The position numbers were made by a program, and so were the translations under genes. The notes beneath the pieces are model-generated. The model was given only the letters and a program-made list of their open reading frames with translations, was not told the origin of the DNA and searched no databases. From NCBI RefSeq assembly GCF_007827275.1, contig NZ_VISE01000001.1:2418001-2482000 (forward strand): a stretch of DNA of 64,000 nucleotides. Direction: 5' to 3'. Of this stretch, positions 1 to 64,000 are shown in pieces (positions within the stretch are counted from its first letter, which is position 1; every line of letters begins with the position of its first letter). This DNA is from Gillisia sp. Hel_I_86 (GTDB lineage Bacteria; Bacteroidota; Bacteroidia; Flavobacteriales; Flavobacteriaceae).

Positions 1-299
1 ATTTACCTAAAGGGCAAAGCGGGGTTGTGACCTTTGGAGTGGATGGCGGTTTTGATGCTGCGAAAGTAATTGCCGATGAGACTACTATTTTCTCCTTGCT
101 TGCAAATATTGGGGATACCAAATCTTTGATAATTCACCCTGCCAGTACAACCCATCAACAACTGGATGATGAACAACAGGAATCTACCGGAGTTACCAAA
201 GATCTCATCAGGCTTTCTGTAGGATTGGAGGATCTGGAGGACCTGAAGACCGATCTAAAACAAGCATTTTCCAAGATTGGTAAAAAGGTTTTAAAATAA
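1..299 (+). CDS. metY: O-acetylhomoserine sulfhydrylase, C-terminal part (cut by window edge)
   Basis: The frame is open from base 3, so this is the last 98 or so residues of a longer gene; the GTG at 27 is not a real start. The family is PLP-dependent and cytoplasmic, and makes homocysteine from O-acetylhomoserine and sulfide. The tail motif GDTKSLIIHPASTTH followed by SVGLED is typical of the Cys/Met-metabolism PLP family. The same block recurs in the MetZ-like gene at 2550 (GDTRTILTHPASTTH). The PLP lysine lies outside the window, so the substrate assignment rests on the tail and on the methionine genes that follow. It is followed by an interspersed repeat rather than an obvious terminator. 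Confidence 0.8.
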   Translation, partial: LPKGQSGVVTFGVDGGFDAAKVIADETTIFSLLANIGDTKSLIIHPASTTHQQLDDEQQESTGVTKDLIRLSVGLEDLEDLKTDLKQAFSKIGKKVLK

Positions 300-365
300 T
301 TGGTCGATTTAGGAAGGCAATTGGAATGAGCAAATCCTCATGCGTGATTTCCGATTGCTCTTTAT

Positions 366-470
366 AATCCCTCATTGAGGGTTTAATTACCCGTGGGCTT
401 GCCTCTCATATAAAAAATGTTTTCCAATTCTTACCTCATGGCTTATTTAGAGGTTCTTGATATAATAAAA
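366..470 (+). repeat. Interspersed repeat family R1, copy 1
   Basis: This copy starts with the small hairpin CCCTCATTGAGGG, then runs through GGGCTTGCCTC, an A/T-rich middle and ACCTCATGGCTTA. The same order of blocks occurs at 35530-35630 (opposite strand) and 47641-47760. All three copies lie between genes. I see no ORF in it. The function is unknown; it behaves like a small non-autonomous element. Confidence 0.6.
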
Positions 471-489
471 ATGTAAAAATAGATAGAAA

Positions 490-1497
490 ATGCTTCAAAA
501 GATAAAAATCTCAAATTTCAAGAACAGTGCGGGAACCATTCAGGAGCTCCAATTAACCTATCAAATTTTTGGTAGGGAATTAGGAACTGCGCCGATAGTT
601 CTGGTGAATCATGCGCTTACGGGAAATTCAGCAGTAACAGGGAAAAATGGCTGGTGGAAAGAAATAATTGGAATTGATAAAAGTATCGATCTTAAAGACT
701 ATACCGTTCTGGCATTTAATATTCCGGGGAATGGTTTTGATGGAGAGGAGTCTCATTTATTATTAAATTATAAAGATTTCAACCTAAGGGATATTGCTAA
801 ACTTTATTCTGAAGCATTAAAACAATTAGGGGTCTCTAAAATATTTGCAGGAATTGGAGGGTCTGTTGGGGGAGCACTCTTATGGGAGCAGGCAGTTTTA
901 GATCCAGATCTTTTTGAACATTTAATTCCCATTGCAACAGATTATAAAGCAACTCCGTGGGTGAAGGCACAATGTAAGGTGCAGGAACAGATTTTAAATA
1001 ATTCTGTAAGTCCTGTTGCAGATGCCAGAATGCATGCAATGACAATTTATAGAAGTCCGGAATCTTTCGTCTTTAAATTTGCTTCAAGTCAAAACCATAA
1101 AAGCGGAAATATTGAAGGCTGGTTGGAACATCATGGTAAAAAATTGGAAAACAGGTTTCAATTGGCATCCTACAAACTAATGAATCATTTGCTTTCTACA
1201 TCAGATATAAGCCTGGGGCGTGGAGATCACTTAAATTCCGCATCAAAAATCACAGGAGACATACATATTATCACCATAAATTCTGATGGCTTGTTTACAC
1301 CCAGTGAGAATTGGGATACTTATGTAAATCTGTCCCTTATCAAAGAAAACATAAGCATCCATGAAATTAGATCCATCCATGGGCATGATGCTTTTCTAAT
1401 TGAGAATTCTCAAGTAGCATCCTTTATAAACCCAATCTTCAACGCAGGTAACAAACAAAATGAAAAAAATAAACATAGTTCTATTCGGAGTAGGTAA
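490..1497 (+). CDS. metX: Homoserine O-acetyltransferase-like alpha/beta hydrolase (MetX family)
   Basis: The 335-residue protein is slightly short for MetX. It should transfer an acyl group from acyl-CoA to homoserine, activating it for direct sulfhydrylation. Family signposts are NHALTG at 40-45, GWW at 54-56, the nucleophile elbow GIGGSVGG with Ser125, Asp266 in SDGLFTPSE, and the hallmark GHDAFL with His299. These make a complete Ser-Asp-His triad. The last 38 bases overlap the start of the next gene (1460), so the two are translationally linked. The neighbours metY, hom and metZ support a methionine role. Acetyl versus succinyl specificity cannot be read from the sequence; metY upstream favours acetyl. 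Confidence 0.85.
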   Translation: MLQKIKISNFKNSAGTIQELQLTYQIFGRELGTAPIVLVNHALTGNSAVTGKNGWWKEIIGIDKSIDLKDYTVLAFNIPGNGFDGEESHLLLNYKDFNLRDIAKLYSEALKQLGVSKIFAGIGGSVGGALLWEQAVLDPDLFEHLIPIATDYKATPWVKAQCKVQEQILNNSVSPVADARMHAMTIYRSPESFVFKFASSQNHKSGNIEGWLEHHGKKLENRFQLASYKLMNHLLSTSDISLGRGDHLNSASKITGDIHIITINSDGLFTPSENWDTYVNLSLIKENISIHEIRSIHGHDAFLIENSQVASFINPIFNAGNKQNEKNKHSSIRSR

Positions 1498-2539
1498 TGT
1501 AGGGAGTTCCTTAATAAATCAGATATTGAAAGCCCGATCCAAAATTTTAAATTCCTCTCAATTAGAGATCAACCTTGTGGTTTTGGTAAATTCTAAAATC
1601 GCTTTTTATAACCATGACACATTAAAAAATTCATGGCTGGCAGATTTTAAAGCCCATGGATACCCTTATAAATTGTCACATATTATAAATCATGTCAAAA
1701 AAGAGAAACTCACCAATCTAATTGCCGTAGATGCAACTGCAAGCGAGAAGTTTGTAAAGAATTATAAGGAATTAATAAGAAACGGATTTCATATAGTGGC
1801 CGCCAATAAAACCGCTAACACGCTCTCTGATATTTTTTATAAGGAATTGAGGGGAGAGTTGAAAAAATATGACAAACAATTCTTATATGAAACCAATGTT
1901 GGAGCTGGGTTACCGGTAATTAAAACCTTACAGGATCTCCATTTGGCTGGGGAGGAAGTAACCAGAATAAGAGGGATCTTCTCGGGGTCTTTAAGTTATA
2001 TTTTCAATACTTTTTCTAGTAATAATAGAACATTTTCTGAAGTTTTGGACGAGGCAAGAAAGAAAGGCCTTACTGAGCCAGATCCCAGAATAGATCTTTC
2101 AGGAAAAGATGTGGGCAGAAAATTGTTGATCCTTGCCCGAGAGATTAATATCATTAAAGAACTTTCTGAAGTTAAGATAGAAAACCTGGTTCCCAATCAT
2201 TTAAATGGAAAAAGTCCTATTTCCCATTTTATCGAAAATCAACATGACTTAAACTTAAATTTTGAAGAGCGGAAATCGAAATTGGAGTCGGATGAGGTGT
2301 TAAGGCATATTGGGGAATTGGATGTAGCCAGTGGGGAATTAGCAGTTAAGTTGGTAACAGAAAAAAGAAGTTCTCCCTTTGGAAGCTTACAGGAAGCTGA
2401 TGCTTCCTTTGAAATTTACACAAAATCCTATGGGAATAGACCAATTGTTATACAAGGCGCGGGCGCGGGTGCTACGGTGACTTCAAGAGGGGTACTGTCG
2501 GATATAATAAAGATTTCAGAAAAACTTGAATGCATATAA
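1460..2539 (+). CDS. hom: Homoserine dehydrogenase, copy 1
   Basis: This 359-residue monofunctional enzyme reduces aspartate semialdehyde to homoserine, the branch point to Met and Thr. The N-terminal Rossmann motif is VLFGVGNVGSSL (8-19), then AANKTAN, the active-site block ETNVGAGLPVIKTL, and GLTEPDPRIDLSGKDV. There is no fused aspartokinase and no C-terminal ACT domain, so allosteric control by Thr is not expected from the architecture. The start at 1460 lies inside the end of metX but aligns exactly with the start of the paralogue at 4229 (MKKI.IVLFGVGNVGS). It sits 10 bases upstream of the metZ start. Confidence 0.92.
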   Translation: MKKINIVLFGVGNVGSSLINQILKARSKILNSSQLEINLVVLVNSKIAFYNHDTLKNSWLADFKAHGYPYKLSHIINHVKKEKLTNLIAVDATASEKFVKNYKELIRNGFHIVAANKTANTLSDIFYKELRGELKKYDKQFLYETNVGAGLPVIKTLQDLHLAGEEVTRIRGIFSGSLSYIFNTFSSNNRTFSEVLDEARKKGLTEPDPRIDLSGKDVGRKLLILAREINIIKELSEVKIENLVPNHLNGKSPISHFIENQHDLNLNFEERKSKLESDEVLRHIGELDVASGELAVKLVTEKRSSPFGSLQEADASFEIYTKSYGNRPIVIQGAGAGATVTSRGVLSDIIKISEKLECI

Positions 2540-2549
2540 AACACTAAAA

Positions 2550-3731
2550 ATGAAAGATACAAATATAGAAACTACGGTTGTTAGGACACAGGTAGAAAGA
2601 ACCCAATATTTAGAACATTCGGTTCCTTTGTACTTAACTTCAAGCTATGTTTTTGAAGATTCAGAAGATATGCGCGCATCTTTTGCAGAAGAGAAAGAGC
2701 GAAATATTTATAGTAGATATTCAAATCCAAACACCTCAGAGTTTATAGATAAAATGGTATTAATGGAAAAAGCTGAAGCCGGATTTGCTTTTGCTTCGGG
2801 CATGGCAGCAGTGTTTTCCAGTTTGGCGGCCTTATTAAATAGCGGGGACCATATTGTAGCCTGTAAATCTTTATTTGGGTCTACCCACGGATTGTTTAAT
2901 CACTATTTTCCCAAATGGAACATTTCTCATAGTTATTTTAAGATTGATGAACTGGATTCTATTGAAAATCTTATAAAACCAGAAACTAAAATTTTGTTTG
3001 CAGAATCCCCTACAAATCCCGGAGTGGATATTTTGGATCTGGAAAAATTGGGGGAAATTGCCAGGAAACATGACCTCATCTTAATTATAGATAATTGCTT
3101 CGCAACACCCTACCTTCAAAATCCGATAGTGTATGGGGCAGATCTGGTTATTCACTCGGCAACAAAATTAATAGATGGTCAGGGCAGGGTCTTGGGTGGG
3201 GTTACAGTGGGAAGCGCAGACCTTATTAAAGAAATATACTTGTTTTCAAGAAATACCGGCCCCTCGATGTCTCCCTTTAATGCATGGATATTATCGAAAA
3301 GTTTGGAAACCTTGCCGGTGCGTCTGGAACAGCATTGTAAAAACGCGCTTAAAGTCGCCAAGTTCCTTGAAAAACAGTCTGCAATTACAAGCGTGAAATA
3401 TCCATTTTTAAAGTCCCATCCCCAATACAAGCTTGCCAAAAAGCAAATGAAACTGGGTGGAAATGTCATAGCCTTTGAAATTAAAAAAGGACTTGAAGCT
3501 GGAAGAAAATTTATAGATTCCGTTAAACTTTGCTCAATATCTGCAAATCTGGGAGATACCAGAACTATATTAACCCACCCCGCATCTACCACGCATAGCA
3601 AACTATCTAAAACAGATCGACTGGAATCTGGGATTACCGATGGACTCATAAGAATTTCGGTAGGTTTGGAGCATGTGGATGATATTATAAAAGATCTTGA
3701 ACAAGCTTTGGCAGCAGGAGAAAATTTTTAA
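2550..3731 (+). CDS. metZ: Trans-sulfuration family PLP enzyme, O-succinylhomoserine sulfhydrylase-like (MetZ)
   Basis: The protein has 393 residues from ATG 2550, 10 bases after the hom stop; a TTG at 2526 would overlap hom and is less likely. It should join an activated homoserine with sulfide to give homocysteine. Family motifs are YSRYSNPNT, FASGMAAV, the PLP lysine in HSATKLIDGQGRVLGG, and the substrate block GDTRTILTHPASTTH. With metY at the window start, this genome has two sulfhydrylase-like enzymes in one cluster. Cystathionine gamma-synthase or gamma-lyase activity cannot be excluded by eye because the family is sequence-similar. Confidence 0.85.
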   Translation: MKDTNIETTVVRTQVERTQYLEHSVPLYLTSSYVFEDSEDMRASFAEEKERNIYSRYSNPNTSEFIDKMVLMEKAEAGFAFASGMAAVFSSLAALLNSGDHIVACKSLFGSTHGLFNHYFPKWNISHSYFKIDELDSIENLIKPETKILFAESPTNPGVDILDLEKLGEIARKHDLILIIDNCFATPYLQNPIVYGADLVIHSATKLIDGQGRVLGGVTVGSADLIKEIYLFSRNTGPSMSPFNAWILSKSLETLPVRLEQHCKNALKVAKFLEKQSAITSVKYPFLKSHPQYKLAKKQMKLGGNVIAFEIKKGLEAGRKFIDSVKLCSISANLGDTRTILTHPASTTHSKLSKTDRLESGITDGLIRISVGLEHVDDIIKDLEQALAAGENF

Positions 3732-3772
3732 AAACCATCAAAAATATAGATGAAATATTTTCAACTTTGTCT

Positions 3773-3803
3773 TGGTTTATAACTTGTTGTATCCTTAACT
3801 TTG
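3773..3803 (+). promoter_or_regulatory. Promoter of the leader peptide at 3820
   Basis: A TTG at 3773-3775 is followed after 20 bases by TAACTTTG (3796-3803), matching the Bacteroidota TTG...TAnnTTTG promoter pattern. Transcription would start about 10 bases before the leader ATG. Confidence 0.6.
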
Positions 3804-3819
3804 TTTTTTAAACAAGACA

Positions 3820-3888
3820 ATGGATAAAGTGATTCGTAATATGTATAAGTTAATGTGGGAAGCCCCTACAGCAGCTGCATTCGCGTAA
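3820..3888 (+). CDS. Candidate regulatory leader peptide upstream of hom copy 2
   Basis: This 22-codon ORF starts MDKVIRNMYKLMWE and ends in an Ala-rich tail (TAAAFA), with the stop at 3886-3888. It lies directly after a good promoter and 22 bases before a rho-independent terminator. Internal Met codons are at 3841 and 3853. The codons for T-A-A (3869-3876, CAGCAGCT) can pair with the 5' arm of the terminator with one mismatch, so a ribosome stalled at the Met/Trp codons would favour an antiterminator. I infer translation-coupled attenuation, probably sensing methionine; the sensed amino acid is uncertain because Tyr and Trp codons lie among the Met codons. Confidence 0.6.
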   Translation: MDKVIRNMYKLMWEAPTAAAFA

Positions 3889-3910
3889 AACTTAAAATAT
3901 AAGAATTACA

Positions 3911-3940
3911 AAAAGCCGCTGCCAACACAGCGGCTTTTTT
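3911..3940 (+). terminator. Rho-independent terminator (attenuator) after the leader peptide
   Basis: The stem AAAAGCCGCTG / CAGCGGCTTTT has a 6-base loop and a T run. It lies downstream of the 3820 leader and about 290 bases upstream of hom copy 2, consistent with an attenuator. Confidence 0.85.
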
Positions 3941-4228
3941 GTATTTAAAATTTAAAGGAAGCAACCTGAGATCTAATTAAAGATTTAGATTTCGAAATGC
4001 TAACAATAATAAAAGTAAAATGCTGTTAAGTTCAGTTCATAAGAAGGCAAATGAATTTAATGGCAGTAAAAATCAATAGTTGAATGCATTGCATTATAAT
4101 ATACAGCTCAAGGGGACTTTTTAAGTTGAATAGAAGGAGGAGACTAAAAATTGAGAAAACCTTTTGATATTATAAGCCCAATTGGCTGAGTTTTTGAAAA
4201 GGGCATTTATCTGTTAAAAAAAAGAATT
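3941..4228. other. Non-coding stretch between attenuator and hom copy 2
   Basis: This A/T-rich DNA has no convincing ORF or RNA. The only notable string is AGAAGGAGGAGA at about 4131-4142, purine-rich but too far from the next start to be its ribosome site. It may be a long 5' untranslated leader of hom copy 2. Confidence 0.4.
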
Positions 4229-5299
4229 ATGAAAAAGATTCATATAGTACTGTTCGGGGTAGGGAATGTTGGAAGTGCCTTGATCGACCAAATCTTGGAA
4301 GGAAGGGATTTGCTTAAGAAAAACTCAAAAGTGGAATTAAATATTCCAATTGTAGCTAATTCTACTAAGGCATTTTTTGAAGAAAAGTGTGTGCGCCCAT
4401 CCTGGGGAACAGATCTAAAATACTTCGGAGTCCAATATAATATAGATAAGATCCTTGGGTATATAAAAAAAGAAGGATTTAAGAAAGTGATCGTGGTCGA
4501 TGCTACGGCCAGTGATGAATTTGTCGAAAATTATTCCACATTCATCAAAAATGGCTTTGATATAGTTGCCTCGAATAAATCGGCGAATATGGGATCCACC
4601 TATTTTTATAATAACCTAAGAAGGGATTTAAACAAATACAACAAGCAGTTTTTGTATGAAACCAATGTTGGTGCAGGATTACCTATAATCGAAACCTTAC
4701 AGGGATTACATGCTTCCGGAGAAAAAGTAACGAAAGTGAGAGGAGTATTTTCAGGATCTATGAGTTATATCTTTAATGAATTTTCCAAGCAAAATAAAAT
4801 GTTTGCTTCCTTATTGGAGGAGGCTGGAATTCTTGGGCTTACAGAGCGTGACCCCAGAATTGACCTTTCTGGAATCGATGTAGCCGGGAAACTGCTCATT
4901 CTGGCAAGGGAGCTCCAGCTTAAGAAGGAGTTAACAGATGTTAAGATAGAAAACCTTGTGCCCAAACATTTAAGCAGGTTTAGTTCTTTGACTTATTTCA
5001 AGAATAACCTAAGTGATCTCAATATAGAATTCGATGAGTTAAAAGAGGGATTGAAGCCAGGTGAGGTGTTAAGGCATATTGGCGAACTGAATGTGCAATC
5101 TGGAAGCTTAGAGGTGAAATTAGTAAGGGAGAACGAAAATTCTGCGATAGGAAGATTAAAAAACACCGATGCTTCTTTCGAGATTTTCACAGAATCCAAT
5201 GGGGACCATCCTATAATTATCCAAGGAGCTGGGGCTGGATCGGCAGTTGCAGCTAGAGGAGTTCTGGCCGATATTACAAAGTTGGCAGTTAAATATTAG
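4229..5299 (+). CDS. hom: Homoserine dehydrogenase, copy 2
   Basis: This 356-residue paralogue is collinear with the gene at 1460: VLFGVGNVGSAL, ASNKSAN, ETNVGAGLPIIETL and GLTERDPRIDLSGIDV are all present. Like copy 1, it lacks aspartokinase and ACT domains. It probably arose by duplication within this cluster. Unlike copy 1, it is transcribed behind its own promoter and leader-peptide attenuator at 3773-3940 and ends in its own terminator, so the two copies can be controlled separately. The start ATG is preceded by an A-rich stretch, as is common for Bacteroidota. Confidence 0.92.
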   Translation: MKKIHIVLFGVGNVGSALIDQILEGRDLLKKNSKVELNIPIVANSTKAFFEEKCVRPSWGTDLKYFGVQYNIDKILGYIKKEGFKKVIVVDATASDEFVENYSTFIKNGFDIVASNKSANMGSTYFYNNLRRDLNKYNKQFLYETNVGAGLPIIETLQGLHASGEKVTKVRGVFSGSMSYIFNEFSKQNKMFASLLEEAGILGLTERDPRIDLSGIDVAGKLLILARELQLKKELTDVKIENLVPKHLSRFSSLTYFKNNLSDLNIEFDELKEGLKPGEVLRHIGELNVQSGSLEVKLVRENENSAIGRLKNTDASFEIFTESNGDHPIIIQGAGAGSAVAARGVLADITKLAVKY

Positions 5300-5342
5300 C
5301 GTCCCGACCTACTAGGACATCGCTATGAGTGAGAAATACAGG

Positions 5343-5392
5343 TAGTCCCCTAATACATATAAAAAATGAATTAGGGGACTATTTATTTTTAT
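5343..5392 (+). terminator. Terminator after hom copy 2
   Basis: The long stem TAGTCCCCTAAT / ATTAGGGGACTA is followed by TTTATTTTTA. It ends the hom copy 2 transcript. Confidence 0.75.
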
Positions 5393-5453
5393 AGGTTATA
5401 TGATAAATTTTGGGCAGGAGAATTTAAAGAAATTATTTATCTATATTCGCTAA

Positions 5454-5861
5454 ATGCTTTCAAAAAAGACGAAATACGGCATTAAAGCTTTATCCTATCT
5501 CGCCAAAAGGACAGGTAAGTCACCTGTTCAGGCCGCGGAGATCGCGAGAAGTGAAAATATCTCTCCTAAATTTTTAGAAAGTATCTTATTAAACTTGCGC
5601 AAGTCTGGCTTTCTGGGTTCCAAAAAAGGAAAGGGAGGAGGTTATTATTTGATAAAAGATCCAACGGAAATTCAAATGAAAACAGTAATTCGTGTTTTAG
5701 AAGGCCCTATTGCTATGCTTCCCTGTGTTAGTTTGAATTATTATGAAAAATGCGATGACTGTCCAGATGAGCTTACTTGTTCTGTTCATATACTGATGAT
5801 AGAGGTAAGAGACAGTACACTTAAAGTGTTAAGTGAAAAAACCTTAGCAGATCTTTGCTGA
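5454..5861 (+). CDS. Rrf2 family transcriptional regulator
   Basis: This 135-residue winged-helix DNA-binding protein of the Rrf2 family (IscR, CymR, NsrR relatives) starts MLSKKTKYGIKALSYLA, the usual N-terminus, with the helix-turn-helix around 25-60 (AEIARSENISPKFLESIL) and wing KKGKGGGYYL. Four cysteines are spaced PC-x9-C-x2-C-x5-C in the C-terminal half, which could hold an Fe-S cluster or sense thiol state. It stands alone just upstream of the sulfate-assimilation genes, so control of cysteine synthesis (CymR-like) is the best guess. Candidate operators are at 5968-5996 and 11870-11881. Confidence 0.85.
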   Translation: MLSKKTKYGIKALSYLAKRTGKSPVQAAEIARSENISPKFLESILLNLRKSGFLGSKKGKGGGYYLIKDPTEIQMKTVIRVLEGPIAMLPCVSLNYYEKCDDCPDELTCSVHILMIEVRDSTLKVLSEKTLADLC

Positions 5862-5953
5862 TTATCATCTTCTAGCATCTCTTAAATAGCAGATAAATAC
5901 TGTTAAAATTTAATTTTAACACCAAATTACTGGCACATATCAAAACTAGAGTC

Positions 5954-5996
5954 TATATTTGCTTAATAACCCACTAAACCTATAGGTTTATGGGTT
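5954..5996 (+). promoter_or_regulatory. Promoter with palindromic operator, upstream of DUF2061/cysI genes
   Basis: The -7 box TATATTTG is at 5954-5961. Overlapping the expected transcription start is a perfect 16-bp palindrome TAAACCTATAGGTTTA (5975-5990), flanked by AACCCA and TGGGTT arms (5968-5973, 5991-5996). A related palindrome sits in the same position before cysH (11870-11881). I infer a repressor site, most simply for the adjacent Rrf2 regulator. Confidence 0.65.
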
Positions 5997-6012
5997 TAAG
6001 TAAAAAATAAAG

Positions 6013-6267
6013 ATGTTAATGCTGTTGGACCAAGTTAAGAAAAGCAAGTATAAACAGGATAAGGGTGCCGAGAAACCTTTACGGAGCATGTTTAAAGCTA
6101 TTAGTTGGAGGGTTGTGGGAACCCTTGATACTATAGGTATCTCTTGGATCTTAACTGGAGAGATAAAAACCGCGCTTGCAATTGGGTCGGTAGAATTGGT
6201 GACAAAGATGCTGCTTTATTTTGGGCATGAGAGAATATGGGATAGGATAAATTATGGGAGACAATAA
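6013..6267 (+). CDS. DUF2061 family small membrane protein
   Basis: This 84-residue protein has the DUF2061 pattern: LRSMFKAISWRVVGTLDT, then two hydrophobic stretches (about 35-52 and 55-70), a GHERIWDRI-like ending and a basic N-terminus. The biochemical role is unknown. In Bacteroidota such genes are found with sulfate-assimilation genes, and here it is the first gene after the palindromic operator, 2 bases before the cysH relic. The start could also be the ATG at 6019. Confidence 0.75.
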   Translation: MLMLLDQVKKSKYKQDKGAEKPLRSMFKAISWRVVGTLDTIGISWILTGEIKTALAIGSVELVTKMLLYFGHERIWDRINYGRQ

Positions 6268-6269
6268 TT

Positions 6270-6899
6270 ATGAAAAATTATTCACAAAGCGAGTTAAAGA
6301 TACTCAATCAACAATTTAAGGGAATTAGTCCATCAGAAATAATCCAATGGGCCGTGGAAAGAAGTGAGCGTCCAGTAGTAACCACAAATTTCAAGCCTTA
6401 TGAAGCCGCCATTTTAAATGCATGTGTTAAGATTGACCCTAAAATGACGGTTGTTTGGTGCGATTCAGGATATAATAGTCCTCAAACATATCTTCACGCA
6501 AGATCTGTAATTGAAGAGCTAAATTTGAATGTGAAGATTTATTCCCCTCTACAAACAGCAGCTTATAGAGATGCGCTTTTTGGAGGCATACCTCAAATTG
6601 GCAGTCCTTTACACGATGAGTTTACCCGTCAAATACAATTAGAGCCTTTTCAGCGAGCAATGACAGAGCAATGACCAGATGTTTGTTTTACTAATCTTAG
6701 AAAAGGTCAAACGGCATTTAGTAATAACATACAAATTCTAAACTACAGTAAAGATGGCGTTTTAAAGGTTAGTCCGTTCTGTCATTGGACCAATGAGCAA
6801 ATGGATAGATACCTGTTACAGGAAAATTCACCTAACAAATTTAAATATATTGATTCCACAAGAGTGCTCGGAAATAGAGAGTGGAGTTTACAAGCTTAA
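6270..6899 (+). pseudogene. cysH: cysH pseudogene: in-frame stop and lost catalytic cysteine
   Basis: This is a full-length relic of phosphoadenylyl-sulfate reductase with 210 codons, exactly as many as the intact copy at 11964, and no indel. An in-frame TGA at 6672-6674 cuts the protein at 134 residues. Reading on past it gives FTNLRKGQTAF and LKVSPFCHW, plainly the rest of CysH. The catalytic C-terminal motif NRECGLH of the intact copy is NREWSLQ here, so the essential cysteine is also gone. Two independent lesions argue against recoding. It is probably a duplicate that decayed after the other copy took over. Confidence 0.9.
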
Positions 6900-6909
6900 A
6901 AATTGAACA

Positions 6910-6972
6910 ATGATTAATACCATTTCTATAAAATCATGTTATATGTGTATGGGCAATAAACCTTACACCTAA
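6910..6972 (+). CDS. Candidate Cys/Met-codon leader peptide upstream of sulfite reductase
   Basis: This 20-codon ORF starts 10 bases after the cysH relic. Its centre reads KSCYMCMGN: two Cys codons (6937, 6946) and two Met codons within five positions, rare residues in such a short peptide. The terminator at 7001 follows. The segment CACCTAAAAG (6966-6975), which includes the leader stop codon, can pair with the terminator 5' arm (10 positions, one mismatch, then CT/AG after a bulge). A ribosome stalled at the Cys codons would leave it free and prevent termination; a ribosome at the stop would hide it. I infer cysteine-sensing attenuation. Confidence 0.7.
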   Translation: MINTISIKSCYMCMGNKPYT

Positions 6973-7000
6973 AAGCTATTTCTATAAGTTTATTTATAAG

Positions 7001-7036
7001 AGTCCTTTTAAGTGTTTCACTTTAAAGGACTTTTTT
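7001..7036 (+). terminator. Rho-independent terminator (attenuator) before sulfite reductase
   Basis: The stem AGTCCTTTTAAGTG / CACTTTAAAGGACT (one mismatch) has a 3-base loop and six T. It lies 29 bases after the leader stop and 20 bases before the sulfite reductase start. Confidence 0.85.
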
Positions 7037-7056
7037 CATTTTAAAAATTACTATCC

Positions 7057-9150
7057 ATGCAAAGTTTTAGAACAGAACTGGAAAATCCACTCGTACAAAA
7101 GGATATTCTGGATTTAGAAAAAAAGATCAGGTTATTTCGAGAAGGAAAAGCCGATGAAGAAAAATTTAGAAGTCTAAGGCTGGCGCGTGGTGTATATGGC
7201 CAACGTCAGGCGGGAGTTCAAATGGTGAGAATAAAACTGCCATTTGGGAAAGTGACTTCAGAACAACTTCACAGAATAGCTGATGTTTCCGATGAATATT
7301 CCACAGGAAGGTTACACATTACCACAAGGCAGGATATCCAGATACATTATGTTAGTTTGGATAGAACTCCGGAACTTTGGTCTCAACTTGAAAAAGATGA
7401 CATCACATTGCGTGAAGCCTGTGGAAATACGGTAAGAAATATCACCGCGTCCCCCACGGCAGGAATAGATATAAATGAGCCTTTTGATGTTTCCCCCTAT
7501 GCTCATGCTATGTTCCAGTTCTTTTTAAGAAACCCTATTTGTCAGGAAATGGGTAGAAAGTTCAAGATCTCTTTTTCATCTTCAGAAGAAGATACGGCCT
7601 TAAGTTTTATCCATGATCTTGGTTTTATAGCTAAAACAGAGAATGGGAAACGCGGTTTTAAGGTGATGCTTGGTGGCGGATTGGGATCTCAGCCTAGACA
7701 TGCCGATGTGCTATACGAATTTATTGAAACCGAAAATATCATAGAACTTACTGAATCTGTACTACGGGTTTTTGATAGATATGGAGAGCGAGCAAAACGT
7801 CTAAAAGCCAGAATGAAATTCTTGATCAAGGATATTGGTAAAGAGGCTTTTATGGAATTGGTAGCAGCACAAAAAACTGCGTTATCAGGAGAAAAGGTGG
7901 AATTTGAACTTGCAGCCTTTGAAACCGGGCCAGAGTTACAAGATGTGGAAATCCCTTCTGTGGTCATAAAAGATCAAAAGGCATATGATACTTGGAAATC
8001 CATAAATCTACAAGCTCAAAAACAAGAAGGATTGTACGCCATTGGAATTCGGGTTCCATTAGGCGATTTTTATACCGGTGCCGCAAGGAAACTGGCAGAT
8101 CTTATTAAAAAATATGCAGGGAATGAACTAAGGTTCACGCTACGGCAGGATATTCTACTTAGGCATGTACGAAAAGATTTGTTGCCTTTCTTTTATGCTG
8201 AATTAAAGGAATTGGGTTTTGCCGAACCAGGTTATAATAAAACGATAGATATCACTGCCTGCCCAGGCACAGATACCTGTAATCTTGGAATAGCTAGTAG
8301 TACGGGAATTGCAGATGTATTGGAAGATGTAATTAAAGAGGAGTATCCGCAATATATCAACGGGAAGGATATCACCATCAAAATTAGCGGTTGTATGAAT
8401 GCGTGTGGGCAGCATAATATGGCTGAAATAGGTTTTCAAGGCATGTCTATAAAAGTAGATAATAGCGTTGCTCCCGCATTGCAGGTTCTTTTAGGGGGGG
8501 GAGTTCTTGGAAATGGAAAGGGACGCTTTTCAGATAAAATAATAAAAATTCCAAGTAAACGTGGTCCCCAAGCTTTGCGTGTCCTCTTAAATGACTTTGA
8601 GAAAGCATCTTTAGCTAATGAAAAATTCATCGATTATTATGACAGGCAAGGGAAAAAATATTTCTATGACCTTTTGAAGGAGTTGTCGGAAATTTCCAAT
8701 ATCACAGAAAACGAGTTTGTAGACTGGGGACACGAGAAACCTTATATACAAGCTGTTGGGGTAGGAGAATGTGCCGGCGTAATTATAGATCTTATAGCCA
8801 CGTTGCTTTTTGAAAGTGAAGAGAAAATTGATAATTCAAAAAGTGCAATAAAAAGAAAGGCCTGGGCAGATAGCATCTATCATTCCTATACTTCCATAGT
8901 GAATTCGGCTAAAGCTTTATTGTTATCAGATGATGTTTCAACCAACACACAGGCCGGGATCATTGCCCAGTTCGATGAGCTATTTGTACAAACCCAAAAG
9001 ATCTCTCTTTCTACTTCTTTCAAGGAATTTGCATTTCAGCTAAATGAAAACGCACCCACAGAAGAATTTGCAAAACAATATTTAAAAGACGCGCAGCTGT
9101 TCCTTAAGAAGGCAGATGCCTATAGAACAAAGGAGGTACAACATGTATAA
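7057..9150 (+). CDS. cysI: Ferredoxin-type sulfite/nitrite reductase with C-terminal HEPN-like domain
   Basis: This siroheme enzyme reduces sulfite to sulfide, given the cys neighbours. It has the repeated reductase architecture: ferrodoxin-like half, substrate motif (TTRQDIQIHY, about 94-103), second half, and the [4Fe-4S]-siroheme cysteines C402-x5-C408 and C446-x3-C450. The usual enzyme ends near residue 530. Here about 150 more residues follow, helical and with the pattern AW..SIYHSYTSIVNSAKALLL and later QFDELFVQT, which resembles a HEPN domain. No CysJ flavoprotein is present; the FNR gene at 10529 suggests ferredoxin as the electron donor. It is controlled by the leader/attenuator at 6910-7036. 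Nitrite is the alternative substrate. Confidence 0.88.
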   Translation: MQSFRTELENPLVQKDILDLEKKIRLFREGKADEEKFRSLRLARGVYGQRQAGVQMVRIKLPFGKVTSEQLHRIADVSDEYSTGRLHITTRQDIQIHYVSLDRTPELWSQLEKDDITLREACGNTVRNITASPTAGIDINEPFDVSPYAHAMFQFFLRNPICQEMGRKFKISFSSSEEDTALSFIHDLGFIAKTENGKRGFKVMLGGGLGSQPRHADVLYEFIETENIIELTESVLRVFDRYGERAKRLKARMKFLIKDIGKEAFMELVAAQKTALSGEKVEFELAAFETGPELQDVEIPSVVIKDQKAYDTWKSINLQAQKQEGLYAIGIRVPLGDFYTGAARKLADLIKKYAGNELRFTLRQDILLRHVRKDLLPFFYAELKELGFAEPGYNKTIDITACPGTDTCNLGIASSTGIADVLEDVIKEEYPQYINGKDITIKISGCMNACGQHNMAEIGFQGMSIKVDNSVAPALQVLLGGGVLGNGKGRFSDKIIKIPSKRGPQALRVLLNDFEKASLANEKFIDYYDRQGKKYFYDLLKELSEISNITENEFVDWGHEKPYIQAVGVGECAGVIIDLIATLLFESEEKIDNSKSAIKRKAWADSIYHSYTSIVNSAKALLLSDDVSTNTQAGIIAQFDELFVQTQKISLSTSFKEFAFQLNENAPTEEFAKQYLKDAQLFLKKADAYRTKEVQHV

Positions 9151-9940
9151 CATACCAAAATTAAGTGTAGTTGGTGCAGGGCCGGGAGATCCTGAGTTGA
9201 TCACAATTAAAGCAGTGAAAATCCTACAATCTGCTCAGGTTGTATTGTATGACGCACTTATAAACCGAGAACTGTTGGAATATGCACCACAAGCCAAGCA
9301 TATTTTTGTTGGAAAACGCAAAGATAAACATAGGTACAGTCAGGATGAGATCAATGAATTGATCGTGAAATATGCTTTAGAATATGGTCACGTGGTAAGA
9401 TTAAAAGGGGGAGATCCATTCATTTTTGGAAGAGGGTCTGAAGAAATCGATTATGCCAGAAGTAAAGGTCTGGAAACGGCTGTAGTTTCGGGGATTACTT
9501 CTTCTATAGCCGTTCCGGCAAATGTGGGAATTCCTTTGACCAAGCGTGGTGTTTCCGAAAGTTTCTGGGTGATCACGGGAACCACATCCAAGCGAAAACT
9601 CTCTACCGACGTAAAACTTGCTGCACAATCTACAGCCACTGTTGTGATCTTAATGGGAATGGCAAAGCTATCAGAAATTGTGGAGATATTTTGTGGTCTA
9701 GGAAAACAAGATGTACCGGTTGGGGTTATTCAAAACGGCACCACTTTAAACGAAAAATTCGGTTTTGGGAGTATAAAGGATATTGAAAAAGTAGTGGAAA
9801 ATAAACAATTAACCGCTCCGGCTATTATTGTAATTGGTGAGGTGGTAAAGGAAAGTCATTATCTGCAAGCCGTAGCTCAAAATTTTCAAGCCTTTCCAAA
9901 GACTTCCAAGGTAAGAATTGCTCAAATAGATGCTGCTTAA
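9143..9940 (+). CDS. cobA: Uroporphyrinogen-III C-methyltransferase
   Basis: This 265-residue SAM-dependent methyltransferase makes precorrin-2, the first committed step to siroheme, the cofactor of the preceding reductase. Motifs are VGAGPGDPELITIKA at the N-terminus and RLKGGDPFIFGRGSEE. I choose ATG 9143, which overlaps the end of the reductase gene and is preceded by AAAGGAGGT (9129-9137), an unusually good Shine-Dalgarno for this phylum. Upstream TTG codons would run far into the previous gene. It lacks the CysG dehydrogenase half, which is supplied by the next gene. Confidence 0.92.
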   Translation: MYNIPKLSVVGAGPGDPELITIKAVKILQSAQVVLYDALINRELLEYAPQAKHIFVGKRKDKHRYSQDEINELIVKYALEYGHVVRLKGGDPFIFGRGSEEIDYARSKGLETAVVSGITSSIAVPANVGIPLTKRGVSESFWVITGTTSKRKLSTDVKLAAQSTATVVILMGMAKLSEIVEIFCGLGKQDVPVGVIQNGTTLNEKFGFGSIKDIEKVVENKQLTAPAIIVIGEVVKESHYLQAVAQNFQAFPKTSKVRIAQIDAA

Positions 9941-9942
9941 TT

Positions 9943-10536
9943 ATGGAAGAAAGAAATGAATTATATCCAATTTTCCTAAAAGTAAATAAACTCAATGTAC
10001 TTATTGTAGGAGGTGGCAATGTGGGGCTTGAAAAATTGCATTTTCTGTTGAAATCAAGTCCAAGTGCAAATGTGGAAATGGTAGCGAAATACTTTAAACC
10101 GGAGACAATAGCCTTGGCAGAAAAACATCAAGTAAAAATGACCAAGCGAAAGTACAAACGCAAATATCTAAAAGGAAGACATCTGGTAATTGCTGCTACC
10201 GATAATCCTAAGCTGAACAAAAAAATATATTTACAGGCTAGAAAAAGGTGTCTCCTGGCGAATATTGCAGACACCCCAGAGTTATGTGATTTTTATATGG
10301 GAGGAATTGTGAATAAAGGGCACGTGAAAATCGCTATTTCTACCAATGGAAAGTCTCCTACAACTGCGAAAAGATTGCGTCAGTTATTTGAAGAGATCAT
10401 ACCAGAGGATATCAATTTGATGGTGGAGAATTTAAATGAATTCAGACAAACTATCAAAGGAGATTTTGAAAGTAAGGTAGCTCAAATGAATAAAATAACA
10501 GAAACATTAATTGAAAAAAAAGTTAAGAATGATTAA
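9943..10536 (+). CDS. sirC: Precorrin-2 dehydrogenase / sirohydrochlorin ferrochelatase (siroheme synthase N-domain type)
   Basis: This 197-residue protein oxidises precorrin-2 to sirohydrochlorin and possibly inserts iron. It has the Rossmann motif VLIVGGGNVGLEK (19-31), a basic stretch and a dimerisation-like C-terminus (KSPTTAKRLRQLFEEIIPEDI), like Met8p and the CysG N-terminal domain. It lies 2 bases after cobA and overlaps the next gene by 8 bases, so cobA-sirC-FNR look like one translationally coupled unit serving the sulfite reductase. A separate chelatase is not visible in the window, which supports a bifunctional role. Confidence 0.85.
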   Translation: MEERNELYPIFLKVNKLNVLIVGGGNVGLEKLHFLLKSSPSANVEMVAKYFKPETIALAEKHQVKMTKRKYKRKYLKGRHLVIAATDNPKLNKKIYLQARKRCLLANIADTPELCDFYMGGIVNKGHVKIAISTNGKSPTTAKRLRQLFEEIIPEDINLMVENLNEFRQTIKGDFESKVAQMNKITETLIEKKVKND

Positions 10537-11593
10537 AACAGATATTTTAATAATAGGTGCAGGGCCAACCGGTCTCTTTACTGTTTTTGAAGCAGGATTG
10601 CTAAAGTTGAAGACACATTTAATAGACGCACTGCCACAGCCTGGTGGGCAATGTTCCGAGATTTATCCTAAAAAACCGATCTATGATATTCCGGCATTTC
10701 CGGAAATCCTGGCTGGAGATTTGGTAAATAATTTGATTGAACAGATCAAACCCTTTGAACCTGGTTTTACGTTGGGAGAACGGGCGGAAACAATTGATAA
10801 ATTAGAGGACGGGACGTTTATTGTAACTACCAATAAAGGCACTAGGCATCATGCGCCGGTGGTGGTAATAGCGGGTGGTTTGGGCTCCTTTGAACCAAGA
10901 AAGCCACCAATTGTCAATATTTTGGATTATGAGGATAAAGGAGTGAACTATTTTATCAAGGATCCGGAAGTTTATAGAGATAAAAAAGTAATCATTGCCG
11001 GAGGAGGCGACTCTGCTTTAGACTGGGTTATATTTCTTGCAGATGTGGCATCTGAGGTTTCCCTGGTGCACCGCCGAAATGATTTTAGAGGAGCTTTGGA
11101 TTCTGTTGAAAAAGTTTCGGAATTGGCAAATCTTGGAAGGATCAATCTAATAACCAATGCTGAAATTGTGGGACTTACTGGGAAAGATCACCTTGAAAAA
11201 GTAGTGATTCGGCACAGAGATGAGGCTAGAGGCGAGGAGTTTAAAGATGTGGACGCTTTTATTCCATTATTTGGACTTTCACCTAAATTGGGCCCCATGG
11301 CAAATTGGGGCTTAGAGATCGAGAAGAATGCGATTAAGGTTGATAACTCATACGATTATCAAACCAACATTCCAGGGATTTACGCCATTGGAGATGTTAA
11401 TACCTATAAAGGAAAATTAAAGTTGATTCTTTCTGGGTTTCATGAAGCAGCAATTATGTGCCAAAGCGCCTATCAAAGGATCAATCCCGGCAAGAAGTAT
11501 ATGTTAAAATATACTACAGTGGGTGGCGTGGAAGGATTTGATGGCACTAAAAAGGAAGCGAAGAAAGAAGTGGTGCAAAGTATAGGAGTGTAA
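10529..11593 (+). CDS. Ferredoxin-NADP+ reductase, thioredoxin-reductase-like type
   Basis: This 354-residue flavoprotein has an FAD-binding GAGPTGL motif at the N-terminus, the family signature QPGGQCSEIYPKKPIYDIPA, the NADPH motif GGGDSALDW and the C-terminal FAD motif AIGDVNTY. There is no CxxC disulfide as in true thioredoxin reductase, which points to the YumC/FNR branch. It probably reduces ferredoxin for the sulfite reductase three genes upstream. I choose ATG 10529, overlapping sirC by 8 bases. It is the last gene before a repeat and a new promoter. Confidence 0.88.
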   Translation: MIKTDILIIGAGPTGLFTVFEAGLLKLKTHLIDALPQPGGQCSEIYPKKPIYDIPAFPEILAGDLVNNLIEQIKPFEPGFTLGERAETIDKLEDGTFIVTTNKGTRHHAPVVVIAGGLGSFEPRKPPIVNILDYEDKGVNYFIKDPEVYRDKKVIIAGGGDSALDWVIFLADVASEVSLVHRRNDFRGALDSVEKVSELANLGRINLITNAEIVGLTGKDHLEKVVIRHRDEARGEEFKDVDAFIPLFGLSPKLGPMANWGLEIEKNAIKVDNSYDYQTNIPGIYAIGDVNTYKGKLKLILSGFHEAAIMCQSAYQRINPGKKYMLKYTTVGGVEGFDGTKKEAKKEVVQSIGV

Positions 11594-11643
11594 AGTCCTT
11601 TTAAAATTAATTGTCTGTAAAGTATCCTAAACTGATAAAGGAC

Positions 11644-11725
11644 GTCATTCTGAACTTGTTTCAGAATCTAATTGCACTGTAAATCAACGTGATAAATTAA
11701 GACCCTAAAATAAATTCAGGGTGAC
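11644..11725 (+). repeat. Interspersed repeat family R2, copy 1
   Basis: It starts GTCATTCTGAACTTGTTTCA and ends TTCAGGGTGAC, so the outer arms are inverted relative to each other. Related copies are at 41845-41947 and 51211-51277, both intergenic. It resembles the REP-like or MITE-like palindromic elements common between genes in Flavobacteriaceae. Confidence 0.65.
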
Positions 11726-11833
11726 GAAACTACTATTCTGACAAAAAACGGATATACGTAAAAATTATGGCTGCATTATATTTCATTTTGAAGAAATGCA
11801 ACAAATCTTAATTTAAGATTCTTTAATTGCCCA

Positions 11834-11881
11834 ATCCTAAAAGGAATCCTATTTTTGCATAACCTATTAATCCTATAGGAT
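11834..11881 (+). promoter_or_regulatory. Promoter with palindromic operator upstream of cysH
   Basis: The -7 box TATTTTTG is at 11850-11857. The 12-bp palindrome ATCCTATAGGAT (11870-11881) lies just after the expected start site, as at 5975-5990 (shared core CCTATAGG). A looser copy ATCCTAAAAGGAAT (11834-11847) covers the region upstream of the -7 box. I infer Rrf2-type repression of the cysHDN operon. Confidence 0.6.
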
Positions 11882-11963
11882 AATATAATTATTAAAACAA
11901 AGTATCCTTTATTTGTTGGCATGGACGCATTTGGATTGCCATCAAATTTGAAAAAGAATAATT

Positions 11964-12593
11964 ATGAAAAAATATTCAGAAGAAGAAATACTTGCCCTTA
12001 ATACAAGGTTCAAAGGTGAAACACCTTCAGAGATAATAAGCTGGGCAATTCAAGATGCAGACAGACCGGTGGTAACCACCAACTTCAGACCTTACGAAGC
12101 GGCTATTCTACAGGCTAGTGTAGCTGTAGTTCCAGGGATCAGGATCGTTTGGTGCGATACCGGATATAACACTCCGCAAACTTATAGACATGCAGAAGAC
12201 TTAATATCTCAGCTTGATTTAAACGTTAAATTATATACTCCGTTGCAAACTGCCGCACATCGCGAGGTCCTCTTTGGAGGAATTCCACAGGTGGAAGATG
12301 AGAGACACCAGGAATTTACAAGACAAGTAAAATTAGAACCCTTTATGAGGGCAATGGGTGAGTTAAAACCGGATGTTTGGTTTACCAATCTAAGAAAGGG
12401 GCAGACGGCTTTTAGGGACAGTATCGATATTTTGAGTTATAGCAAAAATGGCATTTTAAAGGTAAGCCCATTTTATCATTGGAGCGATGAGGAATTGGAT
12501 ACCTATCTAATAGAACATCAATTACCTAACGAGTTTAAATATTTCGACCCTACAAAAGTACTTTCCAATAGAGAGTGTGGGTTACATTCATAA
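11964..12593 (+). CDS. cysH: Phosphoadenylyl-sulfate (or adenylyl-sulfate) reductase
   Basis: This 209-residue intact copy reduces activated sulfate to sulfite using thioredoxin or similar. It has the PP-loop-like nucleotide fold with VVTTNFRPYEAAIL, WCDTGYNTPQTY and KGQTAF, plus the catalytic C-terminal NRECGLH. The CC...CxxC iron-sulfur motif of typical bacterial APS reductases is absent, which argues for PAPS. However, no APS kinase gene (cysC) is near and cysN is not fused to one, so the true substrate is open. It heads the cysH-cysD-cysN operon behind the operator at 11870. A decayed duplicate lies at 6270. Confidence 0.92.
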   Translation: MKKYSEEEILALNTRFKGETPSEIISWAIQDADRPVVTTNFRPYEAAILQASVAVVPGIRIVWCDTGYNTPQTYRHAEDLISQLDLNVKLYTPLQTAAHREVLFGGIPQVEDERHQEFTRQVKLEPFMRAMGELKPDVWFTNLRKGQTAFRDSIDILSYSKNGILKVSPFYHWSDEELDTYLIEHQLPNEFKYFDPTKVLSNRECGLHS

Positions 12594-12604
12594 ATAGCAG
12601 AAAA

Positions 12605-13504
12605 ATGAACAACATTTTAAATCAAAATCCATTGGAAAGCGAAGCGATCTATATTTTTAGGGAAGTAGTAACCCAGTTTGAAAATCCTGTGTTGCTTTTT
12701 TCTGGAGGTAAAGATTCTATTACCCTGGTAAGGCTGGCAGAAAAGGCCTTTTATCCCTCTAGGATCCCATTCCCTTTAATGCATATAGATACGGGGCATA
12801 ATTTCCCAGAAACCATCGCATTTAGAGATAAACTGGTAAAAGAAATGGGACTTCAGCTCATTGTAAGAAATGTACAGGATGATATAGATAATGGAAAGTC
12901 TGTTGAAGAAACTGGGAAATACTCCAGCCGAAACAGTTTGCAAACAAACACGCTGTTGGAGGCGATCGAAGAATTTAAGTTTGATGCTTGTATAGGTGGA
13001 GCGCGAAGAGATGAGGAAAAGGCCAGAGCAAAGGAGCGTATATTCTCTGTAAGAAATGACTTTGGAGAGTGGGACGAAAAAAATCAGCGTCCCGAAGTAT
13101 TCGATATGCTTAATGGACGGATAGATATAGGACAGAACGTTCGTGTTTTTCCTATCTCTAACTGGACAGAATTGGATGTTTGGAAATATATCGATCAGGA
13201 AGAAATCGAAATTCCATCGATCTATTTTTCACACGAGCGTGAGATATTTGAACGCGATGGGCTAATCTGGACCGCTTCAGAACATGTTTTTAAAGACGAT
13301 TTAGAAGAGGTGGAAACCAGGAATGTGAGGTTTCGCACTGTGGGGGATGTTACCTGTACTGCAGCTGTAGAATCCCATGCCAGAACTATAGGGCAAATTG
13401 TCCATGAGATCACCAATTCGCCAATTTCTGAGCGTGGCGCCAGAATAGATGATAAACGCTCTGAGGCGGCAATGGAGACAAGAAAACAACAAGGTTACTT
13501 TTAA
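12605..13504 (+). CDS. cysD: Sulfate adenylyltransferase small subunit
   Basis: This 299-residue PP-loop ATP pyrophosphatase forms APS from ATP and sulfate together with the CysN GTPase. Motifs are LLFSGGKDSITL (PP-loop), HIDTGHNFPET and GGARRDEEKARAKERIFS. I choose ATG 12605, 11 bases after the cysH stop; the upstream ATG at 12575 lies inside cysH. It is followed after 15 bases by cysN. Confidence 0.93.
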   Translation: MNNILNQNPLESEAIYIFREVVTQFENPVLLFSGGKDSITLVRLAEKAFYPSRIPFPLMHIDTGHNFPETIAFRDKLVKEMGLQLIVRNVQDDIDNGKSVEETGKYSSRNSLQTNTLLEAIEEFKFDACIGGARRDEEKARAKERIFSVRNDFGEWDEKNQRPEVFDMLNGRIDIGQNVRVFPISNWTELDVWKYIDQEEIEIPSIYFSHEREIFERDGLIWTASEHVFKDDLEEVETRNVRFRTVGDVTCTAAVESHARTIGQIVHEITNSPISERGARIDDKRSEAAMETRKQQGYF

Positions 13505-13519
13505 ACAATAAATAACAAA

Positions 13520-14776
13520 ATGGAAGTTCTAAAAATAGCAACGGCAGGCAGTGTAGATGATGGGAAGAGTACGTTGATAGGAAGATTGTTGTATGACACC
13601 AAATCCCTAACTACAGACAAATTGGAAGCTATTGAAAAAAGCAGTAGAAAGAAAGGCCTGGATTATCTGGATTTTTCTTTAGCTACAGATGGGTTGGTGG
13701 CAGAGCGGGAACAAGGGATCACAATAGATGTTGCACATATTTATTTCTCGACCAAAAAGAAGAGCTATATCATCGCTGATACTCCTGGACATGTGGAATA
13801 TACAAGAAATATGGTGACAGGAGCTTCTACTTCACAGGTTTCAATTATTTTGATCGATGCCAGAAAAGGGGTGATCGAGCAAACTCAACGGCACTTTTTT
13901 ATCAATAATCTTTTAAGGTTAAAAGAAGTTGTAGTGGCGGTGAATAAAATGGATCTGGTGAATTATTCGGAAGAGGTCTTCAACGAAATAGTATCAGATT
14001 TTAAAAAGATCCAGAAGGAAAGTGAGTATAAAGATCAAAAAGTGACATTTATCCCTGTGAGTGCTTTGTGGGGCGAAAACATAGCTGAAGCTTCTACGAA
14101 TATGGAGTGGTATCAAGGGGACACTGTATTGGATCATCTTGAAAACATTAAAACCGAAGATTTTCAGAAAAACACCCAAGCCAGATTTCCGGTGCAAACC
14201 GTTATTAGGCCCAAAACCAAAGAGCATAGGGATTTTAGGGGCTATGCAGGTAAGTTGAGTGGCGGAAACCTAAAGGTGGGAGAATTTGTTACCGTCTTGC
14301 CCAGTTTAACCAGCAGTAAGATCAAAGAGATCTATTTTTTCGATAAAAAATATGAGGAGGCAAGTTCAGGAAGTTCTGTAACAATTACTTTGGAGGATGA
14401 TATAAACATTGCCCGAGGAGATACTTTGGTGAAATCTGATGAGATAGCAACGTCTTCTAAAAATTTAAGATCTACCATTTGCTGGATGGATTCCAAATCC
14501 CTGGTTCCGGGTGCCAAGTATTTACTTCAACATAATACAAACCGAATCCTTACTAAGATCAATTCCATTGAAACCCTGAAAATTGGGAATTATGATGCAG
14601 GTGAGATAAATTCGAATTTGTATTTAAATCAGATCGGGCAGGTAACTTTAAAGCTAAGTAAGAATATTTATGCCGATACTTACAAGAATAATCCTGAAAA
14701 CGGAAGGTTCATCCTTATAGATCCTATAACCAATACCACGGCAGGAGTAGGTTTTATAGATTCTTTGAATATTTAA
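13520..14776 (+). CDS. cysN: Sulfate adenylyltransferase large subunit, GTPase
   Basis: This 418-residue EF-Tu-like GTPase drives sulfate adenylylation. G1 is GSVDDGKSTLIG, G2 lies in the EQGITIDVAH block, G3 is DTPGH and G4 is NKMD, followed by two beta-barrel domains. It ends without an APS-kinase domain, unlike NodQ/CysNC fusions. It is in an operon with cysH and cysD. Confidence 0.93.
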   Translation: MEVLKIATAGSVDDGKSTLIGRLLYDTKSLTTDKLEAIEKSSRKKGLDYLDFSLATDGLVAEREQGITIDVAHIYFSTKKKSYIIADTPGHVEYTRNMVTGASTSQVSIILIDARKGVIEQTQRHFFINNLLRLKEVVVAVNKMDLVNYSEEVFNEIVSDFKKIQKESEYKDQKVTFIPVSALWGENIAEASTNMEWYQGDTVLDHLENIKTEDFQKNTQARFPVQTVIRPKTKEHRDFRGYAGKLSGGNLKVGEFVTVLPSLTSSKIKEIYFFDKKYEEASSGSSVTITLEDDINIARGDTLVKSDEIATSSKNLRSTICWMDSKSLVPGAKYLLQHNTNRILTKINSIETLKIGNYDAGEINSNLYLNQIGQVTLKLSKNIYADTYKNNPENGRFILIDPITNTTAGVGFIDSLNI

Positions 14777-14843
14777 TCTCTCCCTCAATTGTTAACCTAT
14801 ATTCATTCTGGATTTATTAAATTTGACCAAATTCTGAAACAAA

Positions 14844-15266
14844 ATGAAGATCCATTTAAAACGTTTGAACACCAACTATCTTTTTGAAACCAAAAATGAG
14901 CGAGGAGATGTGGTGCTTCTCGACAACAAATCTGAAGAAGAACCAAAAGGATCCAGCCCAATGGATCTTATTTTGAGAGGAATTGCAGGATGCAGCGGCA
15001 TAGATGTGGTAATGATATTAAAAAAACAGCAGCATGAACTCGAAGATCTACAAATCGAGGTGGAAGGTTTTCGCGAAGATGGGGCCATACCAAATGTCTT
15101 TAAAAAAATCAATTTAAATTTTATTTTACAAGGAGATGTATCCGCTGCCAAAGTTAAGAGAGCAGTTAAGTTGTCTATGGATAAATATTGTTCGGTTTCA
15201 AAAATGTTGGGAAAAGCTGCGATTATTACTTATTCTATCACTTTAAATGGGGAAGAAATTAATTGA
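14844..15266 (+). CDS. OsmC family protein
   Basis: This 140-residue OsmC/Ohr-fold protein has the two reactive cysteines of the family (IAGCSGIDVV at about 50 and DKYCSVSKML near 113). Family members are thiol-dependent peroxidases. The position directly after cysN suggests a role linked to sulfur metabolism or thiol stress, but the substrate cannot be read from the sequence. There is a 67-base gap to cysN and no clear promoter, so co-transcription is likely. A weak hairpin follows (AACCC...GGGTT, about 15270-15290). Confidence 0.82.
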   Translation: MKIHLKRLNTNYLFETKNERGDVVLLDNKSEEEPKGSSPMDLILRGIAGCSGIDVVMILKKQQHELEDLQIEVEGFREDGAIPNVFKKINLNFILQGDVSAAKVKRAVKLSMDKYCSVSKMLGKAAIITYSITLNGEEIN

Positions 15267-15299
15267 GTTCAACCCCTCAAAAAGGGTTTATTTCCTTCC

Positions 15300-15323
15300 C
15301 ATCCGGATAGCGCTATCTGGATG
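15300..15323. repeat. Near-perfect 24-bp palindrome
   Basis: The half-sites CATCCGGATAGC and GCTATCTGGATG pair with one wobble position. It is intergenic, after the OsmC gene. It could be a factor-independent terminator stem without a T run, or a member of a dispersed palindromic repeat family. Confidence 0.45.
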
Positions 15324-15476
15324 TTTCGGGTTTTCAAAAATAATTTTATCCCTATAATTATCTTAACACACTTGGTAGGCTTTCATTGAAGTTTGTGATT
15401 TTAAAGATAGCACTTGGAATTGCGCAAACTAAGTGTATCTTTACAAGATATTTAAGTTCTTATTTATTTTTAAAAC

Positions 15477-15577
15477 GTTATCAAGAAAGGTGGAGGGATA
15501 AGACCCTATGAAACCTTGGCAACCCTCCTTTTGGAGAAGGTGCTACATTCTACCACGCTCAGGCGTGGATAGATAAC
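15477..15577 (+). ncRNA. SAM riboswitch (S-box type) upstream of metH
   Basis: The layout matches the S-box aptamer: P1 arms GTTATC (15477-15482) and GATAAC (15572-15577), the conserved AGAAAGGTGGAGGGA start, ATGAAACCTTGGCAACC in the centre and GGTGCTACATTCTACC in P3. The hairpin ACCACGCTCAGGCGTGG precedes the P1 closing arm. It lies 50 bases upstream of the split metH operon, so high SAM should lower methionine synthesis. No strong terminator follows, so translational control is possible. CCTTTCTT (15587-15594) is perfectly complementary to AAGAAAGG (15483-15490) in the aptamer 5' side and may form the alternative fold. Confidence 0.9.
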
Positions 15578-15626
15578 AAAAAGAATCCTTTCTTCCTTCT
15601 TTTTTGATACATATATACTTTATAAA

Positions 15627-16646
15627 ATGTCAAAATTAGAAGAAATCCTTTCCGAAAAAATATTAATCCTCGATGGTGCAATGGGCACCATGCTTCAAGA
15701 ATATAAATTCTCTGAAGAAGATTTCCGTGGCGCTCGTTTTGCCGATTGGCCAAAATCCCTAAAGGGCAATAATGATCTTTTATCGCTTACCCAGCCTCAC
15801 GCTATCGAGGAGATCCATAGAAAATATTTTCTAGCGGGTGCCGATATTGTAGAGACCAACACCTTTTCTGGAACTACCATAGCCATGGCAGATTATGGAA
15901 TGGAAGAGCTGGTCTATGAGCTAAATTTTGAATCGGCCAGAATCGCTAAAAAAGTAGCGATAGAACTTACTTTGGAAGAGCCATCCAAACCGAGGTTTGT
16001 AGCAGGTGCAATCGGGCCTACCAACAAAACGGCAAGCATGTCCCCAGAGGTGAACGATCCGGGATTTAGGGCCATTTCTTTTGAAGAATTGTTGGTTGCC
16101 TATAAGCTTCAAGCTCGTGCCTTAATAGAAGGCGGAGTGGATGTTTTATTGGTGGAGACTGTATTTGATACCCTAAATGCAAAAGCGGCTTTATACGCAA
16201 TAGATGAATTAAAAGAGGAACTTCAATCCGAAATTCCTGTGATGATAAGTGGCACTATTACAGATGCTTCAGGAAGAACCCTCTCTGGGCAAACTGCAGA
16301 GGCATTTCTAATTTCAATTTCACATATGAATTTGCTAAGTGTTGGTTTCAACTGTGCCCTTGGTGCAAGTCAACTCACCCCACATTTAGAGGTTCTGGCA
16401 CGAAAAAGCAATTTTGGGATCTCTGCCTATCCAAACGCAGGATTGCCAAATGCCTTTGGGGAATATGATGAAACCCCAGAGAGCATGGCAGGGCAAATTC
16501 GTGAATATTTGGAGAAAGGATTGGTGAATATCTTGGGTGGGTGTTGTGGAACAACTCCTGCGCATATAAAAGCCATTGCAAAAATAGCCAAGGAATACCA
16601 GCCCAGACCGCTTAAAAAAATATTGAACCCAGAAACAACCCTATAA
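15627..16646 (+). CDS. metH: Methionine synthase, homocysteine-binding module (split MetH part 1)
   Basis: This 339-residue protein corresponds to the N-terminal zinc/homocysteine domain of cobalamin-dependent methionine synthase. It starts with the [11 protein letters not shown] signature and carries the three zinc cysteines C243 (FNCALG) and C306-C307 (GGCCGTTP). It must act with the next gene, 2 bases downstream, which holds the folate, cobalamin and reactivation domains. It is the first gene after the SAM riboswitch. Confidence 0.93.
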
Positions 16647-16648
16647 AT

Positions 16649-19336
16649 ATGTTAGAATTTAGAGCATTAAAACTTTCGGGTTTAGAGCCGCTTGTTATTA
16701 CTCCAGAAAGCAATTTCGTGAATGTTGGCGAGCGTACGAACATGTCTGGTTCCAAAAAATTCCTCCGATTAATAAAGGAGGAAAAATATGAAGAAGCCAT
16801 TGGCATTGCGAGAGAACAAGTGGATGAAGGAGCGCAGATCATAGATGTAAACATGGACGATGGCATGGTAGATGGCAAAGCAGCTATGGTTAAGTTCCTG
16901 AACTTGATCGTTGCAGAACCCGATATTGCCAGGGTGCCAATAATGATAGATAGTTCCAAATGGGAGATCATAGAAGCCGGGTTACGAGTTGTTCAGGGGA
17001 AATGTGTGGTAAATTCCATTAGCTTAAAAGAAGGGGAAGAAGTATTCATCGATCAGGCAAAAAAAGTAAAACGATACGGTGCCGCCGTAATAATTATGGC
17101 TTTTGATGAATTGGGCCAAGCCGATACATTGGATCGAAGAATAGAAATCGCAAAGCGGTCCTATAACATACTTACCCAAAAGGTAGGTCTCGCACCAGAA
17201 GATATCATTTTCGATCTCAATATATTTCCGGTGGCTACAGGAATGGACGAACACCGAAGAAATGCGATAGATTTTATCGAGGCAACACGTTGGGTAAAAT
17301 CGAATCTACCTCATGCCAGTATTAGTGGAGGTGTGAGCAATGTGTCTTTTTCCTTTAGAGGGAATAATCCTGTGAGGGAAGCAATGCATTCGGTTTTCTT
17401 ATACCACGCCATAAAGGCCGGGATGAATATTGGAATAGTTAACCCGGCAATGTTAGAGGTGTACGATAATATTCCGAAAGATCTCTTAGAGCATGTGGAA
17501 GATGTTATTCTAGATAGAAGGGATGATGCAACAGATCGGCTTTTAACTTTTGCTGAAACGGTTACCGGCTCTGTTCGCGAGAACAAGATAGATCTCTCAT
17601 GGAGGGAAAAACCTTTGCAGGAAAGAATTACACACGCATTGGTTAGAGGTGTGGATGCATATATTTTAGAGGATGTGGAAATTGCCCGATTAGCATCTTC
17701 CAGACCCATTGAGGTGATTGAAGGTTTTTTAATGACCGGAATGAATGTGGTGGGAGATCTTTTTGGAAGTGGGAAAATGTTCTTGCCTCAAGTGGTGAAA
17801 TCGGCTAGGGTCATGAAAAAAGCGGTAGCTTATTTGCTGCCATTTATAGAAGCAGCTAAAGATGGCTCTACAGGAAAAGGTGCAAAAGGCAGGATCTTAA
17901 TGGCGACCGTTAAGGGAGATGTGCACGATATAGGGAAGAATATTGTAGGTGTAGTGCTGGGCTGCAATAATTACGAAATCATAGATCTAGGTGTCATGGT
18001 GGCTCCGGAAAAGATCATTGAGATAGCAAAACTGGAAAATGTGGATGCCATTGGCCTAAGCGGACTTATAACGCCTTCTTTAGATGAAATGGTGTATTTG
18101 GCCAAGGAAATGCAACGTCAAAATTTTACGGTTCCCTTATTAATTGGCGGTGCTACTACTTCAAAAGCGCATACTGCTGTGAAGATAGATCCTCATTACA
18201 CCAATGCAGTGATCCATGTGAATGATGCCTCCCGCGCAGTAAATGTGGTAAATGATCTTCTGAAAAAAGAAACTTCGGAACAATATTTTAAAGATATCAA
18301 AACAAATTATGAAGTTTTCAGAACCAATTTTCAGAAGCGTAGTAAAGTGAAGGATTTTCTTCCGCTAGAACTGGCACGCGAAAATAAATTCCAGATCAAT
18401 TGGAAAACTTCGGAAATTGTTAAGCCCAATAAACTGGGAGTTCAGGTAATTGAAGATTTGGAGCTTGAAAAATTGGTGCCTTTTTTGGATTGGACGCCAT
18501 TCTTCAGAAGTTGGGAGCTGCATGGTAAATACCCTGCGATTTTAACCGATGAGGTTGTGGGGGAACAAGCGTCAATTTTATTTAATGAAGCACAGCAACT
18601 TCTAAAGAAGATCCTAAATGAGAAATTACTGAAGGCGAAAGCGGTGTTTGGATTATTTCCGGCAAATTCAGTTGAAGACGATGATATAGAGATAACCATT
18701 TCTGAAGGGAATGAAGAAAAAAAGAAGGTTTTTCGCACTTTGAGGCAACAACTCAAAAAGTATGAAGGCAAGCCAAATTTTGCTTTGGCAGATTTTATCG
18801 CGCCCAAGGATTCTGGTATTCAGGATTATATTGGCTGTTTTTGTGTGAGTACAGGTTTTGGGACCCAAGAACTTGCTTCCAAATTTGAAGCCGATCTGGA
18901 TGATTACAATGCGATCATGGTAAAAGCTCTGGCCGATAGATTGGCCGAAGCCTTTGCAGAGTATCTTCATAAAAAGGTACGAACCGAAGATTGGGGATAT
19001 GCGGCCAAAGAAGAACTTTCCAATGAAGATCTTATCAAAGAAAGCTACAAAGGGATTCGTCCTGCTCCCGGATATCCAGCCTGTCCAGATCATTTAGAAA
19101 AAATCACTATTTGGGACGTTCTGAAGGTTGAAGAAAACATAGGCGTTAAACTCACGGATAGTTTGGCTATGTGGCCAGCAGCCAGTGTGAGTGGCTATTA
19201 CTTTGGGAATTCTGAAGCTAAATACTTCGGACTTGGAAAGATAAAATTAGATCAGGTGCAGGATTTTGCAAAACGAAAAAAAATTCCTGTAGAAAAAGCA
19301 GAGAAATGGTTGAATCCTTCAATTTCAGATCAATAA
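16649..19336 (+). CDS. metH: Methionine synthase, folate-cobalamin-activation module (split MetH part 2)
   Basis: This 895-residue protein holds the remaining MetH domains in order: pterin/methyltetrahydrofolate binding (about 20-300, [10 protein letters not shown]), the cobalamin cap and Rossmann domain with the axial ligand motif GDVHDIGKN (His426), and the C-terminal SAM-dependent reactivation domain ([12 protein letters not shown] near 810). It transfers the methyl group from methyl-folate through cobalamin to homocysteine held by part 1. The split point between homocysteine and folate domains recurs in Bacteroidota. It is followed by metF 4 bases later. Confidence 0.94.
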
Positions 19337-19340
19337 ATAG

Positions 19341-20297
19341 ATGAAAATAACAGAACATATTACTGCCGCTAAAGGCAAAACACTTTTTTCTTTTGAAATA
19401 TTACCGCCCCTAAAAGGGCAGAACATCCAATCTATTTTTGATGGAATAGATCCCTTGATGGAGTTCAACCCTCCGTTTATAGATGTGACCTATCATAGGG
19501 AAGAATATGTGTATATAGAGCAACCCAACGGATTTTTAGAAAAAAAAGTGGTTAGAAAAAGGCCAGGAACGGTGGGTATTTGTGCCGCAATTCAGAACAA
19601 ATACGGAATAGATGCGGTGCCGCATATCCTTTGTGGAGGATTTACCAAGGAAGATACCGAGAACTTCCTAATAGATCTTGATTTTTTGGGCATTAACAAC
19701 GTCATGGCACTTCGCGGGGATGCCGTGAAAAGCGAAACCTATTTTAAACCGGAGCCAAATGGCAATTGTTTCGCATCAGATCTGGTTTCTCAAATCCAAG
19801 AAATGAACCAAGGGCAATATCTGGATACTCCTTTGGAAAAAAACCATACCACTGATTTTTGCGTAGGTGTTGCTGGATACCCTGAGAAGCATATGGAAGC
19901 ACCAAGTTTGGATAACGACATAGAAAGGTTGAAAACAAAAGTTGCTGCCGGAGCAGAATATGTGGTTACCCAAATGTTTTACGATAATTCAAAATTCTTT
20001 GAGTTTGTGGCAAAATGTAGAAAAAGTGGCATTACCGTCCCAATAATTCCAGGGCTTAAACCCCTTGCAACCAAAAGGCAACTTACCAATATTCCACATA
20101 GGTTTCATGTGGATTTGCCTGAAGAACTTATAAAGGCAGTTAATAATTGCAAGACCGATTTGGAGGTTCGGGAAGTAGGTGTAGAATGGTGCACCGCTCA
20201 AAGCAAAGAACTAATAAGTTCTGGTGTAGATGTGCTGCATTATTATTCTATGGGGAAAAGCACAAATATTCATAAAATCGCTTCTTCGGTTTTTTAA
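19341..20297 (+). CDS. metF: Methylenetetrahydrofolate reductase
   Basis: This 318-residue FAD enzyme supplies methyl-tetrahydrofolate to MetH. It has the TIM-barrel start FSFEILPPLKG, VTYHREE, the MALRGD block and GVAGYPEKH, then QMFYDNSKFFEF and IPIIPGLKP. It is the last gene of the riboswitch-controlled metH-metH-metF unit. Confidence 0.94.
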   Translation: MKITEHITAAKGKTLFSFEILPPLKGQNIQSIFDGIDPLMEFNPPFIDVTYHREEYVYIEQPNGFLEKKVVRKRPGTVGICAAIQNKYGIDAVPHILCGGFTKEDTENFLIDLDFLGINNVMALRGDAVKSETYFKPEPNGNCFASDLVSQIQEMNQGQYLDTPLEKNHTTDFCVGVAGYPEKHMEAPSLDNDIERLKTKVAAGAEYVVTQMFYDNSKFFEFVAKCRKSGITVPIIPGLKPLATKRQLTNIPHRFHVDLPEELIKAVNNCKTDLEVREVGVEWCTAQSKELISSGVDVLHYYSMGKSTNIHKIASSVF

Positions 20298-20321
20298 AAT
20301 AATAGATTAGATTTGCCCCCT

Positions 20322-21425
20322 ATGAAAAAATGCTTGCTAGTCCTACTTTTGGTTTTTTCTGCCACTTCTTCTGCTCAAGAGGAGATTAAAAAGTATTATT
20401 CCTTAGATGCGAATTATTTTTATGGCTCCATCATTGAACATAACCCTGATATTGCCCACTTAATTACAGGCCATCCTACTGGAATTATTTTAAGCTTCAA
20501 CAGAAAAACCTACGGTTTAGAAGCTTGGGAGCGCAGATATAATTACCCGGATTTTGGGTATTCATTCACCTATCAGGATCTTAAAAATCAGTATTTAGGT
20601 AAGAATTATGCCTTGTATGCCCATTTTAATTTCTATTTTTTAAAGCGGAATTTAATGTTCAGGATAGGACAGGGGGTGGCTTATGCCACGAATCCTTATA
20701 ATGCGGAATCCAATTATATCAATAATGCTTACGGATCCAGATTGTTGAGCTCTACTTATCTCATGGGGAACTATCATAGGCAAAATATTTATAAAGGATT
20801 TGGAGTGCAGGCAGGAGTTTCAATAATCCACTATTCCAATGCCGACTTTAAATCTCCCAACAACAGCACCAATACCTTTACTTTTAATGTTGGGTTGAAT
20901 TATCAACTGGATTATGAAAATATTCCCGAATATGTAGAAAAAGACCCGAAGGAGAAAAAATATACAGAACCTGTTCATTATAATTTTGTCCTTAGAGGCG
21001 GTGTGAACACAACAGGAGTAATTGGTTCCAAACAGTATCCGTTTTTAACGGTTACAGGTTTTGCAGATAAAGTGATCAATAAAAAAAGCACTTTGCAAGC
21101 TGGGGCAGAAATTTTCTTTTCTAAGGCTTTGGAAGAATTTATCTATTTTCAATCTGTTGCATTTCCGCAGGGAAAAACCGTTGGGGATGAAGATGCTAAA
21201 AGAGTTGGGGTTTTTATTGGACATCAATTAACCTTCAATAAATTGTCTTTAATTACTCAGGTAGGTTACTATGCCTATTATCCTTACGATAATTACGTGG
21301 AGCGGTTGTATAATAGACTAGGTTTAAGAAGAAAGATAAGCGAACATTGGTGGGCATCGGCAACGGTGAGGTCTCATGCTGCCAATGCCGAAGCTGTGGA
21401 ATTTTCAATAGGATATAGATTGTAG
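20322..21425 (+). CDS. PagL-like acyloxyacyl hydrolase (lipid A 3-O-deacylase), outer membrane
   Basis: This 367-residue protein has a signal peptide (about residues 1-18, ending SSAQ) and many alternating aromatic strands expected of a beta-barrel. The motif HYSNADFKSPNNS matches the His-Ser active site with Asn-Pro-rich tail of the PagL/acyloxyacyl hydrolase family. If so it trims an ester-linked acyl chain from lipid A in the outer membrane. It is much longer than classic PagL (about 150-170), with extra strands at the C-terminus. I choose ATG 20322 because a TAgaTTTG -7 box ends just before it. The family call is moderate. Confidence 0.65.
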   Translation: MKKCLLVLLLVFSATSSAQEEIKKYYSLDANYFYGSIIEHNPDIAHLITGHPTGIILSFNRKTYGLEAWERRYNYPDFGYSFTYQDLKNQYLGKNYALYAHFNFYFLKRNLMFRIGQGVAYATNPYNAESNYINNAYGSRLLSSTYLMGNYHRQNIYKGFGVQAGVSIIHYSNADFKSPNNSTNTFTFNVGLNYQLDYENIPEYVEKDPKEKKYTEPVHYNFVLRGGVNTTGVIGSKQYPFLTVTGFADKVINKKSTLQAGAEIFFSKALEEFIYFQSVAFPQGKTVGDEDAKRVGVFIGHQLTFNKLSLITQVGYYAYYPYDNYVERLYNRLGLRRKISEHWWASATVRSHAANAEAVEFSIGYRL

Positions 21426-21428
21426 GAT

Positions 21429-22181
21429 ATGAAAAAGTTGGTTTTTTTAATACTCTCTACTTTTTTACTAAGTAGTTGTGATGCCGAAGATGCTCCCGGT
21501 TGTTTCAAAAAAGCAGGGGAGATCGTGCAGGATGAAGTTCTAGTTGATTCTTTTAATGAAATAATTGTTTACGAAAGAGTAAAGCTATTCATTCAGCAAG
21601 GACCAGTTCAAAAAGTGTTGATAGAAACCGGGGAGAATCTAAGAAAAGATGTTTCTGTTGAAGTAATAGCTAATAGATTGAGCATCCGAAATGGGAATTC
21701 CTGCAACTTGGTGCGGGATTATGAAATCACTAAAGTATATGTAACTGTTCCAGAACTTACGTGGCTTCAGAACAGCAGCGGGAGCGCTATAGCATCTATT
21801 GGAACCCTTAAACTGAACAATCTTTGGCTCCGCTCGGTAAATCAGGAAAACGATTTGTCCATTCACACCGATGGCGATTTTATTTTAGACTTGGATGTGG
21901 GAAATTTAAGGATTACCAACGATAATGTTTCCAATTATTTCCTGTCGGGAAAAGTGGAGAATTTTAACGTGTTCTTTGCCGCAGGAGATAGCAGATTGGA
22001 TGCTCCTAATTTAATTGTTCAGAAATATGAGATCTTTCATAGGGGCACCAATAAAATGATTTTGTTCCCAGTTCAATCCCTTAAAGGGGAATTACGCAGC
22101 AGTGGAAATGTGATCGCAAAGAACAGGCCTCCAATTGTGGATGTAGAGGAATACTATACCGGGAGGCTTATTTTTGAGTAG
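21429..22181 (+). CDS. GIN domain (DUF2807) lipoprotein
   Basis: This 250-residue protein has a lipoprotein signal (lipobox LLSSC, Cys at about 17). The rest is repetitive beta-strand sequence (VEVIANRLSIRNGNSCNL, LQNSSGSAIASIG) of the head/GIN domain family found in Bacteroidota. Its function is not established; a surface or periplasmic beta-solenoid is likely. It starts 3 bases after the PagL-like gene, so they are co-transcribed, and its 3' end overlaps convergent gldA by 14 bases. Confidence 0.75.
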   Translation: MKKLVFLILSTFLLSSCDAEDAPGCFKKAGEIVQDEVLVDSFNEIIVYERVKLFIQQGPVQKVLIETGENLRKDVSVEVIANRLSIRNGNSCNLVRDYEITKVYVTVPELTWLQNSSGSAIASIGTLKLNNLWLRSVNQENDLSIHTDGDFILDLDVGNLRITNDNVSNYFLSGKVENFNVFFAAGDSRLDAPNLIVQKYEIFHRGTNKMILFPVQSLKGELRSSGNVIAKNRPPIVDVEEYYTGRLIFE

Positions 22182-23067
22182 TCAATTCTGAAAACAAGGT
22201 TTCCAGATTCTTGGATTTTCTATTTAGCTGAAGGGTTTTTAACCCGTTATCATGGGCGAAATCGAAAACTGCCGGGCGCATGTCTTTATCTGTGTTGAAT
22301 TTAAGTTCGTAATGAAATCCGCCTATGTTTTTTGCAGACACCAGATTTGGCAATGCGTTTAAAGCAACTTCCTCTATTCGATAATCGAATTCCACCTGAA
22401 TAATTTGCTCTTTTTCATCACGCAATTCCTCCATTTTCATATCGGCTACAATTACACCTTTGTCTATTATGATAACACGGTCGCAAATGGCTTCTACCTC
22501 TTGCATGATATGCGTGGAAAGAAAAACGGTTTTTTGTTTTCCAACCTTTAAGATCAAATTCCTAATCTCTGTAAGCTGATTTGGGTCTAAACCGGTAGTG
22601 GGTTCATCTAAAATCAATACTTCCGGATCGTGTAAAAGCGCTGCGGCAAGCCCAACCCGTTGTCTATATCCCTTAGAAAGTTGCTCGATCTTTTTGTTGG
22701 CTTCAGGCACCAGTCCAGTCATTTCTATTACTTCTTCGATCCTGGAATTAGCTGTATTGTATATAGAAGCATTAAAAGCCAAATATTCCCGTACGTACAT
22801 TTCGGTATACAATGGATTGTGTTCCGGTAAGTAACCAATAGCTCGCTGTACTGCTTTTAAATCTTCGGAAAGCAACGTGTTGTTCACGCTCGCCACGCCT
22901 TCAGATGCACTTAAATAACCCGTAAGGATCTTCATAAGAGTAGATTTTCCTGCCCCGTTGGGCCCCAGAAATCCTACGATCTCACCTTTTTCGATTTGGA
23001 AGGAAACCTTATCCAAGGCTTTTTGTTCCCCGTAATATTTAGATATTTCTTTAACAGAAATGGACAT
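22168..23067 (-). CDS. gldA: Gliding-motility ABC transporter ATPase GldA
   Basis: This 299-residue ABC ATPase has Walker A GPNGAGKST (35-43), signature LSKGYRQRVGLA, Walker B VLILDEP and a switch His in FLSTH. The start MSISVKEISKYYGEQKALD and overall length fit GldA, which with GldF and GldG forms an ABC complex needed for gliding in flavobacteria. The gldFG genes are not adjacent. With gldB and gldC at 40.5 kb it marks the organism as a glider, or descended from one. Another export ATPase is the alternative. Confidence 0.85.
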   Translation of the reverse strand: MSISVKEISKYYGEQKALDKVSFQIEKGEIVGFLGPNGAGKSTLMKILTGYLSASEGVASVNNTLLSEDLKAVQRAIGYLPEHNPLYTEMYVREYLAFNASIYNTANSRIEEVIEMTGLVPEANKKIEQLSKGYRQRVGLAAALLHDPEVLILDEPTTGLDPNQLTEIRNLILKVGKQKTVFLSTHIMQEVEAICDRVIIIDKGVIVADMKMEELRDEKEQIIQVEFDYRIEEVALNALPNLVSAKNIGGFHYELKFNTDKDMRPAVFDFAHDNGLKTLQLNRKSKNLETLFSELTTQK

Positions 23068-23200
23068 AGCAAAGCTTTTTTCAAAAGTATGGATAAATTT
23101 ATTTTAAAAGGGTTCTCACTAAAACGTTATCGTGAAAAAAATATAAAAAATTATAGGTCATATTAAATTAAATACTACATTAGCGGTAGTTAAAACAACA

Positions 23201-23278
23201 ATGAAGAATATAATTACCTGGACTGCATTCTATTATTTTTATTTCTATTATGGAGATAAGATCGGGAGCGTCATGTAA
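23201..23278 (+). CDS. Phe/Tyr leader peptide of the aromatic amino acid operon
   Basis: This 25-codon ORF has a run of eight aromatic codons FYYFYFYY (codons 10-17) preceded by a Trp codon. It lies between gldA and pheA and is followed 20 bases later by a strong terminator. Codons 21-24 (ATCGGGAGCGTC, 23261-23272) can pair with the terminator 5' arm GAGGTCCTGAT, giving an antiterminator. Ribosomes stalled on Phe/Tyr codons would leave this segment free (genes on); ribosomes reaching the stop would cover it (genes off). This is classic translation-coupled attenuation. A weak TACATTAG -7 box is at 23176. Confidence 0.88.
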   Translation: MKNIITWTAFYYFYFYYGDKIGSVM

Positions 23279-23297
23279 TTAAATTTATAAATTATAT

Positions 23298-23339
23298 AAA
23301 GAGGTCCTGATTTCATCTAAATCAGGACCTCTTTTTTTT
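23298..23339 (+). terminator. Attenuator terminator upstream of pheA
   Basis: The perfect stem GAGGTCCTGATTT / AAATCAGGACCTC has a 5-base loop and eight T. The pheA start is 14 bases further on, so this terminator can only serve as a conditional stop for the aromatic operon. Confidence 0.92.
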
Positions 23340-23352
23340 GAAAAATTTTAAA

Positions 23353-24177
23353 ATGGAAAAAATAATAGGAATTCAAGGGGTTCAAGGCTCTTTTCATCAT
23401 TTGGTTGCCCAAGAATATTTTGGAACAAACGTGGAGGTGCTGGAATGTATGTCTTTTCATGAGTTAGTGAATTCCCTTGTTGCCGGAGAATCTCGGGAAA
23501 TAGTGATGGCTATAGAGAATTCTATCGTTGGTTCCATATTACCAAATTATGCGCTTATTGATGAGCATGACCTGAAGGTGGTAGGTGAACATTATATTCC
23601 TATTAATATGAATTTAATGGCATTGCCGGGACAAGATATTTCTGAGATCAAAAAGGTGTATTCGCATCCTATGGCTCTGCTTCAGTGCAAAGAATTTTTT
23701 AAAAAACATCCACATATAAAATTGATAGAGGATACTGATACCGCTGAAGTAGCCAGAAGGATTTCAGAAAAACAATCTAAGGGAATTGGAGCTGTGGCGA
23801 GTACAATGGCAGCCGAAATATTTGGATTGGAAATTCTTGCTGAAGGTATTCACACTAAAAAAAGCAATGCTACCAGATTCTTGATTGTAAGCACCACAAA
23901 AAAAGAACCTAATGGAATAAAGATAGATAAGGCTTCCTTGAAATTTGAATTGGAAAGCCGAAGAGGAAGCCTGGTATCTGTCTTGAATATTATCCGGGAC
24001 TATAATTTGGACATGACTAAAATACAGTCCATGCCAATAATTGAAACCCCTTGGAAATATTCATTTTTCGTGGATGTGATTTTCGAGGATTACTCAGAAT
24101 TCCAAAAAGCCATGGAAATCATGGAAGTGATGACAGAACATCTAAAGATTTTAGGCACCTACAAAAATAATTTATAA
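23353..24177 (+). CDS. pheA: Prephenate dehydratase
   Basis: This 274-residue monofunctional enzyme makes phenylpyruvate from prephenate. The catalytic domain (1-185) includes IENSIVGSILPNY and the SNATRFLIV (TRF) motif; the C-terminal ACT domain (about 195-270) has the ESRRGSLVSVLNI effector-site pattern (usually ESRP), so Phe feedback is likely. No chorismate mutase is fused; that activity is in the gene at 26192. I choose ATG 23353. Its stop overlaps the next start by one base. Confidence 0.92.
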   Translation: MEKIIGIQGVQGSFHHLVAQEYFGTNVEVLECMSFHELVNSLVAGESREIVMAIENSIVGSILPNYALIDEHDLKVVGEHYIPINMNLMALPGQDISEIKKVYSHPMALLQCKEFFKKHPHIKLIEDTDTAEVARRISEKQSKGIGAVASTMAAEIFGLEILAEGIHTKKSNATRFLIVSTTKKEPNGIKIDKASLKFELESRRGSLVSVLNIIRDYNLDMTKIQSMPIIETPWKYSFFVDVIFEDYSEFQKAMEIMEVMTEHLKILGTYKNNL

Positions 24178-25319
24178 TGATCCAAGCAGAACGATTGAAC
24201 GAGGTAAAGGAATACTATTTTTCTTCAAAATTGCGGGAAGTAAGGGCGTTGGAGGCCTCTGGGAAACCAATTATCAACTTGGGCATAGGAAGCCCGGATC
24301 TTCCTCCACCCGTAGAAGTGATAAAAGGTTTAAATGATGCCTTAGCAAATACGGCAGCGCATCAATACCAGCCTTATAAGGGAACTACAGATTTTAGAAA
24401 TGCGATAAAAGAATTTTATAGTGCCCACTACTCGGTTGGTCTTGATGCAGAAAAAGAAATTCTTCCCCTAATGGGGAGCAAAGAAGGGATTTTACATATT
24501 TCTATGGCTTTTCTTAACGAAGGCGATGAGGTTTTAATTCCAAATCCTGGATATCCCACTTATTTTTCGGTTACCAAACTAGTTGGTGCAGAACCTGTTT
24601 TTTATGATCTGAATGGACAAGGCAATTGGTTGCCCGATTTGGAGAGTTTAGCAAAGAAAGATCTTAGTAAGGTAAAATTGATGTGGGTGAACTATCCCCA
24701 TATGCCAACCGGGGCTTCGGCAACAAAAAAGGTATTTCAGGATCTGGTAGCATTTGCAAAAAAGTATCATATCCTCATCGTAAACGATAATCCATATAGC
24801 TTCATTCTTAACGATCACCCTATTAGTATTTTGGAAGCAGAAGGAGCTAAGGAGGTAGCACTGGAATTAAATTCGCTTAGCAAAAGTTTTAACATGGCCG
24901 GATGGCGAATAGGAATGCTATGTGGAAATGAGGATAATTTAAATTCCGTTTTAAAAGTGAAATCCAATATGGATAGCGGCATGTTTTTTCCTTTGCAAGC
25001 GGGAGCAGCCATAGCTTTGCGTTTACCCAAAGAATGGTTTAACGAATTGAATACTATTTATGGAACACGAAAGAAATTGGTATTGGAACTAGCTTCAAAA
25101 TTGAACTGTATTCCGGAAAAGGATCAAACCGGGATGTTTGTATGGGCAAAGGTGCCGTTGGATACCACATCGGAATTATTTGTAGATCGTTTATTGCATA
25201 CCTATGATCTGTTTGCAACTCCTGGTTTCATTTTTGGCGATCAAGGCGAAGGATATATACGCTTCTCCCTTTGTACTACAGAGGAGAAAATTAAGGAAGC
25301 AATTAATAGAATTAAATAA
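24177..25319 (+). CDS. Class I/II aminotransferase, probable aromatic aminotransferase
   Basis: This 380-residue PLP enzyme (fold type I) has the PLP lysine in NSLSKSFNMAGWRIG, and NLGIGSPDLPPP and PGYPTYF earlier. It lies between pheA and tyrA with one-base overlaps on both sides, so the final transamination to Phe and Tyr is the natural role. Aspartate or LL-diaminopimelate aminotransferase activity cannot be ruled out from motifs. Confidence 0.85.
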   Translation: MIQAERLNEVKEYYFSSKLREVRALEASGKPIINLGIGSPDLPPPVEVIKGLNDALANTAAHQYQPYKGTTDFRNAIKEFYSAHYSVGLDAEKEILPLMGSKEGILHISMAFLNEGDEVLIPNPGYPTYFSVTKLVGAEPVFYDLNGQGNWLPDLESLAKKDLSKVKLMWVNYPHMPTGASATKKVFQDLVAFAKKYHILIVNDNPYSFILNDHPISILEAEGAKEVALELNSLSKSFNMAGWRIGMLCGNEDNLNSVLKVKSNMDSGMFFPLQAGAAIALRLPKEWFNELNTIYGTRKKLVLELASKLNCIPEKDQTGMFVWAKVPLDTTSELFVDRLLHTYDLFATPGFIFGDQGEGYIRFSLCTTEEKIKEAINRIK

Positions 25320-26167
25320 TGAGAGTACATATTATAGGTGTGGGCCTCATAGGCGGATCGTTCGCTATCGATATTAGAAATGCATTTTCTGGAGTGCAGT
25401 TGGTTGGTGTAGATAATAATCCAGATCATCTTCAACAGGCATTGTCCTTAGGAATCATTGATAAGGTTGAAGAATTAAACGATGTTAGGTCCTCAGACCT
25501 GGTAATTGTGGCGGTGCCCGTAGATGTGAGTATTCCACTTATTAAACAGGTGTTGGATGTCGTAGAAGATCACACCTTGGTGATCGATACCGGATCTACT
25601 AAAGGCAAGCTCTGCGAGGCTTTAAGCACTCATCCAAATCGTCGTAATTTCTTGGCTGCGCATCCCATTTCGGGCACAGAGTTTTCCGGACCACAAGCAG
25701 CAATAAAGGATCTTTACAGGAATAAAACAAATATTATATGTGAAGTAGAAAAAACGGCATTCAAATTACAGGAAAGAGCATTGGCGCTTTTCCAGAAATT
25801 AGGAATGAGAATATGTTACATGGACCCAAAATCCCATGACAGGCATATTGCTTATGTTTCACATTTATCGCATATAAGTTCCTTTATGCTTGGAAAAACA
25901 GTTTTGGAAAAAGAAAAAAACGAACGCAACATATTTGATCTTGCCGGTAGTGGTTTTGCTTCAACTGTAAGATTGGCCAAAAGCTCTCCTGCTATGTGGT
26001 CTCCCATTTTTGAGCAAAACAAAGAAAATGTGGTGGAGATTTTAACCGAATATATTCAGAACCTCAATATGTTTAAAGATTTATTGGAGAACAACGACTT
26101 TGAAGGAGTCTATAATGAAATGGAGAAGACAAACCATATCAAAACCATATTAAACGGAATCAATTAA
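25319..26167 (+). CDS. tyrA: Prephenate dehydrogenase
   Basis: This 282-residue NAD-dependent enzyme converts prephenate to 4-hydroxyphenylpyruvate. It has Rossmann GVGLIGGSFA (7-16), VDTGSTKG, HPISGTEFSGP and DRHIAYVSHLSH, the catalytic His block. It overlaps the aminotransferase by one base and is followed by the DAHP synthase gene 24 bases on. No ACT or mutase domain is fused. Confidence 0.92.
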   Translation: MRVHIIGVGLIGGSFAIDIRNAFSGVQLVGVDNNPDHLQQALSLGIIDKVEELNDVRSSDLVIVAVPVDVSIPLIKQVLDVVEDHTLVIDTGSTKGKLCEALSTHPNRRNFLAAHPISGTEFSGPQAAIKDLYRNKTNIICEVEKTAFKLQERALALFQKLGMRICYMDPKSHDRHIAYVSHLSHISSFMLGKTVLEKEKNERNIFDLAGSGFASTVRLAKSSPAMWSPIFEQNKENVVEILTEYIQNLNMFKDLLENNDFEGVYNEMEKTNHIKTILNGIN

Positions 26168-26191
26168 AAAATCAATTATATAACAGTTACA

Positions 26192-27274
26192 ATGGAAAAC
26201 AAAAAAGAATTAGGAACCTGGTTAAATAAATTCAACTTAGATCATCCTTTGGTGATAGCAGGCCCTTGCAGTGCAGAGACAGAAGACCAGTTGGTGGAGA
26301 TCGCAAAACAATTAAAGGATAGCGATGTTAGCGTTTTGCGAGCAGGACTTTGGAAACCTAGAACCCGCCCGGGGAATTTCGAAGGAGTTGGTGCTTTGGG
26401 CCTCAAATGGATGAAAACTGCCAAAGAAGAAACAGGTTTGTTAACTACTACAGAAGTTGCAAATGCCAATCATGTAGAACTTGCATTGGAAAATGATGTT
26501 GATATTTTATGGATTGGTGCCAGGACCACCGTTTCTCCATTCATCGTTCAAGAAATTGCTGAAGCCTTAAAAGGCACCGATAAAACAGTATTGATAAAAA
26601 ATCCTGTGAACCCAGACCTTTCTTTATGGTTAGGTGCTGTAGAGCGTTTTTATACTGCCGATGTCAAGAATTTAGGAGTGATACACCGTGGATTTTCTAC
26701 CTATGAAAAGACCAAATATAGGAACAATCCGGAATGGCAAATACCTATCGATTTGCAAAATAGGTTTCCGGACCTGCCGCTTATTTTAGATCCTTCGCAT
26801 ATTGCGGGAAGACGTGATATCCTATTTGATCTTTGCCAAACAGCATTGGACCTTAACTATGACGGATTGATGGTAGAAACGCATCATGATCCGGATAATG
26901 CATGGAGCGATGCAGCACAACAAATTACCCCTGCTACTTTAATTCAGTTTATGAAGGATCTTAAAATCAGAAAGGAAATTTCAGAAAGCGAGGAATTTTT
27001 GAACAGTTTGAAGAACCTTAGGGCCAAGATAGATATTGCAGATCATCAATTATTGGAGACGCTGTCAAAAAGAATGAAAATCGCCGATGAGATTGGGAGA
27101 ATTAAAAAATCTCAAAATGTTTCGATCCTTCAAACCACCAGATGGAATGAAATTCTGGGTAAAATGATACTAGAAGGGGAGCAACAAGGATTGAGTGAGG
27201 AATTTGTATTAAAAATGTTCAAGGCCATACACCAGGAATCCATTAATCATCAGAAAAAAGTAATTAGCGAATAA
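26192..27274 (+). CDS. Bifunctional DAHP synthase (type I beta) / chorismate mutase
   Basis: This 360-residue fusion has DAHP synthase in residues 1-260 (AGPCSAET, GLWKPRTRPGNFEG, IKNPVNPDLSLWLGAVERF, HRGFSTYEK, LDPSHIAGRR) and an AroQ-type chorismate mutase at about 265-350 (LRAKIDIADHQLLETLSKRM). It carries out the first step of the shikimate pathway and the chorismate-to-prephenate branch step. The mutase probably also serves as the allosteric sensor for prephenate, as known for similar fusions. It is the last gene of the Phe/Tyr-attenuated operon. Confidence 0.93.
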   Translation: MENKKELGTWLNKFNLDHPLVIAGPCSAETEDQLVEIAKQLKDSDVSVLRAGLWKPRTRPGNFEGVGALGLKWMKTAKEETGLLTTTEVANANHVELALENDVDILWIGARTTVSPFIVQEIAEALKGTDKTVLIKNPVNPDLSLWLGAVERFYTADVKNLGVIHRGFSTYEKTKYRNNPEWQIPIDLQNRFPDLPLILDPSHIAGRRDILFDLCQTALDLNYDGLMVETHHDPDNAWSDAAQQITPATLIQFMKDLKIRKEISESEEFLNSLKNLRAKIDIADHQLLETLSKRMKIADEIGRIKKSQNVSILQTTRWNEILGKMILEGEQQGLSEEFVLKMFKAIHQESINHQKKVISE

Positions 27275-27299
27275 GCGTGGGATTTTGCACCTTTGTAGC

Positions 27300-28256
27300 A
27301 TGACAGGAATTGTATATAAATCTACAGGAAGTTGGTATCATGTAAAGGCTGAAAGTGGGGTTTTTTACCGCTGTAGGATAAAGGGCAAATTCCGCATGCA
27401 AGGGATTAAAAGCACCAATCCGGTTGCGGTGGGCGATAAGGTGCAATTTGAATTGGAAGAAACAGGGGACGATACTTTTGGGGTTATAAACACAATTGAA
27501 GAGCGGGATAATTACATTATTCGTAAATCGGTGAACCTCTCCAAACAAACCCATATTATTGCTTCAAATATTGATGTTGCTTTTTTGCTGGTCACCCTTA
27601 ATAATCCGCCCACTTTTACCACTTTTATAGATAGGTTTCTGGTAACAGCCGAAGCCTATCATATTAAAACGGTATTGCTGTTCAATAAAGTTGACACTTA
27701 TAATGAAGAGGAGCTAGGTGAGATTAAATTCTTGGCAGCATTATACCGGGATGTTGGTTACGAATGTATAGGAATTTCAGCAAAGACGGGGAAGAATCTA
27801 GATAAGGTCAAGGAAATGATGGTAGGTAAAACCAGTATGTTCTCTGGACATAGTGGAACCGGGAAATCTACACTTATCAATGCATTGGAACCCACTTTAG
27901 ATCTTAAAACTTCGAAAATAAGTGCCCAGCATAAGCAAGGGCAGCATACTACTACTTTTGCAGAGATGTATGATCTTGGTTTTGATGCGAGGATCATTGA
28001 CACTCCTGGGATTAAAGGATTTGGAGTGGTAGAGATGGAAAAAGAGGAATTGGGTAATTATTTCCCAGAATTTTTCGCTGTAAAACAGGAATGTAAATTC
28101 AATAATTGCCTGCATATAGAAGAACCACATTGCGCCGTTAAAGATGGTTTGGAGGATGGGGACATCGCATGGTCCAGATATAAAAGTTATTTGCAAATTA
28201 TTGAAGGAGAAGATGAGCAACAATATAGAACGGATAATTTTCCCGAGGAGCAATGA
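27300..28256 (+). CDS. rsgA: Small ribosomal subunit biogenesis GTPase RsgA
   Basis: This 318-residue circularly permuted GTPase has an OB-fold N-terminus, NKVD (G4) before GHSGTGKSTLINAL (G1), DTPGIKGFG (G3) and the C-terminal zinc motif CKFNNCLHIEEPHC. It helps 30S maturation. I choose ATG 27300; the upstream TTG lies in the promoter-like TTTGCACCTTTG string. The next start (dtd) overlaps its stop by 4 bases. Confidence 0.93.
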   Translation: MTGIVYKSTGSWYHVKAESGVFYRCRIKGKFRMQGIKSTNPVAVGDKVQFELEETGDDTFGVINTIEERDNYIIRKSVNLSKQTHIIASNIDVAFLLVTLNNPPTFTTFIDRFLVTAEAYHIKTVLLFNKVDTYNEEELGEIKFLAALYRDVGYECIGISAKTGKNLDKVKEMMVGKTSMFSGHSGTGKSTLINALEPTLDLKTSKISAQHKQGQHTTTFAEMYDLGFDARIIDTPGIKGFGVVEMEKEELGNYFPEFFAVKQECKFNNCLHIEEPHCAVKDGLEDGDIAWSRYKSYLQIIEGEDEQQYRTDNFPEEQ

Positions 28257-28705
28257 GAATAGTTCTCCAAAGAGTCTCGAAAGCATCGGTTGGCATTGAC
28301 GGAAAAGTGAGTGGTAAGATTGGCAACGGACTTTTAATTCTTGTGGGAATTGAAGAAGCAGACTCGAAAGAAGATGTTGTCTGGTTGTGCAACAAGATCT
28401 TGAAAATGCGGATTTTTAACGATGAGGCTGGAGTAATGAATGGTTCAATTCAGGATATTGATGGAGAAGTATTGGTTATAAGTCAGTTCACCCTGCATGC
28501 CAGCACAAAAAAAGGAAATAGGCCTAGTTATATTAAGGCAGCCAAGCCAAAAACTGCAGTTCCACTTTATGAGAGTTTTCTTCTAGAGCTGGAAAATCAG
28601 CTCGGCAAAAAAGTGGAATGTGGAATTTTTGGAGCAGATATGAAAGTTTCTTTAATAAATGATGGGCCTGTTACAATTATGATAGATTCAAAAAGCAGGG
28701 AATAA
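28253..28705 (+). CDS. dtd: D-aminoacyl-tRNA deacylase
   Basis: This 150-residue protein removes D-amino acids from mischarged tRNA. It has MRIVLQRVSKASV at the start, SQFTLHASTKKGNRPSY in the active site and the Gly-cisPro type loop NDGPVTI near the C-terminus. It is part of a tight rsgA-dtd-mazG-like run with overlapping starts. Confidence 0.93.
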   Translation: MRIVLQRVSKASVGIDGKVSGKIGNGLLILVGIEEADSKEDVVWLCNKILKMRIFNDEAGVMNGSIQDIDGEVLVISQFTLHASTKKGNRPSYIKAAKPKTAVPLYESFLLELENQLGKKVECGIFGADMKVSLINDGPVTIMIDSKSRE

Positions 28706-29031
28706 TGAACATACAAAACGCACAAGAAGCAGTAGATAGATGGATTCAAGATCATGGAGTTCGTTATTTTAACGAGCTTACCAATATGGCGCAACTTACA
28801 GAAGAAGTTGGCGAAGTAGCTAGGATTATTGCACGTCGATATGGAGAACAAAGTGAAAAGGAAAGTGATAAAAGCAAGGATCTGGGAGAAGAACTCGCAG
28901 ATGTGCTATTTGTTGTGCTTTGTTTGGCAAATCAAACAGGGATCAATCTACAGGAAGCTTTCGATAAGAAATTGGAGATAAAAACCAAGCGTGACCACGA
29001 CAGGCATCATAACAATGATAAATTGAAATAA
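28705..29031 (+). CDS. MazG-like nucleotide pyrophosphohydrolase
   Basis: This 108-residue all-alpha NTP pyrophosphatase-type protein has the metal-binding ExxE in LTEEVGEVARII and the downstream ELADVLF (ExxD) motif. It probably hydrolyses a non-canonical or excess nucleotide; the substrate is unknown. It overlaps dtd and the next gene by one base each. Confidence 0.85.
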   Translation: MNIQNAQEAVDRWIQDHGVRYFNELTNMAQLTEEVGEVARIIARRYGEQSEKESDKSKDLGEELADVLFVVLCLANQTGINLQEAFDKKLEIKTKRDHDRHHNNDKLK

Positions 29032-29297
29032 TGAACTTCAAAAAAGTTATTAATGCAAAGGGTTTCTGGAGGTCCGTAGTCGGAATGGGGATTTCGTTTA
29101 TCGTGGTCTATCATATTATTACCATGCTTTTTGCTTTTGGAGGCTTTGATTTTAGTGGCTATTTCGAGCAGAACCTATCTCAAGGAAGATGGATGCGATT
29201 TGTGTTGGGGTCTCTTCTTTCAGGGTTTTTATATGGCTTCATAATCACCTTTGGACAATTTTCCATAAAACAAAAAAAGGAAGAAAGAGAGCATTGA
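29031..29297 (+). CDS. Small membrane protein of unknown function
   Basis: This 88-residue protein has two hydrophobic stretches (about 12-33 and 55-75) and a charged C-terminus (KQKKEEREH). I do not recognise the family by motif. It is translationally coupled to the MazG-like gene (one-base overlap), with aroA 46 bases downstream. Confidence 0.65.
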   Translation: MNFKKVINAKGFWRSVVGMGISFIVVYHIITMLFAFGGFDFSGYFEQNLSQGRWMRFVLGSLLSGFLYGFIITFGQFSIKQKKEEREH

Positions 29298-29343
29298 ACA
29301 TTCTATAATTTTTCCTCATTAATCTATTTTTATCTTAAGTTAT

Positions 29344-30567
29344 ATGAACGCTCAGTTAAGTCATCCCAATTCCAAGCTTTTTGGAGAAATTCAAATTACC
29401 GGTTCCAAAAGTGAATCTAATCGAGCTTTGATTTTGCAAGCTTTGTATCCTTCAATTTCTTTGAGCAACTTATCCAATAGTGATGATACCTCTGTTTTAC
29501 AAGAAGCCTTAAAGGCGAATGGGGGTTCTGTGGATATTCATCATGCGGGAACAGCAATGCGGTTTCTTACAGCATTTTTTTCAACTCAAGAGGGGATGGA
29601 AACAGTGTTAACCGGCAGCCCAAGAATGAAAGAGCGCCCAATTAAGCTATTGGTAGATGCGTTATGTAGGTTAGGTGCAAACATTACCTATACTGAAAAG
29701 GATGGATTTCCACCATTAGGGATTAAGGGGAAAAACCTTGAAAAATCATCTGTAAAAGTTCAAGCAAATATCAGCAGTCAGTATATTTCGGCTTTAATGC
29801 TTATTGCCCCATCGCTTCCGAATGGTTTAGAGATCGAATTGGAAGGGCCAATTACCTCTGTGCCATATATTGAAATGACTTTGGAATTGCTTAGGTATTT
29901 TGGGATTCAGGCTCAATTTGAAGGACAATCGATTAAAATTAAACCTACAAAAAAAGTGAAAGCCAAAACTTTGGCAATAGAATCAGATTGGAGTTCTGCT
30001 TCGTATTTTTTCTCTTTGGCAGCATTAAGCGAAAATGCAGAGTTCACATTAAGCAATTTTCGTGAAACAAGCTTGCAAGGGGATTCTAAAATAGTTTCTA
30101 TTTATAAGGGATTGGGAGTTGATACGTCTTTTAATGAAAACTCTATTTCGCTAAAAAAAGAATCGAGGAAAAAATCTAAAAGTTTACATTTGGATCTTCA
30201 AAACATGCCAGATTTAGCACAAACGATCGCGGTTACTTGTCTAGGTTTGGGGATGGCTTGTGAATTAAAAGGGCTTCATACACTAAAGATCAAGGAAACT
30301 GATAGATTAGTTGCTTTGAAAATCGAATTAGAGAAATTTGGAGCCATCGTAGAAATTACCAACAACAGCTTGTCTCTAGCTCCATGTACTACTTTAGAAA
30401 AAAATATAGAAGTAGAAACTTATAACGATCATAGAATGGCAATGGCTTTTGCCCCTTTAGCGTTAAGAGTTCCGCTTACAATTAAAGATGCCGGAGTGGT
30501 TTCAAAATCGTATCCGGAGTTTTGGGAAGACCTGGAATCCATCGGATTTTCTGTAGGGAAAGTCTAG
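29344..30567 (+). CDS. aroA: 3-phosphoshikimate 1-carboxyvinyltransferase (EPSP synthase)
   Basis: This 407-residue enzyme joins shikimate-3-phosphate and PEP. Motifs are GSKSESNRALIL near the start, HAGTAMRFLTA, RMKERPIKLLVDAL, KETDRLVALK and YNDHRMAMAFAPLAL. It is separate from the aromatic operon at 23 kb and not behind the attenuator. The family has glyphosate-sensitive and -tolerant classes, which I do not assign. Confidence 0.93.
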   Translation: MNAQLSHPNSKLFGEIQITGSKSESNRALILQALYPSISLSNLSNSDDTSVLQEALKANGGSVDIHHAGTAMRFLTAFFSTQEGMETVLTGSPRMKERPIKLLVDALCRLGANITYTEKDGFPPLGIKGKNLEKSSVKVQANISSQYISALMLIAPSLPNGLEIELEGPITSVPYIEMTLELLRYFGIQAQFEGQSIKIKPTKKVKAKTLAIESDWSSASYFFSLAALSENAEFTLSNFRETSLQGDSKIVSIYKGLGVDTSFNENSISLKKESRKKSKSLHLDLQNMPDLAQTIAVTCLGLGMACELKGLHTLKIKETDRLVALKIELEKFGAIVEITNNSLSLAPCTTLEKNIEVETYNDHRMAMAFAPLALRVPLTIKDAGVVSKSYPEFWEDLESIGFSVGKV

Positions 30568-30601
30568 ATCAAACCCTATTCTTAAATAAACACCTATTTA
30601 C

Positions 30602-30633
30602 TTGACAACCCCTATGTTGAGGTTGTATATTTG
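30602..30633 (+). promoter_or_regulatory. Promoter of queA
   Basis: This is a textbook Bacteroidota promoter: TTGACA at 30602, a 21-base spacer, then TATATTTG (30626-30633), 21 bases before the queA ATG. Confidence 0.75.
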
Positions 30634-30654
30634 CGACCTTTAAAAAATGAAAAT

Positions 30655-31710
30655 ATGGGAATGAAACTTTCACAATTTGGTTTTGAACTTCCGGATGAAC
30701 TTCTCGCTGAATATCCTGCAGAAAACAGGGATGAGGCACGTTTGATGGTACTAAACAGAAAAGACCAAACAATTGAGCATAAATTATTTAAGGATATAAT
30801 GGATTATTTTGAACCACAAGATGTGATGGTTCTTAATAATACAAAAGTATTTCCTGCGCGTTTATTCGGAAACAAAGAAAAAACGGGAGCTCGTATCGAA
30901 GTGTTTTTGTTAAGGGAATTAAATCCAGAAACCAAGCTTTGGGATGTGTTGGTGGATCCGGCAAGGAAAATAAGAATAGGGAATAAATTATATTTTGGTG
31001 AAGATGAAAGTCTTGTTGCTGAAGTTATAGATAATACTACTTCTCGTGGTAGAACCCTCCGTTTCTTATATGATGGTTCTTACCAAGAATTCAGAAAAAA
31101 ATTACAGGAACTAGGGGAAACCCCGCTTCCCAAATATATCAAGAGAGAGGTACAGCCAGAAGATCAGGAACGTTACCAAACTATTTATGCCAAGAACGAA
31201 GGTGCTGTTGCAGCTCCAACTGCAGGATTGCATTTTTCCAAGCACCTATTAAAACGTCTTGAAATTAAAGGGATAGATTTTGCTGAAGTTACACTTCACG
31301 TAGGATTGGGAACTTTTAGCCCGGTTGAAGTAGAGGATCTTTCCAAGCACAAAATGGACAGTGAAGAAGCTTTTATTGAAGAGAAAGCAACTAAAATTAT
31401 CAATAAGGCTTTGAGCGAAAAACGCAGAATTTGTGCTGTTGGTACCACCAGTATGCGTGTGTTGGAAAGTGCGGTTTCTTCTAACCATACTTTAAACGAA
31501 TTTAGTGGCTGGACCAATAAATTTATTTTTCCTCCATATGATTTTAGCATCGCTAATTCTATGATAACTAACTTCCATACACCTAAGTCCACTTTGATGA
31601 TGATGGTTTCTGCATTTGCAGGACACGATTTCATGAAAAAGGCATATGACGAAGCAATTAAAGAAAAATATAAGTTTTATACTTATGGAGATGCAATGTT
31701 GATTATCTAA
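30655..31710 (+). CDS. queA: S-adenosylmethionine:tRNA ribosyltransferase-isomerase
   Basis: This roughly 351-residue enzyme builds epoxyqueuosine on tRNA. Signatures are [41 protein letters not shown] and the C-terminal [20 protein letters not shown] choose ATG 30655, downstream of the TATATTTG promoter; ATG 30661 is also possible. A terminator follows at 31733. Confidence 0.93.
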
Positions 31711-31732
31711 TATTCATTTTCAAAACAATTTA

Positions 31733-31780
31733 GACCACGAATATGCTCATTTAAAGAGAAGTCTTCGTGGTTTTCTTTTT
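31733..31780 (+). terminator. Terminator after queA
   Basis: GACCACGAA / TTCGTGGT(T) forms a stem with a 22-base loop, followed by TTTTCTTTTTT. Confidence 0.6.
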
Positions 31781-31844
31781 TCGGCACTATTTTGAATTTG
31801 TTTGTTCCTACCGTAAATCCTAATAATCTTCATACTTTTGCAGC

Positions 31845-32888
31845 GTGAAAGACAAGAAGAAAGATATACGGGCTTTAACCAAGGAACAATTACAAGAATT
31901 CTTTGTAGCTCAGGGAGATAAGTCCTTTCGTGGGTCTCAGGTTTACGAGTGGCTTTGGAACAAAAGTGCCCATAGTTTTGAAGATATGACCAATATTTCC
32001 AAGGCTACCAGACAGATGATGAAAGAGAATTTTGTGATCAATCATATTCGTGTAGATCAAATGCAAAGAAGTAGTGATGGCACTATTAAAAACGCCGTAA
32101 GACTTCATGATGATCTAACTGTAGAATCGGTATTAATTCCAACTTCTAAGAGGACTACTGCTTGTGTATCTTCACAGGTTGGATGTAGCTTGGATTGTAA
32201 ATTTTGTGCAACTGCTACCCTAAAACGTATGCGTAATTTAAATCCAGATGAAATTTACGATCAGGTGGTGGCAATAGATAACGAAAGCAGGTTGTATTTT
32301 GATAGACCCTTGTCCAACATCGTGTTTATGGGCATGGGAGAGCCGCTTATGAATTACAACAACGTAATGAAGGCAGTAGAGAAGATCACTTCCAAAGAAG
32401 GCTTGGGGATGTCTTCCAAGCGTATTACCATTTCTACTTCCGGGGTTCCAAAAATGATCAAGAAATTGGCAGATGATGAAACTAAGGTAAAACTTGCGGT
32501 TTCGCTTCACTCTGCGATAGATGACATAAGAACCACTATAATGCCTTTTAATGCTACTTTTCCGTTGGTAGATCTTCGGGAAGCGCTGGAATATTGGTTT
32601 GAAAAGACCAAAAGCAGGATCACCTATGAGTATATTGTTTGGGAAGGGATCAACGATACCCGTAAAGATGCCGAAGCATTGGTGCAGTTCTGTAAATATG
32701 TGCCTTGTAAAGTGAATTTAATAGAATACAATCCGATAGATGATGGGGTTTTTCAGCAAGCTTCTTCAGAGGCAACACATATGTACGAGTCTCTCTTGGA
32801 GCGTAATGGAATTACCGTTACTGTAAGAAGGTCCAGGGGAAAAGATATAGATGCGGCATGTGGACAATTGGCAAACAAATCTTCATAA
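31845..32888 (+). CDS. rlmN: 23S rRNA/tRNA adenine-C2 methyltransferase RlmN
   Basis: This 347-residue radical-SAM enzyme methylates A2503 of 23S rRNA and A37 of some tRNAs. The cluster motif CSLDCKFC (CxxxCxxC), GMGEPLMNYNNV, and the C-terminal CGQLANKS with the methyl-carrier cysteine are present. The start is GTG 31845, just after a TActTTTG box (31831-31838). Confidence 0.93.
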   Translation: MKDKKKDIRALTKEQLQEFFVAQGDKSFRGSQVYEWLWNKSAHSFEDMTNISKATRQMMKENFVINHIRVDQMQRSSDGTIKNAVRLHDDLTVESVLIPTSKRTTACVSSQVGCSLDCKFCATATLKRMRNLNPDEIYDQVVAIDNESRLYFDRPLSNIVFMGMGEPLMNYNNVMKAVEKITSKEGLGMSSKRITISTSGVPKMIKKLADDETKVKLAVSLHSAIDDIRTTIMPFNATFPLVDLREALEYWFEKTKSRITYEYIVWEGINDTRKDAEALVQFCKYVPCKVNLIEYNPIDDGVFQQASSEATHMYESLLERNGITVTVRRSRGKDIDAACGQLANKSS

Positions 32889-32936
32889 AATTCTAAAAAT
32901 ACCTAAACCATAATCTTTAGCTATATTTGATTCCGT

Positions 32937-33914
32937 ATGAAGGTAATCTCACAAATAAAATTACCGGTAGAAAAAGAAATGGAACTTTTTGAAAAAAAGT
33001 TCTTCGAGTCCATGTCTTCAAAAGTGGCACTTTTAAACAGGATCACCCATTATATAGTTAACAGGAAAGGGAAGCAAATGCGCCCCATGTTCGTGTTTTT
33101 GGTGGCCAAAATGGTTTCTGAAGGACAGGTGAACGAGCGCACCTATCGTGGAGCTGCGGTGATAGAACTTATCCATACAGCAACCTTGGTTCATGATGAT
33201 GTAGTGGACGACTCCAATAGAAGACGAGGTTTCTTCAGCATTAATGCACTTTGGAAAAATAAGATCGCCGTTTTGGTGGGAGATTATCTCCTCTCCAAAG
33301 GCTTGTTGCTTTCTATAGATAATAATGATTTCGATTTGTTGAAGATCATCTCTATTGCCGTGAAAGAAATGAGTGAAGGGGAGTTGCTTCAAATAGAAAA
33401 AGCCAGACGTTTGGATATTACCGAAGCTGTTTATTATGATATTATTCGCCAGAAAACGGCAACTTTAATTGCGGCTTGTTGTGGTTTAGGCGCTGCTTCA
33501 GTAAAACCGGAATCTTCAGAAATTGCTAAAATGCGCCGCTTTGGGGAACTTATTGGAATGGCATTTCAAATAAAAGATGACCTGTTCGATTATGGAGAAG
33601 AGCAAATAGGAAAACCAACCGGGATTGATATTAAAGAACAAAAAATGACACTCCCATTGATCTACGTGCTTAATAATTCTACTCCAAAAGAAAAAAAATG
33701 GATCATTAATTCTATCAAGAACCATAACAAGGATAAAAAGAGCGTGAAAGAAGTGATCGCTCTGGTAAAATCCAATGGCGGATTGGATTATGCCGTTACC
33801 AAAATGAAGGAATATCAAAAAGAAGCACTTTCTATCCTGAACGATTATCCGGAATCTACATATAAAGATTCCCTTGTCCTGATGGTGAACTACGTGATAG
33901 AGCGGAAAAAATAA
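32937..33914 (+). CDS. Polyprenyl (all-trans) diphosphate synthase
   Basis: This 325-residue enzyme has both Asp-rich motifs: LVHDDVVDDSNRRRG (first) and FQIKDDLFDYGEE (second). It elongates isoprenyl diphosphates, probably for menaquinone side chains. Chain length cannot be fixed by eye. Its 3' end is followed by a short dispersed repeat. Confidence 0.9.
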   Translation: MKVISQIKLPVEKEMELFEKKFFESMSSKVALLNRITHYIVNRKGKQMRPMFVFLVAKMVSEGQVNERTYRGAAVIELIHTATLVHDDVVDDSNRRRGFFSINALWKNKIAVLVGDYLLSKGLLLSIDNNDFDLLKIISIAVKEMSEGELLQIEKARRLDITEAVYYDIIRQKTATLIAACCGLGAASVKPESSEIAKMRRFGELIGMAFQIKDDLFDYGEEQIGKPTGIDIKEQKMTLPLIYVLNNSTPKEKKWIINSIKNHNKDKKSVKEVIALVKSNGGLDYAVTKMKEYQKEALSILNDYPESTYKDSLVLMVNYVIERKK

Positions 33915-33939
33915 TGTCTTCAATAAACAATTGTCAATT

Positions 33940-33965
33940 GTCACATCGAGCGGAGTCGAGATGTC
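33940..33965. repeat. Short dispersed palindrome
   Basis: GTCACATCGAG and GTCGAGATGTC flank CGGA as imperfect inverted arms. It has the same length and intergenic position as the arms of the R2 elements and may be a reduced relative. I find no second copy in this window. Confidence 0.4.
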
Positions 33966-34170
33966 ATTATCAAAACAAATAAATTCCTCACCTAAAAAGC
34001 CATTTTTCAAACTTTATTCAAAAATAAATAAATACCTAGGCAACCTTTTGTAATTTTCTTGCGTCTATATAAATAGATGGCTTTGGTTTTTCGGGTTCGC
34101 CTCGATTTTAAAATTAGTTTTCGAAACAGATGCCTTGTGAGGGAACTTACAAGTAATTGAAATAAGCTTA

Positions 34171-34731
34171 GTGAAAGTAATACCTCTTTTTAAAAACGAA
34201 AAGCAATTAATTGCAAGAGCTGCGAAAAACCATCGCGATGCCCAACAGCATCTCTATGACAAACATTCTGGTAAAATGTTGAGCGTTTGCAGAATGTATA
34301 TCAAAGATCTTCAGCATGCCGAGGATGCCATGTTAACGGGATTTTTTAAGGTGTTCACACATTTAAAAGATTTTAAACATGAAGGTAGTTTTGAAGGTTG
34401 GGTGAGAAAGATCATGATACGAGAGTCAATTTCTTTTCTTCGGAAAAAAAATGAGCTGGAGTTTCAGGAAGAAATGGAATCTGTGAAAAGTGAAGGATTT
34501 GATGCTATTCAGGCTGAAATAGATGCAGAGCATATTCAGCAATTAATAGATGAATTACCGGAAGGCTATAAATCGGTTTTTGTGCTCTATGCAGTTGAGG
34601 GGTATAAGCACGCAGAAATTGCAGAATTACTTAAAATAACGGTTGGGACTTCAAAATCCCAATTGTTTAAAGCGAAGAAAATGTTACAGGAACAATTAGA
34701 GCTAAAAAACACTTCAAGTTATGGAAACTGA
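34171..34731 (+). CDS. ECF-type RNA polymerase sigma factor
   Basis: This 186-residue sigma-70 family protein has region 2 (HLYDKHSGKMLSVCRMYIKDLQHAEDAMLTGFFKVF) and region 4 (LPEGYKSVFVLYAVEGYKHAEIAELL), with no region 1 or 3. The start is GTG 34171. It overlaps the next gene by 11 bases, the usual sigma/regulator pairing. Confidence 0.88.
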   Translation: MKVIPLFKNEKQLIARAAKNHRDAQQHLYDKHSGKMLSVCRMYIKDLQHAEDAMLTGFFKVFTHLKDFKHEGSFEGWVRKIMIRESISFLRKKNELEFQEEMESVKSEGFDAIQAEIDAEHIQQLIDELPEGYKSVFVLYAVEGYKHAEIAELLKITVGTSKSQLFKAKKMLQEQLELKNTSSYGN

Positions 34732-35479
34732 AAGATTTGAAGATAAAATAAAACAGCAGTTGCAGGCTCGGGAGATCGCTCCATCTGCGGGAAGTTGGGA
34801 GAAACTAAGTGATAAATTAGATTCGACCCAAGAAAAGAAAAGACCAGTTGCATTTTGGATGGGAATTGCTGCAAGTATCATTGGTGGAATTTTGATCTTA
34901 AGTTTGGTTTTTAATAACTCAACTCCTTCAGGTTCACCAAAAATGGTGGATATGCCTAAAGATGAAGTGAAAATCGAGAAAACTCCAGCAGAATCTTCAA
35001 AAGAGATTTTTACTGAAGTTCAGAAAGAGGCAGAACAAGTGGCTATTTCAGAAAATACAGATGAATTAGCTATTCCAAAAAATAATGAAAGAACGTCTTT
35101 AGTAAAAAATAGAGGGGAAATAGTAGGTTTGGATAATAAGGCTTTGCTAAAAGAACAAAAGATAAGCACATCTATAGAACCTACCACCGATAAATTACTG
35201 GACTTAACAATAAACGATGCCTTGGCAAATGTACTTGCGCAAACCAAAAACGGAGAAACCGTTACAGATGCTGAGGTGAATATGTTGCTTGCAGAAGCGG
35301 CCGCTAAAATTAGCCAGGAGCAGTATAAAACAGATGTTGCAGTAGGAAAGGTGAACCCTGAGGAACTCTTGCAAGATGTAGAATTTGAAATGGACAATTC
35401 CTTTCGCGACAAGATTTTTGAGATGCTAAAAGAAGGATACTCAAAAGCGAGGACCGCAGTTGCAAACAGGAATTATTAA
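34721..35479 (+). CDS. Membrane protein coupled to the sigma factor, possible anti-sigma
   Basis: This 252-residue protein has a cytosolic N-terminus (1-43, GSWEKLSDKLD), one transmembrane segment (about 44-64, FWMGIAASIIGGILILSLVF) and a long charged, low-complexity periplasmic part. The gene overlap and topology suggest it restrains the sigma factor, but no known anti-sigma zinc motif is present. Confidence 0.6.
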   Translation: METERFEDKIKQQLQAREIAPSAGSWEKLSDKLDSTQEKKRPVAFWMGIAASIIGGILILSLVFNNSTPSGSPKMVDMPKDEVKIEKTPAESSKEIFTEVQKEAEQVAISENTDELAIPKNNERTSLVKNRGEIVGLDNKALLKEQKISTSIEPTTDKLLDLTINDALANVLAQTKNGETVTDAEVNMLLAEAAAKISQEQYKTDVAVGKVNPEELLQDVEFEMDNSFRDKIFEMLKEGYSKARTAVANRNY

Positions 35480-35529
35480 GTAGGATAGAATTAGCCATTA
35501 TATCATCACAAAGATTTGAAAGTAAAATT

Positions 35530-35630
35530 CAATAAACTTGCCACAAGCCCATGAGGCATAAATTGAAAAACACTTTTAAAAATTCGAGGCAAGCCTCGGG
35601 GAATAAAACCCTCAATGAGGGATTAAATCA
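35530..35630 (-). repeat. Interspersed repeat family R1, copy 2
   Basis: Read on the minus strand it gives CCCTCATTGAGGG, then CCCCGAGGCTTGCCTC, then AAAAGTGTTTT and GCCTCATGGGCTTG, matching copies at 366 and 47641. It fills most of the 226-base gap between two genes. A further hairpin (CCTCTTCCAAAGAGG) follows at about 35656. Confidence 0.65.
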
Positions 35631-35705
35631 TTCATCAATCAAGTCCAATAAGCCACCTCTTCCAAAGAGGAGGTAGGCAGAGGACATTTAAAAACCAACA
35701 TCATC

Positions 35706-36761
35706 ATGAAAACAATTATCGTAACTCTTAGCCTTATTATGTTCAGTTTTGCCATGCAGGAGATGCAAGCGCAAAATGACAGTATTCCTTCCAATTCAAA
35801 AGATTCATTATACATTAAAAGTGAGTTTTTTGAAAAACAAAAACAAAAGATTATTGAAGAGGAAAAAGTAGCGTTAAAACTTGATCTAGAAGGTATCGCT
35901 TACAGATTAGAAAATAATTTGATCACTCCGGATCAGGCAAGTTCAATGAAAATAAAAGCAGCTGAAAAACGAGCATTAAATATAGAAAATAGAATAGCCA
36001 TTTTAGAAAATGAGATAGCTTTGGAGGGGAGAAATAAGCATACAGATTATCTAGGTATTTTTGATAATGGTAAAATAATAGATTTGAATATTAATACAAG
36101 TGATGGAAAACGTATTTTTGATCGCAGGACTACCAGTGATCTTGTACTTGCTGCAGGTTTCAATAATGTGATCTCAGATGAAAACTCTTTGGATGATTCC
36201 GACTTTAAAATAGGTGGAAGCCGCTTTTTTGAAATTGGATGGGCTTGGAAAACAAGGGTATTTCAAAATACAAATTGGCTACGCGTAAAATATGGGGTTT
36301 CCTTTCAATTCAATGGATTAAAACCTACAGACAATAGATACTTTGTTGAAAATGGAGATCTAACAGAATTGGAAGAATTTGAATACGATTTGGATAAATC
36401 TAAGTTTAGAACAGATAATCTGGTATTTCCTTTACATTTTGAATTTGGACCTTCCAAGAAGACAGAAGGAGCAGATTATTTTAGATTCAGCACCAAAAAC
36501 CAGTTTAAAATAGGAGTTGGTGGCTACGCCGGATTCAATATTGGGGAGCGCCAAAAACTAAAATATAAGGTAGATGGTGATAAAAAGAAGGATAAGTTGA
36601 AAGGTAACTACAATACCAATGATTTTGTATATGGTTTAAGCAGTTATGTAAGCCTTGGAGGAACGGCACTTTATATAAAATATGATCTAAATCCTTTATT
36701 TGACGATCCTAATTTGGAAATGCGGAACATCTCCCTTGGTTTGCGTTTTGACATAGATTAA
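35706..36761 (+). CDS. Predicted outer-membrane beta-barrel protein, unknown function
   Basis: This 351-residue protein has a signal peptide (about 1-22, ending MQAQ), then a coiled-coil-like charged region (40-110) and a C-terminal half rich in alternating strands ending in LGLRFDID, typical of barrels. It follows the sigma factor and its partner, so it could be their target or cargo. I do not recognise a specific family. Confidence 0.6.
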   Translation: MKTIIVTLSLIMFSFAMQEMQAQNDSIPSNSKDSLYIKSEFFEKQKQKIIEEEKVALKLDLEGIAYRLENNLITPDQASSMKIKAAEKRALNIENRIAILENEIALEGRNKHTDYLGIFDNGKIIDLNINTSDGKRIFDRRTTSDLVLAAGFNNVISDENSLDDSDFKIGGSRFFEIGWAWKTRVFQNTNWLRVKYGVSFQFNGLKPTDNRYFVENGDLTELEEFEYDLDKSKFRTDNLVFPLHFEFGPSKKTEGADYFRFSTKNQFKIGVGGYAGFNIGERQKLKYKVDGDKKKDKLKGNYNTNDFVYGLSSYVSLGGTALYIKYDLNPLFDDPNLEMRNISLGLRFDID

Positions 36762-36782
36762 GTACCATCTGCTAAGTTGGAG

Positions 36783-36824
36783 AAAGGGACTATTTCTAGC
36801 AATAGAAAAATAGTCTCTTTTTTT
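36783..36824 (+). terminator. Terminator after the barrel protein gene
   Basis: AAAGGGACTATTTCT / AGAAAAATAGTCTCTTT stem with a following T run. Confidence 0.75.
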
Positions 36825-36874
36825 ATTTATTGTTACATTTGGTTCAACTTACAAATTATATTTTCCTAAAATAG

Positions 36875-38836
36875 TTGATTTCAAAAAACACCATAGACCA
36901 AGTTTTTGAAACCGCCCGGGTAGAGGAGGTTTTGGGCGATTTTGTGCAGTTGAAAAAATCTGGATCTAATTTCAAGGGTTTAAGTCCGTTTACCGATGAA
37001 CGTTCGCCAAGTTTTATGGTTTCTCCCGTGAAACAGATCTGGAAAGATTTTTCCAGTGGAAAAGGAGGGAATGTCGTGGCCTTTTTGATGGAGCACGAAC
37101 ACTTCACCTATCCCGAGGCTATAAAATATCTCGCCAAGAAGTATAATATAGAGATTGAAGAGACCGAGCAGACCGACGAGCAGAAACAACTTTTAGATGA
37201 ACGTGAAAGTATGTACCTGGTTTCTGAATTTGCCAGTACGTATTTTCAGAATACCATGCTTAAAACCGATCAAGGGAAAGCCATTGGTCTTGGTTATTTT
37301 AAAGAACGCGGTTTTACAGATGAAACCATCAAAAAATTCGGACTAGGTTATTGTTTGGACGAATGGGATGCGTTTACTTCCGAAGCGATCCGCAAAGGCT
37401 ACAAATTGGATTATCTGGAAAAAACCGGATTGACCATCGTAAAGGGCGAAAAGCAATTCGATAGGTTTAAAGGAAGGGTAATGTTCCCTATCCAATCCAT
37501 GTCTGGTAGGGTTCTTGGATTTGGAGGGAGGATCTTGACGAGCGATAAAAAAGCAGCTAAATATTTAAACTCCCCAGAAAGCGATATTTACCATAAGAGC
37601 AACGTGCTTTATGGTATTTATCATGCAAAGCAATCCATTGCGAAGGAAGATAACTGTTATTTGGTGGAAGGGTATACAGATGTAATCCAGTTTCATCAAA
37701 GTGGAATCGAAAATACCGTTTCTTCTTCTGGTACCGCCTTAACGTCAGAGCAAATAAGGCTTATCAATCGGCTCACCAAGAATATTACCGTGCTTTTTGA
37801 TGGAGATGCAGCAGGAATGCGTGCAGCCATTCGCGGGATCGATCTGATCTTGGAGCAAGGGATGAATGTAAAAGTGGTGGTTTTCCCAGATGGCGAAGAT
37901 CCAGATAGCTTTGCAAAGAAGAATTCCCAAACCGAATTGGAGGAATATTTAGAAGAAAATTCAAAAGATTTTATAGAATTCAAGGCTTCTCTTTTATATC
38001 AAGATGCGAAGAACGATCCTGTGAAGCGTGCAAATTTAATTCATGATATGGTTTCGAGTATTGCAAAGATCCCAAATCAAATTCAGCAGGAAGTCTATAT
38101 TCAGGAATGTTCCAGGATCATGGATATTTCTGAAGAAGTGTTGTTTTCCACTTTGTCCCAACTGCTGGTTAAAGAAGGGAAAAACACTTCCCAAAATAAA
38201 GGAAACAAAAAAACTTTTGAAGTAGTAAAGGAGGCAACCTCTCCGCAAACAAAGGTCGATGAGCTATTTGTGCTGGAAAGAAAAATAATCAGCCTCTTGC
38301 TTTTATATGGATCTGTGGAGGAGGAATTTGAAGACCTGGTTTGGAAAGAGAATAAACAGGGAGAATTGGTTTTAGAGCCCGAAGTACAAAAAGCGAAGGT
38401 TTTTGAGAAGATCTATTTGGATCTTCAGGAAGATGAGGTGGCCTTTACCAATGAACTCTTTAAGGAATTATACGGACTTGTGATAGCTAAGCTGAATGAG
38501 GAAGGCAAGCTCACCCTAGAAACCTTCGTGAATGAACTGGATGCTAAATTATCTGGTGAGGTTACCAATATCTTGATGGAAGAGGAACAGTATATCCTAC
38601 ATGATTGGGAACGTATGGATATCATGGTAAAGCAAAAAGATGCCAGTATTGCCAGATTGGTAAATGAGACTATCCTTGCGCTTAGGCGTTTTTTAATTAC
38701 CAAAAAGATCGATGAATTATCCAAAGAAATTAAAGAAGCATCTACTGTAGATGGTGCGCCAAGTTCTCTGGATGATATTATTGATTATTTTTCGCTTAAG
38801 AAAATTCTTTCCGATAAGTTGAACCGTGTTATGTAA
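36875..38836 (+). CDS. dnaG: DNA primase with degenerate zinc-binding domain
   Basis: This 653-residue DnaG makes RNA primers at the replication fork. The TOPRIM core is intact (LVEGYTDVIQF, then VLFDGDAAGMRA). The N-terminal CHC2 domain keeps its fold pattern (NFKGLSPFTDERSPSF, KDFSSGKGGN), but the usual zinc ligands are replaced: Cys37 by Ser, His40 by Thr, and the CxxC by D58-x2-S61. The domain should not bind zinc that way. The start is TTG 36875, needed to include the conserved N-terminus. It overlaps the convergent response regulator by 8 bases. Confidence 0.92.
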   Translation: MISKNTIDQVFETARVEEVLGDFVQLKKSGSNFKGLSPFTDERSPSFMVSPVKQIWKDFSSGKGGNVVAFLMEHEHFTYPEAIKYLAKKYNIEIEETEQTDEQKQLLDERESMYLVSEFASTYFQNTMLKTDQGKAIGLGYFKERGFTDETIKKFGLGYCLDEWDAFTSEAIRKGYKLDYLEKTGLTIVKGEKQFDRFKGRVMFPIQSMSGRVLGFGGRILTSDKKAAKYLNSPESDIYHKSNVLYGIYHAKQSIAKEDNCYLVEGYTDVIQFHQSGIENTVSSSGTALTSEQIRLINRLTKNITVLFDGDAAGMRAAIRGIDLILEQGMNVKVVVFPDGEDPDSFAKKNSQTELEEYLEENSKDFIEFKASLLYQDAKNDPVKRANLIHDMVSSIAKIPNQIQQEVYIQECSRIMDISEEVLFSTLSQLLVKEGKNTSQNKGNKKTFEVVKEATSPQTKVDELFVLERKIISLLLLYGSVEEEFEDLVWKENKQGELVLEPEVQKAKVFEKIYLDLQEDEVAFTNELFKELYGLVIAKLNEEGKLTLETFVNELDAKLSGEVTNILMEEEQYILHDWERMDIMVKQKDASIARLVNETILALRRFLITKKIDELSKEIKEASTVDGAPSSLDDIIDYFSLKKILSDKLNRVM

Positions 38837-39467
38837 CGCGAAGTTGTAGCAATCTAGATTGGTTAATAAGATCGGCTAGGTTATCTACTTTAAGTTTCTT
38901 CAGCAACCTGGTCTTATAAGTACTCACAGTTTTCTCATTGATGTCCAAGGCTTCGGCGATATCTTTGTTCCGTTTACCATTAGAAAGTAAATTAAGAACT
39001 TCGGTTTCCCTGGTAGATAACCTTTTGAATTTCGCGATTAAACCATTTCCGTGTGTAGCTCCAGAGTTTATTTTATCGGTTATATTCTTGTTCAAGTAAA
39101 TCCCACCTCTTGCCACTTGTTGGATTGCATTAAAAAGTTTCTCTATAGAAGCTGTTTTAGATAAATAACCGGACGCACCTGCTTTTATCGCACTTAATGC
39201 ATACATTTCCTCGGGGTGACAACTAAAAACCAAAATCCTAATTCTGGGAAATTCGGTTTTAATGGTGCGCAGCGCAGTAATTCCATTTATCTCTGGTAGG
39301 TCTATTTCTATCACTAGAACGTCTGGAGAATGAATTCTTAGGGATTTTGTTAGCTCATTGCTGTTGGTTACGCTTCCAATAACGTTTAGTTCATTTTGCT
39401 CCCTAAGTAAGGATTCTATTCCTTCACGTGTAATAGGATGGTGGTCTGCAATTAAAATTGTACTCAT
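38829..39467 (-). CDS. LuxR-family response regulator with atypical receiver
   Basis: This 212-residue protein has an N-terminal receiver (1-120) and a C-terminal LuxR/NarL helix-turn-helix (about 145-205, LSTRETEVLNLLSNGKRNKDIAEAL). The phosphoacceptor position is Glu54 (VIEIDLP) instead of Asp, and the acidic pair reads ADHHP instead of ADDHP, so phosphorylation is doubtful. Lys and Ser of the switch are kept. No histidine kinase gene is adjacent. Confidence 0.85.
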   Translation of the reverse strand: MSTILIADHHPITREGIESLLREQNELNVIGSVTNSNELTKSLRIHSPDVLVIEIDLPEINGITALRTIKTEFPRIRILVFSCHPEEMYALSAIKAGASGYLSKTASIEKLFNAIQQVARGGIYLNKNITDKINSGATHGNGLIAKFKRLSTRETEVLNLLSNGKRNKDIAEALDINEKTVSTYKTRLLKKLKVDNLADLINQSRLLQLRVT

Positions 39468-39593
39468 AGGAATGTGTTGGCTTAGACTACAGCAGCAGGT
39501 ATGCCCGTTAGTTCGATTGTTAGATGAATTAATTTAAAATTACCAGTTTAATCTTTTAATAGAACCACTCAACTCATTTAATCGATAAAAAGT

Positions 39594-40385
39594 TTAATTT
39601 TTAAGATTAATGGGGATTTCGCAAAGGGGTATTGGAACCATTTTATGCTTATTTGCTTTATTCCTGCTTTTGAAGATCTCAAAAACTTCGTGTTCTCTTC
39701 CAGAATAATCTTCGACATTCATTCCCAATCGGTCCATTTCCATTGCCCATTCCAGTTCGTCGTAGCTCGCTCCAATTTGGTCTTCGTCACTTCTGCTATC
39801 CCCAAACAGTCCATCTGTAGGGGCTGCATTCAAAATCTCTTCACTTATATTTAAGAACCTTCCAATTTCGTAAACTTCGCTTTTCATTAAGTCTGCAATA
39901 GGGCTTAAATCTACTCCACCATCTCCATACTTGGTGTAAAATCCTACACCAAAATCTTCAACTTTATTGCCGGTTCCGGCCACCAAATATTTATGTAAAC
40001 CAGCAAAATAATATAAGGAGGTCATACGCAATCTTGCTCTCGTATTTGCTAAAGTGAGTTCGATATTTGGGTTTTCCCCTTCAAAAGGCACTGCTTCCCT
40101 AAATTGTTCGAAAACAGGGGTGAGATCTACAGCTAAGTTGGTAACATTGGCAAAATGTTCTTTTAAATAGGCAATATGGTATTGGGCCCGTCCCACTTGG
40201 GTAAGGGCTTGGTGGATTGGCATTTCTACACACAAGGTGCGCATTCCGGTTTTGGCACATAGGGCTGAAGTAACGGCCGAGTCTATCCCTCCACTTATCC
40301 CGACAATAAATCCATTCATATTGGCTGCGGTCGCATAGTCTTTTAACCAATCTACAATGTGATTTACTACCTTTTCAGTTTGCAT
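39594..40385 (-). CDS. nadE: NAD+ synthetase (ammonia-dependent type)
   Basis: This 263-residue enzyme makes NAD from deamido-NAD. The PP-loop motif GISGGIDSAVT (29-39), GTGNKVEDFGVGFYTKYGDGG and TDGLFGDSRSDEDQIG are present; no glutaminase domain is fused. It is transcribed divergently from gldB. Confidence 0.93.
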   Translation of the reverse strand: MQTEKVVNHIVDWLKDYATAANMNGFIVGISGGIDSAVTSALCAKTGMRTLCVEMPIHQALTQVGRAQYHIAYLKEHFANVTNLAVDLTPVFEQFREAVPFEGENPNIELTLANTRARLRMTSLYYFAGLHKYLVAGTGNKVEDFGVGFYTKYGDGGVDLSPIADLMKSEVYEIGRFLNISEEILNAAPTDGLFGDSRSDEDQIGASYDELEWAMEMDRLGMNVEDYSGREHEVFEIFKSRNKANKHKMVPIPLCEIPINLKN

Positions 40386-40490
40386 AATTTTGGGTGTTTA
40401 AATTTCTAAGTAATACCTTTGCAAGCAAATTTAGCAAGTTTAAAGTAGTATTAAAAACCGCCTGCGTTAAAGGCTTCACAATAATAACAT

Positions 40491-41450
40491 ATGTTTAGAT
40501 TATTTGGGGTTGTCTTTTTGATTTTAATTTTGGTTGCCTGCGAATCACGGTCAGAAGAGGAGAAAGAGATCGAGAAGATATCCATAGATCTACAAGTAAC
40601 TCGTTTCGACAAGAAATTCGCACAGGTCACGGCAGATAATTTACCTCAATTAAAAGCTGAATACCCTTATTTGTTTCCTGAAAAATTTACAGATAGTATG
40701 TGGCTTGCAAAAGCCAATGATACCATTCAGCAAGAATTAAATGAAGAGGTGGAAAAAGCCTTCCCTGATTTTTCTTCGGAAGAAGATGGGTTATATGCCC
40801 TTTTTCAGCATGCTAAATATTACTTTCCATCTTTTAAGGTTCCACATGTAATCACGATTACTTCTGAAGTGGATTATAGAAATAAAGTGTTATTGACTCC
40901 AGATTATTTATTCATTTCGTTAGATACATATTTAGGAAAAGAGCACCCGTTTTATATAGGATTACAGGAATATCTAAAAAAGAATTTTGAAAAAGACCAG
41001 ATCCTTCCAGATATTGCCAATGAGATCGCAGAGGTGTATGTGCCTCAGCCTGATTCTAAAACTTTTTTGGCGCATATGCTTTACTACGGTAAAATCCTTT
41101 ATTTAAAAGATCGCTTTTTGCCAAAGGTAGCCGATCATAATAAAATTGGATATACAGAAGAAGAATTGAAGTGGGCACTTGAAAATGAGGAAGAAATATG
41201 GAGATATTTCGTTGAAAAAGAAGTGATATTCGATACGAATCCTGAACTGTATTCCAGGTTCCTTTATCCTGCTCCATTTTCTAAATTCTATTTAGAACTG
41301 GATGCAGAATCCCCGGCAAGATTAGGACAGTTTATAGGCTGGCAAGTGATACGGCGATATATGGACAAAAATGAGCTGAGTATTCAGGAAATGCTGACTA
41401 CAGATGCAGAAACAATTTTTAATAAGGCAAATTATAAACCAAAGAAATAA
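40491..41450 (+). CDS. gldB: Gliding-motility lipoprotein GldB
   Basis: This 319-residue protein has a lipoprotein signal (lipobox LVAC, Cys18) and a long soluble domain. The body (RFDKKFAQ, YPYLFPEKFTDSMW, LSIQEMLTTDAETIF) fits GldB, an essential gliding lipoprotein. The coupled gldC downstream (one-base overlap) supports the call. Confidence 0.9.
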   Translation: MFRLFGVVFLILILVACESRSEEEKEIEKISIDLQVTRFDKKFAQVTADNLPQLKAEYPYLFPEKFTDSMWLAKANDTIQQELNEEVEKAFPDFSSEEDGLYALFQHAKYYFPSFKVPHVITITSEVDYRNKVLLTPDYLFISLDTYLGKEHPFYIGLQEYLKKNFEKDQILPDIANEIAEVYVPQPDSKTFLAHMLYYGKILYLKDRFLPKVADHNKIGYTEEELKWALENEEEIWRYFVEKEVIFDTNPELYSRFLYPAPFSKFYLELDAESPARLGQFIGWQVIRRYMDKNELSIQEMLTTDAETIFNKANYKPKK

Positions 41451-41785
41451 TGGCAGAATTCAAGAAATCTGAAATCAATATTGAAGTTATATTAGATGAG
41501 AATAAAGTTCCCGAAGAATTGTACTGGAGCGCAGACGATGGAGCTATCCATAAAGAGGAAGCTAAAGCCATGATGTTGTCCATGTGGGATGGCAAGCAGC
41601 AAGAAACTTTACGCATAGACCTATGGACCAAAGATATGCCTGTAGATGAAATGAAGAAGTTCTTTCATCAAACACTGGTTGCAATGAGCGATACTTTTAA
41701 TAGAGCTACACAAGACGAAAAAATGACCGCTACCATGAAGGATTTCTGCGATTATTTTGCTGAAAAAATGGAGTTGAAGCAGTAG
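41450..41785 (+). CDS. gldC: Gliding-motility protein GldC
   Basis: This 111-residue soluble protein has no signal peptide. It begins with a MAEFKKSEINIEV strand and contains LYWSADDG and KAMMLSMWDGKQQETLRIDLW. GldC aids GldB in gliding flavobacteria. The start ATG overlaps the gldB stop. Confidence 0.9.
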   Translation: MAEFKKSEINIEVILDENKVPEELYWSADDGAIHKEEAKAMMLSMWDGKQQETLRIDLWTKDMPVDEMKKFFHQTLVAMSDTFNRATQDEKMTATMKDFCDYFAEKMELKQ

Positions 41786-41844
41786 TTGTTAAAGTTGAGG
41801 TGAATATATTTAATATATTCGTTCTATGACAGAATAAACCTTTT

Positions 41845-41947
41845 GTCACCCTGTCCCGAAGCCTCGGGATATTTCAGGGTCTCAATATTATCTTCATTTA
41901 CACTCAATAAAGATTCGGAAACAACCGAACGCTCGGGACAGAATGAC
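41845..41947 (-). repeat. Interspersed repeat family R2, copy 2
   Basis: Read on the minus strand: GTCATTCTGTCCCGAGC ... GACCCTGAAA ... TCGGGACAGGGTGAC. The outer arms match copies at 11644 and 51211 but carry a TCCCGAG insert in the stem. It sits in the gldC-rho gap. Confidence 0.6.
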
Positions 41948-41992
41948 CTTCTTGTTTGGTTTGATATTTTATTGGCAAGCAAATCAATATAT

Positions 41993-42030
41993 AAACCCCA
42001 ACAATTTTAAAATTGTTGGGGTTTTTTTAT
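41993..42030. terminator. Bidirectional terminator between gldC and rho
   Basis: The perfect palindrome AAACCCCAACAATTTT / AAAATTGTTGGGGTTT is followed by T on the plus strand and preceded by A tracts, serving both convergent genes. Confidence 0.85.
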
Positions 42031-42054
42031 ATTTAAATGAGTCGGTGGACTCTT

Positions 42055-43788
42055 TTATCCATTCATGGAGATCAAAAACTCTTCGTTGTTTTTCGTTTGT
42101 TTAAAACGCTGATTTATAAATTCCATTGCTTCCACAGGGTTCATATCTGCAAGATACTTTCTCATTACCCACATGCGTTGTAAGGTCGTTTCGTCAAGAA
42201 GCAAGTCGTCACGACGTGTACTTGAAGAAGTAAGGTCTATAGCAGGGAAAATTCTTCTGTTTGCAATCTTTCTGTCCAGTTGTAGTTCCATGTTTCCGGT
42301 ACCTTTGAACTCTTCAAAGATAACTTCATCCATTTTAGAACCAGTATCTGTTAAAGCAGTTGCAATAATAGAAAGAGATCCGCCATTTTCAATATTTCTG
42401 GCAGCACCAAAGAAACGTTTTGGTTTATGTAAAGCATTTGCATCTACACCACCACTTAATACCTTACCACTGGCAGGTTGAACGGTGTTGTATGCTCTTG
42501 CCAAACGGGTAATGGAATCAAGTAAAATCACTACATCATGCCCGCATTCTACCATTCTCTTTGCTTTTTCCAAAACGATGTTGGCAACTCTTACATGCTC
42601 ATGAGCTTCCCTATCAAAAGTAGAAGCAACAACTTCTCCTTTAACGTTACGTTGCATATCTGTTACTTCTTCTGGACGCTCATCTATTAAAAGAATTATT
42701 TGATATACTTCTGGATGATTGGCCGCAATTGCATTTGCAATATCCTTAAGCAACATTGTTTTACCAGTTTTTGGCTGGGAAACAATCATTCCACGTTGTC
42801 CTTTTCCAATTGGAGAAAACAAGTCCATGATTCTTGTAGAAACGGTACTCTGTCTTTCTGCAATGTTGAATTTCTCCTTTGGGAATAAAGGGGTCAAATG
42901 CTCAAAAGAAATACGGTCACGAACCACTTGTGGGTCCAACCCATTAATTTTGCTGATTTTTATAAGCGGAAAATATTTTTCTCCTTCTTTTGGAGGCCTA
43001 ATTTGTCCTAAAACAGTATCTCCGGTTTTCAGCCCGAATAATCTAATTTGAGATTGGGATACATATATATCATCTGGAGAAGAAAGGTAATTATAATCTG
43101 AAGATCTTAGGAAACCATAGTTATCCTGCATAATATCCAGAACTCCTTCACTTTCTATGATCGCATCAAATTCATAGTCTGGTTCGCGGTACCTATTTCT
43201 ACTATCCCTATTTCCATTGTTCTTAGAGCTTCCCGAGTTATTGCCATCAGCTCTATTCCCATCAGATCTGTTTCCTCTGTTGTCCTTAGAATCTTTTCTA
43301 GGTTCTCTAGAGGATCTGGTGTCTCGGGAAGTGTTTTGTTTATCGTCCTTTTTTACAGGCTGATTTTTATGAACAGGACGCTTTGGAGCATCACTCGATC
43401 TTTCCTGTCTTGGTTTTCTTTCTGTAGTTCGTTCCTGAGAAGTTTCTTTGGAAACCGGTTTAGTTTCATCAGTCTTATCAGAAGTAGCCGAAGGTTTTGC
43501 TTCAGGTTCCTTCTTGCTAGGATTTGGTGTTGCTTTTTTAGCGGGTTTGCTTTTGGTCCTGGTCTTTGCAGGGCTCTTGCTTTTCGGACTAGCGGAGCTA
43601 TCCGGTTTGGCTGGGCTTTCATCTTTCAATGCCTCTTTCACTTTAGTTGGGTTTGCTGCCTGATAATCCAGAATCTGGTATACCAAATCGAGCTTTTTAA
43701 CCGTTTTGTATTTAGGGACATTTAATGATTTGGCGATATCCTGAAGCTCAGGAAGCTTTTTAGCTTTTAAATCTGAAATTTCAAACAT
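42055..43788 (-). CDS. rho: Transcription termination factor Rho with long disordered insert
   Basis: This 577-residue Rho (the E. coli protein has 419) has an N-terminal Rho_N helical domain (1-45), a Lys/Pro/Ser/Asn-rich low-complexity insert (about 60-205), a cold-shock RNA-binding domain (210-290), and the RecA-type ATPase with Walker [12 protein letters not shown] and Walker [18 protein letters not shown]. The insert is typical of Bacteroidota Rho. In Bacteroides such a region is known to drive Rho condensation, so a similar role here is an inference. Confidence 0.93.
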
Positions 43789-43975
43789 GAATAAGATTGT
43801 GTTTGTTTATTGTAAACTTCTCGGGGAAGAATCGAAAAAAAAATTTGGAGACTTAAGTAACCTACTTTGAATTGGTTACATATTCTTACTGCAATAATAC
43901 AACTTTATTTTAAATTTTTGAATACCATTTCTAAAAAGAAACACTTATTTTTGCTGTCCAAATAGAGGTAATATC

Positions 43976-44386
43976 ATGTTGCAACGTATTCAAACTATTT
44001 ATTTATTTCTTGCCGCTTTAATAAGTGGTGTTTTAATATTTTTTGTTTCTTTGTGGAGCAATGAAGCGGGAGAATCCATTTTTGTTGAAGAAGTGTTGGT
44101 AGCGATGGGCCTTTTCTTAGGCTCTGCAGTTCTTTCTTTTATTAGTATATTTTTATTTAAAAACAGAAAGCTTCAATTTGTTTTGGGGCGAATCAATATA
44201 TTATTAAACTTTTTTTTGCTAGGAGTTTTTGTGTATTGGTCTCTAAGTGTACCTGGAGAGATGGAAATCTCCGAGAAGGGTATTGGGATGTTTATTCCTG
44301 TTCTTTCTATCGTTTTTTTAGTTTTGGCCAATAAGGCCATAAAAAAGGATGAAGATCTCGTAAAATCTGTAGACCGGTTACGATAA
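43976..44386 (+). CDS. DUF4293 family membrane protein
   Basis: This 136-residue protein with four predicted membrane helices begins MLQRIQTIYLFLAALISG, the family pattern, and ends in a short basic tail. It is divergent from rho, a neighbourhood that recurs in Bacteroidota. Function unknown. Confidence 0.82.
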   Translation: MLQRIQTIYLFLAALISGVLIFFVSLWSNEAGESIFVEEVLVAMGLFLGSAVLSFISIFLFKNRKLQFVLGRINILLNFFLLGVFVYWSLSVPGEMEISEKGIGMFIPVLSIVFLVLANKAIKKDEDLVKSVDRLR

Positions 44387-44419
44387 AACCTATTATCTTA
44401 GTGTTATTAGTGCGTAGAA

Positions 44420-44448
44420 AACCCGAAGTGAAAGCTTCGGGTTTTTTT
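44420..44448. terminator. Terminator after DUF4293 gene
   Basis: AACCCGAAG / CTTCGGGTT with a 6-base loop and T run on the plus strand. Confidence 0.85.
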
Positions 44449-44526
44449 ATGCCCACAAGTGGGTTTAAATTTTGAAGATTTTTTTCAATCCACACACTTA
44501 TTGCCTTAGAACATTTAAAATGGCAT

Positions 44527-45018
44527 TTAACTCTCCAGTTCTATCACTTCCAAATCGAAAATAGTGCTTCCTTCAACTTTAAAACGTAGCATGGTCCTCT
44601 TTTTATGAAATCCATATTTTCCTGCTGCGCCGGGATTCATATGTAGTAGTTGAAGGGATTTATCATTCATCACCTTTAAAATATGCGAATGTCCACTTAT
44701 AAATAATTTTGGCGGATTTTTCTTGATTTCTTCTTTGACCGCGGGCGAATATCGCCCGGGATAACCACCAATATGGGTGATCCAAACATCCAGCTCTTCG
44801 CATAGAAAACGTTGATTCAATGGAAATTCCTTTCGGATTTCATGATTGTCTATATTTCCAAAGACAGCCTTCAAAGGTTTTAACGCTTTAATTTGGTCGG
44901 TTACTTTTGGATCCCCTATATCGCCAGCATGCCATACTTCATCTGCTTCTTTTACATAGTGTAAAATTCGGTCGTCTATATGACTATGGGTATCGCTTAA
45001 TAATAAAATCTTTTTCAA
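44527..45018 (-). CDS. YfcE/MJ0936-type metallophosphoesterase
   Basis: This 163-residue calcineurin-like phosphoesterase has metal-ligand motifs LLSDTHSHID, WHAGDIGD, FGNIDNHEI, GHSHILKV and the C-terminal MNPGAAG. It acts as a small phosphodiesterase; the natural substrate is unknown. It is divergent from truA. Confidence 0.87.
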   Translation of the reverse strand: MKKILLLSDTHSHIDDRILHYVKEADEVWHAGDIGDPKVTDQIKALKPLKAVFGNIDNHEIRKEFPLNQRFLCEELDVWITHIGGYPGRYSPAVKEEIKKNPPKLFISGHSHILKVMNDKSLQLLHMNPGAAGKYGFHKKRTMLRFKVEGSTIFDLEVIELES

Positions 45019-45127
45019 ATCTTAAATTCTAATTTTTGGTTTTTCTGAAAACTGATTAATGAACCCTGATAGGGTTACGAAGTTTGCCGTATCTTTGCAG
45101 GCAATCACGTAAAAGTATCAATTTAGA

Positions 45128-45874
45128 TTGAGATATTTTATAGAACTGGCGTATAATGGGAAGGCATATCATGGTTGGCAATATCAACCAAATGCTATTT
45201 CCGTACAAGAAATTTTGGAGAAAGTCCTTTTAACCGCATTGCGGGTGGAAACTCCCGTAGTTGGTGCTGGAAGAACCGATGCCGGGGTTCATGCCAGTGA
45301 ATATTTCGCACATTTCGACAGTAAAGAGATTAAGCATAAAGATAAATTGATTTATAAGCTGAATTCCTTACTGCCAGATGATATTGCCGTGTACGATCTC
45401 ATTGAAGTTAGCGACGAAGCACATGCACGCTTTAATGCTACTGGTAGAAGTTATGCGTACTATGTGGTGCAGCAAAAGGATCCATTTAGATTTGAAACTG
45501 CTCATTATGTGAAAAACGGGTTGGATGTAAATAAAATGAATGAGGCAGCAGGCACCTTATTAAATTATACAGATTTTAAATGTTTTTCCAAATCCAAAAC
45601 CGATGTGCACACCTATAATTGTAAGATCATTTCGGCACAATGGGTAAGGGAAAAGGACGTTTTGATATTTAAGATCTCGGCAGATAGGTTCTTGCGGAAT
45701 ATGGTAAGGGCAATTGTGGGCACATTATTGGAAATAGGTTTAGGTAAAACTCCCGTTTCCAGGTTGCATGAAATAATAGAAAGCAGGGACAGGCAGGAAG
45801 CGGGAACCTCTGTTCCGGCAAAAGCACTGTTCCTTGTTAAAATTGAATATCCAACATCTATTTTAAATAAATAA
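45128..45874 (+). CDS. truA: tRNA pseudouridine(38-40) synthase
   Basis: This 248-residue enzyme has the catalytic Asp in AGRTDAGVHA, ARFNATGRSYAYYV, and a C-terminal FLRNMVRAIVGTLLEIG motif. The start is TTG 45128 (MRYFIELAYNGKAYHGWQ), since no ATG fits. One base later (45875) the ABC gene begins. Confidence 0.92.
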   Translation: MRYFIELAYNGKAYHGWQYQPNAISVQEILEKVLLTALRVETPVVGAGRTDAGVHASEYFAHFDSKEIKHKDKLIYKLNSLLPDDIAVYDLIEVSDEAHARFNATGRSYAYYVVQQKDPFRFETAHYVKNGLDVNKMNEAAGTLLNYTDFKCFSKSKTDVHTYNCKIISAQWVREKDVLIFKISADRFLRNMVRAIVGTLLEIGLGKTPVSRLHEIIESRDRQEAGTSVPAKALFLVKIEYPTSILNK

Positions 45875-47644
45875 ATGGCAGCAGCTACAGGTAACGCATT
45901 TGATTTTGGTCTTTTTAAAAGACTTATAAAATATACGAATCCATATAAGTGGACATTTTATTTTGTGGCCTTGGCTGCCATATTGTTGTCCTTTTTTGCG
46001 GTTTTAAGGCCTTATTTACTTCAAATAACCATAGATGATTCCATAATTCCCAAAGACAATGATAATCTGGTTTTCTATATCTCCCTGATGTTGGCAGTCT
46101 TATTTCTAGAGGTGATCTTTCAGTTCCTCTTTATTTATTTTGCCAACTGGCTGGGGCAGGAAGTGGTACGCGATCTAAGAGTGAATTTGTTTAGGCATAT
46201 GCTTCAGTTTAAAATGAAGTATTACGATAAATCTGCAGTTGGGAGGCTGGTAACTCGAGCGGTAAGTGATATTGAAACCATCGCAAGTATCTTTAGCGAA
46301 GGGCTGTTTATGATTGCCAGTGATCTCTTAAAAATGTTGGTTGTTCTTGGATTTATGTTCTATAAAAGTTGGCAGTTAACCTTATTGGTTTTAATAGTTT
46401 TGCCCTTTATTTTATACGCAACCCGGATTTTTCAGAAAAAAATGAAGATCGCTTTTGAAGATGTTCGAAATCAGGTTGCGAACTTAAACACCTTTGTACA
46501 AGAGCGTATTACAGGTATGAAAATCGTTCAGATTTTTACAAGGGAAGATGTTGAATATCAGAATTTTAAAGATATTAATAAAAAACATAAAAGCGCTTGG
46601 ATTAAGACCGTTTGGTATAACTCCATTTTCTTTCCCATTGCAGAGATGTCTACTTCCATCACTATTGGTTTAATAGTTTGGTATGGTGGTTTGCGAGTGG
46701 TAGAAAGCGATGCGCTTAGTTTGGGAATTATTATCATGTTTATTGAACTGGCTCAAATGCTCTTTAGGCCACTTCGTCAAATAGCCGATAAATTCAATAC
46801 CCTTCAAATGGGGATGGTTGCTGCCAATAGGATTTTTGCGATTCTGGACACAGACTCTGTGATTAAGGATACCGGGACCAAAGCGATATCAAATTTAAAA
46901 GGAGAAATTGAATTTGAAAATGTTCGATTTGGATATGATGAAGGCGAAGAAGTGCTTAAAGGAGTTTCTTTTAAAGCTGAACTTGGTGAAACCATCGCTA
47001 TTGTTGGGGCTACGGGAGCCGGCAAGTCTACGGTGATCAATTTGCTGAATAGGTTTTATGAAATTGATGCCGGAAGGATTTTGGTAGACGGAATGGATAT
47101 TAAGGATATCACCCTCAAAACATTGCGGGCGGAGATTGCAGTAGTATTACAAAATGTGTTTTTATTTGCAGATACAATCCTGAATAATATCACGCTTCAT
47201 AATCCTGAGGTTAGCGAAGAAGATGTGATAAAAGCTGCAAAGGAGATTGGAATTCATGAATTTATAAGCTCATTGCCAAATGGCTATCACTATAATGTAA
47301 AGGAACGGGGAGTGATGCTTTCATCTGGGCAACGCCAACTCATCTCATTTTTAAGGGCTTATGTGTCTAACCCTAGTATTTTGGTGCTGGATGAAGCAAC
47401 CTCCTCTGTAGATTCTTACAGCGAGCAGTTGATCCAGGATGCAACAGATAAAATTACGGCGAACAGAACGTCCATAGTGATCGCTCATAGATTGGCAACC
47501 ATCAAAAAAGCAAATAGGATTTTGGTGATGGATGCCGGAAAAATAGTTGAAATAGGGACGCACAAACAACTCTTGAAGGTTGCTAATGGTTTCTATAAGA
47601 ATTTATATGAAGTGCAATTTATGGCAGAAGAGGAGTCTATTTAA
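45875..47644 (+). CDS. ABC transporter, fused permease and ATPase (MsbA-like exporter)
   Basis: This 589-residue half-transporter has six membrane helices in residues 20-320, then an ATPase with Walker A GATGAGKST, signature LSSGQRQL, Walker B ILVLDEATSSVDS and H-loop IVIAHRLAT. It forms a homo- or heterodimer; the substrate is unknown and could be a lipid or drug. It is coupled to truA by position only. Confidence 0.9.
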   Translation: MAAATGNAFDFGLFKRLIKYTNPYKWTFYFVALAAILLSFFAVLRPYLLQITIDDSIIPKDNDNLVFYISLMLAVLFLEVIFQFLFIYFANWLGQEVVRDLRVNLFRHMLQFKMKYYDKSAVGRLVTRAVSDIETIASIFSEGLFMIASDLLKMLVVLGFMFYKSWQLTLLVLIVLPFILYATRIFQKKMKIAFEDVRNQVANLNTFVQERITGMKIVQIFTREDVEYQNFKDINKKHKSAWIKTVWYNSIFFPIAEMSTSITIGLIVWYGGLRVVESDALSLGIIIMFIELAQMLFRPLRQIADKFNTLQMGMVAANRIFAILDTDSVIKDTGTKAISNLKGEIEFENVRFGYDEGEEVLKGVSFKAELGETIAIVGATGAGKSTVINLLNRFYEIDAGRILVDGMDIKDITLKTLRAEIAVVLQNVFLFADTILNNITLHNPEVSEEDVIKAAKEIGIHEFISSLPNGYHYNVKERGVMLSSGQRQLISFLRAYVSNPSILVLDEATSSVDSYSEQLIQDATDKITANRTSIVIAHRLATIKKANRILVMDAGKIVEIGTHKQLLKVANGFYKNLYEVQFMAEEESI

Positions 47645-47760
47645 CCCTCATTGAGGGTTTGAGCGAAAAATTCCCCGAGGTTTACCTCAAATTTGTCAAA
47701 AGTGTTTCTAGTACATACCTCGTGGACTTACTCCGAGGTTTTTGATTTGCTTCTCGAGGT
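47641..47760 (+). repeat. Interspersed repeat family R1, copy 3
   Basis: It starts at the ABC stop codon with ACCCTCATTGAGGGTTT, then CCCCGAGGTTTACCTC, AAAAGTGTTTCT and ACCTCGTGGACTTA, matching copies at 366 and 35530. It ends with extra GAGGT repeats. It occupies the gap between the convergent ABC and cdaA genes. Confidence 0.65.
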
Positions 47761-47761
47761 A

Positions 47762-48535
47762 TCAGGTAAGATCTTCTTTCAGTTTATTCACCAACTCGTT
47801 GGTGTCTTCAAAAATGACAAATTCACCATCCTTTAAATAAGAGATCTGTCCGTTTTCCTCACTTACTACCAATGCCAGGGCATCTGTTTTTTCAGTAATC
47901 CCGACAGCGGCGCGATGCCTTAACCCAAATCTTAAGGGGATGGATCTATCGTTAGATACAGGAAGTATGACTCTTGTGGCGGTGATTTTATTATCTTCAA
48001 TAATCATGGCGCCATCGTGAAGTGGGGAATTTTTGAAAAACACCGACTCAATGATTGGCTGATTCAATTCAATATTCATGGCATCCCCGGAAATTTTAAT
48101 AAAGTCCAGTTTTGTGCTTTTTTGAATTACAATAAGGGCGCCGGTATAAGATCTCGCCATGCTTTCGCAGGCTTTCACTATCGCATTGAGGTTGGTTTTT
48201 ATTTGCGTGTCGTCTTTCACAAACTTAAATTGCCTGAAGAATTTTCTTCTCTGTGTGAAGTTTGTGGAGCCAATCATCAGCAAGAATTTACGTATTTCCT
48301 GCTGAAAAACCACAATTAGGGCGAACATTCCCACCCCAATGAATTCTCCCAGCACGCTGCTTAAAAGTTCCATTTGAAGCAATTCTGTAAGCTTCCACAT
48401 AAGGTAAACGATCACGATACCAATAAAGATGTTTACTGCAACCGTCCCTTTTACAAGCTTGTATAGATAGTAAAGCAATATTGCAACAAAAACAATGTCT
48501 ACAATATCCAGAATACGAAGGTTTAAGAAATCCAA
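47762..48535 (-). CDS. cdaA: Diadenylate cyclase CdaA
   Basis: This 257-residue enzyme makes c-di-AMP from ATP. It has three N-terminal membrane helices (about 10-80) and a DAC domain with the DGA motif (PLHDGAMI) and the RHR motif (LRHRAAVG). It lies 29 bases downstream of folP on the same strand, the usual arrangement in Bacteroidota. CdaR-type regulators are not seen nearby. Confidence 0.92.
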   Translation of the reverse strand: MDFLNLRILDIVDIVFVAILLYYLYKLVKGTVAVNIFIGIVIVYLMWKLTELLQMELLSSVLGEFIGVGMFALIVVFQQEIRKFLLMIGSTNFTQRRKFFRQFKFVKDDTQIKTNLNAIVKACESMARSYTGALIVIQKSTKLDFIKISGDAMNIELNQPIIESVFFKNSPLHDGAMIIEDNKITATRVILPVSNDRSIPLRFGLRHRAAVGITEKTDALALVVSEENGQISYLKDGEFVIFEDTNELVNKLKEDLT

Positions 48536-48564
48536 ATTTTAAGGCTTTGTGTAAAAATAGAAAA

Positions 48565-49389
48565 TTAGAATGTAAGCTGACTCATTAATTTTACGGTTTC
48601 CATAGCTTCTTTTACATCGTGCACACGTAAAATGTTGGTGCCATTGGCAATTGCCATCGTATTTAGAACTGTGGTTCCATTAAGTGCCTCTAGCGGAGAA
48701 CAACCCAAAGTTTTATAAATAGTGGATTTTCGGGATAACCCAGCAAGGATGGGAAGCCCTAGCACCTTGAACTTCCTGAGATTGGAAAGCAATTCAAAAT
48801 TCTGATCTATATTTTTGGAAAACCCAAACCCGGGATCTACAATTATATCATTGATTCCCAAAGCCCTCGCAGCCGAGATTTTTTCAGAAAAATAAAATAG
48901 TAGCTCTTGAGTAAGGTCTGTATAGTCCTTAAGATTTTTCATGGTTTTTGGGTTGCCCCGCATGTGCATCATGATATATGGAACCTGAAATTCTGCAACC
49001 ACTTTCAGCATATTTTCATCCAGGTTTCCGGCAGAAATATCGTTTACCATGGCCGCACCGGCTTTCAAAGCTTCAGTCGCAACTGTACTTCTAAAAGTAT
49101 CTATGGAGATAATGCTTTCAGGGAAATTCTTGAGAATAGCTTGAATGGCTGGGATTATACGATCTAATTCTTCAGCTTCAGAAATATCTTGGGCGCCGGG
49201 CCTTGTGCTATATCCTCCAATATCTAAAAATGTGGCTCCTTGTTCCAACATTTCTTCAGCAGTTTTAAGCAAGGTTAATAATGACACATTTCGACTTTCA
49301 GAATAGAAGGAGTCTGGGGTAATGTTAAGGATCCCCATTACTTTGGGGGTTGCTAAGTCTATTAAAGTACCTTTACAGTTAATGGTCAT
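48565..49389 (-). CDS. folP: Dihydropteroate synthase
   Basis: This 274-residue enzyme of folate synthesis has GILNITPDSFY, DIGGYSTRPGA, SIDTFRSTVA, VDPGFGFSKN and GLSRKSTIY. It is co-oriented with cdaA. It is the target family of sulfonamides. Confidence 0.93.
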   Translation of the reverse strand: MTINCKGTLIDLATPKVMGILNITPDSFYSESRNVSLLTLLKTAEEMLEQGATFLDIGGYSTRPGAQDISEAEELDRIIPAIQAILKNFPESIISIDTFRSTVATEALKAGAAMVNDISAGNLDENMLKVVAEFQVPYIMMHMRGNPKTMKNLKDYTDLTQELLFYFSEKISAARALGINDIIVDPGFGFSKNIDQNFELLSNLRKFKVLGLPILAGLSRKSTIYKTLGCSPLEALNGTTVLNTMAIANGTNILRVHDVKEAMETVKLMSQLTF

Positions 49390-49486
49390 GGCGGAATTTA
49401 TAATATTTCTTCTGAAAAGAGGAGGCTAAATTAACTTTGACTATCTAAATTATTTGCCCGAAATTTACGCAAATTAGAATAGTTCT

Positions 49487-50032
49487 ATGAAGGATACCTC
49501 AAAACAATACGATGCGGTAATTAAAACTTGTCGCGAGTTGTTTGTAAATAAAATGAAAGATTACGGTTGTGCATGGCGCATTTTAAGGCTTCCGTCTTTA
49601 ACAGACCAGATTTTTATTAAAGCACAACGCATAAGAAGCCTTCAGGAGAATGGGGTAAGGAAAGTAGAAGAAGACGAAAAACCGGAATTTATAGGGATCA
49701 TCAATTATTCAATAATGGCATTAATTCAGTTGGAACTGGGAATTGCTACGCAACCAGATCTATCAGTAGAGGAAGCAATGAGGCTGTATAATGAGAAAAT
49801 CAAGTTTACAAAGGAGTTAATGGAAAATAAAAACCATGATTACGGGGAAGCTTGGCGGGATATGCGGGTGAGTTCCTTGACAGATCTTATTATCCAGAAA
49901 TTGCTTAGGGTTAAACAAATCGAGGACAATAGAGGTAAAACGCTTGTAAGCGAGGGGATAGATGCCAATTACCAAGATATGATAAATTATGCGGTCTTTG
50001 CCATGATTTTAATGGAAGGAAATACTGCCTGA
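49487..50032 (+). CDS. DUF1599 family protein
   Basis: This 181-residue protein is conserved in Bacteroidota. It contains two repeats of the same unit: FVNKMKDYGCAWRILRLPSLTDQIFIKAQRI (about 18-48) and MENKNHDYGEAWRDMRVSSLTDLIIQKLLRV (about 112-142), each a helical segment with Asp-Tyr-Gly and Trp-Arg. The function is unknown; the internal duplication is clear. It begins an operon with the DoxX-like gene. Confidence 0.8.
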   Translation: MKDTSKQYDAVIKTCRELFVNKMKDYGCAWRILRLPSLTDQIFIKAQRIRSLQENGVRKVEEDEKPEFIGIINYSIMALIQLELGIATQPDLSVEEAMRLYNEKIKFTKELMENKNHDYGEAWRDMRVSSLTDLIIQKLLRVKQIEDNRGKTLVSEGIDANYQDMINYAVFAMILMEGNTA

Positions 50033-50045
50033 AAAGTAGAAATAA

Positions 50046-51143
50046 ATGAAGATATTTGTTGGGGTTGCCAGAATATTTGTGGGCATTTTGTTTATAATCT
50101 CCGGATTTATAAAGCTGAATGATCCAATAGGATTTTCTTTTAAGCTTCAGGAATATTTTAGTGCAGAAGTATTAAATATAGAGGTTTTAGTGCCTTTTGC
50201 GCTGGTAATTGCTATTTTTCTTGTTATTTTTGAATTGGTGCTAGGGATCATGCTTATTATAGGATACTTGCCAAAATTCACACTTTGGAGCCTCCTGTTA
50301 ATGATCGTGTTCTTCACTTTTCTTACATTTTATTCGGCATATTTCGATAAGGTTAAAGATTGTGGGTGCTTTGGGGATGCGTTGCCGCTCACACCATGGC
50401 AGTCCTTTTATAAAGATGCCATCTTATTAGGGCTTATTTTACTGCTTTTCTTTAATAGAAAGTTGATTGCTCCAATATTTGCTCCAGTTTCCCATAGATG
50501 GATCATTTTCTTGTCGTTTATGCTTTGTTTTATTTTTGCTTATTATGTGCTTATGCATTTACCGGCAATAGATTTTAGAGCTTATAAAGTGGGCAATAAT
50601 TTGCTGGAGGAGATGAAAATCCCAAAGGATGCTAAAAAAGCGGTTTATGAATATCGTTGGAAATTTGATAGGAATGGAGAAGAGGTACTTATTAAAAATT
50701 CTGGGGCTTATCCTAATGTAAAAGGTGAATATGTGGGTGTAGAAACAGCTTTAATTTCTGAAGGATTTAAACCGAAAATCCCGGATTTTTCAATTTTAAA
50801 AGATGGACAGGATATTACTAAGGAGATCTTGAGCAAAAAGAAATTGCTGCTCATAGTTGCCTACGATCTAAGAAAAACGGAGAGAGAAGGTTTTAGTGCC
50901 ATAAAAGAATTGAGCGGGAAAGCACTTAAAAAGGGATATACGGTAGTGGGGTTAACCGCTTCCGGAGATGATCTTAAAAAAGAGATCACTTCTAAATTTA
51001 GTTTGAAATTTGATTTTTATCAGAGCGATGAAACAGTGCTTAAGACAATTGTTCGGGCAAACCCTGGGATCCTGACATTAATGAATGCCACAATAACCCA
51101 GAAAAAGCATTGGGGAGATGCATTAGAAATAGATTTAAAATAA
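50046..51143 (+). CDS. DoxX/BT_3928-like membrane protein
   Basis: This 365-residue protein has four or five membrane helices in residues 1-170 (DoxX/MauE-like, with DCGCFGDALPL at about 110-120), then a soluble domain (190-365) of thioredoxin-like pattern without CxxC. A redox or quinone-linked role is likely from family context but unproven. Its last 11 codons and stop are duplicated 171 bases downstream (see 51282-51319). Confidence 0.75.
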   Translation: MKIFVGVARIFVGILFIISGFIKLNDPIGFSFKLQEYFSAEVLNIEVLVPFALVIAIFLVIFELVLGIMLIIGYLPKFTLWSLLLMIVFFTFLTFYSAYFDKVKDCGCFGDALPLTPWQSFYKDAILLGLILLLFFNRKLIAPIFAPVSHRWIIFLSFMLCFIFAYYVLMHLPAIDFRAYKVGNNLLEEMKIPKDAKKAVYEYRWKFDRNGEEVLIKNSGAYPNVKGEYVGVETALISEGFKPKIPDFSILKDGQDITKEILSKKKLLLIVAYDLRKTEREGFSAIKELSGKALKKGYTVVGLTASGDDLKKEITSKFSLKFDFYQSDETVLKTIVRANPGILTLMNATITQKKHWGDALEIDLK

Positions 51144-51148
51144 TTTAA
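51111..51148 (+). repeat. 38-base direct repeat, copy 1 (3' end of the DoxX-like gene)
   Basis: TGGGGAGATGCAT starts the unit, which runs through the stop codon of the DoxX-like gene. It recurs at 51282-51319 with four mismatches, on the far side of an R2 repeat. Confidence 0.8.
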
Positions 51149-51210
51149 TTGAATTGAATATACTTTTTATACCAGTAATTACTTTTGACTAATCTATATT
51201 TAGGTTTTTC

Positions 51211-51277
51211 GTCATGCTGAACTTGTTTCAGCATCCCAGTAATACGGGAGGAGACCCTGAAACAAGTTCAGGGTGAC
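51211..51277 (+). repeat. Interspersed repeat family R2, copy 3
   Basis: GTCATGCTGAACTTGTTTCA ... GACCCTGAAACAAGTTCAGG then GTGAC. The arms can form a long hairpin. Copies are also at 11644 and 41845. Confidence 0.75.
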
Positions 51278-51281
51278 GAGA

Positions 51282-51319
51282 TGGGGAGATGCATCAGAGA
51301 TAGATTTATAATAATTTAA
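51282..51319 (+). repeat. 38-base direct repeat, copy 2
   Basis: This is a near copy of 51111-51148 (four mismatches) placed immediately after the R2 repeat. It is no longer coding; it looks like a duplicated end of the gene at 50046. Confidence 0.8.
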
Positions 51320-51329
51320 AATATATATA

Positions 51330-52085
51330 ATGAGAAAAAATATAGTTGCAGGAAACTGGAAAATGAACAATGACCTGGCTGAAACGCAGGAACTGATCTC
51401 ACATTTAAAGCTGCAAATGGTTAAGGAACCAACCTGCGAGGTTTATGTGGCACCTTCTTTTGTGAATTTATATAACACCTTTCAGTCGCTTAAAGGAACT
51501 GTGGTAAAAGTTGCTGCCCAAAATATGCATTATGCAGCAAGCGGTGCATACACCGGAGAGGTTTCAGCAAAAATGTTAAAGAGTATTGGGGTGAATACCG
51601 TGATTTTAGGCCATAGTGAACGTAGAGCACTTTTTAACGAAACCGATGAATTGCTGGCAAAAAAAGTAAATACAGCGCTTAAAAATGATATGGAGATTAT
51701 TTTTTGTTTCGGGGAAGAACTGAAAGAAAGGAAATCTGAAAAGCATTTCGAGGTTGTGAAAGAGCAGCTCGAAAATGGCTTATTTCATGTGAGTAAAGAT
51801 TCCTGGAAAAATATTGTTCTTGCCTACGAACCAGTTTGGGCCATTGGAACAGGAGAAACAGCATCTCCTGAGCAAGCTCAGGAAATGCATAAATATGTAA
51901 GAGGTTTGGTTGCAAATAAGTTTGGGGACGAGATCGCTCAGGATGTTTCTATTTTATATGGTGGTAGTGTGAAACCTGGTAATGCCGCAGAGATCTTTGA
52001 GAAGGAAGATGTGGATGGAGGACTTATTGGTGGAGCTAGTTTAAATGCCATAGATTTTTTAGCCATTGTAAATGCTTTTGAATAA
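51330..52085 (+). CDS. tpiA: Triosephosphate isomerase
   Basis: This 251-residue glycolytic TIM barrel has NWKMN at 9-13, the His of ILGHSERR, the catalytic Glu in AYEPVWAIGTG and the phosphate loop YGGSVKPGNA. It overlaps prmA by one base. Confidence 0.95.
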   Translation: MRKNIVAGNWKMNNDLAETQELISHLKLQMVKEPTCEVYVAPSFVNLYNTFQSLKGTVVKVAAQNMHYAASGAYTGEVSAKMLKSIGVNTVILGHSERRALFNETDELLAKKVNTALKNDMEIIFCFGEELKERKSEKHFEVVKEQLENGLFHVSKDSWKNIVLAYEPVWAIGTGETASPEQAQEMHKYVRGLVANKFGDEIAQDVSILYGGSVKPGNAAEIFEKEDVDGGLIGGASLNAIDFLAIVNAFE

Positions 52086-52918
52086 TGGCTAATTATTTAG
52101 AAGTTCAATTTAAAATAAGCCCAACACAACCAGGTTCGGAGATATTGATCGCAGAATTGGGGGATGCAGGTTTTGAAAGTTTTGTTGAAAATGAAGATGG
52201 AATCACTGCCTATATTCAGACTGATGAGTTTAAGGATCAGATTTTGGAGGATATTCAAATCTTGGAGTCAGATGAGTTTGAGATAACTTATTCTTCCCAA
52301 GAAATAGAACAAGTTAATTGGAACAGTGAGTGGGAGAAGAATTTCAATCCAATTGTAGTGGCCAATAAATGTTCGGTGCGAGCACCCTTCCATGAAAAAC
52401 CGGATACAGAATATGATATTGTTATTGAACCAAAAATGTCTTTTGGGACCGGACATCATGCAACTACGCATATGATGCTTCAGCATATTCTTAATGCTGA
52501 ATGGGAAGGAAAATCAGTGTTGGATATGGGTTGCGGAACCGGGGTTTTAGCTATTCTTGCAGAAATGAAGGGAGCCACCACATTAGATGCAATAGATATC
52601 GATAATTGGTGTTATTTAAATACCCTGGAAAATATAGAGCGAAATAATTGTAAAAACATTACCGTTTCCGAGGGAACAGCAGCATTGTTGGAAGGCAAAC
52701 AATACGATGTGGTGCTTGCCAATATCAACCGAAATATACTGCTGGAAGATATTCCTGCTTATGGCAAATGTTTAAATAGTGGAGGCAAGCTGTTTTTAAG
52801 CGGATTTTACACTGAAGATATTCCAGCGATAGAGGAAGTTTGCACTAAAAACGGACTGAAATTTGAAAATAAATTGGTTAAAAATAATTGGACTGCAGCA
52901 AGTTTTGTGAAAGAATAA
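52085..52918 (+). CDS. prmA: Ribosomal protein L11 methyltransferase
   Basis: This 277-residue SAM methyltransferase has an N-terminal L11-binding domain (1-100), motif I VLDMGCGTGVLAI, MSFGTGHHATTH before it, and VVLANINRNIL (motif IV). It lies between tpiA and clpS. Confidence 0.92.
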   Translation: MANYLEVQFKISPTQPGSEILIAELGDAGFESFVENEDGITAYIQTDEFKDQILEDIQILESDEFEITYSSQEIEQVNWNSEWEKNFNPIVVANKCSVRAPFHEKPDTEYDIVIEPKMSFGTGHHATTHMMLQHILNAEWEGKSVLDMGCGTGVLAILAEMKGATTLDAIDIDNWCYLNTLENIERNNCKNITVSEGTAALLEGKQYDVVLANINRNILLEDIPAYGKCLNSGGKLFLSGFYTEDIPAIEEVCTKNGLKFENKLVKNNWTAASFVKE

Positions 52919-52972
52919 TTTATAAGAATTTGTATCTTTGTAATCGAATTTATAAAACATAAGCATTTGAAG

Positions 52973-53251
52973 ATGAGCACGAAAGAAGAGGTATTAGAAG
53001 AAAGAAAAACCGTTACTAAAGAGAATAAAAACCATGAAATCGTATTGTTCAATGATGAGCATAATACTTTTGATCATGTGATTGAAACCCTTATTTATGC
53101 TTGCGACCATACCCCGGAGCAAGCCGAGCAATGTTCTCTTTTGGTGCATTATAAAGGGAAATGTACAGTAAAAACAGGACCTTATAATGATCTAAAACCA
53201 AGATGCTCAAAATTGCTGGAAGCTGGATTAAGTGCAGAAATAACAGATTAA
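52973..53251 (+). CDS. clpS: ATP-dependent Clp protease adaptor ClpS
   Basis: This 92-residue adaptor delivers N-degron substrates to ClpA/ClpAP-type unfoldases. It has LFNDEHNTFDHVIE (the ClpS core with the N-degron pocket) and EQAEQCSLLVHYKGKC. I choose ATG 52973; the disordered N-terminus is highly charged as expected. Confidence 0.9.
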   Translation: MSTKEEVLEERKTVTKENKNHEIVLFNDEHNTFDHVIETLIYACDHTPEQAEQCSLLVHYKGKCTVKTGPYNDLKPRCSKLLEAGLSAEITD

Positions 53252-53385
53252 AGGTTGAATTTTAGCTTTTTGTTTTGAAATTATTGAAATATTTTTCCTA
53301 CATATATTATAATTTTCGTAAGTTTGTGCCATAATAGTTAAGGATTTCGAAACACCTTGACGGTTATTATAACTAAAACCTACTT

Positions 53386-54222
53386 ATGAAAACTAACAAA
53401 TTATTTTTATTTCTTGCGGGAGCAGGATTATTATTCACTTCTTGTGAAAAAGATGAATTAACCACATTGCCAGAAGAAGAAGCTTTAGCCATAAATTCTG
53501 AAGTGCCGGAATCTGTACTTCAAAAAATTGCAGCCCTACATTTTAACCCTAAAGGAGCGGAAGTGGGAAAAATCATGTTGCCAGGTGGCGGTTTCGAAAA
53601 AACCTATATAGTTGAAGGAGATATTGCATTAAGTGCTAGCCAGCTTAATAATATGAGTCCCAGCAATATTCAAGATAAACAGTATCGTACATATAATTTA
53701 GTTAGTAATAACAGAACGATAAATGTAATTGGATATACTGGAGGTTCTCAAGCTTTAACTTCTAAACAAAGAACAGCTTTACAGTATGCAATAAATAATT
53801 ACAATGCCTTAAATATTGGATTGTCTTTTACCTTGACTTTTGGAACGAACTATACACCTTACGATATTGTAGTTTATCAAACTACAAATGGTCAAGCAGG
53901 TGGGGTAGCTGGCTTCCCAAGTAATGGTAATCCTTACAAATATATTCAGATATTTAATGGAATGGAGCAATATAGTGTAGATACCAATGAGCATGTAATG
54001 ACACATGAAATTGGTCACACCTTAGGAATGCGCCATACAGATTGGTTTAGTCGTCAAAGCTGTGGGCAATCTGGAGAAGCTGCAGAACCTGATGGAGCTG
54101 TGCATATTCCAGGCACTCCAACCGGCTATGATTCTACTTCTGTAATGTTGGCTTGTTTCTCTGCAAACGAAGATGGAGAATTTGGGTCTAATGATGTTAC
54201 TGCATTCAATTATTTATATTAA
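53386..54222 (+). CDS. Lipoprotein zinc metalloprotease, M57 type
   Basis: This 278-residue protein has a lipobox (LFTSC, Cys20) and an extracellular catalytic domain with the zinc motif HEIGHTLGMRHTD (HExxHxxGxxH) followed by a Cys-rich loop (RQSCGQSGEA) and the VMLACF Met-turn-like stretch. A surface-exposed or periplasmic protease is inferred. Substrate unknown. Confidence 0.82.
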   Translation: MKTNKLFLFLAGAGLLFTSCEKDELTTLPEEEALAINSEVPESVLQKIAALHFNPKGAEVGKIMLPGGGFEKTYIVEGDIALSASQLNNMSPSNIQDKQYRTYNLVSNNRTINVIGYTGGSQALTSKQRTALQYAINNYNALNIGLSFTLTFGTNYTPYDIVVYQTTNGQAGGVAGFPSNGNPYKYIQIFNGMEQYSVDTNEHVMTHEIGHTLGMRHTDWFSRQSCGQSGEAAEPDGAVHIPGTPTGYDSTSVMLACFSANEDGEFGSNDVTAFNYLY

Positions 54223-54257
54223 AACTTAACCAACCAGAAAGGTGTTTCAAAATCTGA

Positions 54258-54287
54258 AGTGAGCGTTCCCAACGCTCACTTTTTTTA
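54258..54287 (+). terminator. Terminator after the M57 protease gene
   Basis: AGTGAGCGTT / AACGCTCACT with a 3-base loop and seven T. Confidence 0.9.
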
Positions 54288-54331
54288 TTCAAAAAAGATC
54301 AATAATGCTTCTCTAATTTTAAAATAAAACA

Positions 54332-54339
54332 TATATTTG
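54332..54339 (+). promoter_or_regulatory. Promoter -7 box of the tRNA-Arg gene
   Basis: TATATTTG, 12 bases before the tRNA start. Confidence 0.65.
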
Positions 54340-54351
54340 CACCCGCAAAAA

Positions 54352-54425
54352 GGCCTCGTGGCGCAACTGAATAGCGCACTTGATTACGGCTCAAGAGGTT
54401 GCTGGTTTGAATCCAGCCGAGGTCA
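54352..54425 (+). tRNA. tRNA-Arg(ACG)
   Basis: The full cloverleaf can be folded: acceptor GGCCTCG / CGAGGTC (one G-T pair), D-arm GCGC / GCGC, anticodon stem CTTGA / TCAAG with loop TTACGGC (anticodon ACG), and T-arm GCTGG / CCAGC with loop TTTGAAT. The discriminator is A. CCA is not encoded. An accessory region with an integrase begins about 230 bases downstream. Confidence 0.95.
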
Positions 54426-54450
54426 CTAAAAGCTATCTTAAATAGCATCA

Positions 54451-54490
54451 AAACCACGCAAATCCTTAGATTTGCGTGGTTTCGTGGTTT
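54451..54490 (+). terminator. Terminator after tRNA-Arg
   Basis: AAACCACGCAAATC / GATTTGCGTGGTTT is a perfect 14-base stem with a 4-base loop, followed by a weak T-rich tail. Confidence 0.75.
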
Positions 54491-54654
54491 TTAGGGGTTC
54501 ATTTAATTTGATGTTGTTTGGTATAAAATGATACCTCGGAGGTTACCTCATTTTTAAAAAGTTACCTCGGGTGTATTTTAAGCTAAAATGGTATCGCTCA
54601 ATTGTTCGTTTGATTTTGACTTTCGTAAATCAAGTTTAATTTAAAACAACAACT

Positions 54655-56010
54655 ATGAGAACATCGAAAACTCTCGGAATTCATTTCTGGGTTAACAAGC
54701 AAAAAGAAATTGATGGTGAAGTGCTTCTTTACGCACGAATTACTGTTGACAAGAAACGTGTCAATATCAGCTTGAAAAGAAAAGTCCCATTAGATCATTG
54801 GGATTTTAAACAACGAAAGATGACAGGCAATTCTGCTAAATCAAAAGAAATTAATGATTATCTGGAAGTAACCAAATCGGAAATTTATAGTACTTACCAA
54901 ATTCTACGCAGTGATAATAAACCTATTACGGCAGCCAATATAAAGAATGAATTTCTACAAGAAGGAGAAGAGTCAAAAACAATTCTTGAATTGTTAAGAT
55001 ATCACAGTCTCAAAATTGAAAATACTCTGGCAATTGGGTCAATTAGAAATTTTAAAGTGACTGAAGGTTATATTGTACGTTTTTTAAAGAAAAAAAAGCT
55101 TACTGATATCTCTTTATCTAATTTGAATTATGAGTTTTTATGTGACTTCGAAAACTTTCTTAACGGATACTATCCAAAAGGTCATCCTAAGGCAATGAGT
55201 CATAATACCGTAACAAAGCACATACAACGATTACGGAAAATGGTAACGCTTGCATATAACCTTGAATGGATAAAAGAAGATCCCTTCCGTAGATGGAAAT
55301 CGAAATTTGATAAAGTGGATAGAGAGTTTTTATCCGATAACGAACTGTCGAAATTGGCAACACATCATTTCAAGATTGACCGTTTAGATCGTGTTAGGGA
55401 TCTTTTTGTTTTCAGTAGCTATACTGGTATTTCTTTCGTCGATATTAAGAATTTGACCAAGAAGAATGTATGGATAGGAGACGATGAGGGCAACAAATGG
55501 ATTAGCACATTTAGGCAAAAAACAAATAATAAAATCAAGATCCCATTATTGTTTAGAGCAGAACAAATTCTGAATAAAAATGATGTGCATCCAGTCACCG
55601 AAATATCGGATACCCTTTTACCCACGATAACAAATGAGAAAGCAAATTTATATTTGAAAGAAATTGCGAAGGAGGTGGGAATTGAAAAAAACCTAACTTT
55701 TCATATGGCTCGTCATACGTTTGCAACAACAGTGGCATTGAGCAATGGAATGCCCATTGAAACCGTTTCCAAAATCTTGGGACATACTAAAATTACAACA
55801 ACTCAAATTTATGCTCGTGTGATGGACCATAAAATAAAGTCTGATATGGATGCGGTTCAGAAAAGGCTTAATGAAAAAGCGAGGCAACTTGAAGAGGAAA
55901 AAGAACTTATGCATTTACGGGAAAAGATTATTGCGGCTGAGAAGAAAAATTATTCACATATGACGAAAGGAGAACTCCTTGAGAAGTTGAACAATGTGCT
56001 TAATAAATAA
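54655..56010 (+). CDS. Tyrosine recombinase / integrase (Bacteroidota conjugative-transposon type)
   Basis: This 451-residue integrase has an N-terminal arm-binding domain (1-90), a SAM-like core-binding domain (100-210) and a catalytic domain (220-400). Catalytic residues are His350 and Arg353 in HMARH, His377 in LGH and nucleophile Tyr386 in TQIYARV. The first conserved Arg of the family is replaced: the TGxR position reads TGIS, with Ser260, as known for IntDOT-type integrases. A C-terminal coiled coil (400-450) follows. It starts the accessory region after tRNA-Arg. Confidence 0.88.
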   Translation: MRTSKTLGIHFWVNKQKEIDGEVLLYARITVDKKRVNISLKRKVPLDHWDFKQRKMTGNSAKSKEINDYLEVTKSEIYSTYQILRSDNKPITAANIKNEFLQEGEESKTILELLRYHSLKIENTLAIGSIRNFKVTEGYIVRFLKKKKLTDISLSNLNYEFLCDFENFLNGYYPKGHPKAMSHNTVTKHIQRLRKMVTLAYNLEWIKEDPFRRWKSKFDKVDREFLSDNELSKLATHHFKIDRLDRVRDLFVFSSYTGISFVDIKNLTKKNVWIGDDEGNKWISTFRQKTNNKIKIPLLFRAEQILNKNDVHPVTEISDTLLPTITNEKANLYLKEIAKEVGIEKNLTFHMARHTFATTVALSNGMPIETVSKILGHTKITTTQIYARVMDHKIKSDMDAVQKRLNEKARQLEEEKELMHLREKIIAAEKKNYSHMTKGELLEKLNNVLNK

Positions 56011-56352
56011 TCCTAATTATGATTGATGTGGTTAATAATTAGATCGCATAATGCGCTGTGGTTACTATTATTTTATCCGGACGCTTTCATTATCTTAAAT
56101 CGGATTTTATCACCGGATGTTTTGGTTTTCTGAATCGCCACTCTTCATAATGGAAGTTATCTTGAATCCTTTTCTAAACTTCTAATAGCGCCTGTTTAGA
56201 TGGTTCACTCGAACTGTTCCAAGCAATGTTTAATTAAACTTTATTTTTTTCTCTCCATGATATTTTATTTAGTTTAAAAAAATATTCATACACAAACTAA
56301 TAGTTTGTGTATTTGAAGTAATTTAAACAACATCTCAATAGTTTAATAAAAG
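56011..56352. other. Non-coding gap between integrase and AbiE operon
   Basis: No ORF or RNA is convincing. It ends with the AbiE promoter and operator at 56288-56315. Confidence 0.4.
56288..56315 (+). promoter_or_regulatory. Operator/promoter of the AbiE operon
   Basis: A perfect inverted repeat, ATACACAAACTA / TAGTTTGTGTAT (56288-56299, 56301-56312), overlaps a -7-like TGTATTTG. The core AAACTAATAGTTT recurs at 56363-56375 inside the first codons of the next gene. AbiEi proteins are known to bind inverted repeats and repress their own operon. Confidence 0.7.
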
Positions 56353-57138
56353 GTGAAAATAGAAACTAATAGTTTGGGAAAAGAACAAAAAATAAACCGC
56401 TTACTTAATTCCCAGCCTTCTGGGGCTGTCTATCTAAGCTCATGGTTAACTGAAAATGGGTTTTCCGCACAATTGCTTAATCGTTATAAGAAAAGTAATT
56501 GGCTTTATTCCATCGGAACAGGTGCTTGGATGCGAGTGGGAGAAGAACCCAGATACGAAGGTGCAATATATGCATTGCAACAACAGTGTGATAAGAGTAT
56601 CCATTTGGGGGGCAAAACAGCCCTCTCTTTATTAGGGAAGGCACATTATTTAGAATTATCCACACAACAAGTTACACTGTTCGGTGGCAGTAAAGAAAAA
56701 CTCCCTGCATGGTTCACTAAGTACAATTGGGACGTAAAAGTAAATTACTTTAGCACTTCCTTTTTGCCGGCAAACGTAGGATTACAGGCTTTAGAGCGTG
56801 GCAATTTTAGTTTGAAAATATCGAACCCTATAAGAGCGTTAATGGAATGTTTATATCTGACCCCAAAAAAACAAGACCTTGTGGAGTGTTATGAAATAAT
56901 GCAAGGACTTAATAACCTTAGACCAAATCAGGTTTATGATCTTTTAGAGCAATGCACCTCTGTAAAAGTGAAACGGCTTTTTTTATATATGAGCGAAAAA
57001 TCAAATCACGATTGGTTCAAGTATATGGATGCAGAAAAAATAGATATAGGAAAAGGGAAGCGGTCTTTAGTAAAAGATGGCGTTTATATAGCCAAATATG
57101 GCATCACTGTTCCCAAAGCACTGGTAGAATATGAATAG
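56353..57138 (+). CDS. Type IV toxin-antitoxin system antitoxin, AbiEi family
   Basis: This 261-residue protein has an N-terminal winged-helix region (1-90, LSSWLTENGFSAQLLNRYKKSNW) and an AbiEi C-terminal domain (90-255). In known AbiE pairs this antitoxin represses the operon and counteracts the AbiEii nucleotidyltransferase. The start is GTG 56353. The next gene starts inside its last codons (8-base overlap). The toxin partner here is broken. Confidence 0.8.
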   Translation: MKIETNSLGKEQKINRLLNSQPSGAVYLSSWLTENGFSAQLLNRYKKSNWLYSIGTGAWMRVGEEPRYEGAIYALQQQCDKSIHLGGKTALSLLGKAHYLELSTQQVTLFGGSKEKLPAWFTKYNWDVKVNYFSTSFLPANVGLQALERGNFSLKISNPIRALMECLYLTPKKQDLVECYEIMQGLNNLRPNQVYDLLEQCTSVKVKRLFLYMSEKSNHDWFKYMDAEKIDIGKGKRSLVKDGVYIAKYGITVPKALVEYE

Positions 57139-58023
57139 TTATAAAAATCAAGTTGCTTTATTATTACAAATGTTGCCAGAGGTAGCCAAAGAGAGATGCT
57201 TTGCACTTCACGGAGGCACTGCAATTAATCTATTTATTAGGGATATGCCTCGATTATCGGTAAATATTGACTTACCTATATCCCAATAGAAGATCGGGAA
57301 ACATCACTTCAAAAAATCGTGGCAGCTTTGGCAAGCATTAAAGTAAATCCTGAAAAAATATTACCTGATGCAGAAATTACAGTAAAGGAGAAGATTTTGA
57401 AATTGCAGATTACAACAGCTAAGGCGCAAATAAAATTAGAAGTAAGTCAAATAAATAGAGGTTTATTGGATGGACTTGTAGAATTGAAATTATGCAATAA
57501 AGCTCAAGAGGAATTTGATGCGTTTTGTGTAATTCAGGTAGTGTCAATGGGACAATTATATGGTGGTAAAATTTGTGCTGCCCTTGACCGTCAACATCCA
57601 CGCGACCTCTTTGATATAAAACACTTGCTGGAGGATGAAGGATTCACGGATGATATTAGAAAAGGATTTATGCTGCTTTTATTAAGTAGCAACCGACCTA
57701 TCAACGAAATGTTGCAGCCCAACTTAATTGACCAAAGGGAAACAATGGTCAATCACTTTGATGGTATGAGTGCTGAAACCTTTACTTATGAAGATTTTAA
57801 GAAAACTAGAACAAAATCGATCGAAACGATACTTCAAAATTTAACCGCTCAAGACAAGAAGTTTTTACTAAGTTTTAGCGACTTAAACCCTGGTTGGAGT
57901 ATATACGATTTTGAACGGTTTCCAGCCGTGCAATGGAAATTGCAGAATCTCACGAAACTTAAGGCAAATAATTTAGAGAAGTATAATATATTCCATACAG
58001 CATTAAAAAAGTTGCTAGGATAA
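57131..58023 (+). pseudogene. AbiEii-type nucleotidyltransferase toxin, frameshifted and mutated
   Basis: The N-terminus (MNSYKNQVALL, then LHGGTAINLF) is in one frame and stops at a TAG about 52 codons in; after a one-base loss near 57274 the rest of the protein continues in the next frame to 58023. Restoring the base gives about 298 residues, the family length. In the catalytic DxD motif the first Asp is Asn45 (SVNIDL instead of SVDIDL). Two lesions argue for an inactive toxin rather than programmed frameshifting. Confidence 0.85.
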
Positions 58024-58037
58024 CAATAACACCTCAA

Positions 58038-58079
58038 CTCATAACCCGAAGGTCACTGGTTCGAGTCCAGTTCCCGCTA
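58038..58079 (+). tRNA. 3' fragment of a tRNA with CAT anticodon (tRNA-Met-like)
   Basis: It contains the anticodon loop CTCATAA, right stem CCCGA, a T-arm (ACTGG TTCGAGT CCAGT), the acceptor 3' half TCCCGCT and discriminator A. The 5' half is absent: the bases before do not pair with the stem. Such 3' halves are typical att cores of integrative elements using tRNA genes. Confidence 0.75.
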
Positions 58080-58090
58080 CTAGTAAAATC

Positions 58091-58122
58091 AAGGCTTTCG
58101 AGAAATCGAGAGCCTTTTTTTT
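58091..58122 (+). terminator. Terminator after the tRNA fragment
   Basis: GGCTTTCGA / TCGAGAGCC (one wobble) with GAAA loop and T run. Confidence 0.75.
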
Positions 58123-58231
58123 ATTTCATATAGTACAGAATAAGTAAAGAATCGTAGTATTTTCGATTTGACATTTATCTTGATTTCAAATGATATTATT
58201 TTGTAGCAAAAAATATTATCGATGAAATATT

Positions 58232-59494
58232 TTATTGCTTAAACGCATTTTTCATTAATTCCATTTCATTTCTTGGAATACCTAAATCGATTGCCAGTTG
58301 TTGCCATTGACCTACATTCTGCTGAATTGTATTGATAATAGCATTGGCTTCTTTTTCTTTTAACCGAAAATAAGGCGCGACTTCTCGTACCAGGTCTAAA
58401 TCCAAAGCATTGTCATTTTCTGAAATATTAAGTTTTAAACCAGTACCGTTCGGGGTTGGATTGATATCATAAGCCGGCGAAAGTATCCAACCTGAATCCA
58501 TTAACAGAAATCCGTGATTGCGAAGGTGGTCATCCGTATTGGAAATACAAACATTGAACGCAATACGTCTCCATAATTTCTTGAGATCATTATCAACATC
58601 AGCACCATTCTCCATTAAAAATTCCAGAAGCTCTAAATAACTGACTCCATCTTGATAGTCCGTTCCATCAGTATATCCCAATAAGGTCATCGCAGAAGCA
58701 AAATGGATACGGGTATCATCGTTCGTCCTATCAAAGCGTTGTGTCATAAAGGTATGCTGTTGATGTGAAAATTTTTGGATTCTTGATGGTGCCATATCAA
58801 TGCCGGATTGAATGGCAAGTCGATACGCCAACATTTCCCAAGCACCCATATCCTGCTGGTCATTTTGGCTTGGAAATTTAGCAATCCACAAACTACCATC
58901 TGTATCCTGTATATTTGCCTTGGGTCTTGCGCCTCCTAAGGAAGATCCAGGAGCCATTAGCTTATTGAGCCATTTTAGGTATTCCGGATTATCTGGGGCA
59001 TCTTCTTTCTCTAGCTGTAAGCTGGCAAATTCAAGATCTCTAAGTGCAGCGAAAGGCGGTGCGGCCATAGCTGCATTATCATCTAAAAAAGCACCATCCT
59101 GTACTGTTTTAAAACGAAGTCCTCCCATTCGGTTACTGTCGTAAACCCCGAGTAGATAATCCGACTCCATTAAAGTTTTGGGGCGTCGATTTTCTTTCCT
59201 GGCTTTAGCAGCCTCTTTACGCATCATTAGCACCCTTCCCCATCGATCAGGTGAGGAATCCAAGAAAATACCGAAATTGGACTTCTCATCATTGAGGTAC
59301 TGAGCTCCTTCGAATAATTGTAGGTCTGGATCTATAATCTGGGCATAATCCGATTGTAACCATCCTTTATCATATTCAAAGGAAAATATTTCTTTCCCTC
59401 TAGATGGCGTAGCGTATAAACTCCCCATTAAGAATGGAGCTTCAATTCCTTCCCAATGCGCATATATAAATATTTCTTTTCGTTCCAGTGCCAT
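58232..59494 (-). CDS. hipA: HipA-like serine/threonine kinase toxin
   Basis: This 420-residue HipA has the ATP-binding loop GGARPKANI (about 188-196), the catalytic NTDDHLRNHGF (about 325-335) and the metal motif SPAYDINPT. In characterised systems HipA phosphorylates a glutamyl- or other aminoacyl-tRNA synthetase and causes growth arrest; the target here is unknown. It overlaps the hipB stop by one base. Confidence 0.85.
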   Translation of the reverse strand: MALERKEIFIYAHWEGIEAPFLMGSLYATPSRGKEIFSFEYDKGWLQSDYAQIIDPDLQLFEGAQYLNDEKSNFGIFLDSSPDRWGRVLMMRKEAAKARKENRRPKTLMESDYLLGVYDSNRMGGLRFKTVQDGAFLDDNAAMAAPPFAALRDLEFASLQLEKEDAPDNPEYLKWLNKLMAPGSSLGGARPKANIQDTDGSLWIAKFPSQNDQQDMGAWEMLAYRLAIQSGIDMAPSRIQKFSHQQHTFMTQRFDRTNDDTRIHFASAMTLLGYTDGTDYQDGVSYLELLEFLMENGADVDNDLKKLWRRIAFNVCISNTDDHLRNHGFLLMDSGWILSPAYDINPTPNGTGLKLNISENDNALDLDLVREVAPYFRLKEKEANAIINTIQQNVGQWQQLAIDLGIPRNEMELMKNAFKQ

Positions 59495-59814
59495 TATTTC
59501 TTGGTATTTTTTGGGCCGCGTTCCTTTACGGTTAGATTGGCATCCTGTATTTTTCTGCCCAATACATCATCGTCGGCCAAAAGCAATATATCCTTCTCCA
59601 ACCCTAATACTAATAAAACTTGGAGAATAATACCTAAAGAAATTGAAGGACTTCCTTTTTCTAGGGAAGAAAGTGTGGGACGGGAAATCCCTGCTCGTTC
59701 TGAAACCTGATCCATTGTCAGTTTCCTACGTAAGCGTGCTAATTTGATATTTTCTCCCACTGCTTGCAAAAGCTTCTTATTTTTAGGCAGTAAAATAATA
59801 CTATTTCTAGACAT
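59494..59814 (-). CDS. hipB: HipB-like antitoxin, XRE-type HTH
   Basis: This 106-residue protein has an XRE helix-turn-helix (about 20-75, IKLARLRRKLTMDQVSERAG). It precedes and is coupled to hipA. An imperfect inverted repeat (AACGTTAAATATATTTTAC at 59815-59833 and GTAAATAGTATTTTACGTT at 59850-59868) flanks its promoter, consistent with autorepression. Confidence 0.87.
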   Translation of the reverse strand: MSRNSIILLPKNKKLLQAVGENIKLARLRRKLTMDQVSERAGISRPTLSSLEKGSPSISLGIILQVLLVLGLEKDILLLADDDVLGRKIQDANLTVKERGPKNTKK

Positions 59815-59868
59815 AACGTTAAATATATTTTACAAATATAGGTAAAAAAGTAAATAGTATTTTACGTT
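59815..59868 (-). promoter_or_regulatory. hipBA promoter and operator
   Basis: On the minus strand a TATATTTG -7 box (plus coordinates 59833-59840) lies between the two arms of an imperfect inverted repeat, arms at 59815-59833 and 59850-59868. I infer HipB autorepression. Confidence 0.6.
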
Positions 59869-59880
59869 ATTTAAAAAAAT

Positions 59881-60715
59881 ATAGAGAACTTAATTTTTGT
59901 CCCAAAAAAAGTGTTTTTTTTGGGACAATTGAATTTGTTACAAATATTTTCCATTAAGAAGGCGCTTATATTATTTAAAAACAAATTTTTTCCATTATGA
60001 GAAAATTTTAGCTAAATATTTTCCATTATAAAGCATAATTTGCCCGAAATGAATTATTCTTTTATGGAGTTCACTCAGCCCACTCCCCTGCATTCCGCGA
60101 AAAGCTGCATTCCGGGCAAAGAGCTTCCTTGAAAAGTCTTGGACACCATCCCCAATTTCTACTTTCTACTGCGTTAACCCTTCCCGTGCTGCCGGGAAGG
60201 GACACTTCATTCCTGAACCAAAATTGCGAATAGCGTCCGCTTGGTAGTAATTCTATTTAACCGTTTGGTGCCGCTTCCCATGTGTTGGTACTTCGCAAAG
60301 TCCTTTAGACCTACTACCGTACTGTCGGTGTTACCTCGTACGTTTGTAATTCATTACTTACTCCTTCTGCTTTTATGAAGGGTAAAAAGAAAGATGCCCC
60401 TTAAATACATTAAAGTTGTTATACCTGATCGTTCAGCCTTTTAAATATCAGGATTTCAGACGACATATTTCAGGGATCCAAACTAGGAGCTAACCTATCA
60501 CCTATCGCATTAAGTAGGTGGTTATATACTTCTCTGTTCAATTTGGTTTCTCCTTGATCCTAAAAATTCACTATTCCCGTAAGGAATTTATAAAAAAATA
60601 AAAAAGATTATTATAACGAAAGAGCAGAAGGAAATTCAAAAAAGCAATAAAAAAGGCTATTATAAAAGAAGTAAAAAAGAGAGAATATCCACACAATTTT
60701 TTTATTTTAGATTTT
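59881..60715. other. 0.83-kb gene-free stretch in the accessory region
   Basis: No ORF of convincing length or family is present on either strand. Visible structures are: a hairpin at 59898-59929 (TTGTCCC with A tract against T tract with GGGACAA), three copies of TTTTCCATTA (59947, 59988, 60019), and a strong stem CCCTTCCCG / CGGGAAGGG near 60177-60200. GC is visibly higher from about 60090 to 60360 than in the neighbours. It could be a relic of a mobile element. Confidence 0.4.
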
Positions 60716-61612
60716 ATGAAAAATAATTTAGGAATACTACTGGCATTTTTGGTGATAATGGTCTCTTGTAGGGATGAAAAACCAGAAACCAGTGAATCAA
60801 TAACCAAAACGGAAAGAGCAGTAAAGGAAGAATATAAATTAATCAAAGAAAAGCCTGAAGGAGTCGAGGTTCCTGAGGGTATGGTTTGGATACCCGGTGG
60901 GACTTTTATACAAGGTGCTGTTACTTCAGATGAAATGGCAATGAACCACGAAAAACCAGCGCATGAAGTTGCAGTTGACGGATTCTTTATGGATAAAACC
61001 GAAGTGACCAATGCCCAATTTCGAAAATTCGTTGATGAGACGGGATATGTTACGGTAGCAGAACGTAAAATTGATTGGGAAGAAATGAAAAACCAACTGC
61101 CCCCTGGTACTCCTAAGCCTCATGATTCCATATTACAACCAGGTTCGCTTACTTTTAAGAAAACTAAAAATAGTGTTCCTAACCTCTATGACTATTCTCA
61201 ATGGTGGAATTGGAGCATTGGAGCTAGTTGGAAACATCCGGAAGGACCGAAAAGCTCTATTAAAGGAAAAGAGGATTATCCTGTAGTGCATATTGCTTTT
61301 GAAGATGCGCAGGCCTATGCAAATTGGGCAGGAAAACGTTTGCCTACGGAGTCAGAATGGGAGTATGCCGCCAGAGGTGGCCAGCCTGATGCGATTTTTA
61401 CCTGGGGAGATGATTTTGAAAAACTATCTGAAAATGCTAATTCCTGGGAAGGAGAGTTCCCTACCACCAATACCAAAGAAGATGGTTTTGAAGGTATAGC
61501 GCCAGTAAAATCCTTTCCTTCCAATCCCTATGGGATATATGATATGGCCGGAAATATCTGGGAATATACAAGCGATTGGTCTTTCCTTTTGGACGAAGTG
61601 GCGTGTCTATGA
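60716..61612 (+). pseudogene. SUMF1/formylglycine-generating-enzyme family lipoprotein, 3' truncated
   Basis: The reading frame starts with a lipobox (IMVSC, Cys18) and the FGE-sulfatase family domain (VPEGMVWIPGG, ..TNAQFRKF, WAGKRLPTESEWEYAARGG, NPYGIYDMAGNIWEYTSDW). Homology ends at about 61579, where an IS5-family sequence begins; the last 11 codons come from that DNA. The usual C-terminal third is missing. The family includes sulfatase activators and gliding/secretion lipoproteins. Confidence 0.82.
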
Positions 61613-62057
61613 CACTGGCATCCACTATGATCCCTTTTTTGACAATGATCTTGTGGGCCTCAAGCTGATCATTGATGGGACCGAAGAGCTTCTCAAAGGT
61701 CTTGGTTTTGGTCAGGGCGGTCCTAAACCTGCTCAAGGTACTATGGTCGGGTGCAACTTCATCTATGTGCATTCCACAAAAACAACTGAATGAGATACTA
61801 TCGTTCAACCGGTCTTCTACTTCATAATCGCTCAATCCGTACCAACTTTGCAAAAGGCACATTTTAAACAACAACAGGCCGTTATAGGAAGGTTTGCCCA
61901 CGGCACTTTTTCCTTTGGAATAATCGGCATCTATCAGTTTTTCGATTTTCTCCCAATCGATCACCGCATTTATTTGATTAAAAAATGTTGTTTTTATCTT
62001 TCTTGCTCGCAAATCGCAAACTGTGTCTGCCAATGTGGGTTGTTTCTGTAATTTCAT
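61580..62057 (-). pseudogene. IS5-family transposase, C-terminally truncated
   Basis: The N-terminal 160 residues have the family pattern (FFNQINAVIDWEKIEKLID, YNGLLLFKMCLLQSWYGLSD, DHSTLSRFR, and the first catalytic Asp in VDASVIDTP). The frame then runs into the SUMF1 gene and the rest of the DDE domain is absent. It is a decayed insertion sequence; the matching right end of the element is not found nearby. Confidence 0.8.
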
Positions 62058-62150
62058 ACATTAAAAACAAGCCTTAACAAATTAAATATCAATTGATCAA
62101 ATTATTTTTGTACTCCGATTTTGAACAATTTATCCCTTGCAACGGTCTTA

Positions 62151-63274
62151 TACCAATTTACTTATACAATGTCGCTATTTTTTTTGTATATTTACTAATG
62201 GCAAAACCACAGGAATTTACAATAACCCAAAGCGTTGAAGAGCTTAGGGCACTCCGCAAAAGTCAAACTAATATAAAGCATGAAAAGCGTGTTATGTTTT
62301 TAATCTATCTAAAAGAGAACAAATTTAAAACACGCCACGAGCTTTGCGATTATTTAGGTATTGATCCACGAACCCAACAACGCTGGACAAAACAGTATCT
62401 TGAAAATGGAATATCGTTTTTATTGACTGATTTGCCCAAGAACAAAAAGTCAAAAATAATCACTCCTGAAATACATAAGGAACTTGAAAAACGTTTGAAT
62501 TCTAGCGACCAGGGATTTTTAGGATATTGGGATGCGCAAGCGTGGGTAAATAATGAATTTGACATAGATATACAATACCATTGGTTGCGCAAATATTTGA
62601 TAAAGCATTTTAAGACCAAGCTTAAAAGCCCCCGTAAATCTCATTATAAAAAAGATGAAGAAGCTGGAAAAGCTTTTTTAAAAACTCCCTAATGACCTAG
62701 ACAACATTAGAACAAGTCTAAATAAAAACAAGTATAAGCAAGTAAATTTGTACTTTCAAGATGAAGCTCGATTTGGTATGATGACCCATACCGGCAAACA
62801 CTTAACAGCCTGCGGGATCAAACCTATTGTCAAATATCAACACATATTTAAAACAACTTATCTATATGGTAGTTATTCCCCAATAAACGGAAATAGTTTT
62901 GTCTGGGAAATTAATGGAGTAGATACTACTGTTTTCGAAGCTTATCTAGAGAACTTCTCTAAATACAAACCTCAAGAATTTAAAATTGTGATAATTGATA
63001 ATGCTGGTTTTCATTCGACAAAAAATATTAATGTGCCCGAGAATATATATTTGTTGAGAATTCCGCCTTACACTCCAGAACTCAATCCGTGTGAACAAGT
63101 ATGGCAGTATATTAAAAATAGGTTTAAAAATCAAAGGTTTAAATCAATGCAGGAACTTAAACAATGGCTACATCAAATCGTAAAAGATATGGGCAAGCAA
63201 ACAATAAAATCAATTACTGGCAATCACCATTATGTAAATGCATTTGTTACGACTTTTAATAGTTAAATTGGTCT
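62151..63274 (+). mobile_element. IS630-family insertion sequence
   Basis: Ends carry short inverted repeats ACCAATTTA (62152-62160) and TAAATTGGT (63264-63272), and TA lies outside each end (62149-62150, 63275-63276), the target duplication used by the IS630/Tc1 group. It contains the two-frame transposase at 62198-63266. Confidence 0.75.
62198..63266 (+). pseudogene. IS630-family transposase in two frames
   Basis: Part 1 (ATG 62198 to 62692) has the helix-turn-helix domain (HELCDYLGIDPRTQQRW and RKSHYKKDEE). Part 2, in the next frame, carries the DDE domain: YFQDEARFG, VIIDNAGFHS and NPCEQVWQYI. The frames meet at a TTTTTT-AAAAA run near 62674-62684; a +1 shift joins them. A -1 slip would hit a stop. 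This may be a one-base gain in the homopolymer (pseudogene) or a programmed +1 frameshift. Confidence 0.75.
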
Positions 63275-63275
63275 T

Positions 63276-63323
63276 AGCATCTGCCAGAATATTCAATTTT
63301 TCCTTAATTCTTTCAAAAGGCAT
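63276..63323 (-). pseudogene. Possible N-terminal stub of a gene cut by the IS630 element
   Basis: On the minus strand an ATG (63321-63323) opens a frame reading MPFERIKEKLNILADAK up to the IS edge. This resembles the start of putative radical-SAM DNA modification/repair proteins, which begin with a similar ERIKEKLxILADA block. The stub is short and the rest is absent; treat as tentative. Confidence 0.3.
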
Positions 63324-63383
63324 TCTTATATAATTAATGTTTTTGATTAATTTTTTAAATTATGTAGTATTAATAAAAGCAAA

Positions 63384-63404
63384 AACCCCCAAATTGGGGG
63401 TTTC
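63384..63404. terminator. Bidirectional hairpin near the end of the pyrophosphatase gene
   Basis: AAACCCCCAA / TTGGGGGTTT; it lies 25 bases after the pyrophosphatase stop and can serve that gene. Confidence 0.7.
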
Positions 63405-63428
63405 TATATCAATTAAAAGAAACTGTTT

Positions 63429-64000
63429 TTACATACTTTGAACCTGTGATTCCACTTCTTCTTTAGTTCCTTTAAATGTTTTTACTTTTACATCGCTCTT
63501 CCCATTTTCAATAGTAGTAGTTCTTACCTTTGCAACAGTTTCATCGCCTTCAGTGGTCATCCTAACTTCTACTTCTTTAGTTTTAGAATTCTCAATACCT
63601 TCCACATTCATAATGGAAGCGTTTTCAACTTCATTTTGCGTATCTCCAATAGTGTGCCCGCCTAATATAGGTGCTATTACCAAACCAATCAAGCAAGTAA
63701 GCTTTATCAAGATATTCATAGATGGTCCTGAAGTATCTTTAAATGGATCCCCGACAGTATCACCGGTTACGGCAGCTTTATGAGCTTCAGAACCCTTATA
63801 GGTCATTTCCCCATCAATTAGAACTCCTGCTTCAAAAGATTTTTTAGCATTGTCCCAAGCTCCCCCTGCATTGTTCTGGAAAATAGCCCAAAGTACCCCA
63901 CTTACGGTAACTCCGGCCATATACCCTCCCAACATTTCAGCAATTGCCAAATTATCCATTCCGAAGATCATCGGGATAAATGCTATTGCCAAAGGGAACC
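63429..64000 (-). CDS. hppA: Membrane-bound pyrophosphatase (H+/Na+-pumping), C-terminal part
   Basis: This is the last 190 or so residues of an ion-pumping pyrophosphatase, cut by the right window edge. Family blocks are [52 protein letters not shown] and [12 protein letters not shown]. After the last helix ([10 protein letters not shown]) a polar tail of about 75 residues follows, rich in Glu, Lys and Thr (for example [18 protein letters not shown]), longer than usual for the family. Ion specificity and K+ dependence cannot be read here. Confidence 0.9.

Follow-up and report, generated by a model that had tools for sequence, protein, structure and literature searches.

In the pheA (pheL) and trp attenuators of E. 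coli, the control codons lie in a short ORF, and an antiterminator and a terminator form in a mutually exclusive manner. The trp leader also has a protector (1:2) hairpin, owing to which an untranslated leader still forms the terminator. The pheA leader of Gillisia described here has the control-codon ORF and the predicted exclusive antiterminator and terminator in common with these systems, whereas leaders of the Gillisia type mix Phe, Tyr and often Trp codons.

In 2010, the authors of one paper knew of no such leader shown outside Proteobacteria and Actinobacteria, the ermC leader aside (PMC2965389). Among Bacteroidota RNAs, a Bacteroid-trp leader is listed in Table 1 of one survey (PMC2864571) and is given elsewhere as a trp leader conserved in Flavobacterium psychrophilum (PMC6414381); this RNA, RF01692, is likewise a leader-peptide RNA (PMC2864571), but its operon and codons differ from those of the pheA leader. 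Small ORFs of Bacteroides thetaiotaomicron are described as reminiscent of leader peptides (PMC7366714), and a screen of five bacterial genomes lists uORF candidates before shikimate genes, for which regulation by the uORF is predicted and in which F and Y residues stand out, as they do here (PMC6429828). A study of F. psychrophilum describes structured 5′ elements without Rfam hits upstream of pheA and hisG, which recur in further Flavobacteriaceae genera, and reports strong clues that leader peptides attenuate amino acid operons (PMC9723704). That pheA element concerns the same gene and bacterial family as the Gillisia leader, and the main text of the report, as far as available, gives neither a peptide sequence nor a mechanism.

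In the papers and passages covered by our literature search, we found no description of a Phe/Tyr/Trp leader of a Bacteroidota pheA operon. An earlier note on this DNA had called experimental accounts of such regulation in Bacteroidota rare. For direct experiments, of which we found none, this agrees with our search, but publications exist on a pheA 5′ element of flavobacteria (PMC9723704) and on the Bacteroid-trp leader (PMC2864571). While ribosome-mediated attenuation as a kind and the flavobacterial pheA 5′ element (PMC9723704) are known already, the extent within the class, the in-frame Trp excess and the lack of an evident protector hairpin in the genus of the window are new.

Leader, putative promoter and operon

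The window is a stretch of 64,000 nucleotides from the 4.25-Mb, single-contig genome of Gillisia sp. Hel_I_86. The elements of the pheA region are, all on the + strand:

23176-23183, + strand, putative -7 promoter box TACATTAG; across 18 aligned sequences, the window among them, the TA..TTAG columns do not vary
23201-23278, + strand, leader peptide ORF MKNIITWTAFYYFYFYYGDKIGSVM, 25 codons
23219-23221, + strand, Trp codon 7 (W7), candidate additional control codon by the in-frame TGG excess of leaders
23228-23251, + strand, control codons 10-17, F Y Y F Y F Y Y, eight consecutive
23259-23267, + strand, segment 2 AGATCGGGA, 5′ half of the predicted antiterminator, within the last leader codons; pairs with 23305-23313 (swap test, masked folding)
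23274-23296, + strand, predicted small helix of TGTAATT (23274-23280) and AATTATA (23290-23296) within the loop of the antiterminator; overlaps the leader stop codon
23298-23313, + strand, segment 3, 5′ arm of the terminator; its part 23305-23313 can also pair with segment 2
23319-23339, + strand, segment 4, 3′ arm of the terminator (23319-23334) and T run (23332-23339); covarying terminator in 18 sequences
23353-24177, + strand, pheA, prephenate dehydratase (PF00800, E 2.2e-57; aligned with relatives)
24177-25319, + strand, class I/II aminotransferase (PF00155)
25319-26167, + strand, tyrA, prephenate dehydrogenase (NF006307 above cut-off, PF02153)
26192-27274, + strand, DAHP synthase fused to chorismate mutase (PF00793 and PF01817)

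The 25-codon ORF with FYYFYFYY codons described by the earlier note is present at 23201-23278. Among the 3118 short ORFs of the window (8-60 aa, one per start codon, nested starts included), a density of eight F/Y per 10 residues is unique to the pheA leader, and seven is reached by one other. At least five F/Y together with a perfect stem of at least 8 bp before a T run is found for three short ORFs of the window, with the longest stem at the pheA leader and 9 bp in the other two. The aromatic run by itself is not rare enough to serve as evidence: seven consecutive TWY codons give 12 matches at 11 sites in the 4.25-Mb genome, compared to 26 for the backward control. The case for a leader rests on its position, the terminator, the operon context and the conservation together.

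As claimed before, a perfect terminator lies upstream of pheA, a 16-bp hairpin of 23298-23313 with 23319-23334 followed by the T run to 23339. The distance to pheA, previously given as 14 bases, is 13 by our count (T run end 23339, pheA ATG 23353). The antiterminator had been proposed as ATCGGGAGCGTC (23261-23272) in the last leader codons; the location of the segment was supported, in contrast to its exact extent. Strong pairing is predicted between AGATCGGGA (23259-23267) and TCCTGATTT (23305-23313), with a small contribution of GCGTC, so that in the folding model the effective antiterminator is AGATCGGGA/TCCTGATTT with the small helix in its loop. In 18 aligned sequences 93.7% of the cells of this loop helix are paired, with little covariation. 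The leader region as a whole folds with a z-score of -4.73, and none of 200 shuffles folded equally well.

The flavobacterial -7 consensus is TAnnTTTG, with the box at -12 to -5 (PMC9723704). Among the 155 leaders of the class-wide comparison below, 128 have TAnnTT[TA]G within 70 nt 5′ of the leader start (21.4 in shuffles), and 92 have the box together with an upstream TTG (1.2 in shuffles). Its most frequent distance to the leader ATG is 16-19 nt. In the window, no -33 TTG element was found between 23110 and 23175. From the putative box, transcription probably starts approximately 13 nt 5′ of the leader ATG, leaving a 5′ UTR of about 13 nt.

The composition of the operon (pheA, tyrA, DAHP synthase), which belongs to the cognate pathway, supports the reading as an attenuator. 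The C-terminal ACT match of pheA is under the Pfam cut-off. All 36 leader-bearing class-level loci and 78 of 80 named loci gave a match to a DAHP synthase gene, the stretches of the other two being shortened, while for aminotransferase and tyrA some class-level loci gave no match, where diverged genes may be missed. On the same strand, aroA (29344-30567, TIGR01356 above cut-off) follows 2 kb 3′ of the operon with four ORFs between, and it may be part of the pheA operon transcript.

Conservation of the leader and complementarity of the predicted antiterminator

A pheA match was obtained in 31 of 40 relatives, 68 of 247 genomes of a class sample and 97 of 110 genomes of a family sample comprising about one genome per genus (109 genera). 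These genome searches and a pattern search yielded 200 loci; removal of the 12 pattern-search loci and of four duplicates left 184 pheA upstream regions, the one of the window included. A leader was defined as an ORF of 8-60 residues with at least five F/Y in 10, at most 320 nt upstream of pheA, and a terminator as a hairpin with an energy of at most -9 kcal/mol that is followed by at least four T, starting -15 to +120 nt from the leader stop. Lack of conservation in relatives was one of the two outcomes that the earlier note had named as refuting its claim, but leader plus terminator are kept in 155 of the 184 loci: 15/16 in the genus, 100/104 in the family, 4/6 in the order and 36/58 in the rest of the class. 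The controls gave 3/184 for reverse complements and 0/368 for two sets of shuffles, compared to 29/184 and 59/368 for an F/Y-rich ORF when no terminator was required. In a second set, the best 80 loci of 576 relatives, partly of the same species and partly overlapping the first set, an F/Y-rich leader was found in 79 under a looser terminator rule. Among the loci examined, this extends classical aromatic attenuation to 100 of 104 in the family and to 36 of 58 in the remainder of the class.

The rule was not satisfied in 29 of the 184 loci. One of these, L005, is cut by a contig end. In six others (L031, L033, L035, L036, L037 and L101) a different ORF ends less than 50 nt from pheA, and L110 joins them if an ORF of 62 codons is counted.

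A strong terminator after an inferred transcript of about 150 nt would yield a short RNA, and the region could accordingly be an independent small RNA, or its hairpin could end upstream transcription, without any regulation of pheA. Since the nearest upstream gene, gldA, is divergent on the minus strand, no same-strand upstream gene is close by whose transcription would have to be terminated. In addition, in-frame aromatic codons recur 5′ of pheA in 155/184 loci, with Trp in 91/155, and we consider both variants very improbable compared to an attenuator.

The stems were expected to co-vary, and among 18 close sequences this was true for the terminator by cells, 33 of which show two-sided change (0/500 shuffles as high); by number of pairs and by pair types, 209/500 and 493/500 shuffles were as high. 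The antiterminator did not follow in these 18 sequences, having two pairs with two-sided change and a score equal to that of shuffles. Covariation of the antiterminator in the close alignment was too weak and was dropped as an argument, and for this reason a class-wide swap test was used. Here, segment 2 was paired with the terminator arm of its own locus or with 60 arms from other loci (n = 153, as 2/155 with a short interval were dropped). The mean duplex energy was -11.49 kcal/mol with the own arm and -7.92 kcal/mol with the arms of other loci. In 145 of 153 loci the own arm surpassed the swap mean, and in eight it was no better. Its rank was less pronounced (median 9 of 60, within the best three in 44/153), as can be expected if many relatives share an arm. 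The longest uninterrupted helix was 7.04 bp with the own and 5.74 bp with swapped arms, and 5.02 bp with the segment read backwards; the own arm gave the longer helix in 138 of 150 loci (5/155 dropped). Pairs that interchange across loci include ATCGGGA/TCCCGAT, CGAGAC/GTCTCG, GAGCGGTC/GACCGCTC and GCCGGG/CCCGGC. Where the duplex reaches -8 or better (140 loci), the median distance from the last aromatic codon to segment 2 is 11 nt, and segment 2 starts before the leader end in 135.

These data also bear on a function of the leader in translation. Leader genes near structural genes have been proposed to help their translation, with a peak at 11-14 bp in Bacteroidetes (PMC4833913), and the ORF could similarly aid pheA by reinitiation, or encode a functional peptide, with the terminator being incidental. 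The leader stop codon is, however, 74 nt 5′ of pheA with the terminator in between, and the C-terminal residues of the leaders vary across loci while their codons follow the terminator arm. We therefore regard reinitiation or a functional peptide as extremely unlikely and retain the attenuator.

Ribosome-dependent folding and proposed mechanism

Folding with the leader covered and uncovered, which the earlier note had put forward as a check, gave the predicted switch in the window and across 150 loci (5/155 dropped). The ribosome was represented by a mask with an assumed footprint from -18 to +11 of the A-site. Mean pairing of segment 3 with the 3′ part of the leader fell from 0.97 for a ribosome on the first aromatic codon and 0.96 for one on the last to 0.16 for one on the stop codon. 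It exceeded 0.5 in 149, 144 and 15 of the 150 loci, respectively, so that in 15 loci segment 3 stays paired even when the stop codon is reached. For the window, with the 3′ end up to 23322, stalls at F10, Y14 and Y17 gave values of 0.74-0.98, and the stop codon gave 0. As soon as segment 4 has emerged (3′ end from 23330 on), equilibrium folding of the window favours the terminator in every scenario tried. Therefore, antitermination must be kinetic, and from the model we infer that the antiterminator would persist past the T run.

We propose that a transcription start about 13 nt before the leader ATG would allow the ribosome to stay close behind RNA polymerase. Scarcity of charged tRNA-Phe or tRNA-Tyr, and perhaps of tRNA-Trp, would make the ribosome stall in the aromatic codons, and the exposed segment 2 could pair with segment 3 as it emerges. 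The 2:3 pairing would delay the terminator beyond the T run, and the operon would be transcribed. A ribosome that reaches the stop codon would instead cover segment 2, and segment 3 would be free to pair with segment 4, ending transcription before pheA. An attenuator of this type comprises a short ORF rich in codons for the product near the 5′ end of the transcript, an intrinsic terminator between leader and first gene, and an alternative antiterminator exposed by stalling. The first is found here relative to the putative start site, the second is present, and the third appears in silico, assuming kinetic persistence.

We have high confidence that the pheA leader controls the aromatic amino acid operon by ribosome-mediated attenuation of transcription. 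The translation-coupled attenuation claimed by the earlier note is supported by conservation, by own-arm complementarity and by the switch upon masked folding. Through the leader and the RNA stop signal, the ribosome very probably detects when aromatic amino acids run short and turns on the operon. The exact elements, i.e. control codons, antiterminator and terminator, are testable and provide a basis for an RNA family.

Tryptophan codons, possible protector hairpin and other leaders

Up to the last control codon, the 155 leaders contain 92 in-frame TGG codons compared to 4.8 expected from the codon-position composition of non-F/Y codons. The other two leader frames contain one and 11. An artefact of RNA structure is an improbable source of the Trp codons, as TGG is abundant in no frame but that of the leader itself. 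The share of W is 4.1% up to the last control codon and 0.6% after it. The 91 leaders with at least one in-frame Trp codon comprise 83/115 in genus and family, 1/4 in the order and 7/36 in the rest of the class. When W is mapped onto a FastTree of 154 pheA proteins, at least 28 changes between presence and absence are required, a raw count with no shuffled baseline. Together these data suggest that sensing of Trp has been selected for, chiefly in Flavobacteriaceae, and the control block of the Gillisia leader may include W7. Due to the low Trp share in the rest of the class, Trp sensing as a class-general feature is disfavoured. As nearly all of the loci compared gave a DAHP synthase match, the operons offer no contrast to set against the Trp codons of their leaders. 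The Trp excess suggests that one leader integrates three amino acids for an operon that includes the shared first step of the pathway.

With no ribosome on the leader, predicted pairing of segment 3 in the window is 0.98, and 0.86-0.92 with the 3′ end up to 23322. All 15 genus loci and 115 of the 150 loci overall exceed 0.5; in 34 of the 150 the pairing is below 0.5 and is restored by a stall (e.g. L018, L023). According to these models, a strong 1:2 protector hairpin as in E. coli is not predicted and thus not evident in the genus of the window, but may be present in the 34 loci, and lineages may differ in this respect. If an untranslated leader did lead to read-through by default, this would be the opposite of the E. 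coli trp leader. We tentatively put forward, as somewhat less than an even chance, that an attenuator throughout the Bacteroidia reads the three aromatic amino acids in one leader, Trp chiefly in Flavobacteriaceae and through a selected codon, and so controls a pheA-headed operon with the DAHP synthase of the common pathway, and that in the genus of the window, which would lack the protector hairpin, the untranslated leader defaults to read-through.

The same genome contains further candidate leaders. A His-rich leader, MKTIQLHHHHFHYCALAR, starts at 1182 of L201 directly before a hisG frame (~1345) and is likely a histidine attenuator. A Bacteroid-trp leader (RF01692, 59.4 bits, cut-off 49) lies at 2894-3010 of L203 on the minus strand, with the peptide MKNNTVHTWWWNNLRQNVVK and three Trp codons, before a chorismate-binding (trpE-like) gene. 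Both support the reading of the pheA leader as an attenuator. For ilvD of this genome, no clear Ile/Leu/Val leader was found upstream.

A structured 5′ element before a biosynthetic operon would also be compatible with an RNA that binds tRNA or a metabolite (T-box, riboswitch) and thereby replaces the ribosome as the sensor. At the window leader and in the 20 of 184 relatives searched, no Rfam family was found at gathering score, including the T-box models and Bacteroid-trp RF01692, and the leu/phe leader RF01743 reached 16.1 bits at the pheA leader (cut-off 70). Matches obtained with a relaxed E-value were far under the cut-offs and look like chance hairpin matches. The conserved feature is instead an open frame with aromatic codons, and direct sensing by the RNA is hardly credible next to attenuation by the translating ribosome. 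Elsewhere in the window, a SAM riboswitch (RF00162, 85.3 bits) lies at 15475-15579 upstream of likely methionine genes, 16649-19336 and 19341-20297, which we take from their translations to be metH-like and metF-like.
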